DNA from: Acidobacteriota bacterium
GTDB taxonomy: Bacteria > Acidobacteriota > Blastocatellia > Pyrinomonadales > Pyrinomonadaceae
Direction of reading: 5' to 3'
Assembly (NCBI GenBank): GCA_020200095.1
Contig: JAIVJJ010000255.1
Span: forward strand, 1 to 34,902
DNA length: 34,902 bases
The notes beneath the pieces are model-generated. The model was not told the DNA's origin and made no database searches. It saw only the letters and a list, made by a program, of their open reading frames with translations. A program made the position numbers and the translations under genes. The number at the start of each line of letters is the position of its first letter. Position 1 is the first letter of the stretch. This document shows positions 1 through 34,902 of the stretch, piece by piece.

Positions 1-2
1 CC

Positions 3-53
3 CGTATTGTGGTCGGAATTAAAGCATTGGAACTAAAAAGTTTGAGCAATTAA
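3..53 (+). CDS. C-terminal end of an unidentified upstream gene (partial)
   Basis: One frame is open from the window edge to a TAA and would encode RIVVGIKALELKSLSN. It is too short to assign. It may be the tail of the gene preceding ispH, or a chance open stretch. Nothing else codes before ispH. Confidence 0.3.
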   Translation, partial: RIVVGIKALELKSLSN

Positions 54-146
54 AAGGCAAAATATTATCAAAATATTATAAGGCTGAATCGAATTTAAAT
101 CGCTCGAATTCGGGATAAAAGTTTTGAGATTTGATAGAATAAAAAT

Positions 147-160
147 AACCGGAAACGGTT
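147..160 (+). promoter_or_regulatory. small GAAA-loop hairpin just upstream of ispH
   Basis: AACCG-GAAA-CGGTT forms a perfect 5-bp stem closed by a GNRA-type loop, ending 9 bases before the ispH ATG. No purine-rich ribosome binding site is obvious in the AT-rich spacer, so the hairpin occupies the place where one would be expected. A regulatory role is inference only. Confidence 0.3.
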
Positions 161-169
161 TATAAAATT

Positions 170-1018
170 ATGGAAGTTTTATTGGCAGACGAATACGGGT
201 TTTGTTTCGGTGTCGAACGCGCCGTCGAGATGGTCGAAGAATCACTCGAAGAAGGCGATACGGTTCGCACTCTTGGTCCGTTAATCCACAACGACCAGGA
301 AATGTCACGGTTGGCGACACACGGCGTCGCGACGATTAGCGAACCTGTGCAAATTCAGCGCGGCGAAACAGCCGTTATTCGCGCTCACGGCGTAACGCCG
401 CAGGTCGAAGCGGAATTAAGGGAAAAAGCATCGAAAGTTGTTGACGCGACTTGTCCTTTCGTAACGAAAGTGCAAAAACTCGCCTCACGCGCTGCCGCGC
501 AAGACCGGCACGTCGTCGTTGTCGGAAATCCCGAACACCCGGAAATGATCGGCGTTTTCGGTTACGCGCCGGAACACGCTTTTGTCATCAATGACGCTTC
601 GGAAGTCGCTAATTTACCAAAACTAAAAAGTCCTCTGGTAGTTTCGCAAACAACTATTAAATTAAAAAATTTTCTCGAAGTCGCCGAAGCCGTCAAAGGA
701 AAAACCGATGACGAAGTGCAGGTCGTTAATACGATTTGCTCGGCGACGCGCGACCGGCAGGACGCGGCACGGGCGTTGTCAACAGTGGTTGATGCGTTTT
801 ATATTATCGGCGGTCGTCATTCTTCCAATAGCCGGAAACTTCTCGCCGTATGCAAAGAAGAATGCGAAAAAAGTTTTTTGATTGAAACCGAAGACGAAAT
901 TAATGCCGAAGATTTGCGCGGCGTCGAAAAGGTCGGCGTTACCGCTGGCGCTTCGACACCGAATTGGTTGATTGACAAAATTGTTAATCGCCTGAAAGCA
1001 ATAGGCACTGAGAATTAA
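170..1018 (+). CDS. ispH: 4-hydroxy-3-methylbut-2-enyl diphosphate reductase (IspH/LytB)
   Basis: This is the last enzyme of the MEP isoprenoid pathway, a cytosolic [4Fe-4S] enzyme that reduces HMBPP to IPP and DMAPP. The three conserved cluster cysteines are visible: C12 in GFCFGVERA, C95 in DATCPFV and C190 in NTICSATRDRQ. The substrate-binding histidines lie in PLIHN (H40), IRAHGV (H73) and NPEHPE (H123), and the latter motif also carries the proton-relay glutamate. GGRHSSNS and GASTPNW are further family signatures. The length of 282 aa is slightly short of the common 310-320 aa, but all motifs are present from residue 9 on, so the ATG start is accepted. It is convergent with the next gene and ends just before a strong inverted repeat. 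Function is confident from motifs alone. Confidence 0.97.
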   Translation: MEVLLADEYGFCFGVERAVEMVEESLEEGDTVRTLGPLIHNDQEMSRLATHGVATISEPVQIQRGETAVIRAHGVTPQVEAELREKASKVVDATCPFVTKVQKLASRAAAQDRHVVVVGNPEHPEMIGVFGYAPEHAFVINDASEVANLPKLKSPLVVSQTTIKLKNFLEVAEAVKGKTDDEVQVVNTICSATRDRQDAARALSTVVDAFYIIGGRHSSNSRKLLAVCKEECEKSFLIETEDEINAEDLRGVEKVGVTAGASTPNWLIDKIVNRLKAIGTEN

Positions 1019-1034
1019 GCAGTTTGATTGAGTA

Positions 1035-1101
1035 AAATAAAATTGAGCGCCGGCAAATGTATTGAAAATTTATTTACATTTGCCGGCGCTCAATTTTATT
1101 T
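1035..1101. terminator. bidirectional terminator: 27-bp perfect inverted repeat
   Basis: Arms 1035-1061 and 1075-1101 are perfectly complementary around a 13-base AT loop, with core TGAGCGCCGGCAAATG. The outer parts of the arms are A/T-rich, so each strand ends the stem in a T-rich run. It lies between the convergent ispH and glycine-zipper genes, the expected place for a shared terminator. Confidence 0.85.
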
Positions 1102-1117
1102 GCTTGCTGCGACCGCT

Positions 1118-1852
1118 TTACGGATTAACTTCTTCAAATTTCGGCATCGAAATTGATTGGTTTAGGATAACGCCGAACTCTGTGCCGGATTTTACTTCGG
1201 CATCCTCGCCTTTAGTGAATCTTTCACCGGCAAGACCGCCGAGACCGCCGAGGATTCCGCCAATCAAAGCGCCTTTTCCGCCGCCGATTAATCCGCCTAA
1301 GATAGCGCCGCCGCCAGCACCACCCCCGATAAAGATGATTTTGCGATTTTTCATTTTATCGCCCGAAGCCGTGCCTTCCGGGTCACTTTTCGCATCTTTA
1401 GTTTGCAGGTCGGTTAAAGAACCGTTGATAGCGCGGCGCGTTCCGTTTGGAAGTCTCACTTCAACAAAACTCACGTCAATCGTGCCGGGGTCGCCGCCTT
1501 TTTTCGCGGCTCTCGCCGAATCAACACGCCCCGTCACGGTGCTTCCGGTCGGAATTACAATCACGCCGGTGTTTGAATAAACCGGCTCGGTTACGGTCGC
1601 CGTAAATCTGTCGCCCGAACGCGCCGTTTTTGAACTGATTGTATCGTTCATACGGACGCGCAAGGTCTGACCGTCTTCAACCGTATATAATCGAACCGTA
1701 GGTCGTGTTACAATCGTTCTTTTGACGGTTGTTTTGCGAATTACGGGCTTGCGTTTTACGGGTCGTCTCTGTGCAAAAACATCAGTTGCGCTAAACACAA
1801 AAACCATCGCCAAAATCGCTGTTAAAAATTTGAAATTAAGTGAATTTTTCAT
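1118..1852 (-). CDS. exported protein with beta-rich domain and glycine zipper
   Basis: The protein starts with a signal peptide (FLTAILAMVFVFSATDVFAQ) followed by a very basic stretch (RRPVKRKPVIRKTTVKR). A middle domain at about residues 55-150 (TLRVRMNDTISSKTARSGDRF) contains FTATVTEPVY and VIPTGSTVTGRV. This looks like the pattern of exported beta-barrel-type domains that set a minimum or default value, but I cannot name it. Residues about 175-210 form a long glycine zipper with GGGAGGGAILGG and LIGGILGGLGG, which usually inserts into or packs against membranes. The start is supported by GAGGTGA five to six bases before the ATG (1856-1862). No specific function can be claimed. A periplasmic or outer-membrane-associated role is inferred. 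Confidence 0.8.
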   Translation of the reverse strand: MKNSLNFKFLTAILAMVFVFSATDVFAQRRPVKRKPVIRKTTVKRTIVTRPTVRLYTVEDGQTLRVRMNDTISSKTARSGDRFTATVTEPVYSNTGVIVIPTGSTVTGRVDSARAAKKGGDPGTIDVSFVEVRLPNGTRRAINGSLTDLQTKDAKSDPEGTASGDKMKNRKIIFIGGGAGGGAILGGLIGGGKGALIGGILGGLGGLAGERFTKGEDAEVKSGTEFGVILNQSISMPKFEEVNP

Positions 1853-2125
1853 TTCTCACCTCGTCCTTTATTTGTTGTTAAAAAAGTTCAAAACTCTTTT
1901 GCATTAACCGTTTTTAAGACGCTATGCGGTTTTCAACCGTTGTCTTAAACTTTAGATTCAGGAGTATTGCTAACAGAACCTTCCACATCCGGCTTTTTGT
2001 CGAAACAAAATGCTTGAAACAAGGAACAATTTTTTTCGTATTTCTTGTCATTGAAGACGCAACGAACTTTCAAAGTTTCGGCATCTTATCATTCATAATT
2101 TTTATGTAATAGGAAGTAACCATTT
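1853..2125. other. divergent intergenic region
   Basis: This 273-base AT-rich spacer separates the starts of two divergent exported-protein genes and must hold both promoters. The 61-aa ORF at 1924-2109 has no ribosome binding site and no recognisable content, and I do not call it. AGGAAG at 2111-2116 is a good ribosome binding site for the protease at 2126. Confidence 0.5.
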
Positions 2126-3313
2126 ATGTCAAAAAGAGCAATCTATCAATTATCGGCGCGTCAAATTTTGTTTTTGGCTTTGGCATCGGCTCTAATCGCT
2201 GTCGGAACGATGGCTTGTTTGAGCAATTTCGGCAACGCCTGGCAAGCGCGAGAAACGGCTAATGTCGCTTCAGCGGAAAATGCTCCACAAGGAATCTCCG
2301 AGCCTTCTGAAGTGAGCGACGAGCAAAACAGCATCGAAGTTTATCGGGCGCTTTCGCCGGGCGTAGCCTATATTACAACGAGCGCGCGGGTAGAAAATTT
2401 TTACGGTGAAGAATTTGAACGCGAACGAGGCAACGGTTCGGGTTCGGTCATTGATTCGCAAGGACATATCTTAACGAATTATCACGTTGTCGAAGGCACA
2501 TCAAAACTTACGGTGAGTTTCGGCGGCGATAAAGTTTATCCGGCAAAACGCATCGGCGGCGACCCGGACACGGATTTAGCCGTTATCAAAATTGACCCGC
2601 CTCCGACGGGTTTAACCGTTATTCAATTCAGCGATTCGGATAAACTTGTCGTCGGACAAAAAGTTTTAGCTATCGGAAATCCGTTCGGTCTGGACAGAAC
2701 TTTGACGACCGGCGTAATTTCCGGTTTACAACGCCCGATTCGCGGCGTCAACAATCGCCCGATTGAAGGCGCGATTCAAACAGATGCGTCAATCAATCCG
2801 GGTAATTCCGGCGGACCGCTGCTCGACAAATACGGCAAAATGATTGGCATTAACGCGCAGATTTACTCGCGCACCGGCGGTTCGGTCGGCGTCGGATTTG
2901 CAATTCCGGTTAATATCGCTAAGCGCGTCGTTCCGCAATTGATTCAATTCGGCGAAGTTCGCCGTCCAAAGCTCGGCGCAAATCTTTACAGCGTCGAACA
3001 ATTAAGCGAACAAGGCTTAAAATTTCCGGTTGGAAAAGGCTTGCTTGTTCGAAGCGCTTTAGCCGGTGGTTCGGCAGATCGCGCTGGCATTCGCGGAATT
3101 TCGCAGTCTCCCAGTGGTGAAATGGCTTTAGGCGATGTTATTACGTCGATTGATGGCGAAAAGCTGAGTGATTTAGACGATTTGTATCGTTTTCTGGATA
3201 AAAAACAAATCGGCGATACAGTTCAGGTTGAAATTTTCCGCAATAATCGAACATTGATGGTTCCGGTTAAACTCTTGCCTTTACCTACGACATCACAAAA
3301 TCGTCTGCGTTAA
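2126..3313 (+). CDS. membrane-anchored HtrA/DegP-type serine protease with PDZ domain
   Basis: A periplasmic quality-control protease of the S1C/HtrA family. An N-terminal hydrophobic segment at about residues 12-32 acts as signal or membrane anchor (ILFLALASALIAVGTMAC). The catalytic triad is readable: H120 in TNYHVV, D150 in DTDLAVIK and S228 in NPGNSGGPLL. IGNPFGLDRTLTTGVIS is the usual loop before the serine. A single PDZ domain covers about residues 290-385 (GLLVRSALAGGSADRAGI, GDVITSIDGEKLSD). The length of 395 aa fits the one-PDZ DegS/DegQ-like class. It is monocistronic, with a hairpin downstream. Confidence in family is high; the exact orthologue is not assignable. Confidence 0.93.
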   Translation: MSKRAIYQLSARQILFLALASALIAVGTMACLSNFGNAWQARETANVASAENAPQGISEPSEVSDEQNSIEVYRALSPGVAYITTSARVENFYGEEFERERGNGSGSVIDSQGHILTNYHVVEGTSKLTVSFGGDKVYPAKRIGGDPDTDLAVIKIDPPPTGLTVIQFSDSDKLVVGQKVLAIGNPFGLDRTLTTGVISGLQRPIRGVNNRPIEGAIQTDASINPGNSGGPLLDKYGKMIGINAQIYSRTGGSVGVGFAIPVNIAKRVVPQLIQFGEVRRPKLGANLYSVEQLSEQGLKFPVGKGLLVRSALAGGSADRAGIRGISQSPSGEMALGDVITSIDGEKLSDLDDLYRFLDKKQIGDTVQVEIFRNNRTLMVPVKLLPLPTTSQNRLR

Positions 3314-3347
3314 TTTGATAATCCAAGGCAGCGACGCTCACGCTTTG

Positions 3348-3407
3348 GCGGTAAATGAAAAATGATGAATACGAATCAATATGTATTCATCATTTTTCAT
3401 TTACCGC
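3348..3407. terminator. long hairpin of the GGTAAATG type, likely terminator
   Basis: Arms 3348-3372 and 3383-3407 are perfect complements (25 bp) around GAATCAATAT. The stem is GCGGTAAATGAAAAATGATG and onward. It sits directly downstream of the protease. The GGTAAATG word recurs in hairpins at 25459 and 28563, which suggests a repeat family and not a plain terminator. Confidence 0.7.
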
Positions 3408-3450
3408 TTACCGTTCACCGTAAAATCCGTGTTAATCTGTGTTTTCTTTT

Positions 3451-3699
3451 ATGGAAAAACTTGAGTTAAACGATTTTTACAACAAAGGTTTCGGCTGGAT
3501 TTGCAAGCATTGCGAGCGTGAATTAAAAGAAGCGGATAATTTTTCAAATCGAAAACACTCTCGCTTGATGCGCGAAGGCGAAGCCGAAAGCAAACAATTG
3601 AAACTCTCAAACATTGCTCTGGCAAAATGGATGGATAAAGCCCAGCGAACTTTGATGTGTCCGCGCTGTGGCATCACGGAACTCGCCGATAAATTTTAG
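3451..3699 (+). CDS. small protein with two CxxC zinc-binding knuckles
   Basis: An 82-aa protein, unrecognised by name. An N-terminal CKHC and a C-terminal CPRCG, about 50 residues apart, would together bind one zinc ion. Between them lies a charged, helix-prone stretch (SNRKHSRLMREGEAESKQLK). The ORF track starts at a GTG (3439), but the ATG at 3451 is the more likely start. It lies between the protease and a methyltransferase on the same strand, separated from both by hairpin-rich spacers, so it is probably transcribed on its own. A nucleic-acid or protein-binding role is plausible but unproved. Confidence 0.7.
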   Translation: MEKLELNDFYNKGFGWICKHCERELKEADNFSNRKHSRLMREGEAESKQLKLSNIALAKWMDKAQRTLMCPRCGITELADKF

Positions 3700-3708
3700 A
3701 TTTTAAGC

Positions 3709-3786
3709 ATAGAGAACACGGAATTCGCACAAAGAAATTTTATTTTGCTGAAATCTCTTCTTGTTCTCTGTATACTCTATGGTTAA
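3709..3786. repeat. degenerate inverted repeat of the CATAGAG/CTCTATG type
   Basis: CATAGAGAACACGGAA at the left end is mirrored imperfectly by TTGTTCTCTGTATACTCTATG at the right end, around an A/T-rich centre. Imperfect CACAGAG-like inverted repeats occur between genes in many environmental bacteria. The exact 7-bp ends are visible; the rest is diverged. Confidence 0.4.
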
Positions 3787-3797
3787 AATCTTGAACA

Positions 3798-4358
3798 ATG
3801 AAAATTCTCGATGTCGGCTGCGGCAGCAATAAGTACGAAGGCGCGATCGGCTTAGACAATAATCCGCGTACGGCGGCAGACGTGATTCATGACCTCGGAG
3901 TTGTTCCGTACCCGTTTCAAGACAACGAGTTTGACTTTATAATTTCGCGCCATGCTGTCGAACACATTCCCGATGTGATGGCTTTTATAACGGAACTTTA
4001 CCGTATCACGAAAAACGGCGGTCGAATCAAACTCGTTACGCCGCACTATACCAATCCCGATTGGGCAACCGACTTAACGCATCGCAATCATTTTAATTCT
4101 TATTCTTTTAATACTTTTATACCGGAGCGGCAGGTTTTTGATTTTTACACGGACGTTAAACTAAAGCCGATTCGTACCTATGTTTCGCTAGCGAATTTAT
4201 GGCGCGGCTTGGGAATTGAGTTTTTAGTGAATCTCGACCAAAAATCCGAGAAATTTCGTTTTATGCGTAAATTCTGGGAACATTATTTAAGCTATATTTT
4301 TCGGGGCAAAGAGCTTCATTTTGAATTTGAAGTAGTAAAACAAAACGCCGACGAGTAA
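3798..4358 (+). CDS. class I SAM-dependent methyltransferase
   Basis: A 186-aa single-domain methyltransferase of the Methyltransf_11 type. Motif I is at the extreme N-terminus (KILDVGCGSNKYEGAIGLD), followed by the acidic residue of motif II (GLDNN). The motif IV/post-IV region is FDFIISRHAVEHIPD, then LYRITKNGGRIKLVTPH. The substrate is not deducible. The C-terminal third (RKFWEHYLSYIFRGKELHFEFEV) is typical of methyltransferases found in cell-surface polysaccharide and glycosylation clusters, but no such cluster is adjacent here. The 3' end is followed by a strong bidirectional hairpin. Confidence 0.88.
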   Translation: MKILDVGCGSNKYEGAIGLDNNPRTAADVIHDLGVVPYPFQDNEFDFIISRHAVEHIPDVMAFITELYRITKNGGRIKLVTPHYTNPDWATDLTHRNHFNSYSFNTFIPERQVFDFYTDVKLKPIRTYVSLANLWRGLGIEFLVNLDQKSEKFRFMRKFWEHYLSYIFRGKELHFEFEVVKQNADE

Positions 4359-4368
4359 ATAAAAAAAA

Positions 4369-4418
4369 GAATTTATTATGCAGCAATTTCTCGCGGGAAA
4401 TTGCTGCATAATAAATTC
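4369..4418. terminator. bidirectional terminator: 22-bp perfect inverted repeat
   Basis: Arms 4369-4390 and 4397-4418 are perfectly complementary (stem ATTATGCAGCAATTTC) with a 6-base loop. An A-run precedes the left arm, giving a T-run on the minus strand. It lies between the convergent methyltransferase and crp-like genes and should serve both. Confidence 0.85.
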
Positions 4419-4469
4419 CGAAATTGACTTATTCAGCCATCAGCCTGAATTTAACTTTCAGCAAAACGG

Positions 4470-5252
4470 TCAAAAAATAACTTGACTTTCCATGTAACAA
4501 GAACAAGCCAAGCGCTTTAATTCGCGCCGATTTACAATAACAAATTGCCCGCGCGAGTAAGAAATAACATCGCTTTCTTGAAATTCTCTGGCAATACAGC
4601 TTAAACTTGGACGGTGAACGCCGAGAAAACGGGCGATTCGTTCTTGCGTTAATGAAAACTGATTGCTTCCGTGGCGGTCTTCAAGCATTAACAACCAGCT
4701 GCAAAAACGTTCTTTTATTTGATGATGACAATTACAGATGACTCTTTGCGAGATTTGCCCGATATAACGACTTACAAACTCGATTATTTTCGTTTGCAGC
4801 AATCCGTTTGCCTTAAACTCACGCTCAAGAATATAACCTTCAATTCTTATGGCGCTTCCACCGATGGAAACTTCCGTCCAATAATTTGTCGGCTGACAGC
4901 TTAAAAGCTCCGGAAGTCCGATTAATCCTTCCCTGCCGGTCATAGCAATCTCACACATTCTTCCGTCTTCTAAAATCTGGGATTGAGAAAACACGGACGT
5001 TCCGGGAAAATAAACATATCTGACTGCATCGTCAGGTTGATACACAACTTCGCCGCCGGAAAAATTTATGTTTTCCACAAACGGTAAAAGGCGCGCTAAT
5101 TCATTAGTGGGCAGAGCGTCAAGAATCTTATTTGTTGATTCTTCTCTAAAATGCAAAACTCCCGTTGAAGAAAATTGCTGATTTTCCGCGCGGCTTACGA
5201 AAGGTTTTTCAGTACTTCGTTTGAGCCCGGTGTTAGTAAGATAGTTATACAT
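4470..5252 (-). CDS. Crp/Fnr-family transcription regulator
   Basis: A cyclic-nucleotide-binding-type sensor domain occupies about residues 45-150 (LPFVENINFSGGEVVYQPDD, YFPGTSVFS, MTGREGLIGLPELL). A winged helix-turn-helix spans about 180-250: FSLTQERIARFLGVHRPSLS is the recognition helix pair, followed by VISYSRGQFVIVNR. The cNMP pocket lacks the classic RTA motif, so a small ligand other than cAMP, or none, is possible. The four-cysteine N-terminus of Fnr is absent, although CNCHH in the linker and two C-terminal cysteines are present. It lies 55 bases downstream of the PYP-like PAS gene on the same strand, so the two are probably co-transcribed. The first 35 residues are low-complexity and the exact start is uncertain. 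Confidence 0.92.
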   Translation of the reverse strand: MYNYLTNTGLKRSTEKPFVSRAENQQFSSTGVLHFREESTNKILDALPTNELARLLPFVENINFSGGEVVYQPDDAVRYVYFPGTSVFSQSQILEDGRMCEIAMTGREGLIGLPELLSCQPTNYWTEVSIGGSAIRIEGYILEREFKANGLLQTKIIEFVSRYIGQISQRVICNCHHQIKERFCSWLLMLEDRHGSNQFSLTQERIARFLGVHRPSLSCIAREFQESDVISYSRGQFVIVNRRELKRLACSCYMESQVIF

Positions 5253-5307
5253 TATTTTATAAATAGCTTCTTAAAATTAAACTTGTCCGTTCTTTCAAAC
5301 CCGAAAT

Positions 5308-5658
5308 TCAGGCTTTTCTAATATCAACAATTACCAAGTTTATGCTTTTGTCAAAATCCCTTTCACGCACGTGCAGCAGCATAACTTTTGCTTCCGTAAC
5401 GTCTTCCCGCGAGCGAAAGCTAAAATTAAAATTGTCGGTTGAAAAAGAATCACTGACAAATCGTTTAAAGCGACGCTGAAAATCCAGAACATTTTCAAAA
5501 GTTGCCGCTTCTTCGAAAAAATTCCGTCCTATCAAGTTTGGTTTTGATTCGAGCAGATTGCCGTCATTCCTCTTTCCGTAATACATCACCGTTCCAGCCG
5601 AATCGAGTTCAAATACGCCAAACAAATTATGAGGGGTGAGGTTTGATACGGTATCCAT
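5308..5658 (-). CDS. photoactive-yellow-protein-like PAS protein without the chromophore cysteine
   Basis: A 116-aa single PAS domain. From memory it aligns without gaps to Halorhodospira photoactive yellow protein over the core. FGVFELDSAGTVMYYG matches FGAIQLDGDGNILQYN, and IGRNFFEEAATFENVLDF matches IGKNFFKDVAPCTDSPEF. The tyrosine equivalent to Y42 is kept. Cys69, which carries p-coumarate, is replaced by Phe, and E46 by Asn, so a light-sensing chromophore in the PYP manner is not expected. It may bind another ligand or mediate protein contacts. The track starts at a TTG (5673); I prefer the ATG at 5658. It precedes the Crp-like gene by 55 bases, which suggests a sensor/regulator pair. 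Family assignment is inference from remembered sequence. Confidence 0.7.
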   Translation of the reverse strand: MDTVSNLTPHNLFGVFELDSAGTVMYYGKRNDGNLLESKPNLIGRNFFEEAATFENVLDFQRRFKRFVSDSFSTDNFNFSFRSREDVTEAKVMLLHVRERDFDKSINLVIVDIRKA

Positions 5659-5769
5659 AAACGTGATTCGCAATTTCTTTTAATCAAATCGTTAAAACGC
5701 ATTTTTTTGTTAAGACTTAGCCCATTAAACTGACCGACAAGCTCTTCACGGCAGTTTTACTAAAATTGT

Positions 5770-5800
5770 AGGGGAAACCGGAAGTATCCGAATTTCCCCT
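5770..5800 (-). promoter_or_regulatory. compound hairpin in the PYP-like gene leader
   Basis: AGGGGAAA (5770-5777) pairs perfectly with TTTCCCCT (5793-5800). Within the loop CGGA-AGTA-TCCG forms an inner 4-bp stem. It stands about 110 bases upstream of the PYP-like start. The stem resembles the AGGG...CCCT palindromes nearby, so it may be a related operator or an RNA structure. Confidence 0.4.
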
Positions 5801-5911
5801 TACCTGCCCCTTGCTCGTCGAAAAGCTGATTTTGCCTATGTCAGCCAATAAGCAAAACGAATTTAATCCTTCTAAAAGTAAATTCTTCTTTTATGATTCT
5901 GCTTATTAATT

Positions 5912-5987
5912 TATTTATCTCATGAATGAAGTTTTTTGAGTATCGGGAGGTTGAGAAAAATCAGTAGGGAAAATCCCTAGTTTGACA
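5912..5987 (-). promoter_or_regulatory. duplicated upstream element, copy A (TAGGGA-TTT-TCCCTA palindrome)
   Basis: Read on the minus strand, the element runs TGTCAAA, then the perfect palindrome TAGGGATTTTCCCTA, then CCCGATACTCAAA, then TTCATGAGATAAATA. All four blocks recur in the same order and at nearly the same spacing at 6425-6497. Both copies are upstream of minus-strand genes. The palindrome fits a dimeric regulator site; the NarL-type regulator encoded at 6574 is a candidate, by proximity only. Confidence 0.55.
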
Positions 5988-6029
5988 TATGCTTGCAGCA
6001 AACGATTTTGACAATCAAAACCTCTTGCT

Positions 6030-6344
6030 TTAGAAACGATAGTTGATTTGCTGCAGGCGTATGATAAATCTTCGATGAGCAATTAACGCAATAAAAGCGC
6101 ATTCATCAAATTTAGTCGAATCAAAGCGTCCGGCATATTTCCAAATATCAATAAAAATTTCCTGCGCCAGAAATTCTGCCTCTTCATATGATTTGGCGCG
6201 ATTCTTCGCCAGCGACCAAACTAAATTACCGTGAGTGTCAATACAATCTTCGACTGCCGTTTTATCGCCCTGCGCGATTCTTCCCAATAATGAAACGGGT
6301 TCGGTTTTACGACCTGCCCAATTAGCCAAGTAGTTCATTAACAT
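6030..6344 (-). CDS. ECF-type sigma factor fragment, region 2 only
   Basis: A 104-aa protein matching sigma-70 region 2 as found in ECF sigma factors: GDKTAVEDCIDTHGNLVWSL, then AEFLAQEIFIDIWKYAGRFD (-10 recognition helix), then FIALIAHRRFIIRLQQ. ECF sigma factors are usually 160-200 aa, with region 4 for -35 binding. Here the frame stops (INYRF, TAA) right after region 2, and I see no region 4 in any frame downstream. It is either a decayed gene or a single-domain protein that could bind core polymerase or an anti-sigma factor. An A/T-rich hairpin and an upstream palindromic element precede it, and AAAGG lies a few bases before the ATG, so translation looks possible. Confidence 0.75.
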   Translation of the reverse strand: MLMNYLANWAGRKTEPVSLLGRIAQGDKTAVEDCIDTHGNLVWSLAKNRAKSYEEAEFLAQEIFIDIWKYAGRFDSTKFDECAFIALIAHRRFIIRLQQINYRF

Positions 6345-6354
6345 ATACCTTTAT

Positions 6355-6382
6355 TTGAAAAAAGCTCTTCAGCTTTTTTCAA
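6355..6382 (-). promoter_or_regulatory. hairpin in the leader of the sigma-factor fragment
   Basis: TTGAAAAAAGCT and AGCTTTTTTCAA are perfect 12-bp complements around a 4-base loop. The structure ends 10 bases before the ATG of the sigma fragment and abuts the AAAGG ribosome binding site. It could be an attenuator or could mask initiation. Only the structure is certain. Confidence 0.5.
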
Positions 6383-6424
6383 GCAGAAAAACAAAGCTTC
6401 AAACTTTATGTAATTGTACAAACC

Positions 6425-6497
6425 TATTTATCTCATGAAGGAAAACATTTGAGAATCGGGAAAGTGGTAAATGTTAATAGGGAAAAACCCTTTGACA
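6425..6497 (-). promoter_or_regulatory. duplicated upstream element, copy B (AGGG-TTTTT-CCCT palindrome)
   Basis: This is the second copy of the element at 5912. On the minus strand it reads TGTCAAAGGGTTTTTCCCTA, then CCCGATTCTCAAA, then TTCATGAGATAAATA. It starts about 80 bases upstream of the sigma-fragment ATG. The middle of the element differs freely from copy A while the four blocks are conserved, which suggests selection on these blocks. Confidence 0.55.
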
Positions 6498-6518
6498 GTT
6501 GTGGAAAAATCCTTTGGC

Positions 6519-6570
6519 AATTACGAATAAATAAAACAATTCCACAATTCGTAATTTGAAATTCGTAATT
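6519..6570 (-). terminator. AATTACGAAT inverted repeat after the response regulator
   Basis: AATTACGAAT at 6519-6528 is complementary to ATTCGTAATT at 6547-6556, and the latter is repeated directly at 6561-6570. The pair lies just past the stop of the response-regulator gene and may stop its transcript. The stem is weak and A/T-rich. Confidence 0.4.
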
Positions 6571-6573
6571 GAA

Positions 6574-7233
6574 TTAATTGTCTTGCATCCAGCCTCGCAG
6601 AATGGCGTAGCGGACGATGTCTATGCGACTGCGCATATTGAGTTTGCGTAGCGCGTTGGCTTTGTGCGCTTCGACGGTTTTAACGGAGATGTCCATTTTT
6701 TCGGCGATTTCATTGTTGCTGTAACCGAGCGCGATGTAGCGCAAGGACACGGATTCGCGCTCGCTTAATTGTGCGCCGCGTGTTTCGCCGCGCGGCTTTT
6801 TTGTGCTTTTTCCGACGTAGTTGCCGAAAACTTTTCCGGTCATTGCCGGGTCGAGGTAATTGCCGCCGCCTGCTACCGTGCGAATGGCGCGAAGCATCTC
6901 GCTTGCCGCGCTTTGTTTTAAGACGTAGCCGGAAACTCCGGCTTGCAGCAGTTCCTGCAGGTAGGCATCGTCGGTGTGGCGCGTTAAGGTTAAAATTTTT
7001 ATTTCGGGCGCGACTCTTTTGAGTTTTGCCGCCGCCGTCAGACCGTTTAGTTCGGGCATTGAAATATCCATCAGCAATACGTCCGGCGCGAGTTCCTGCG
7101 CCAGGCGAACGGCTTCGCGCCCGTTGCCCGCCTCGCCGCAAACCTGCATATCGTCCTGCGCGTCGACTATCAAGCGCAAACCTTCGCGCACGGATTCGTG
7201 GTCTTCGGCAATCAGGACGCGAATCTCAGACAT
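6574..7233 (-). CDS. NarL/LuxR-family response regulator
   Basis: Output half of a two-component system. The receiver domain covers residues 1-120 from MSEIRVLIAEDHESV: E10/D11 is the acidic pair, D56 in LLMDISMPELNGL is the phosphorylation site, and T and K switch residues are in ILTLTRHTDD and YVLKQSA. A GerE-type helix-turn-helix is at about residues 150-215 (LSERESVSLRYIALGYSNNE, MDISVKTVEAHKANALRKLN). The track extends 27 residues further upstream, but the ATG at 7233 has AAGGGAG about eight bases before it and matches the family start. The gene overlaps the kinase stop by 8 bp, so it is translationally coupled to its probable partner kinase. It is the likely binder of the palindromes just downstream, an untested idea. 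Confidence 0.95.
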   Translation of the reverse strand: MSEIRVLIAEDHESVREGLRLIVDAQDDMQVCGEAGNGREAVRLAQELAPDVLLMDISMPELNGLTAAAKLKRVAPEIKILTLTRHTDDAYLQELLQAGVSGYVLKQSAASEMLRAIRTVAGGGNYLDPAMTGKVFGNYVGKSTKKPRGETRGAQLSERESVSLRYIALGYSNNEIAEKMDISVKTVEAHKANALRKLNMRSRIDIVRYAILRGWMQDN

Positions 7234-10200
7234 TTTTTTTCTCCCTTTTAACAAACGAAGCCGGAACGCGAACGAAAACGGTCGTTCCCTGTTTCGGCGC
7301 AGACTCAATTTCAAATGTTCCGCCGACGAGCGCGGCGCGTTCCTCCATTCCCATCAAACCGAGACCTTTGCTTCGATTCTTCTTATCATTCGGTTTAAAG
7401 CCTTTGCCGTCGTCTTCGATGATTAGAACAATCAAATCGTCGCGCCTCTCAAGCACCACGCTCACGCTTTTGGCTTGGGCGTGTTTGTGCGTGTTATTGA
7501 GCGCTTCCTGCGTGATGCGGTAGAGATTTATTTCGACTTCGGGCGCGAGTCGCATTTTTTTTAATTTTGAAGCGTGAAACTCCACCGTCACGCCCGCGTG
7601 ATGCGACCACTCGCGCGCGTAATTTTCGAGTGAAGCAACCAAACCCAAATCGTCGAGCGCGGCGGGGCGCAATTCCCAGGCGAGAAAATCAACGTCCGCG
7701 TCAATTTGTCTGGCGATAATCTGTATTTCGTCAATTTTGCCGCAAACCTCTTCTTCCTCGCATATTTTTCTCGCGGCTTCGAGCTTTAATCTTAAAGCGG
7801 TTAATTGTTGACCGAGTTCGTCGTGTAAATCGCGGGCGATGCGTTTTCGTTCATCTTCCTGCGCGCTGATGAGTCTTTGCAGTATTTCCTTATCCTGCAC
7901 GGCTTGTTCGGCTTCGATTTTTTCGGTCTGGTCGCGGCAGATTTTGACAAAACCGTGAATTCCGCCGTTGCGAAGCGGCTGCATCACGCCGGAAGCGTAA
8001 AAACGCGAGCCGTCTTTGCGAATGTGCCAGCGCTCGTCTTCGGCTAATCCGGTCTCGGCGGCGCACTCTATTTCCATTGCGGGAACGCCCCGCGCCTGGT
8101 CTTCGGGCGTGAACAAAATCGCGCCGCTTTTACCGATGATTGCTTTTTCCTTCCAGCCGAAAGTTTTTTCCGCGCCCGTGTTCCACGAATCGACCAGATT
8201 GTCTTTGGTAACTGTAAAAATAGCGTAATCGCTTGCGCTTTCAAGCAACAAGCGCAGACGTTCTTCTGATTTCAACAAGGCTTGTTCCGACTTTTTGCGT
8301 TCGGTGATGTCAACGGAAACTCCGACAATGCCAATCATTTTTCCCTGACCGTCGTTGATCGGCGAATTAAAAACCTGTGCCGGAAATGTCGCGCCGTCGC
8401 GCCGTTTCACCTGAAACTCGCCCGACCAGCTTTTTCCCTGATTCAGCAGCGACATAATCTCTTCGGCTTGTTCAGCCATTATCTCCGGCGTCGTTATTTC
8501 ACGAACATTTCGACCCTGCACTTCGTCAGCCGTCCAGCCGTAGAGTTTTTCGGCAAACCGATTCCAGAAAATAATCTTACCGTCCATATCCGTAGCGATC
8601 ACGGATTGCTCGACCGTGTTGAGCAGATTAGCCTGAAAGCGGATGGATTCTTCCGCGCGCCTGCGCTCGGTGATAACGCGCGTCGAACCGGCGACGACTT
8701 CGACCGTTCCGTCTTCGCCGGTGACGGGCGTGAAAATATATTCGTAAAAGCCTTCCTTGCCCGCCGGATTCGTGTAAGGCGTTTCGTCCCTGACGATTTC
8801 CCCTGTTTCGACGACTTCGAGAATCTGCGCGTGCAGTTTGTCCGCCAATTCCTTCGTATACGGCAGCTCGCGGAAAGTTTTGCCCGTGATTTTTTCAATC
8901 GTGATGCCGAGCAAATCGAGCAGCGGTTTGTTGGCGTAGGTGAAACGCCCTTCCTTGTCGAAGGTGTAGGCGAAATCGGCGATTGACGAGAGCGCGGTGT
9001 CGAAAACTTTGGCTTGCCGCTCGCGGCTTTGAGCAACCTTGTTCAAAGCCTGTTCAATCTCGATGCGCTTTGTGATGTCTATAAAAGTTATGACCGTGCC
9101 GATGATTTGGTCTGTCGCCGTGCGATACGGGTAAACGCGCATCAGCAGCCATTTGCCTTTAACGTTTTCAAATTCGCGCTCGACGGTTTGCAGAGTTTTA
9201 AGAACCAGTTCGGCATCCTTTTGCAGATCGACGAAATTCATTTTCGTCGCGATGTCGGCGAGCGGGCGATTTAAATCCGAGTCAATTAAATTAAAAACCG
9301 CGCGCGCGACCGGCGTGAACATTTTGACGCGCAAGGTGCGGTCGAGAAAAATCGTGCCGATGTCGGACGAAGTCAATAGATTCTGGAAATCGCTGTTCGA
9401 TTGGGACAGCTCTTCGATTTTGAATTTCAATTCGTCATTGACCGTCAGCAATTCTTCGTTGACCGACTGCAATTCCTCGCGGCTCGTCTCGAGTTCTTCG
9501 GCGGTCGAGCGCAGCTCTTCGTTGATCGCCTTCAATTCCTCGTTCGAGGCGCGCATCTCTTCGGTCTGCGCTTCGTATTGCTCGACCGAGAAGCGAAGCT
9601 CCGTTTTCGTCCTTTCCAATTCTTCTTCGAGTTGCCGCACAATCGGCTCGTCCGACGAGATGATTTTTTCCGCCTCATTCTCCACGTCTGTCGCTTGGGA
9701 AGACTCGAACAGAACAAGCAGAAAACCGCGCGCCGTGTCGTCATCGCGCAAAATCGGACGAACATGAATGTTGATAAATTCCGTTTGTCCGTCAATCTGC
9801 GCTTTCACATTGGCGGCGCCGACGTTCGCCCGACGCTGAACTGCTTGAAACATCGCGGTTCTGAGTTCGACGCGCAGTTCCGGATGAATCAACTGAAGAA
9901 GATTTTTCGTCGGCTCGCCGCCCGCAAATTGCAGAAAGCGTCCGGCTTTCGGCGACAAATGCGCGATGTCGTAATTTTCGCTGACGACAATCGAAGGCGG
10001 CGCGTATTGCTCGAGCATCTGCTGATGAAGCTGGCTGAAAGTGATGCGTTCGAGCAGGCGATTTTCCCGTTCCTGCACGGTCATCGCCGCCGATTTCTGT
10101 TCGGCGTAAAGCATCGGCTGCCACACCTCCGGCATCGGATACTGAATTTTCGGCGTTGCCTCGCGGCTCTGGTAAATGTGCTGCTCTTTGCTGACGCTCG

Positions 10201-11629
10201 CAAACAAATTAATCGAGCCTTCAATTGATTCCGATGTTCCGAGGAAAAGAAACTTGCCCGGATTCAAAGCGAAATGAAAAGTTTTTATCGCCCGTTTCTG
10301 CGCCGTGTCGTTAAAATAAATCAGCAGATTGCGGCACGTGATAAGGTCGAGACGCGAAAACGGCGGGTCTGTCAAAGTATTGTGTTTGGTGAACAAAATC
10401 ATCTCGCGCAATTCGCGCCCGATGCGAAAGCCGTCCACGTCTTCGATAAAAAATCGCTGCAATCTTTTACGGGACACGTCCGCCGCGTCAACGAGCGTGT
10501 AAAAACCTTCGCGCGCGTGAGCAATCGCGTCTTCGTCAATGTCGGTAGCAAAAATCAGAACCGCAGGCGCATCCGTTTTTCCTTCAAGCTGCTCGGCAAA
10601 CACCATCGCCAGACTATAGGCTTCTTCGCCCGTCGCGCAGCCGGCGACCCAAATGCGAATTTCATCTTTGGCTGTTTTGTCCTGCAAAATGCGCGGCGCG
10701 ACTTCGGTTTCCAAAAACCGAAACGCTTCCTCGTCGCGGAAAAAATTCGTTACCGAAATCAGCAAATCCTTCAAAAGCGCAACGGTTTCATCCGGGTTAT
10801 CGCGCAGGTAAGCGGCGTAGTCGGCGACCGTCTGAAGATCGTGGACGATGATGCGCCGTGCGATGCGCCGCAAAACCGTCGGATGCTTGTAATTGGTAAA
10901 ATCGTGTCCGGTGCGAACTCGCAAAAGAGCGAAAATCTCGCGCAACGCCGATTGGTCTTTGTCAGGTCGAGATTCTGGAGAATCCAGAATCTCGACCTGG
11001 GTGAGATTCGTTTTGTAAGCGATAATCTTCGCCGGAATCTCCCGCACATTCAAAACCTGGTCAACCAGATTGGTCGCAATCGAATTGCGCGGCATCTCGC
11101 CAAACTCGGCTTCGCGCGGGTTCTGCACGAAAACCACGCCGCCGCGTTCCTTGACGCGCTTGAGTCCCATCGAACCGTCCGCGCCCGTCCCCGAAAGAAT
11201 GACGGAAATCGCCCGCGTTTGATGCGATTCAGCCAGCGTGCGAAAGAAAAGATCAATCGGAGCGCGGCGTTCCTCGATGTTCACATTCGGCTCGATGACG
11301 ATACACCCGTCAAGCATTTCCAAATGCTGATTCGGCGGCACGACGTAAACGTGATTCGGCACGATCTTCACCCGTTTCATCACCTGAGTTACGGGAATCT
11401 GTGCCGTCGTCTGCAAAACTTCCGCCAGGCGGCTTTCGTGGTCGGGTGAAAGATGCAGAATAACGACATAAGCCACGCCCGAATCGGCGGAGACATTTTC
11501 AAAAAATTCCTTCAGGGCTTGTATGCCGCCGGCAGACGCGCCGATGCCGACGATTAAAAAATCCTTGTCGGCAGCCTTTTGTAAAGATGCCTTTTCGGTG
11601 ACGATTTTTTTAGATTTGGATTTTTTCAT
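7226..11629 (-). CDS. CheB-CheR-PAS-histidine kinase hybrid
   Basis: A giant signalling protein (about 1467 aa from the ATG at 11629). In track numbering, a CheB methylesterase domain spans about 38-220: Ser in GIGASAGGIQAL, His in VILHLSPDH and Asp in LSGTGADGSMGL are all present. A CheR methyltransferase follows at about 245-510, with the SAM site WVAGCATGEEAYSLAM and LITCRNLLIYF. A long coiled coil of E/L repeats is at about 660-735, then four PAS domains to about 1255. The transmitter has the phospho-His in ARDLHDELGQQL (about 1284), NNTHKHA, and an ATP lid with EDDGKGF and GLGLMGMEERA, so it is HisKA_3 type. It probably phosphorylates the overlapping NarL regulator. No transmembrane segment is seen, so it is cytosolic. 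The first 15 track residues lie in the inserted repeat and are unlikely to be real. Confidence 0.93.
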   Translation of the reverse strand: MKKSKSKKIVTEKASLQKAADKDFLIVGIGASAGGIQALKEFFENVSADSGVAYVVILHLSPDHESRLAEVLQTTAQIPVTQVMKRVKIVPNHVYVVPPNQHLEMLDGCIVIEPNVNIEERRAPIDLFFRTLAESHQTRAISVILSGTGADGSMGLKRVKERGGVVFVQNPREAEFGEMPRNSIATNLVDQVLNVREIPAKIIAYKTNLTQVEILDSPESRPDKDQSALREIFALLRVRTGHDFTNYKHPTVLRRIARRIIVHDLQTVADYAAYLRDNPDETVALLKDLLISVTNFFRDEEAFRFLETEVAPRILQDKTAKDEIRIWVAGCATGEEAYSLAMVFAEQLEGKTDAPAVLIFATDIDEDAIAHAREGFYTLVDAADVSRKRLQRFFIEDVDGFRIGRELREMILFTKHNTLTDPPFSRLDLITCRNLLIYFNDTAQKRAIKTFHFALNPGKFLFLGTSESIEGSINLFASVSKEQHIYQSREATPKIQYPMPEVWQPMLYAEQKSAAMTVQERENRLLERITFSQLHQQMLEQYAPPSIVVSENYDIAHLSPKAGRFLQFAGGEPTKNLLQLIHPELRVELRTAMFQAVQRRANVGAANVKAQIDGQTEFINIHVRPILRDDDTARGFLLVLFESSQATDVENEAEKIISSDEPIVRQLEEELERTKTELRFSVEQYEAQTEEMRASNEELKAINEELRSTAEELETSREELQSVNEELLTVNDELKFKIEELSQSNSDFQNLLTSSDIGTIFLDRTLRVKMFTPVARAVFNLIDSDLNRPLADIATKMNFVDLQKDAELVLKTLQTVEREFENVKGKWLLMRVYPYRTATDQIIGTVITFIDITKRIEIEQALNKVAQSRERQAKVFDTALSSIADFAYTFDKEGRFTYANKPLLDLLGITIEKITGKTFRELPYTKELADKLHAQILEVVETGEIVRDETPYTNPAGKEGFYEYIFTPVTGEDGTVEVVAGSTRVITERRRAEESIRFQANLLNTVEQSVIATDMDGKIIFWNRFAEKLYGWTADEVQGRNVREITTPEIMAEQAEEIMSLLNQGKSWSGEFQVKRRDGATFPAQVFNSPINDGQGKMIGIVGVSVDITERKKSEQALLKSEERLRLLLESASDYAIFTVTKDNLVDSWNTGAEKTFGWKEKAIIGKSGAILFTPEDQARGVPAMEIECAAETGLAEDERWHIRKDGSRFYASGVMQPLRNGGIHGFVKICRDQTEKIEAEQAVQDKEILQRLISAQEDERKRIARDLHDELGQQLTALRLKLEAARKICEEEEVCGKIDEIQIIARQIDADVDFLAWELRPAALDDLGLVASLENYAREWSHHAGVTVEFHASKLKKMRLAPEVEINLYRITQEALNNTHKHAQAKSVSVVLERRDDLIVLIIEDDGKGFKPNDKKNRSKGLGLMGMEERAALVGGTFEIESAPKQGTTVFVRVPASFVKREKKNV
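10963..10999. repeat. perfect 17-bp inverted repeat inside the kinase coding sequence
   Basis: CAGGTCGAGATTCTGGA (10963-10979) and its exact complement (10983-10999) flank the loop GAA. The 37 bases are read in frame, giving about VEILDSPESRPD in the linker between CheB and CheR domains. A palindrome this long within coding DNA looks like an in-frame insertion of a small palindromic element. Confidence 0.75.
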
Positions 11630-11670
11630 AACGCTTTTACAAAGCTGATAACAATAGATTTTATAAATTG

Positions 11671-11690
11671 CCACTAGCTTTAGCTAGTAG
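11671..11690. repeat. REP-like hairpin, ACTAGC-TTTA-GCTAGT
   Basis: A 6-bp perfect stem with TTTA loop at the start of the left flank. Its counterpart in the right flank at 12436 has a different stem sequence with pairing kept. Confidence 0.7.
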
Positions 11691-11838
11691 ACAGCCTTGC
11701 TAGCAATCAAGCGGCTTTAGCCAAAGTTAAAATAAAAATCAATCATCCTTTTTGCTTCAGCTAAAATTAGGCTAAAGCCATCAGGAAATTTAGAAAACAC
11801 AGTTTGGCTAAAGCCTCTGCTCTTTACTCAAACTGTCC

Positions 11839-11858
11839 CACTAGCTAAAGCTAGTGGC
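11839..11858. repeat. REP-like hairpin, CCACTAGC-TAAA-GCTAGTGG
   Basis: A perfect 8-bp stem with TAAA loop, the inverted orientation of the TTTA type. It ends the left flank, so the flank carries hairpins of opposite orientation, like a BIME. Confidence 0.75.
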
Positions 11859-11894
11859 AATTGAAAAACAATTTCTTATGTCAACAGAACCAGC

Positions 11895-12338
11895 CTAATT
11901 TTCTTTATCCTTTAATTTCTGAAATCCTGCACGGCTCAAAAAATCTTCAAACTCGTCACCAAAACTTCTCTTTCGGTGATGTTCTTCTTGATTGGCAATA
12001 TATTTTCTGACGCTTTCTAAAGTCGATTCGCTTACGGAAACAGCAAAATACTCGTCCTGCCATTCAAATTTTGTTTTGCACAAACGATTTTTGTTCGTCC
12101 AAAATGAAGACTCGCCTTTTATCAACTGCATTATTTTCTCAATCGTCTGGTCTGTTCCCAAAGAAATTAAACAATGAACGTGGTCTTTATGACCGTTGAT
12201 GAAATCGAGATGTATATTTTTAGCCCGCGCGTTTTCTCGAATATGCACGAAAACTTTTTGTCTCGTTTCATCCGTTAGATATGGCTCGCGGTTTTTTGTC
12301 GACCAAACAAGATGTATCCAGACTTTGACGAACGGCAT
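11895..12338 (-). CDS. REP-associated tyrosine (Y1, IS200-like) transposase
   Basis: A 147-aa HUH single-strand transposase. The metal-binding HUH motif is H53-V-H55 in KDHVHCLISL. The catalytic tyrosine is Y113 in SVRKYIANQEEHH, and FEWQDEYFAVSVS is the typical segment before it. The N-terminus MPFVKVWIHLVWSTKNREPY matches the family start. Y1 enzymes nick and join single-stranded DNA at hairpins. The hairpin-rich flanks on both sides fit a RAYT that acts on REP-like hairpins. All catalytic residues are intact, so it may be active. It lies on the same strand as the surrounding genes. Confidence 0.93.
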   Translation of the reverse strand: MPFVKVWIHLVWSTKNREPYLTDETRQKVFVHIRENARAKNIHLDFINGHKDHVHCLISLGTDQTIEKIMQLIKGESSFWTNKNRLCKTKFEWQDEYFAVSVSESTLESVRKYIANQEEHHRKRSFGDEFEDFLSRAGFQKLKDKEN

Positions 12339-12432
12339 ATTTATTTAGGCTGAAGCCTGCTGTCTATTTTCACTTTGTCCACCGGGTTCTGTTGACATTT
12401 TGCCTTTATAAATTGTTTTTGATTTTATAAAT

Positions 12433-12454
12433 TGCCTCCAGCTTTAGCTGGAGG
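12433..12454. repeat. REP-like hairpin, CCTCCAGC-TTTA-GCTGGAGG
   Basis: A perfect 8-bp stem with TTTA loop in the right flank at about 12436-12455. Compared with the left-flank copy, stem bases have changed on both sides so that pairing is preserved, which supports selection on the structure. Confidence 0.75.
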
Positions 12455-12695
12455 TTTAGTTAGCAGCAAAGCAAGCGGCTTTAGCCCAATAGTAATAAAA
12501 AAATCAATCATCCTTTTTAGCTTTAGCTAAACTTTGGCTAAAGCCAAGAGGAAATTTCATTTTTCTCCTATTCGGCTAAAGCCTTTTGTTATATCCAATC
12601 AAAGTCCACTAGCTGAAGCTGTGGCAATTTATCAAAGCAAAATGTGAGCAGAGCCTTGCTAAAGCTAGTGGCAATTTATAAATGATTCGATTCTT

Positions 12696-13694
12696 TTAAT
12701 TGCTCTTAGCGTCTTCGGCTTGCTGCCGCAATTTGTCGCTGCTTAATTGCTCGTGCGTTAAGACGACTTGCCTGACGGCTTGCGCTCGATTCTGCGCTTC
12801 TTTCGCCTTTTTGAAAAACATCGCGGCAAGTTTCGGCTGATTGACTTCGGCAAAATGGTCGCCGATATGATTGAGCAGCATTATGCTTTCTTCGACGCCG
12901 CGCATCGCGCTGTATAAACTGTCTTCGATATTTTCCGTCACGGTCGCCAGCAAACTGTCGGCGGAATATGCGTGTCCGGTATGACACCGAAAACGGGCGC
13001 GTTTGCCGTCTGTGATTTTCAATAAAACGCCGTGACAATCCGGGCAGGTAAACGGCGTCAGCTCGCCGAATTTCATAATGCCCGACTCAAACGCGCTATC
13101 TTCTGCCGCAACGCCGATTTCAATTTTAGTTTTTTCATCGTCTTCCATATTTACCTCAGAAGTTCCCGCTGTTTTTTCTTTTGATAAGCGGACGAGAAGG
13201 TCAGCCATTTGCGCGACGGGAACGCTGTAATCGACCGCTACTTCGCGTAGGGCGTTTTCCGGCATCGAAGGAATTTCCGCGTCCGCCGGGTCTTGAACAA
13301 TCGCCAAACCGCCGTGATGTTTTATTGTCCAGAGTCCGGCAGTTCCGTCATCGAGCGCGCCGGACAAAATCACGCCGATTACCTTTGAGCCGTAAGAATA
13401 GGCGGCAGAACGAAAAAGCGGGTCAACAGCGGGACGAAAACGATTTTCCTTTGGACCTTTGGTGACGCGCACTTGCCCGTTTTCAATTAGTAAATGTCGG
13501 TCGGGCAGCGCGACGTAAATCCGGTTCGGCTCGATTGCTTCGCCGTCGCAAGCGTGCGCGGCAGAAAGAGTTTCCAAACGATTCAAAACCTGCGGCAGAA
13601 CGCTGCGAACGTCCGGCGACATATGCCAGACGACGAACAGCTCGGCTCCGAAATCTTTCGGCAAGCCGCCGACAAGTTTTTTTATCGCTTCAAA
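12696..13694 (-). pseudogene. CheB-type methylesterase remnant lacking its N-terminus and catalytic serine
   Basis: Homology to the CheB domain begins abruptly at FEAIKKLVGGLPKDF (13694), immediately after an in-frame TGA (13695-13697). The GASAGG segment with the active-site serine, which should come just before, is absent in all frames. The histidine (FVVWHMSPD) and aspartate (ILSGALDDGTAGL) sites remain. The C-terminal part is intact: a zinc-ribbon-like FTCPDCHGVLL with RFRCHTGHAYS, then an alpha-helical tail, as seen in stand-alone CheB proteins. The track start (13664) is a TTG inside the domain. The upstream 130 bases are unrelated repeat-like sequence. Translation of a serine-less product cannot be excluded, but a methylesterase it is not. 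Confidence 0.8.
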
Positions 13695-13821
13695 TCAAAA
13701 AGGCGTGGAACAAGTGTGAGAACATTTTTGCGAGAAGCGCGCTTTACTTTTAAGCCCTTCCTCACGGTTGCGCTACTGACACGGTTTCACAGAATAATGT
13801 CCGCTCTCATGACTTATATCC
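13695..13821. repeat. repeat-like sequence at the cheB break point
   Basis: This is the non-coding stretch between the MATE stop and the truncated cheB. On the minus strand it contains GTCAGTAGCGCAACCGTGAG and GAAGGGCTTAAAAG, wording that resembles short interspersed repeats of related bacteria; I cannot confirm that here. AACCGTG occurs twice in near succession. It replaces the expected 5' end of cheB, so it is the likely cause of the truncation. Confidence 0.45.
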
Positions 13822-15315
13822 TTAAACTTTCTTTTCCTTCCATTTTCCGCGTTTGAAAAGTATTGCGCTGACGATTGCCAGCACCGAAAACGCAATTGTA
13901 ATCGCCCAGAAAACGCCGTCCGCGCCAAAGCCGAAATGATAAGCCAGAACGTATGCGAGTGGAATTTCAAACAGCCAAAAGATAAAAAGATTCAGATAAG
14001 TTGGCGTCCAGGTGTCGCCCGCGCCGTTGAACGACGATTCCAAAACCATTCCGAAGGCGTAGAACACAAAACCGTAAGCGACGATGTGCAGACAACTTGT
14101 GCCATAAGCCAAAACCTGCGGCTCGTCGGTGAAAAACCCGACAATTGCTTTCGAGAAAAACAGAAATATCAAACCGACCGCCCCGAGAACCGCCGCGTTG
14201 ATAAAACTCGCTTTCCAAACCGACGCTTCGGCTCTTTCGGGTTTGCCCGCGCCCAGGTTTTGCCCGACGAGCGTTGCTGCCGCGTTGCTTAAACCAACTG
14301 CCGGAAGAAGCGCGAACATAATCACGCGCAAACCGATGACATAACCGGCAATCGCTTCGCTGCCGAAACCGGCGACGACGCGAACCAATGCGCTCCAACT
14401 CGCCGTCGCAATCGTGAATTGCAAAACAGCGGGCGCGGCGATTTTAACTAGATTCAACAAAATTTCCGAATCGAGTGTCCAATGTTCCTTGCGAATCGTA
14501 ATGCGTCTGCTTTTACGAAACAAAAACCACGCCGCGAACAAAACGCCCGCGCCGCGTCCAATCGTCGTTCCTACAGCTGCACCCGTTACGCCGAGTTTCG
14601 GAAAAATCCAATAATCGAGTAACCAGTTTGGCGCGTTAATGCCGAAAAACGCGAAAATATCCGCGCCGTAAATGAAACACGGAGCGAGAAAGATATTCAA
14701 AAGATTCGCCAGAAACAAAACGCGCATCGCAATTGCCGCGTCGCCCGCACCGCGAAAAATCGCGTTCAGGAGAAACAAAAAAACGATGACGGCGTTCCCG
14801 CCGAGCATTATGCGCGTGAACGTCGTGCCTTGCTCGATAACCTGCGGCTCAGCGCCGAGCAATGAAAGAAAAGTCGGCGCGAAAATGATACCGATTAAAC
14901 TCATCACGACGGAAACAATCACGCCCAAATAAATCGCGTGTGCCGCGCTTCGCGCCGCGCCTTCCGCATCTTTTTCGCCGGTTCGTCGAGCAACAGTCGC
15001 CGTCGCGCCGACGCTTAAACCGATGCCGACGGCATAAACAATCGCCAGCATTGATTCGGTCAAACCGACGACCGCCACCGCATCCGCGCCGAGTTTAGCG
15101 ACAAAGAAAATATCCACAATGGCGAAAACGCTTTCCATCAGCATTTCCAAAATCATCGGAACCGATAAAAGAAATATCGCCAAACCAATTGACCCGGAAG
15201 TAAAATCACGCTCCGAGCCTGCGATTGCTTCGCGCAATACAGAGAAAAAACTTTGCCGCCTTTCGGCGGATTCGACTCCCGACGGCACAGGAGTATTTCC
15301 CGAATTATTCAACAT
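13822..15315 (-). CDS. MATE-family multidrug efflux transporter
   Basis: A 497-aa inner-membrane exporter that uses a Na+ or H+ gradient to expel cationic organic compounds. Twelve hydrophobic segments are spread in two homologous halves. The first starts at about residue 40 (IGLAIFLLSVPMILEMLMES, FAIVDIFFVAKLG). The second includes IGLRVIMFALLPAVGLSNAAATLVGQNLGAGKPERA, the family signature. GLSVGATATVARRTGEKD is the equivalent in the first half. The first 35 residues are hydrophilic. The gene is convergent with nothing and runs on the minus strand like the block below it, but a repeat separates it from cheB, so co-transcription is doubtful. The substrate is unknown. Confidence 0.93.
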   Translation of the reverse strand: MLNNSGNTPVPSGVESAERRQSFFSVLREAIAGSERDFTSGSIGLAIFLLSVPMILEMLMESVFAIVDIFFVAKLGADAVAVVGLTESMLAIVYAVGIGLSVGATATVARRTGEKDAEGAARSAAHAIYLGVIVSVVMSLIGIIFAPTFLSLLGAEPQVIEQGTTFTRIMLGGNAVIVFLFLLNAIFRGAGDAAIAMRVLFLANLLNIFLAPCFIYGADIFAFFGINAPNWLLDYWIFPKLGVTGAAVGTTIGRGAGVLFAAWFLFRKSRRITIRKEHWTLDSEILLNLVKIAAPAVLQFTIATASWSALVRVVAGFGSEAIAGYVIGLRVIMFALLPAVGLSNAAATLVGQNLGAGKPERAEASVWKASFINAAVLGAVGLIFLFFSKAIVGFFTDEPQVLAYGTSCLHIVAYGFVFYAFGMVLESSFNGAGDTWTPTYLNLFIFWLFEIPLAYVLAYHFGFGADGVFWAITIAFSVLAIVSAILFKRGKWKEKKV

Positions 15316-15532
15316 AAAAATTTGTTTATTTAGAAAAAAAGAAAAATGAGCGAGATTTTCCGCATCGTTTGAGAAACGGAAAACAGAATAAAACTTGGCG
15401 GCAATTTAGCGGATTATTATTTTCATATCAGTTTGAGAATATAACATTAAGATTCGCAATTGGAAAATCGAGCCGAGCGAATATTTAATTTTATTCGCAA
15501 AAATATAATCACCCGACAAACAAGTTTTCTCT
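15316..15532. other. spacer between MATE gene and hydrolase
   Basis: A 217-base A/T-rich spacer between divergently oriented genes. It should hold the MATE promoter. No gene is recognised. If the hydrolase at 15533 once had a longer N-terminus, its missing part is not found here in any frame. Confidence 0.4.
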
Positions 15533-16894
15533 TTGCGGGTAATCTCAAACTTTTGTGATTTTGATTTTATAAAGTATATTTTAGCTACCAAGCGAATTCT
15601 GCGACACGCAAATCTTCGAGCAATCGAACAAAAGGCCGTTGTAAAGCACGGGCGAATTGTTAAAGCCGAAGGTTACGGTTTGGCAAATGTGGAACTGAAT
15701 GTTCCCGCGACGAAAGAAACGGTTTTTGAAATCGGCTCAATCACAAAGCAAATTACTGCAGCAGTGGTAATGCTTCTGGTTGAAGAAGGAAAAATAAACA
15801 CGAACGAAAAAATCGGCAGGTATCTTCCGAGTGCGCCGGAAGCGTGGAATAAAGTTACCGTGCGGCATCTTTTAACGCATACTTCGGGCGTTAAAAGTTA
15901 TACGGGTTTATCCGGTTTTGAACTAACGAAAAGATTAAAACGCGACGAATTTATAAAGGCAATCGGCGCATACCCGCTCGAATTTGAGCCCGGCGAGCGT
16001 TATATTTACAGCAATTCCGGCTACAATCTTTTGGGTTTTATTATTGAATCGGTTAGCGGTAAATCTTATTGGGATTTTCTGCAGGAAAGAATTTTCAAAC
16101 CGCTCGGAATGAATCAAACGGCAAACCGCGACCCGCAATTTATCGTGCCGAACCGCGCCGACGGTTACGAATGGGAAAACGGTAAACTCGTCGGGCGCGA
16201 TTACGATTTGACCGACGTTTTTTCAGCCGGCGCGATTGTTTCCACGGTTGTTGATTTGGCAAAATGGGACGCGGCTCTGCGCGGCGATACGTTTTTGAAA
16301 AAGGAAAGCAAAGCGCAAATCTGGACGCCCGTCGTTTTCAACGACGGCAAGCTGTATCCATACGGTTTCGGGTGGAACGTAACCGAATTTCGCGGGCATA
16401 AACTCGTTTCTCACGGCGGGCAAACGGCGGGTTTTGCCGCGAACATCTCGCGCTACGTGGATGACGATTTGACCGTTATCGTTTTAACAAATTTGGGCGA
16501 TATCGGACTTGGCGGCATGATAGCCCGCGGCATTGCAAAAATTTATCTGTCCAATATTTCCCTGCGCGTGATGAAAGCAGAATCCCGTGCGGATGTTAAA
16601 TTAACCAATCTTTTTCAAAACGCCTTGCGCTCGTATTTAGAAGACCGACTTGACGCTAATTCATTCACCAACAAATCGCGCGCGGCTTTAACGACCGAAC
16701 GCGCAAAACTCAATGCAAAACGAATTGCATCTTACGGCGCAATTAAAAATTTCATTTACGTCGGCGGTGAAAACCCGGATAAAAATAAAATTTATCGTTA
16801 CAAAGTCGAAACGCCCAAGCGCATCTTTTTGTGGCGTTTCGAGTTAGACGAAAACCGTAAAATAATCGCGCTTGTTTTAGAGGAAGAAGAATAA
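15533..16894 (+). CDS. class C beta-lactamase-fold serine hydrolase, N-terminally truncated
   Basis: A penicillin-binding/esterase-like hydrolase (PF00144 type). The nucleophile is S69 in the SxxK motif (IGSITKQITAA), the tyrosine is Y159 in YSNSGYNLLG, and the third motif is SHGGQTAGF. The C-terminal 100 residues form an extra domain. The N-terminus is abnormal: the domain picks up at about residue 35 (AVVKHGRIVKAEGYGLANVE), but the signal peptide and the conserved stretch that normally precedes AVV are missing, and no ATG exists upstream in frame. The track start is a TTG. The protein is either non-exported from an unusual start, or the gene has lost its 5' end. Substrate unknown. Confidence 0.75.
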   Translation: MRVISNFCDFDFIKYILATKRILRHANLRAIEQKAVVKHGRIVKAEGYGLANVELNVPATKETVFEIGSITKQITAAVVMLLVEEGKINTNEKIGRYLPSAPEAWNKVTVRHLLTHTSGVKSYTGLSGFELTKRLKRDEFIKAIGAYPLEFEPGERYIYSNSGYNLLGFIIESVSGKSYWDFLQERIFKPLGMNQTANRDPQFIVPNRADGYEWENGKLVGRDYDLTDVFSAGAIVSTVVDLAKWDAALRGDTFLKKESKAQIWTPVVFNDGKLYPYGFGWNVTEFRGHKLVSHGGQTAGFAANISRYVDDDLTVIVLTNLGDIGLGGMIARGIAKIYLSNISLRVMKAESRADVKLTNLFQNALRSYLEDRLDANSFTNKSRAALTTERAKLNAKRIASYGAIKNFIYVGGENPDKNKIYRYKVETPKRIFLWRFELDENRKIIALVLEEEE

Positions 16895-16906
16895 GCAAAT
16901 TTTACC

Positions 16907-16923
16907 TCGGTTTTGTAAACCGA
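16907..16923. terminator. short hairpin between convergent genes
   Basis: TCGGTTT-TGT-AAACCGA gives a perfect 7-bp stem in the 57-base gap between the hydrolase and the monooxygenase stops. It is a weak but well-placed terminator candidate. Confidence 0.5.
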
Positions 16924-16951
16924 ACGCGACATCCGACATACTTCAACTGTT

Positions 16952-18481
16952 TTAAAGCTGTTCCAAATAATTTTTCACTTTTACAAGCGAAATCTCCGCC
17001 GAAATTAAACCAATATAATTATCGGGTCTGAGCAAAATAATAAACAGTTTTTCCGTCCCGAAAATTTCTTTAACTTCAGGTGAAAGCAGTGCAAAACTAA
17101 AATCAACCGAATCTTCTCTGATTTCGTTTCCTAAATCCTGAAAATCAATTTCATCGTTTGAAAAAACGAGCAGATGAAACTTCGGCTGGTGTAATCGGTC
17201 ATAGATACTTTTTCCGTCAACCGTAAAATACGGCATTCGGTCGCCCGCTTTGACCTTAAAATCACCGGCGATATTTTCGCTCAGAGAGCTGTGGCGATAA
17301 TTAATACCAATTTGCGAAACACGCGGGAAGACAAATTTTTTAATCGCGTCAAGGCTGAAAGCAGCTCCTGCGATATACGGAAAAACGTGCGTTCGGAAGT
17401 AAGAGAGTAACACATCGGGACTTGCGACAAGATTGAACAAACGGTCGGTCGTTTTCAGCAGGTTCTCGGCGTTTCCGAGCCGTTCCTCGTTGTAAGTTTC
17501 TAAGATTTTCTCTTTTGCTTGGTCGTGCAAAACCATCGCAAGTTTCCAAGCCAGATTGTAGCTGTCTTGAATTCCTGTGTTCATTCCCTGCGCTCCGGCA
17601 GGCGTATGAATATGCGCGGCGTCACCCGCGAGAAAACATCTGCCGGCGGAAAATTTATTGACGTGGCGCGTGTGAGCTTTATAGGTTGAAAACCAATTGA
17701 CGTTCGTTATATCGAGGTTGAGTTCCGTGTCTTGTTTGATACGCTCTTCGATTTCTTCATATAAAACCTCGCCTTCGTCTTTGGCAAATTCTTCGGGAAA
17801 AGTGCCGACGATACGGTGATGTTTATCGCCGACCATCGGGAAAAACGCGAGAAGATTATTTTTCAATAAAAAAACGTGGAGCGCATCGTGGCTAAACTTC
17901 CAATCAATCTGTACGTCGGCAACATAAAACAAACGCTCAAATGTGCTTCCTTCAAACTTCAAACCGAGTGCGCCGCGAACAGGGCTTTTCGCGCCGTCGC
18001 AAGCCACAAGAAATTTTGCTTCGATTGTTTCGGTTTCGCCATTTACGTTTTTAACATTTGTCTTCACGCCTGTTTCGTCTTGAGTGAAATTTTCGAGTTC
18101 CGTACTCCACAAAACATCTTTGCCGTTCGCTTTGATGAAGTCATACAAAATCTTTTCGTGCTTGCCCTGTTCGACGATAAGCACAAACGGATACGGACTC
18201 AAACCTTTGCCGAATTCGCCGAATTCGACCTCGCCACGCACTTTGCCGCCTGCGACCATTCGCGCTTTTGCGGCAATCGCGCCTTGCTCAATCAATTTGT
18301 CCGCCAAACCTATTTGCTCGTAAATCTCAAGCGTTCGCGCCTGCACCCCGATTGCCTTTGAATAGGGCGTAGTCATTTCCTTTTTATCGAGAATGACAAA
18401 ATCAATGCCGTAGCGAATTAACTGACATGCCAGCGAAAGTCCGGTCGGACCCGCGCCGACGATAATTACATCTGTTGCCAT
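16952..18481 (-). CDS. FAD-dependent aromatic-type monooxygenase
   Basis: A group A flavoprotein hydroxylase of the PheA/TfdB/UbiH-like superfamily. The Rossmann FAD motif is at the N-terminus (DVIIVGAGPTGLSLACQLI). The second FAD motif GRCFLAGDAAHIHTPAGAQG and GMNTGIQDSYNLAWKLA are complete. The middle domain binds substrate. A C-terminal thioredoxin-like part spans about residues 400-505 (DRMPYFTVDGKSIYDRL, IILLRPDNYIGLIS). The start MATDVIIV (18481) is chosen over the track start because GGAGG lies at 18487-18491, right before it. The substrate is probably a phenolic or polyketide-like ring; no pathway neighbours reveal which. Confidence 0.93.
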   Translation of the reverse strand: MATDVIIVGAGPTGLSLACQLIRYGIDFVILDKKEMTTPYSKAIGVQARTLEIYEQIGLADKLIEQGAIAAKARMVAGGKVRGEVEFGEFGKGLSPYPFVLIVEQGKHEKILYDFIKANGKDVLWSTELENFTQDETGVKTNVKNVNGETETIEAKFLVACDGAKSPVRGALGLKFEGSTFERLFYVADVQIDWKFSHDALHVFLLKNNLLAFFPMVGDKHHRIVGTFPEEFAKDEGEVLYEEIEERIKQDTELNLDITNVNWFSTYKAHTRHVNKFSAGRCFLAGDAAHIHTPAGAQGMNTGIQDSYNLAWKLAMVLHDQAKEKILETYNEERLGNAENLLKTTDRLFNLVASPDVLLSYFRTHVFPYIAGAAFSLDAIKKFVFPRVSQIGINYRHSSLSENIAGDFKVKAGDRMPYFTVDGKSIYDRLHQPKFHLLVFSNDEIDFQDLGNEIREDSVDFSFALLSPEVKEIFGTEKLFIILLRPDNYIGLISAEISLVKVKNYLEQL

Positions 18482-18505
18482 TTTCGCCTCCAAAAGCATT
18501 TTAAC

Positions 18506-18673
18506 TCAAATCGCTTTTTTGTCTGTAAAATTCGCGTCCGTAACTTTGATTTCGCTTAACAGAATTTTTGTATCTTCAACGTCAATCGCACCGTTTAAAG
18601 CTAGCGCCGCTCGTCCCGGGTTAAATTCATTTTTCCATTTCGATACCACAACCGTAACAACGCCTTTGCCGAT
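18506..18673 (-). pseudogene. possible coding remnant upstream of the monooxygenase
   Basis: The minus-strand frame ending at TGA 18506-18508 reads IGKGVVTVVVSKWKNEFNPG and on to GRAALALNGAIDVEDTKILL with codon use like the neighbouring genes. No start codon is found before the frame runs into A/T-rich DNA. It may be the C-terminal scrap of a lost gene; the family was not recognised. The other 18500-18824 sequence shows no gene, and the plus-strand 66-aa ORF there looks like a shadow. Confidence 0.3.
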
Positions 18674-18824
18674 TAAAAAAAGTAGATTTATGTTTAAGCT
18701 GATCTGTAAAGAAAATTGACATATTTCATATCTGGATTCATAATCTTTTAGATTTAAGTAACTAAATAAAATTCAATTGCCATAATTTATTTCCCGCGTG
18801 TTTGGAGGTTTGAAGTAGAAAATT

Positions 18825-19622
18825 ATGTCTTCCGCAAGTCTTCCTATAAAACGTTCGTTTGGACAAACAATGCGAAAGGGTGCGTGGTGGGCTTATCCTT
18901 TGCTCGTTTTTTTAGTGCTGTTCGCTTTTGTCGTTTATTCGACTTGGGCGGCATTCCAGGGCGAGCATTATCGTTTCGGTAATTATTTGTCGCCATTTTA
19001 TTCGCCTGAACTTTTGGGAGGAACTGAAAGTTTTTACGGCTCAAAACCTTCTTGGATTCCTGATTGGCTTCCTTTTTCGCCTGCGCTTCTTATTCTCTGG
19101 GCACCTGCCGGTTTTCGTTTTACTTGCTATTATTACCGTGGCGCATATTACAAAGCGTTTTGGGCTGACCCGCCAGCCTGCGCCGTCGGCGAACCGCGCC
19201 ACAGCTATCGGGGCGAGCGAAAATTCCCGCTTATTCTCCAAAACGTCCACCGTTATTTTCTTTATCTAGCCTTGATATTTTTAATCTTTCTCGTTCACGA
19301 TGCCTGGAAGGCATTTTGGTTCACTGATACCAGGACAGGCGTAACTTCTTTTGGAATCGGAGTCGGCACGATTGTGTTAGCCGCAAATGTTTTCTTTCTC
19401 GGCGGCTATACGTTTAGCTGTCATTCATTGCGTCATCTAGTTGGCGGCAAATGCGATCAGCTTTCAAAATTTCCCGTTCGCCAAAAAACTTATAATTGTG
19501 TTAGTTGCCTAAATCGTAATCATATGGTTTGGGCTTGGTGTAGTTTATTCGTGGTCGGATTTTCAGATATTTACGTGCGGCTTTGTTCGATGGGCGTTTG
19601 GCACGATTGGAGAATTTTTTAG
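18825..19622 (+). CDS. putative succinate dehydrogenase membrane anchor subunit
   Basis: A 265-aa integral membrane protein with about five hydrophobic segments (YPLLVFLVLFAFVVYSTWAA, SPALLILWAPAGF, YLALIFLIFLV, IVLAANVFFLGGYTF, VWAWCSLFVVGFSDIYVRL). It directly precedes sdhA and sdhB, so it most likely anchors the complex and passes electrons to quinone. It is much longer than the small SdhC/SdhD pair and resembles the single large anchor of mycobacterial Sdh1-type enzymes; this is inference. Candidate haem or quinone ligands are in NVHRYFLY, VHDAWK and SCHSLRHLVGG. A cysteine-rich patch (GGKCDQL, YNCVSCLN) is unusual. No separate second anchor is present. Confidence 0.75.
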   Translation: MSSASLPIKRSFGQTMRKGAWWAYPLLVFLVLFAFVVYSTWAAFQGEHYRFGNYLSPFYSPELLGGTESFYGSKPSWIPDWLPFSPALLILWAPAGFRFTCYYYRGAYYKAFWADPPACAVGEPRHSYRGERKFPLILQNVHRYFLYLALIFLIFLVHDAWKAFWFTDTRTGVTSFGIGVGTIVLAANVFFLGGYTFSCHSLRHLVGGKCDQLSKFPVRQKTYNCVSCLNRNHMVWAWCSLFVVGFSDIYVRLCSMGVWHDWRIF

Positions 19623-19647
19623 AGAATTTTTACCACAGAATTATTCA

Positions 19648-19717
19648 AACAGGATGGACAAGAATTTTTAGGATAATTCTAAATTTCTAATGGTAGTTTT
19701 ATCTTGTATAGCCTGTT
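19648..19717. repeat. imperfect AACAGG...CCTGTT inverted repeat in the sdh operon
   Basis: AACAGGATGGACAAGAA at 19648-19664 is mirrored by TTGTATAGCCTGTT at 19704-19717, about 13 of 17 positions paired. It sits in the 122-base gap between the anchor gene and sdhA and could adjust subunit stoichiometry or be an old repeat insertion. Confidence 0.4.
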
Positions 19718-19744
19718 CATCCTATTAAATTTTTCTTAGGTTTT

Positions 19745-21460
19745 ATGGCGGACTATCAAACTTATGAACACGATGTTCTCGTAATCGGAGCGGGCGGCGC
19801 AGGACTTCGCGCGGCAATTGAAGCGTCGGCGTCGGGCGTTTCCGTTGGACTCGTTTGCAAATCTTTGCTCGGCAAAGCACACACGGTAATGGCTGAGGGC
19901 GGAATGGCGGCGGCAATGGCGAATGTTGACGACCGCGATAATTGGCGCGTTCATTTCTCCGATACGATGCGCGGCGGTCAATATGTTAATAATTGGCGAA
20001 TGGCGGAACTTCACGCCAAAGAAGCACCCGACCGCGTTCGTGAATTAGAGGCTTGGGGCGCGGTTTTCGACCGAACCAAAGACGGGCGAATTTTGCAAAG
20101 AAATTTCGGCGGACACAAATATGTTACCGTCGTTGCTCTTCTCAAAGACGGCGACCGCGTTGTCGGCGCGTTTGCATATGAGCGCGAACACGGAAGATTT
20201 CGAATTTTCAAGGCAAAAGCCGTGATTTTAGCGACAGGCGGAATTGGTCGGGCATATAAAATCACGAGCAACAGTTGGGAAGGAACGGGCGACGGACATT
20301 CACTCGCCTTTGATGCGGGCGCGGAATTAATTGATATGGAATTCATCCAATTCCACCCGACCGGAATGGTTTATCCGCCGAGCGTGCGCGGAATTCTCGT
20401 AACTGAAGGCGTGCGCGGCGAAGGCGGAATTTTGAAAAACAGTGAAGGTCGGCGTTTTATGTTCGACGACATTCCAGACAATTACAAAGACCAAACCGCC
20501 GACACGCCCGAAGAAGGTTGGCGATATACGCAAGGCGACAAAAACGCGCGTCGCCCGCCGGAACTTCTGACGCGCGACCACGTTGCACGCTGTATTGTCC
20601 GCGAAGTCAAAGCCGGACGCGGAACTCCGAACGGCGGAGTTTACCTCGACATCGCTTGGATAAAAGAAAAAATTTCAAAAGCGCCGGAACACATTAAGAA
20701 AAAACTACCGAGTATGTATCATCAGTTCAAGCAACTCGCTGATTTGGACATTACCGAACAGCCGATGGAAGTCGGACCGACGACGCATTACATAATGGGC
20801 GGCATTCGGGTTGATGCCGACACGCAAGCCTCGACCGTGCCGGGACTTTTCGCGGCGGGCGAATGTGCTGCGGGAATCAACGGCGCAAATCGTCTCGGCG
20901 GAAATTCGCTTTCCGATTTGTTAGTGTTCGGCAAACGCGCCGGTGAATACGCGGCAAAATTTGCACAGGAAAACGATTTCGGACAAATTAACAACGAACA
21001 AATTGAGGAATCTGCTTATTGGTCGTTGGAAGCGTTTGACCGCACAAACGGCGAGAATCCTTTTCAGATTCAACACGACCTTCAAGATATGATGCAGGAT
21101 TTAGTCGGCATCGTGCGAAACGAAAACGAGATGCAGCGCGCTTTAATCGGCATCGAAAAACTTAAAGAGCGACGAGAAAAAATTAGCTTAACGGGCAATA
21201 TAGATTTCAATCCGAGTTGGCATACTGCGCTCGATTTACATAACTTGCTGAATGTTTCCGAAGCGATAACGCTTGCTGCAATCGAGCGCAAAGAAAGCCG
21301 CGGCGGACAATTCCGCGAAGATTATCCGGCGAAAGTTGCGGAGTTTGGCAAAATAAATTTCACGATTAAAAAAGGGGCGGACGGCGAAATGAAAATCGAG
21401 CGCGTGCCGATTCCCGAAATGCCCGCCGAGTTGAAACAGGTTATCGAAGAAATGGGTTAA
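19745..21460 (+). CDS. sdhA: succinate dehydrogenase/fumarate reductase flavoprotein subunit
   Basis: The catalytic subunit of complex II oxidises succinate to fumarate on the cytoplasmic face of the membrane. The FAD motif is at the N-terminus (HDVLVIGAGGAGLRAAIEAS). H46 in KAHTVMAEGG is the residue that binds FAD covalently. Substrate-site motifs are EFIQFHPTGMVYPP, TEGVRGEGG and the second FAD contact INGANRLGGNSLSDLLVFG. The C-terminal capping part is complete, and the length of 571 aa is normal. The next gene, sdhB, starts 38 bases downstream. The gap is a run of GTAAAAGG-like repeats with a possible ribosome binding site. Confidence 0.97.
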   Translation: MADYQTYEHDVLVIGAGGAGLRAAIEASASGVSVGLVCKSLLGKAHTVMAEGGMAAAMANVDDRDNWRVHFSDTMRGGQYVNNWRMAELHAKEAPDRVRELEAWGAVFDRTKDGRILQRNFGGHKYVTVVALLKDGDRVVGAFAYEREHGRFRIFKAKAVILATGGIGRAYKITSNSWEGTGDGHSLAFDAGAELIDMEFIQFHPTGMVYPPSVRGILVTEGVRGEGGILKNSEGRRFMFDDIPDNYKDQTADTPEEGWRYTQGDKNARRPPELLTRDHVARCIVREVKAGRGTPNGGVYLDIAWIKEKISKAPEHIKKKLPSMYHQFKQLADLDITEQPMEVGPTTHYIMGGIRVDADTQASTVPGLFAAGECAAGINGANRLGGNSLSDLLVFGKRAGEYAAKFAQENDFGQINNEQIEESAYWSLEAFDRTNGENPFQIQHDLQDMMQDLVGIVRNENEMQRALIGIEKLKERREKISLTGNIDFNPSWHTALDLHNLLNVSEAITLAAIERKESRGGQFREDYPAKVAEFGKINFTIKKGADGEMKIERVPIPEMPAELKQVIEEMG

Positions 21461-21497
21461 AAAAGTAAAAAGGTAAAAGGCAAAAGTAAGAAGTAAG

Positions 21498-22259
21498 ATG
21501 GCAAAAGCAACATTCAAAATTTGGCGCGGCGATATAAGCGGCGGCGAGTTGCAATCATATCAAACCGAAATCTCCGAAGGAATGGTTGTGCTTGACGCGG
21601 TTTTGCAAATTCAGGGCGAACAGGCTGGCGACCTCGCCTGTCGCTGGAATTGCAAGGCGGGCAAATGCGGTTCGTGTTCGGCGGAGATAAACGGTAATCC
21701 GAAGCTGATGTGTATGACGCGGCTCAATACTTTGCCGCTCGAAAATCCTGTTACGGTCGAACCAATGAAAGCGTTTCCGCTCAAAAAAGATTTGGTGACG
21801 GATGTTTCGTGGAATTACGAAGTCAAAAAAAGAATTAAAAAATTCAAACCGCGCCCGCCGGATGCGCCCGCCGGCACTTGGCGAATGTTTCAGGAAGATA
21901 TTGACCGCGTGCAGGAGTTTCGCAAATGTATCGAATGTTATTTGTGCCAGGACGTTTGCCACGTTTTACGCGACCACGAAATGCACGAACAATTTATCGG
22001 TCCGAGATTTTTAGTTTATGCGGCGGCACTGGAGATGCACCCGCTCGATACTGAAGACCGTCTTCAAGATTTAAAGGACGAATCCAACATCGGCTTATGC
22101 AACATTACCAAATGCTGCACCAAGATTTGTCCCGAAAACATTACGATAACCGATAACGCGATTATTCCATTAAAAGAGCGCGTGGTTGATGAATTTTATG
22201 ACCCGATTAAAAAATTCCTGCGATTGTTCCGGCGTTCGCCAAAAAAAGATAACGAGTAA
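21498..22259 (+). CDS. sdhB: succinate dehydrogenase iron-sulfur subunit
   Basis: The electron-transfer subunit of complex II. The plant-type [2Fe-2S] site is CRWNCKAGKCGSC plus the later cysteine in PKLMCMTRL. The ferredoxin-like half has CIECYLCQDVC for the [4Fe-4S] cluster and CNITKCCTKICPENI for the [3Fe-4S] region. All ligands are in place. At 253 aa it is of usual size. The C-terminus is basic (FRRSPKKDNE). It lies between sdhA and a small TPR-like gene whose ribosome binding site overlaps the sdhB stop, so the operon continues. Confidence 0.97.
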   Translation: MAKATFKIWRGDISGGELQSYQTEISEGMVVLDAVLQIQGEQAGDLACRWNCKAGKCGSCSAEINGNPKLMCMTRLNTLPLENPVTVEPMKAFPLKKDLVTDVSWNYEVKKRIKKFKPRPPDAPAGTWRMFQEDIDRVQEFRKCIECYLCQDVCHVLRDHEMHEQFIGPRFLVYAAALEMHPLDTEDRLQDLKDESNIGLCNITKCCTKICPENITITDNAIIPLKERVVDEFYDPIKKFLRLFRRSPKKDNE

Positions 22260-22271
22260 GAGGAACAAATT

Positions 22272-22763
22272 ATGTATGAGCTAAAACCTTTACACAAGGA
22301 AGCCGTTCCGTCGGCTCTCGAAAAGGCGAAGCATTACCGTCTGCTCAATGAACCCGGCGCGGCTGAAAGCATCTGTCTCGACATTTTAGAGATTGAACCG
22401 CACAATCAAGAGGCTTTGGTTACGCTTGTTTTGGCGATGAGCGACCGTTTTGCTAGAGATTACGCCGTCGGCGATACGCAGACCCAAGATTATTTATCTC
22501 GCATCGAGGACAAATACGAGCGAACTTACTACACCGGAATTATCTACGAGCGCCGCGCCAAAGCAGTTCTCAACCGAGGCACGCCGCTTTCCGCCTCCAA
22601 TGCTTACGAGCTTTTCCGCCAAGCGATGAATTGGTTTGATAAAGCCGAAGAGATTCGTCCCGCCGGAAATGACGACGCAATACTTCGCTGGAACGGCTGC
22701 GCGCGAATCGTGATGCGTAATAAATTAGAGCCGCGCGAGATGGATAACGATTTCCTCGAATAA
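22272..22763 (+). CDS. small helical-repeat (TPR-like) protein downstream of sdhB
   Basis: A 163-aa helical protein of unknown function. SALEKAKHYRLLNEPGAAES and CLDILEIEPHNQEALVTLVL have the spacing of a tetratricopeptide repeat, and a second repeat-like pair is ELFRQAMNWFDKAEEIRPAG. No signal peptide is seen. AAGAGGAAC right at the sdhB stop is a strong ribosome binding site, and the gap is 12 bases, so it is co-transcribed with sdh. It could help assemble or stabilise complex II, but that is guilt by association only. It ends convergent with clpA. Confidence 0.75.
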   Translation: MYELKPLHKEAVPSALEKAKHYRLLNEPGAAESICLDILEIEPHNQEALVTLVLAMSDRFARDYAVGDTQTQDYLSRIEDKYERTYYTGIIYERRAKAVLNRGTPLSASNAYELFRQAMNWFDKAEEIRPAGNDDAILRWNGCARIVMRNKLEPREMDNDFLE

Positions 22764-22828
22764 TGAGTAAACTGTCCTTTTCTTCAACCAATGCTTCCGC
22801 GTCGGCATTCGATTTGCCGAGAAAAATT

Positions 22829-25078
22829 TCAAAAATTCAAAACCAATTCGCTGTCTTTCTCGTCAACCGAGGCGCTTCCGCCGTCGGTTAATTTACCGAA
22901 AAGAATTTCGTGCGCGAGCGGTTGTTTGATTTTATCGTGAATCAACCGCGACATCGGACGCGCTCCGTATTTGCCGTCGAAACCGTTTTTCGCTAGCCAT
23001 TCACGCGCCGATTCTTCCAGCCGGACTAACACGCGCTTTTCGGCTAATTGACCGTTTAGCTCTTTAACAAATTTATCGACAATCAATTTGATAACCTCCA
23101 AATCCAGAGCCTTAAATGGCACCCAAGCGTCAAGGCGATTGCGAAATTCGGGCGAAAACGTGCGTTCGATTGCGCCCTTCGCCTGTCCTTTCGTTTCGGA
23201 TTGATTACGAAAACCGACGCCGCCCGACGAAAGTTCTCTTGCGCCCGCGTTAGTCGTCATAATCAAAATCACGTTGCGGAAATCCGCCTTTTTGCCGTTA
23301 TTGTCGGTCAAGGTTGCCGAATCCATTACTTGAAGAAGCAGATTGAAAAGATTCGGATGCGCTTTTTCGATTTCATCTAAAACAAGAACGGCGTGCGGCG
23401 TTCGCATAATTGCTTCAGTCAGCAATCCGCCCTGGTCGAAGCCGACGTAGCCCGGCGGTGCGCCGATAAGGCGGGAAACCGTGTGTGGTTCGGCATATTC
23501 GCTCATATCGTAGCGCATAAACTCGATGCCGAGTTGTTCCGCAAGCTGTTTCGAGAGTTCGGTTTTGCCGACGCCGGTTGGACCGGAAAACAAAAACGAG
23601 CCGACAGGTTTTGTTTCGTGTCCCAAGCCCGCCCGCGAAATCTGAATCGCGTCAACAATTTTATTTATTGCGTCGTCCTGCCCGAAAATTACATCTTTCA
23701 AATCTTCGTGTAAAGTTTTAAGGCGGTCTTTCTCGTCTGCAACAACGGTCTTCGGGGGAATTTTCGCCATCCGCGCAATCGTGTTTTCAACCATCGAAAC
23801 GGTAATCTGTTTCGGGCGTTTCTCTTCCGCTAAAAGTTTTGTCGCCGCGCCGACCTCGTCAATCACGTCAATCGCTTTGTCGGGTAAATGACGGTCATTG
23901 ATATATTTGCCAGCAAGTTCTGAAGCAACTTTCAAAGATTCATCCGAATACTTTACGCCGTGATGTTCTTCATAAAACCGTTTAAGACCTTTCAAAATTT
24001 CGTAAGTTTCATCAACGGTCGGCTCGCCAATTTCGATTTTTTGAAAGCGTCGCGCCAATGCACGGTCGCGCTCGAACGCAGCTTTGTATTCGCTGTAAGT
24101 CGTCGAGCCGATACAACGTAATTCGCCCGCCGCGAGCGCGGGTTTTAAAATGTTTGATGCGTCCATTGCGCCGCCCGAAACTGCGCCTGCGCCGACAATC
24201 GTGTGAATTTCGTCAATAAAAAGAATCGCGTTTTCTTCTTTTCTCAGGTCATTTATAATCGCTTTGAAACGTTGTTCAAAATCGCCGCGATAACGAGTTC
24301 CGGCAAGAACCGCGCCCATATCGAGCGCGAAAACCTTCGCGCCCTGAAGAACTTCCGGCACATTTCCTTCGCTGATTTTCAACGCTAAACCTTCCGCCAG
24401 AGCCGTTTTGCCAACGCCCGGCTCGCCGACATAAAGCGGATTATTTTTCTTTCTCCGACACAAAACCTGAACAGTTCTTTCAATTTCTTCCTGCCGCCCG
24501 ATTATTGGATCAATCTCGCCTTTCGCGGCTCTGGCAACGAGTTCAACCGTAAAACTTTCGAGCGGTTTTTTCTTTTTGCCCGCCGCCGCGCGTTCTTCGG
24601 CAAATTCTTCGTCGCCAAAGCCTTCCAAAATCGGCTCGTCATCGTCAATTTTAGAAATACCGTGCGAGATGTAATTCAAAACGTCGAGCCGTGAAACGCC
24701 TTGCTGCAAAAGCACATAGACCGCATAACTCTGCTCGGCTTGATACATCGCGGCTAAGATATTTCCGCCGTCAACCGCTTTCTGCCCGCTTCCTTCCGCC
24801 TGCAAAACCGCGTATTGAATCGTCGCCTGAAACGTCGAAGTCAGTTCCGGCGCTTTATTTACTTTCGCGGGCATTCTTTCCAAAACGTCAGCAAAATAAT
24901 CTTCGAGCTGCTTGCCGATTTCCTCAATCTGCGCTCCGCAATTGTATAAAATATCTCGCGCCGCGCTGTCTTCGAGCAAAGCGAAAAGCAAATGCTCGAG
25001 CGTTACATATTCGTGCCTGTATTTCACGGCTTCGTCAACCGCGTAGCTTATTGTTTCTTGTAATTCTCCGGTCAGCAT
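22829..25078 (-). CDS. clpA: ATP-dependent Clp protease ATPase subunit ClpA
   Basis: A double AAA+ unfoldase that feeds proteins to ClpP. The N-terminal ClpN domain spans residues 1-145 with TLEHLLFALLEDSAA. The first AAA+ module has GEPGVGKTALAEG and LFIDEIHTIVGAG; the second has GPTGVGKTELSKQL and VLVLDEIEKAHP. The ClpP-docking loop is GGVGFRNQ, corresponding to IGL/IGF of other Clp ATPases. The length of 749 aa matches ClpA and not ClpB or ClpC: there is no long middle coiled coil. The clpS adaptor gene lies 43 bases upstream in the same direction. The product should degrade N-degron substrates delivered by ClpS. Confidence 0.97.
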   Translation of the reverse strand: MLTGELQETISYAVDEAVKYRHEYVTLEHLLFALLEDSAARDILYNCGAQIEEIGKQLEDYFADVLERMPAKVNKAPELTSTFQATIQYAVLQAEGSGQKAVDGGNILAAMYQAEQSYAVYVLLQQGVSRLDVLNYISHGISKIDDDEPILEGFGDEEFAEERAAAGKKKKPLESFTVELVARAAKGEIDPIIGRQEEIERTVQVLCRRKKNNPLYVGEPGVGKTALAEGLALKISEGNVPEVLQGAKVFALDMGAVLAGTRYRGDFEQRFKAIINDLRKEENAILFIDEIHTIVGAGAVSGGAMDASNILKPALAAGELRCIGSTTYSEYKAAFERDRALARRFQKIEIGEPTVDETYEILKGLKRFYEEHHGVKYSDESLKVASELAGKYINDRHLPDKAIDVIDEVGAATKLLAEEKRPKQITVSMVENTIARMAKIPPKTVVADEKDRLKTLHEDLKDVIFGQDDAINKIVDAIQISRAGLGHETKPVGSFLFSGPTGVGKTELSKQLAEQLGIEFMRYDMSEYAEPHTVSRLIGAPPGYVGFDQGGLLTEAIMRTPHAVLVLDEIEKAHPNLFNLLLQVMDSATLTDNNGKKADFRNVILIMTTNAGARELSSGGVGFRNQSETKGQAKGAIERTFSPEFRNRLDAWVPFKALDLEVIKLIVDKFVKELNGQLAEKRVLVRLEESAREWLAKNGFDGKYGARPMSRLIHDKIKQPLAHEILFGKLTDGGSASVDEKDSELVLNF

Positions 25079-25121
25079 AATTCAAAAAATATTTGTTGTT
25101 TTTTTTCGGTAAAAGTTTGCA

Positions 25122-25439
25122 TCACTCTTCTTCAACTGTGCAGAGAAGCGGGTATTCGTGCGCTCTCGATAAATTCATCGCTTTTTCAGCTTTCATCTGC
25201 GCGATTTCGTAAGTGTAAACGCCCGCAATACCGATGCCTTCGTTGTGAACCTTGAGCATAATCGTAAAGGCTTCCGCGTCCGTTCGCATAAAAATCTGTT
25301 TCAAGATAAAAACGACAAACTCCATTGTCGTAAAATCGTCATTATGCAAAATGACCTTGAAAAGTTTCGGCTTTTCGAGTTTCGTTTCGCTCTCGGTCAG
25401 AACGTCACCCTCAGTTTCGATGTCGGGAAATTCGGGCAT
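25122..25439 (-). CDS. clpS: ClpS adaptor for N-degron substrates
   Basis: A 105-aa adaptor. The N-terminal tail of about 25 residues is acidic and flexible, followed by the ClpS fold with LFKVILHNDDFTTMEFVVF. The HNDD..T..FV signature forms the pocket for bulky N-terminal residues. The later motifs VHNEGIGIAGVYTYEIAQ and KAMNLSRAHEYPLLCTVEEE are canonical. It is the first gene of a clpS-clpA operon, and a hairpin separates it from the MDR gene upstream. Confidence 0.97.
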   Translation of the reverse strand: MPEFPDIETEGDVLTESETKLEKPKLFKVILHNDDFTTMEFVVFILKQIFMRTDAEAFTIMLKVHNEGIGIAGVYTYEIAQMKAEKAMNLSRAHEYPLLCTVEEE

Positions 25440-25458
25440 AAAAATAATGGTAAATAAT

Positions 25459-25531
25459 TAGTGGTAAATGGTAAATGAAAGACCGTCGCAAAATTAAAAA
25501 TTTACCTTTAAGAATTTACCATTTGCCACTA
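25459..25531. repeat. GTGGTAAATG hairpin between the MDR gene and clpS
   Basis: TAGTGGTAAATGGTAAAT (25459-25476) pairs with ATTTACCATTTGCCACTA (25514-25531) with a single G-T wobble. It fills nearly all the gap and ends at the base before the MDR stop codon. It shares GTGGTAA wording with the hairpin at 28563. Confidence 0.65.
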
Positions 25532-26647
25532 TCAAATCTTGTTCACTTCAAAATAAACTTTTATAGCCTTATTAGCGGCGGCGTTGTTTAAAATGTCGAA
25601 AAGTTTTCCGAAATTTTCCAAGCCTTCAACTTTGTGCGTAAGCATCTTATTGAGCCAGCCTTGATACATCGCCTCGCTTAAAGCTAAATCTTTAACGCCC
25701 ATTTCAAAATGCTGGCGGTTGGCATTGACCGTACCGAACATCAGGCGATTTCCCAAAACAAATTGCTGATTGATTTTGTCCGCCGGAACTTGGTCAATTT
25801 TGCGGTCGCCGCCCGTTACCGAAGACAAGATCAAAACGCCATTTTGATTTAAGGCTTGCATCGCTTCAAAAGCGATTGGCGAATATCCGGTACATTCAAA
25901 AATTACATCGTATTCGCCGTATTTTTTAACTGAATCAGCAGTGGAAATTTCCATTGTCGAATCGTAAGTTACGCCGATTTCTTCGAGTAAATCAGCATTA
26001 AAATATCCTTCTCGTTTATCTTTTCCGAAGGCGTGAACTTCTAAATTGCGCAGGCGAAAAGCGAGCGCCGTTAAAAGTCCGACTGTTCCCGTTCCGAAAA
26101 CCGCAGCCGTTTTCGGTCGCCAGATTTTCATTCGTTCCTGCGTTTCAAAGGCTTGCGAAATTCCCTTTTCAATAATCGAAAGCGGTTCGAGCAGAGCAGC
26201 GATTTCGACAATCGCGGGCGGAATTTTCACCAGCCAATCGGCGCTTTCACTGTAAAATTCTGCCATATAACCGTGAAGGCGGGAAATACCGCGCTCGAAA
26301 TATTCGTCATCGGTCGTCATATCCTGCTCGCCGATTAAATCATAAATGCTTTTGCCCGGTCGCCGGACACTTGCCACAACAAAATCGCCGACGGCAAATT
26401 CTTTGACGTTTTCACCGATTTCGGCGACGCGACCGAGATTTTCGTGTCCAAGGATGAGAAAATCAAAACCCTCCGGTGCGACGCCGTATTCGCCGTTATT
26501 TATTTCCCTGTCCGTTCCGCACGCGCCAACACGCAAAACTTCGACCAAAACGCCGCGCCCGTTCGGAATGTCGGCGACTTTCGGTTTGTCCATTTCGACA
26601 AGGCGAACCGTGTCTTTTTGTCTTGGTGTAACCGCGATTGCTTTCAT
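25532..26647 (-). CDS. glucose 1-dehydrogenase-like zinc alcohol dehydrogenase (MDR)
   Basis: A 371-aa medium-chain dehydrogenase. CGTDREINNGEYG and LGHENLGRV supply the catalytic-zinc cysteine and histidine; this wording is typical of sugar (glucose 1-) dehydrogenases. The GTGTVG Rossmann turn in AAVFGTGTVGLLTALAF binds NAD(P). The four-cysteine structural zinc lobe of most family members is missing: where it would be, the sequence is SVRRPGKSIYDLIGEQDM, without cysteines. The C-terminal half (NQQFVLGNRLMFGTVNANRQ) also fits the glucose-dehydrogenase subgroup. Sugar oxidation is likely but the actual substrate is not proven. Confidence 0.85.
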   Translation of the reverse strand: MKAIAVTPRQKDTVRLVEMDKPKVADIPNGRGVLVEVLRVGACGTDREINNGEYGVAPEGFDFLILGHENLGRVAEIGENVKEFAVGDFVVASVRRPGKSIYDLIGEQDMTTDDEYFERGISRLHGYMAEFYSESADWLVKIPPAIVEIAALLEPLSIIEKGISQAFETQERMKIWRPKTAAVFGTGTVGLLTALAFRLRNLEVHAFGKDKREGYFNADLLEEIGVTYDSTMEISTADSVKKYGEYDVIFECTGYSPIAFEAMQALNQNGVLILSSVTGGDRKIDQVPADKINQQFVLGNRLMFGTVNANRQHFEMGVKDLALSEAMYQGWLNKMLTHKVEGLENFGKLFDILNNAAANKAIKVYFEVNKI

Positions 26648-26947
26648 AATTTTTGATCAAAAATCTATCAGAAGTTTACAGAAAAGTTCGTATAAATTCC
26701 GTTTTACAGCCAATATTTTATGATACTTTTAATCATCAAATTCTGAAACTCGCAGGCGAGAATTTATCCAAAGCGAAAGGCGCGAACCAACCGCACTTCT
26801 ATTTTCAAATCAAAGCGTTTGAACGCGTTGTTTCAAAAGTTTTTGCAAAAAATTCGTCTGTGAAAAAACAAAATTGGACGATTGAATAAAAAATCGCTTT
26901 TGCAAATTTATTCATCGTCCAAAATTTGTTTTTATTGATAAATTTAT
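26648..26947. other. spacer between the MDR gene and mqnD
   Basis: The 300-base gap has no convincing gene. A plus-strand frame at 26653-26889 lacks an ATG and any recognised motif. The right third is a strong inverted repeat that serves as the mqnD terminator. Confidence 0.5.
26864..26933 (-). terminator. terminator downstream of mqnD
   Basis: Left arm 26864-26890 and right arm 26907-26933 pair over about 26 bases with two single-base bulges (core TTGGACGAT). On the minus strand the stem is followed by a T-run, placed right after the mqnD stop. Confidence 0.75.
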
Positions 26948-27796
26948 TTATTCGGCAAAATCAACTTCTACTTGATTTGGAATAATACCTTTTTCATAAC
27001 CTTCTTTGAGCAAAAGGCGCACGGCTTCTCTACCTCGGTCACCGTAATCCAGCGTTAAATCATTAACCCACATGGCAACGAATCTATCGGCAAGTTCCGG
27101 CGGCATATCGCGCGCAAATTGCATAGCATAAGCGAGCGCGTCTTCGCGGTTTTCCATCGAATACTTAATACTTTTGTGCAGACAGAGAGAAACTTTTCGC
27201 ATTAAATCCTTGCCTAAATCACGCTTGATGACGTTTCCGCCCATTGGCAGCGGCAAGCCGGTTTTTTTATGCCACCATTCGCCCAAATCCAAAACTTTAT
27301 CAAGTCCGACTTGTTTGTAAAAAAGCTGCCCTTCGTGAATGAGAAGTCCCGCGTCGGCTTTACCCTTTTTTACCACGTCAATAATTTCGTCGAAAGGGAC
27401 AACCGTATACTCAAAATCTTGATTGTAAATTCTCAAAGCGAGAAACGCGCTGGTCAATTCGCCTGGAATTGCGATTTTCATATTCGAAATTTCTTCGGGT
27501 TTACGCCGTTCTTTCGAAACCAAAATCGGTCCGTATTTATCGCCGATGCTCGCGCCGTGCGGTAGAAGCGCATATTTGTCAGAAATGTAGGCGTAAGCGT
27601 GAAAGCTGATTGCCGTTACGTCATAAACGCCTTTTTTCGCGTCTTCATTGAGCGTTTGAATATCCTTTAAAGTGTGTTCAAATTTCAGACCGTCGGTTTC
27701 GAGTTTGTTCGTCGCTAAGCCGTAAAACATAAAAGCGTCGTCCGAATCTGGCGAATGCGCGACGGAAATTGACCTTTTCTGTGGTTTTGCTTCCAT
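26948..27796 (-). CDS. mqnD: 1,4-dihydroxy-6-naphthoate synthase (futalosine menaquinone pathway)
   Basis: MqnD acts on cyclic dehypoxanthine futalosine late in the alternative menaquinone pathway. The signature [16 protein letters not shown] is near the N-terminus. [14 protein letters not shown] and [17 protein letters not shown] follow, and [13 protein letters not shown] and [15 protein letters not shown] are also conserved; the protein has a periplasmic-binding-protein-like fold but no signal peptide. The length of 282 aa is normal. It is the last gene of a minus-strand run (ubiX-like, methyltransferase, mqnD), with only three bases separating it from the methyltransferase. The menaquinone made here would serve as partner for the succinate dehydrogenase encoded nearby. 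Confidence 0.93.
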
Positions 27797-27799
27797 AAA

Positions 27800-28555
27800 T
27801 TAAAACTGTGCGTAGAAAACATTTGTATTGTATAAGATTTGTATTTTACCCTTTTCCGAGTGTTCTGCAAAAAGCGATTCGAGGTTTTTTAGCATTTCCG
27901 AAAAGCGCGGATTTTCCGCCGTCGGCATATAGGAAGAAGATAACATTCTGCCTTTTAGACCGCTAAAATCTAAAGTTTGCGCGTTTTGAAAAATCGCTTG
28001 GCGAAAGTTTGTTTGAAGAAAATCCTGCAAAATTTCTTTGGTAATATTTTCGTGTCTGACCTTTTCATAATCAGTTCCGTATTCAATTAAAAGACATTCG
28101 TAACCGCGCAAAAATTCAGTTGAATCTAGCTGTCGTTCATTCCACATCAAAACAACAAATCCTTTATCTTTCAGAATTCGCTTAAATTCTTCGCGTGTTT
28201 TTTCTTTATCAAACCAATGAAACGCCTGCGCCGCAACAATAAAATCAACCGTTTTGTTTTCAAGAGAAGTTTCTTCGGCAGTTCCTTTAACATTTTTGAA
28301 ATTCGGAAAATCTTGTAAATAATTTTCCGCCGCCACGCGCATCGCCGCGTTTGGCTCAATGCCGAAAACCGTATTTCCATTTTCGAGAAAAAGTTTGGCG
28401 GAAATTCCCGTTCCCGTACCGATGTCTGCAACAACAGAAGATGTTTGCAAATTCATTTCCTTCCGAAACAAATCTAAAACTTCTTTCGGATAATCGGGAC
28501 GATATTTAACGTAATTTTCGACGCGATTGGAAAATCTTTCGATTGTATCGGACAT
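27800..28555 (-). CDS. class I SAM-dependent methyltransferase
   Basis: A 251-aa methyltransferase. VVADIGTGTGISAKLFLENG is motif I, VFGIEPNAAMRVAAE is motif II, and VDFIVAAQAFHWFDKEKTRE with LKDKGFVVLMWNER are the later motifs. The AQAFHWFD wording is typical of small-molecule methyltransferases of the Methyltransf_11 group. It lies in one operon with mqnD, three bases upstream, so a quinone-related role such as the final menaquinone methylation is tempting, but the sequence does not look like canonical MenG/UbiE and I do not assign it. A long hairpin sits in its leader, between it and the ubiX-like gene. Confidence 0.85.
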   Translation of the reverse strand: MSDTIERFSNRVENYVKYRPDYPKEVLDLFRKEMNLQTSSVVADIGTGTGISAKLFLENGNTVFGIEPNAAMRVAAENYLQDFPNFKNVKGTAEETSLENKTVDFIVAAQAFHWFDKEKTREEFKRILKDKGFVVLMWNERQLDSTEFLRGYECLLIEYGTDYEKVRHENITKEILQDFLQTNFRQAIFQNAQTLDFSGLKGRMLSSSYMPTAENPRFSEMLKNLESLFAEHSEKGKIQILYNTNVFYAQF

Positions 28556-28562
28556 AATTTTT

Positions 28563-28638
28563 TAGTGGTAAGTGCTTAGTGGTGAGTGGTAATTTTTTGT
28601 TTTTTCACTAACCACTTACCACTAAGCACTTACCACTA
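28563..28638. repeat. 28-bp GTGGTAAGTG hairpin between ubiX-like gene and methyltransferase
   Basis: Arms 28563-28590 and 28611-28638 pair at 27 of 28 positions. The right arm contains the TAG stop of the ubiX-like gene (28636-28638). The word AGTGGTAAGTG recurs within the arm and resembles the hairpin at 25459. It lies within an apparent operon, so partial termination or mRNA processing is possible. Confidence 0.7.
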
Positions 28639-29259
28639 TTTAACTTCCTCGCCTGTCCATTGCGTTTTTCTTGAATGCGGAATGTCGAACTGGTCTAAAA
28701 TCCGAAAACACAAATGGTCAACCAAATCTGCAATTGTTTGCGGTTTGTGATAAAAGCTCGGCGCAGCAGGCAAAATTTGCGCCCCAGCGCGTGAAAGCCG
28801 CAGCATATTTTCCAGATGAATTGTGTTAAACGGCGTTTCTCGCGGCACAAGCACAAGTTTTCGTTGCTCTTTCAAACAAACGTCCGCAGCCCGATGAATC
28901 AAATTTGTTCCTGCTCCGCTCGCAATCGCGCCCAGAGTTCCCATCGAACAGGGCACGACAATCATTCCCGCCTGTTTGTTTGAACCAGACGCGGGCTTTG
29001 CCGCTAAGTTATCCAATTTCCAAAAACGAATAAGTTTTGCGTCTTTTGCCAGACCGAGCCATTCATTAATCTTCTCCGTTGTCGGTTCTCGCAAATTGAC
29101 ACCCATTTCAACCTGCGCGACGGTTACCGAAGTTCCCGACATAATCAAATTTATTGTCTCAATCGTTTTGCTTAGAGCAAGCAACTGCAATGTTCGGTAA
29201 GCGTAAATTATGCCTGATGCGCCTGTGACGGCGAGTGTCAATTCCATAGCATTGAACAT
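28636..29259 (-). CDS. ubiX: UbiX-family flavin prenyltransferase
   Basis: UbiX makes prenylated FMN for UbiD-type decarboxylases by joining dimethylallyl phosphate to FMN. The flavin-binding start LAVTGASGIIYAYRTLQLL is near the N-terminus. MIVVPCSMGTLGAIASGAGTNLIHRAADV and LVLVPRETPFNTIHLENMLRL are signatures, followed by GAQILPAAPSFYHKPQTI. The neighbouring mqnD suggests the variant that supports a UbiD-like decarboxylase in futalosine menaquinone synthesis; the UbiD partner is not in this window. The first ATG could instead be at the fifth codon (MELTLAVTG). The 207-aa length is normal. Confidence 0.92.
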   Translation of the reverse strand: MFNAMELTLAVTGASGIIYAYRTLQLLALSKTIETINLIMSGTSVTVAQVEMGVNLREPTTEKINEWLGLAKDAKLIRFWKLDNLAAKPASGSNKQAGMIVVPCSMGTLGAIASGAGTNLIHRAADVCLKEQRKLVLVPRETPFNTIHLENMLRLSRAGAQILPAAPSFYHKPQTIADLVDHLCFRILDQFDIPHSRKTQWTGEEVK

Positions 29260-29320
29260 TTATTATTAAACATTTAGCATTGTATGAATTAATGATAAAC
29301 GAGTAAGCGACAAATGATAA

Positions 29321-30079
29321 ATGCAAACTGAAGAAATAAAAAAAATTCTTGAATCGCACGAGCACGGCGAAATCTCAATTGAAGATGCAACCGAACAACT
29401 GAAAAATCTATCTTATGAAGACATCGGATTCGCGCGGATTGACCACGCGCGGGCGGAAAGACAAGGCTTTCCCGAAGTGATTTTCGGACAGGGAAAAACT
29501 CGGGAGCAGGTTGTCGGGATTTTTGAAAAACTCTTGGCGCGTTCGCCGAATGTTCTGATAACCAGAACAACTGCCGATGTTTACGGTGAGATTCGCAATG
29601 TTTTTACCGGATCCGAATGGCACGAAACGGCGAAATTAATTCGCGTTTGGCGTGATAAAACCGAGTTTGGCGCGGGCGAAATTTCCGTTGTAACCGCCGG
29701 AACAAGCGATATTCCCGTTGCGGAAGAAGCGGCGCTCGTGGCGGAAACGATGGGAAATCGCGTTAAAAGAATCTGGGACGCGGGCGTTGCGGGAATTCAT
29801 CGGATTTTGTCGGAAAGAGAGATTTTGCAGAATTCGCGCGTTGTCATTGTTGTTGCCGGAATGGAAGGCGCGTTACCTTCAGTAGTTGGCGGACTCGTGA
29901 AAGTTCCGGTCATTGCGGTTCCGACCAGTATTGGTTACGGCGCATCATTTAACGGTCTTGCCGCGCTTTTGGGAATGCTTAATTCGTGCGCGTCAAATGT
30001 CACGGTCGTCAATATTGACAACGGCTTCGGCGCCGGTTTTACGGCAAGCTTGATAAATCGTCGTTGGCAAAATGATTAG
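29321..30079 (+). CDS. larB: nickel-pincer cofactor biosynthesis protein LarB
   Basis: LarB carboxylates and hydrolyses nicotinic acid adenine dinucleotide as the first step to the nickel-pincer cofactor of lactate racemase. The N-terminal helical part (residues about 1-75) is followed by a PurE/AIR-carboxylase-like domain: [36 protein letters not shown] and [21 protein letters not shown]. The C-terminus [19 protein letters not shown] is also characteristic. The length of 252 aa is normal. The partner genes larC and larE and the racemase are not in the window, so this is a stand-alone copy here. It is divergent from the ubiX-like gene, and the 61-base gap contains repetitive AACATTTA words. 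Confidence 0.93.
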
Positions 30080-30260
30080 TTTTTTTGTAGTATCTCAATT
30101 TGTGTCGCTGAACATTTTTGAATTTTTAATGTCAAAATTTATCTCTCAATTACGTCTTACTCATTAAAAGACATTTTCTAATTTAATTTTTATGAGAAAT
30201 CACATTCGCAAAAGGAGAAATATAATTAAAAGACAAACAAATCTAAAATGCTTATTCTCG

Positions 30261-31186
30261 ATGAGAATACCGTTATTTATATTGGCAATATTATTAAGCT
30301 GTAGTTCTACTTGGGCGCAGGAAAAAGAAATTAAATCGCATATTCCTGTTCCAAATTCATTCGAGAATTATAAAAAGTTACCTACATATAATTCTAGAGA
30401 AGTAGAAGAGATTTCCGCCAAAGAGATTGAATATGCGCAAACCACTGTTGTACCCGACGCCAAAGGCGAGCAGGAAAAAGCAAGTTTGCCACCACCGGAA
30501 GCTGAAAACAAACTGCGTGTCGAAGCAAAAGACACAAGTGGAATAATTATAAAAGACGTTCCTCTTGGGAAAAATCTTTCTAAAACGGAAGCCCAAGAAA
30601 AACTTGACCGGCAGCCTGTTGCAAAGAAGGAAAAGTTTCACTGGAAATTTGCTTTAATTGAATCGGGAGTTTTTCTAGGTTTTCAGCACGGCTTTAGAAT
30701 GCTGCAGAAAAAAACGACGCGTGAACTCGGCGGACCTTTCTTCCGCGATTGGGCGCAATCGGTAAAAAATCTACGCGGTTGGGAAGATGGAGACAATCTT
30801 TTCACAAATTATATCGCGCATCCCGGACAGGGAGCGATTACGGGAAGAATTTTTATAAACAATAGCGACCGAAGCAAAAAACAGGAATTCGGAAAATCAA
30901 AAAAGTATTGGGAAAGCCGATTTCTCTTGGCAATGTCGGAATGCGCCAAAAGAATGGGCATAGCACAATGTCTTATGTTGATTTGGTTATGACACCCGTC
31001 GGTGGCACCGGACTTGTAATTGCGGAAGACGCGGTTGACAAATATTTCTTAAAGAATTGGCTTGAGAAGAAGACCGCCAATATATTTATAATTAAAATAT
31101 CCCGCAGTCTCTTTACTCCGACAACGAGCATTGCAAATATGTTGCGCTGGCAAATGCCCTGGAAGCGAGACAATCGCGGACTCTGA
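30261..31186 (+). pseudogene. exported protein gene broken by a frameshift
   Basis: The first part has a signal peptide (MRIPLFILAILLSCSSTWAQ, ATG at 30261), a charged proline-rich stretch and a conserved-looking domain (FLGFQHGFRMLQKKTTRELG, FTNYIAHPGQGAITGRIF). It then runs into nonsense-like sequence (SECAKRMGIAQCLMLIWL, stop at 30992). In the +1 frame, a strikingly conserved-looking continuation begins near 30908 (ISLGNVGMRQKNGHSTMSYV, VMTPVGGTGLVIAEDAVDKY) and ends at 31186. The two pieces belong to one protein, with the switch at about 30905-30935, possibly also with a small deletion. Family unknown; both parts together would be about 310 aa. A sequencing error is the alternative to real inactivation. 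Confidence 0.75.
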
Positions 31187-31197
31187 ATTCGGTTGAA

Positions 31198-31242
31198 GGT
31201 TAAAAAGCACATTCCGGCGAAATCATTTGTGTCTTTTTAACC
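31198..31242 (+). terminator. terminator after the frameshifted gene
   Basis: GGTTAAAAAGCAC (31198-31210) pairs with GTGTCTTTTTAACC (31229-31242) with one bulged base. It lies just past the second half of the broken gene, which supports that half being the natural 3' end. Confidence 0.65.
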
Positions 31243-31319
31243 GAGATTGAAAAGTTTTTATGATACAGCTTTTTGTAAAAATTAATAATTTTAGCAATTT
31301 TATGCAGGTATATTTTTAT

Positions 31320-32825
31320 ATGTTGAAATCAAAATTTTTATCTTTTCTTCCTCTCACATTCGTTTTATTTGCTTTTTGTTCGGCAAACGTAACCGCGCAA
31401 ACGACAGAAAAAATTCCGCAAGCGATGGAGAAAAATCCGCAAACGAGCGGAAAAAATCCGGTTATTGTTATTCCCGGTATTCAGGGTTCGCAATTGGTTA
31501 ATCCGCAAACGGGCAAAACCGTCTGGTTTAACGTGCGGCGCGACAAAGACGATGATTTACGTCTGCCGATGACATCAAATAATCTGGCGCGAAACCGCGA
31601 TAAGTTAATCGCCAAAGATATTATCCGGGAAGTAGAACTGCCGGGCGTTTTACCGGATGTTGCGGTTTATCAAGGTCTTATAGATTCGCTCAAAGCGCGC
31701 GGTTACGCCGAAGCCGACTGGAACAAACCGCAGGCGATAGATGTTTTTTACGTTTTTCCATACGACTGGCGGCGCGATAATGTTGAAACGGCACAGCTTT
31801 TAATAAACAAAATCGAAGCGGTCAAGCGCGTCGTCAAACGTCCTGATTTGAAGTTTGATATTATCGCGCATTCGATGGGCGGACTCGTCGCGCGCTACGC
31901 GGCAATGTATGGCGCGGCTGATTTACCGCCTGAAGGCAGAAAGGCTGTTCCGAGTTGGACGGGAGCGCGTCACATAAATAAAATTTTGATGTTCGGTACG
32001 CCGAACGAAGGTTCATTTGACGCTTTTATTGGAGCAGTCAACGGTTCTACGGTTATCAGTGCGCGCAATCTTCCGTTTATTGACGACTTTCGACCTGAAG
32101 ACGTAATTAGCTCTCCGGCGTTGTTTCAATTGATGCCGCATCAAACGGCGACGCGCTTTCTGGACGAAAATTTAAAGCCGTTAAAAGTTGATTTATATGA
32201 CCCAAAAACGTGGCAAACTTATGGTTGGGGAGCGGTCAACGACCCGAAATTTTTGAGCAAACTCAAAGACGCCGCTCAACTTGCGGTAAAAAACAAAGAA
32301 ATCGAACCGACTAAGTTGGGAAAAGATGCAAATTTTGACGATCGAATACTTTCGCAGACCACATCCGCACAGGTGCGAGCCTATTTTGCCACTGTTTTAA
32401 GTCGCGCCAAGCGATTTCATCTCGCGCTTGACGCGCCGACGCGAAAATCGCCGATTGAGTTATACGCATTCGGCGGTAACTGTCAGCCGACGCTTGATGC
32501 CGTCGTAATGATGAGGAACGATAAAAAAGACCGTTGGTTAACGATTACGGATGCGCGTGATATTAAAACTTCGAGCGGGCGAGAAATAAAAAAAGATGAA
32601 GTTAAAGCCGTAATGTTTGTGCTAGGTGACGGGCGCGTTACGCGCCGCTCGTTGCTTGCCGAAAGCGAGGAATCAAAAGGCGGCACGGAAGAATTAGTCA
32701 AGACCGTTTTCCCGCTTAAATCTTCATTTTTCGCGTGCGGTCTGCATACACAACTGTTTCTCGAAAAAACGATTCAAGACAGTTTCTTGAGCGCTCTGGT
32801 TGTCGAGAAAACAAAACAACCTTAA
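31320..32825 (+). CDS. exported LCAT-family alpha/beta hydrolase
   Basis: A secreted lipase/acyltransferase-like hydrolase. The ATG at 31320 gives a good signal peptide (LPLTFVLFAFCSANVTAQ), better than the track start 20 codons upstream. In track numbering the oxyanion region is VIVIPGIQGSQL (residues about 68-79), YVFPYDWRRDN follows, and the nucleophile is S205 in IIAHSMGGLVARYAA. FGTPNEGSFDAF fits lecithin:cholesterol acyltransferase-like enzymes, and the late histidine in FACGLHTQLFLEK could complete the triad. It has 501 aa after the start. It is probably periplasmic or outer-membrane associated and cleaves ester bonds in lipids; exact substrate unknown. It is convergent with the TPR protease. 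Confidence 0.88.
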   Translation: MLKSKFLSFLPLTFVLFAFCSANVTAQTTEKIPQAMEKNPQTSGKNPVIVIPGIQGSQLVNPQTGKTVWFNVRRDKDDDLRLPMTSNNLARNRDKLIAKDIIREVELPGVLPDVAVYQGLIDSLKARGYAEADWNKPQAIDVFYVFPYDWRRDNVETAQLLINKIEAVKRVVKRPDLKFDIIAHSMGGLVARYAAMYGAADLPPEGRKAVPSWTGARHINKILMFGTPNEGSFDAFIGAVNGSTVISARNLPFIDDFRPEDVISSPALFQLMPHQTATRFLDENLKPLKVDLYDPKTWQTYGWGAVNDPKFLSKLKDAAQLAVKNKEIEPTKLGKDANFDDRILSQTTSAQVRAYFATVLSRAKRFHLALDAPTRKSPIELYAFGGNCQPTLDAVVMMRNDKKDRWLTITDARDIKTSSGREIKKDEVKAVMFVLGDGRVTRRSLLAESEESKGGTEELVKTVFPLKSSFFACGLHTQLFLEKTIQDSFLSALVVEKTKQP

Positions 32826-32885
32826 AAGTGTAAAAGTGTAAAAGTAGGTTTGTTATAAATTGACGTTTTTTTCTGTTTCCCTTTC

Positions 32886-34322
32886 TCAAGGATTGATTAA
32901 AACGTAAAGCCGGTCAGCCCAATCTGATTTTGTGCTTCTTAAAATTTCGTATTGGATGTTTGCGGAATCGCGGTCGCCGAGTTTAAGTAGCGCTTTGCCG
33001 AGGTTAAAACGCGCCTTTTCAAAATTCGGATTATAACTAACCGCATTATTTAAAGCGTCAATGCTTTCTTCAGTTTTGCCTAACTCAAAATAACCTTCAC
33101 CCAGATAATTATAAGTTTTCGCGTCCGGCTTATAAGTTTTTAATTGTTCAAAAGCAGCGACCGATTCGGCGTATCTTTTTTGTTTGAAGTAAGCGTTGCC
33201 GAGTAATTCGTAAGCGTTCGCAAAATCCGGTTTTAACGCAAGAGCGCGTTTATAAGCAAGAATCTCTTCGTCAGTGCGATTGAATTTGTTGAACGAAAGA
33301 CCAAGTGCATATTGCGTATTGGCATTGTCAGAATCAAGTTTTGTCGCTTGTCTGTATGCTTCAACCGCGTCTTTATATTCTTTGAGTGCAAAACTAGACG
33401 CGCCTATGTTGACGTAAGTTTCCGCCCACTCGGGACGAAGTTTTGCCGCTTGTTTTGAAGCTTTGAGCGCGTCAGTGTGGCGCCCGAGCATTCCGTAACA
33501 AAATCCCGCCTGGTACCAAGCCTCCGCATAATTCGGATCAATCTCAACCGCTTTTTCAAAATAAGTTACAGCTTTTCCATAATCGTCGCGCGACAAAATG
33601 CCGAGTCCTTGCGAGTACAAACTTTGCGCGGCGGCGCGTTTATTTTTTTGCGTCTCGGTGTTGAGCGACGCGAAGGTTTTGATTTCACCGATTTTTAATT
33701 GTGAAATTCTTTCCGAAGGAACGGCAAAATTTAAGCTTTGACCTTCAGCCGCTTGCAGCGTCGCAACGCCGATAACCTGCCCGCGCATATTAACAACCGG
33801 CGAACCGCTTGAACCGGGAGAAATCGGCGCGGTGATTTGAATAATTTTTCCGTAACCCGGAATCTCGCGTACGGCAGAAACAATTCCGTTGGAAACCGAG
33901 CCTTCCAAACCGAACGGATTGCCGACCACAACGATTGATTCGCCTTCTTGAGGAACGCTTTGTACAATCGGTAAAGGAACGGCAGTGCCTTGCGGAACAT
34001 CAACCTGCAAAAGCGCGAGGTCGCCTTCGCCGTCAATTGCCAGCACGCCGCGGGCAGTAAATTTTTTGCCGTCCATTAAATGAACTTCAACGCGGTTTGA
34101 TTTTTCGATGACGTGCCGGTTGGTGATTATCCTGTTGTTGGAGATGAAAAAGCCGCTGCCGCGTGAGAGCGTCGCGCCTTTCGCGTCGAAAGTTTCAATC
34201 GCTACGGCTGAAGGTTTGATGCGGCGGACAAGTTCGGGAAGATAATCCTGCGCGGAAACGAAATTGGCGCAGGCTAAAGCCATCACGATAAAAGCAAAAA
34301 TTTTGCAGGCGGCAGATTTCAT
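32886..34322 (-). CDS. exported trypsin-like serine protease with C-terminal TPR repeats
   Basis: The ATG at 34322 gives a clear signal peptide (IFAFIVMALACANFVSAQ). A DegP-like protease domain follows, with the triad H96 in TNRHVI, D127 in GEGDLALL and S198 in SPGSSGSPVV (track numbering). There is no PDZ domain. From about residue 255 to the end there are seven or so TPR repeats, e.g. YGKAVTYFEKAVEIDPNYAE and EAYRQATKLDSDNANTQYAL. The repeats probably bind partner proteins. The fusion of an S1C protease with TPRs differs from the PDZ protease at 2126, so two related envelope proteases with different docking domains are present. Confidence 0.92.
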   Translation of the reverse strand: MKSAACKIFAFIVMALACANFVSAQDYLPELVRRIKPSAVAIETFDAKGATLSRGSGFFISNNRIITNRHVIEKSNRVEVHLMDGKKFTARGVLAIDGEGDLALLQVDVPQGTAVPLPIVQSVPQEGESIVVVGNPFGLEGSVSNGIVSAVREIPGYGKIIQITAPISPGSSGSPVVNMRGQVIGVATLQAAEGQSLNFAVPSERISQLKIGEIKTFASLNTETQKNKRAAAQSLYSQGLGILSRDDYGKAVTYFEKAVEIDPNYAEAWYQAGFCYGMLGRHTDALKASKQAAKLRPEWAETYVNIGASSFALKEYKDAVEAYRQATKLDSDNANTQYALGLSFNKFNRTDEEILAYKRALALKPDFANAYELLGNAYFKQKRYAESVAAFEQLKTYKPDAKTYNYLGEGYFELGKTEESIDALNNAVSYNPNFEKARFNLGKALLKLGDRDSANIQYEILRSTKSDWADRLYVLINP

Positions 34323-34466
34323 TTCCGGGATTCGATTTTCTTTCGGAATTATAAAGCTTTTATCAAAATCAAACAAATTTCGAGAAAAATAAAAACGCAT
34401 TTGTTTGTGCTAGATGCGAAACTTTATCGAAACCGTTGCCGAAAATTAAATATTCTCGTCAAAACA

Positions 34467-34902
34467 TTAAAGATTTTTTGACAAACTTCGCGTAAATTTT
34501 GCTACATCGGTAAAATTCCGCGCGTAAAATTCAGATGGAAAACGTTTTTTAATTCGTTCATCTTCGAAGATTCTACCACCGAGCAAAACCGGAGTTTTAA
34601 GTTTAGCAATCTGTTCTCTAAAATTTTTATAATCACGTGACGAACGCTCTAAATCGCTAACTATTGTTGCAGAAATACAAATTACTGCGGGCGAATATCG
34701 GAAGACTTCTTCTGCTAAACAATAAAGCGGAGTGTTTGCTCCGAAGTTCACAACTTCAAAACCCTCGTTTTCAATCGTTACTTGCGTAAGATGCGTCGGA
34801 AACTCGTGTAAGTCATCTTCCATTGCGCAACATAGCGCCAGTTCATTTGTCATTTTGGGAACTCGAAGTGTACTTCGGAGTTTGTGAAGCGCGGTATAAG
34901 CT
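34467..34902 (-). CDS. cobalamin-binding domain protein, 5' end outside the window
   Basis: The frame is open past the track start (34853) to the window edge (AYTALHKLRSTLRVPK), so the gene is truncated by the window. The visible part is a B12-binding (Rossmann-like) domain: ALCCAMEDDLHEFPTHLTQV carries the DxH type histidine that can coordinate cobalt, then GFEVVNFGANTPLYCLAEEV and PVLLGGRIFEDE. Such domains sit at the C-terminus of MerR/CarH-like light or B12 sensors and in corrinoid methyltransferases. The C-terminal position here favours a regulator, which is inference. The canonical final glycine of DxHxxG is replaced by Pro. Confidence 0.75.
   Translation of the reverse strand, partial: AYTALHKLRSTLRVPKMTNELALCCAMEDDLHEFPTHLTQVTIENEGFEVVNFGANTPLYCLAEEVFRYSPAVICISATIVSDLERSSRDYKNFREQIAKLKTPVLLGGRIFEDERIKKRFPSEFYARNFTDVAKFTRSLSKNL

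Follow-up and report, generated by a model that had tools for sequence, protein, structure and literature searches.

A Y1 transposase of the TnpAY1 subclass 1.2 type beside hairpin units that its lineage probably mobilises in Pyrinomonadaceae

What is mobile at a locus where a small Y1 transposase gene lies between long palindromic repeats: the whole stretch as one self-contained element, the repeats, or both? This question is raised by the 34,902-nucleotide stretch of DNA analysed here (the window), which is contig C104 of a 4.3-Mb Acidobacteriota assembly of 464 contigs. The nearest named relatives are metagenome-assembled genomes of the family Pyrinomonadaceae. The reading favoured here, with a probability of roughly 0.72, is that the hairpin units are most likely mobilised by the lineage of the adjoining gene, which encodes a Y1 (HUH) transposase of TnpAY1 subclass 1.2 type. 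The gene is complete, as the preliminary description had stated. An intact Y1_Tnp open reading frame of 147 amino acids (Pfam Y1_Tnp, 3e-29; NCBIfam transpos_IS200, 71.9 bits) is found on the minus strand at 11895-12338, with the HUH and tyrosine motifs intact (DHVH, WQ and YIANQEEHH), and its lineage is present as a single copy in the window's genome. The insertion is located between a CheB/CheR/PAS/histidine-kinase fusion (7226-11674) and a separate CheB protein (12696-13664). Both are encoded on the minus strand, and the insertion may affect their co-transcription.

On either side of the gene lies a gene-free unit, the left at 11657-11868 and the right at 12421-12636 (both given on the plus strand). 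These correspond to the two flanks of about 210 bp that had been described as homologous, and they are indeed 76% identical in direct orientation (E = 4e-28) and share the conserved block AATCAATCATCCTTTTT. Each flank is also nearly self-complementary, so that the two match in inverted orientation too (69%). A unit is a nested palindrome: a hairpin of the CCACTAGC-TTTA-GCTAGTGG type lies at each outer end, GGCTTTAGCC and GGCTAAAGCC form a pair further in, and the centre is symmetric. In the left unit, the outer hairpins are present at 11671-11690 (CCACTAGC-TTTA-GCTAGTAG) and 11838-11857 (CCACTAGC-TAAA-GCTAGTGG), and the inner palindrome GGCTTTAGCC (11713-11722) pairs with GGCTAAAGCC (11806-11815). 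The right unit has a left hairpin with a compensated stem, CCTCCAGC-TTTA-GCTGGAGG (12435-12454), and a right hairpin that has lost one base, CCACTAGC-TGAA-GCTGTGG (12606-12624). The folding energy of the left unit is far below that of shuffled sequences (z = -7.5, with 0 of 200 shuffles as good), and that of the right region is also far below its shuffles (z = -4.7). Three copies of the outer hairpin are present in the window, where 0.01 are expected.

Perfect 25-bp inverted ends had been proposed to close a single self-contained unit. The ends themselves are real, as 11660-11684 and 12658-12682 are exact reverse complements at 25 of 25 positions. They do not delimit one element, because each unit has inverted ends and the outermost ends of any pair of units are inverted. 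The right 25-mer belongs to a half-end, a partial extra end copy at 12655-12682, which lies beyond the right unit's own hairpin and supplies the right member of the 25-bp pair. Since every unit is self-ended and the right 25-mer falls in this extra half-end, the 1-kb stretch as one transposing element is unsupported. Tandem half-ends beside units, of which 12655-12682 is an example in the window, are also observed in the upstream flanks of the loci L076, L075 and L042, and in L076 the sequence AAGCAGACGGCAATTCAT is iterated several times, as if one end had been copied repeatedly.

The proposal of one closed unit also does not agree with the position of the gene, which in the window lies between two complete gene-free units and in relatives lies inside one unit. 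In the close homologues L043, L044, L047, L053 and L178 (up to 82% protein identity), the open reading frame is found between the two halves of one unit, and the end hairpins are about 590-625 bp apart. The genomes of these homologues also hold units without the gene, in which the hairpin spacing is 130-170 bp. Read against L043, L044 and L047, the sequence at 12344-12389 (minus strand), in which a spacer separates GTGG from GGCTTCAGCC and which adjoins the ATG on its upstream side, is probably a remnant of the gene's own left end. Just outside the open reading frame, a 14-bp exact inverted repeat, ATGTCAACAGAACC, is present at 11878-11891 with its partner at 12385-12398, and the open reading frame lies between both copies. 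From this comparison, we infer that the ends belonging to the window's transposase gene have decayed and that the gene now stands between two gene-free units. Decay of the gene while the units persist is also seen elsewhere, as the close homologues L052, L053 and L063 carry one in-frame stop codon each.

Transposase-free copies of the flank were searched for and found, both in the window's genome (C95:11295-11507 and C116:3688-3864) and in many relatives. The window's genome has few copies, with four units in total. Two lone matches to the hairpin arm with two mismatches are also present in this genome (L022, G000:C26:8144-8160, and L023, G000:C87:4462-4478) and are possibly worn remnants. Evidence of movement comes from a genome of the same genus, G017, which is colinear with the window on both sides of the insertion (flanks 83% identical). 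The 1139 bp of the window correspond to 124 bp in G017, and the left unit is among the sequence that is absent there. In the other direction, a gene-free unit of about 200 bp in G017 is missing at the colinear place in the window's genome (C65:13326-13366). These two presence/absence sites demonstrate gain or loss, and one of them concerns a gene-free unit. The IS200/IS605 family is characterised by insertion beside a fixed tetranucleotide without duplication of the target. No target duplication is visible at the two sites, but their short intergenic junctions are too diverged to be read exactly. A colinear site for the C116 unit was sought in relatives, where matches were obtained on one side only or at other loci. 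The opposite pattern, a flank unique to this site or a locus shared with relatives without any mobility, was looked for and did not emerge. These observations also bear on the possibility that the hairpins, which are intergenic and strong palindromes, are mainly RNA or transcription features, such as terminators or mRNA ends, and were spread by ordinary recombination. This is quite unlikely given the presence or absence of units at colinear sites, the specificity of the stems for the gene lineage, and the inverted pairing of two hairpins that is conserved at a set spacing.

Some units have been moved by another route. The units in C95 of the window's genome, G011:C13, G012:C191 and G015:C6 are located between inverted repeats of the GGTAGTGAAC... 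type and are accompanied by 8-bp target duplications, which are exact in two cases (AATTTCTG and AAAATTTC) and agree at 7 of 8 positions in the other two (CTTGGTTC/CTTGGTTT and CAATAGAC/CAATGGAC). The same inverted repeats bound an 848-bp element in G011 that encodes an IS1 transposase (Pfam DDE_Tnp_IS1, 1.4e-21) and has an exact 8-bp duplication, AAATGTTC. The C95 unit (L040:4277-4540, G000:C95) thus lies inside an IS1-type miniature element with the duplication AATTTCTG, and the same chimera is found in G011, G012 and G015 and probably in G025. The outer repeat GTGAACTAAAAGTAATGC had been considered as an insertion target or as the outermost part of a unit; both options were rejected, as it is the inverted repeat of the IS1 element. 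Because four units lie within IS1-type repeats with 8-bp duplications, part of the population has been moved by a transposase of another family, and at least four units have evidently been moved by IS1-type transposition, as judged from these repeats and duplications. It could then be proposed that an IS1-family transposase spread the units in general, as miniature elements, and that the Y1 gene is a bystander. This proposal is highly improbable: most units have no IS1 repeat, including both units of the window, the C116 unit and the G017 unit, and IS1 repeats also enclose unrelated contents, as in G028. Spread by IS1 is refuted as a general explanation and holds for a subset of units.

The sequence of the outer stem follows the lineage of the Y1 gene. 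Eight different fully complementary outer stems are found in the family (CCACTAGC, CCTCCAGC, CCACGCTC, CCACGGCC, CCCCGCTC, CCGTCGGC, CCCCCCGT and CCCCCTGC). The two ends of one unit can also have unlike stems, each self-paired, as at 12435-12454 and 12606-12624 in the window, in C116 and in L049. Since differing end stems are each still self-paired, it is the local hairpins that are kept and not one long fold. The exact CCACTAGC hairpin is present at 23 of 32 close-lineage loci, whereas it flanks 0 of 20 distant Y1 loci in the family, most of which come from the same genomes. Taken together, these stem comparisons indicate that selection acts on the hairpin structure as such and that the hairpin is tied to the Y1 lineage. 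They also help to weigh the possibility that the palindromic units form a repeat family of their own and serve the Y1 gene as insertion targets, either in the middle of a unit or between one unit and the next. In L043, L044, L047 and L053 the gene does lie at the dyad centre of a unit, as expected of insertion into a palindrome, and units are abundant in some genomes in which the gene was not detected (75 hairpins in G025). This possibility is nevertheless unlikely, as the stem goes with the Y1 lineage and not with the genome (it is absent from all 20 distant Y1 genes of the family, which mostly have their own hairpin pairs), and the same type of protein in Flavobacterium and Verrucomicrobia is accompanied by GTAG-footed hairpins with quite different stems. 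Among the distant Y1 genes (L238-L257), whose own paired hairpins at most loci have other stems, those of L240, L250 and L251 are GTAG-footed.

The favoured reading, that the lineage of the gene mobilises the units, is also consistent with how the two are distributed over the family. The hairpin, with at most one mismatch, was detected in 60 of 119 family genomes, and a reversed control pattern gave 0-1 occurrences per genome. When the gene lineage was scored as present at E < 1e-40, the hairpin occurred in 28 of 32 genomes with the gene vs 32 of 87 without it (Fisher p = 8e-7, a value that ignores kinship). Within the genus g22, the number of hairpins does not clearly separate genomes with the gene from those without it, and the family-wide co-occurrence is therefore partly a matter of kinship. 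The 32 genomes that have the hairpin and in which the lineage gene was not detected may reflect losses, incomplete assemblies or another enzyme. The draft genomes G025 and G005, with 75 and 52 hairpin copies, respectively, are cases in which no close-lineage gene was found, and a lost gene, a missing contig or another enzyme could account for this.

Homologues of the protein were also found beyond the Pyrinomonadaceae, and nearly all of them carry the Y...Q..HH motif. Sufficient flank was available at 59 homologous loci, and at 43 of these the two 300-bp flanks clearly pair in inverted orientation; control flanks shifted by 1 kb gave such a pair at 1 of 59 (Wilcoxon p = 2.6e-10). Counts based on the hairpin score alone (>=10) separate poorly (7 near vs 2 displaced, of 118 flanks), and inverted pairing is the telling measure. 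The GT[AG]G foot, which is one criterion for RAYT/TnpAREP (5', 0-2 nt from the hairpin), was found at 0 of 32 Pyrinomonadaceae loci; it stands beside the hairpin at 20 of 22 Flavobacterium loci and 7 of 9 Verrucomicrobia loci. The designation of the locus as a mobile REP system can be kept in part. The gene-free units and the insertion missing in a same-genus genome argue for a mobile hairpin system, and the footless hairpins of this lineage are not canonical REPs. In Flavobacterium, the hairpin CTGGACTNNAGTCCAG was present in 11 of 11 genomes tested, with 2-35 copies (control 0); as in REPINs, it often forms inverted pairs with a spacing of about 80 bp. There, enzyme and repeat are matched by position only, since further Y1 genes may be present in the Flavobacterium genomes. 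The window's lineage clusters in the tree with sequences from Bacteroidota (support 100/99) and is separate from those of Flavobacterium and Verrucomicrobia. L083, from a Bacteroidetes metagenome-assembled genome, is placed among the Pyrinomonadaceae sequences with modest support, possibly through horizontal transfer or a binning error. Paired hairpins with lineage-specific stems accompany the gene in the window's lineage and in its Bacteroidota and Verrucomicrobiota relatives. It is more probable than not that the whole Y1 branch, which is of the subclass 1.2 type and was published without REPs or IS ends, mobilises hairpins in at least Acidobacteriota, Bacteroidota and Verrucomicrobiota. Every lineage would have a stem of its own, the hairpins would have a GT[AG]G foot in Flavobacterium and Verrucomicrobia and no foot in Pyrinomonadaceae, and the Pyrinomonadaceae units would also hitch-hike in IS1 miniature elements.

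It is established that Y1 HUH enzymes, such as those of IS608 and ISDra2 and TnpAREP, act on single-stranded ends that fold at the lagging strand, bind the hairpins, cut beside them and join the ends (PMC6006769). The basic element here is a nested palindrome of about 200 bp with a hairpin near each end, in inverted orientation, made of a stem, a 4-base TNNA loop and a stem. The autonomous form has the transposase gene at its centre, with about 600 bp between the end hairpins, and the gene-free form is a miniature element that consists of the two ends. In the window, the gene probably retains mere remnants of such ends and has a complete gene-free unit on either side. By analogy with the known enzymes, the end hairpins are predicted to fold on single-stranded DNA at the lagging strand, where the enzyme would bind them and cut beside them with its tyrosine. 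Joining of the ends would lead to excision and insertion of units, and gene-free units would be moved in trans. By a second route, some units within IS1-type miniature elements were moved by an IS1 transposase. For the window's enzyme, binding, cleavage, strand transfer and mobilisation are inferred from this analogy. The locus would link a Y1 group without a recorded DNA partner to a mobile hairpin family, and this provides a concrete candidate substrate, which makes the activity directly testable. By sequence the group scores as IS200/IS605, whereas its arrangement resembles that of a REP system, and its gene-in-unit and gene-free forms bear on the origin of REP systems from insertion sequences. 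In addition, one type of protein is accompanied by hairpins with and without a GT[AG]G foot, a natural experiment on foot recognition.

How this system relates to known ones depends first on the class of the protein. The name RAYT, used initially, has to be withdrawn, as the NCBIfam model REP_Tyr_transpos (NF047646) gives 29.7 bits against a cut-off of 80. The model transpos_IS200 (NF033573) is passed with 71.9 bits (cut-off 55), and by NCBIfam the window's protein classifies as an IS200/IS605-type transposase and not as a RAYT. One trait typical of RAYT/TnpAREP is present, namely a gene between two inverted hairpins with copies elsewhere in the genome. Subclass 1.2 of TnpAY1 has been described by DH[IV]H, WQ and a YIKNQKEHH-type motif (Y...Q..HH) and by a median length of 148 amino acids (Quentin et al. 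2018, PMC6006769). The motifs DHVH, WQ and YIANQEEHH and the length of 147 amino acids agree with this subclass (Table 1, PMC6006769), a match by motifs and length, with a tree that comprised the sequences found in this analysis. The subclass was recorded without REPs and generally without typical IS200 ends, mostly in Cyanobacteria and Bacteroidetes (PMC6006769). The automatic REP search of that study covered genomes that encode TnpAREP (PMC6006769), and this scope may explain why REPs were missing there vs the hairpins seen here.

Compared with subclass 1.2 as published, the likeness lies in the length (147 vs a median of 148 amino acids), the motifs DHVH, WQ and YIxNQxxHH, and the low copy number. 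The differences are the presence in Acidobacteriota, the hairpin-flanked gene and the gene-free units elsewhere in the genome. The absence of REPs or IS ends at the gene, a reported property of the subclass and not part of its definition, does not apply here, with inverted flank pairs at 43 of 59 loci. IS200/IS605 elements (subclass 1.1) are similar in a Y1 protein above the IS200/IS605 cut-off, a compact single-gene element and hairpin ends; here, however, the ends are true inverted repeats, the copy number is low, the copies are diverged and gene-free derivatives are common. TIRtrons, some of which occur in Acidobacteria, consist of a Y1 gene (TIRYT) flanked by long, partly self-complementary inverted repeats that are also found elsewhere in the genome, and it is reported that the motifs distinguishing RAYTs from IS200 transposases are also found in TIRYTs (Di Nocera et al. 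2013, PMC3733652). The gene studied here likewise lies between long inverted repeats that are unrelated to GTAG REPs and have copies elsewhere in the genome. It differs in that the protein fails the RAYT model (the TIRYT motifs being taken from the published description) and in that the gene can be located within a unit of which intact, gene-free copies exist too. REPtrons and REPINs with a RAYT (TnpAREP) share the inverted hairpin pairs, the gene-free doublets and the specificity of the hairpin for the Y1 lineage, whereas the Pyrinomonadaceae lineage has no GT[AG]G foot, an IS200/IS605-type protein and units of about 200 bp with an inner second hairpin pair. In the open-access literature, no description was found of a subclass-1.2-type enzyme with its own inverted-hairpin units of about 200 bp. 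The system is of a known kind, a Y1 enzyme with hairpin repeats, and the variant is a subclass-1.2-type enzyme that has inverted-hairpin units of its own.
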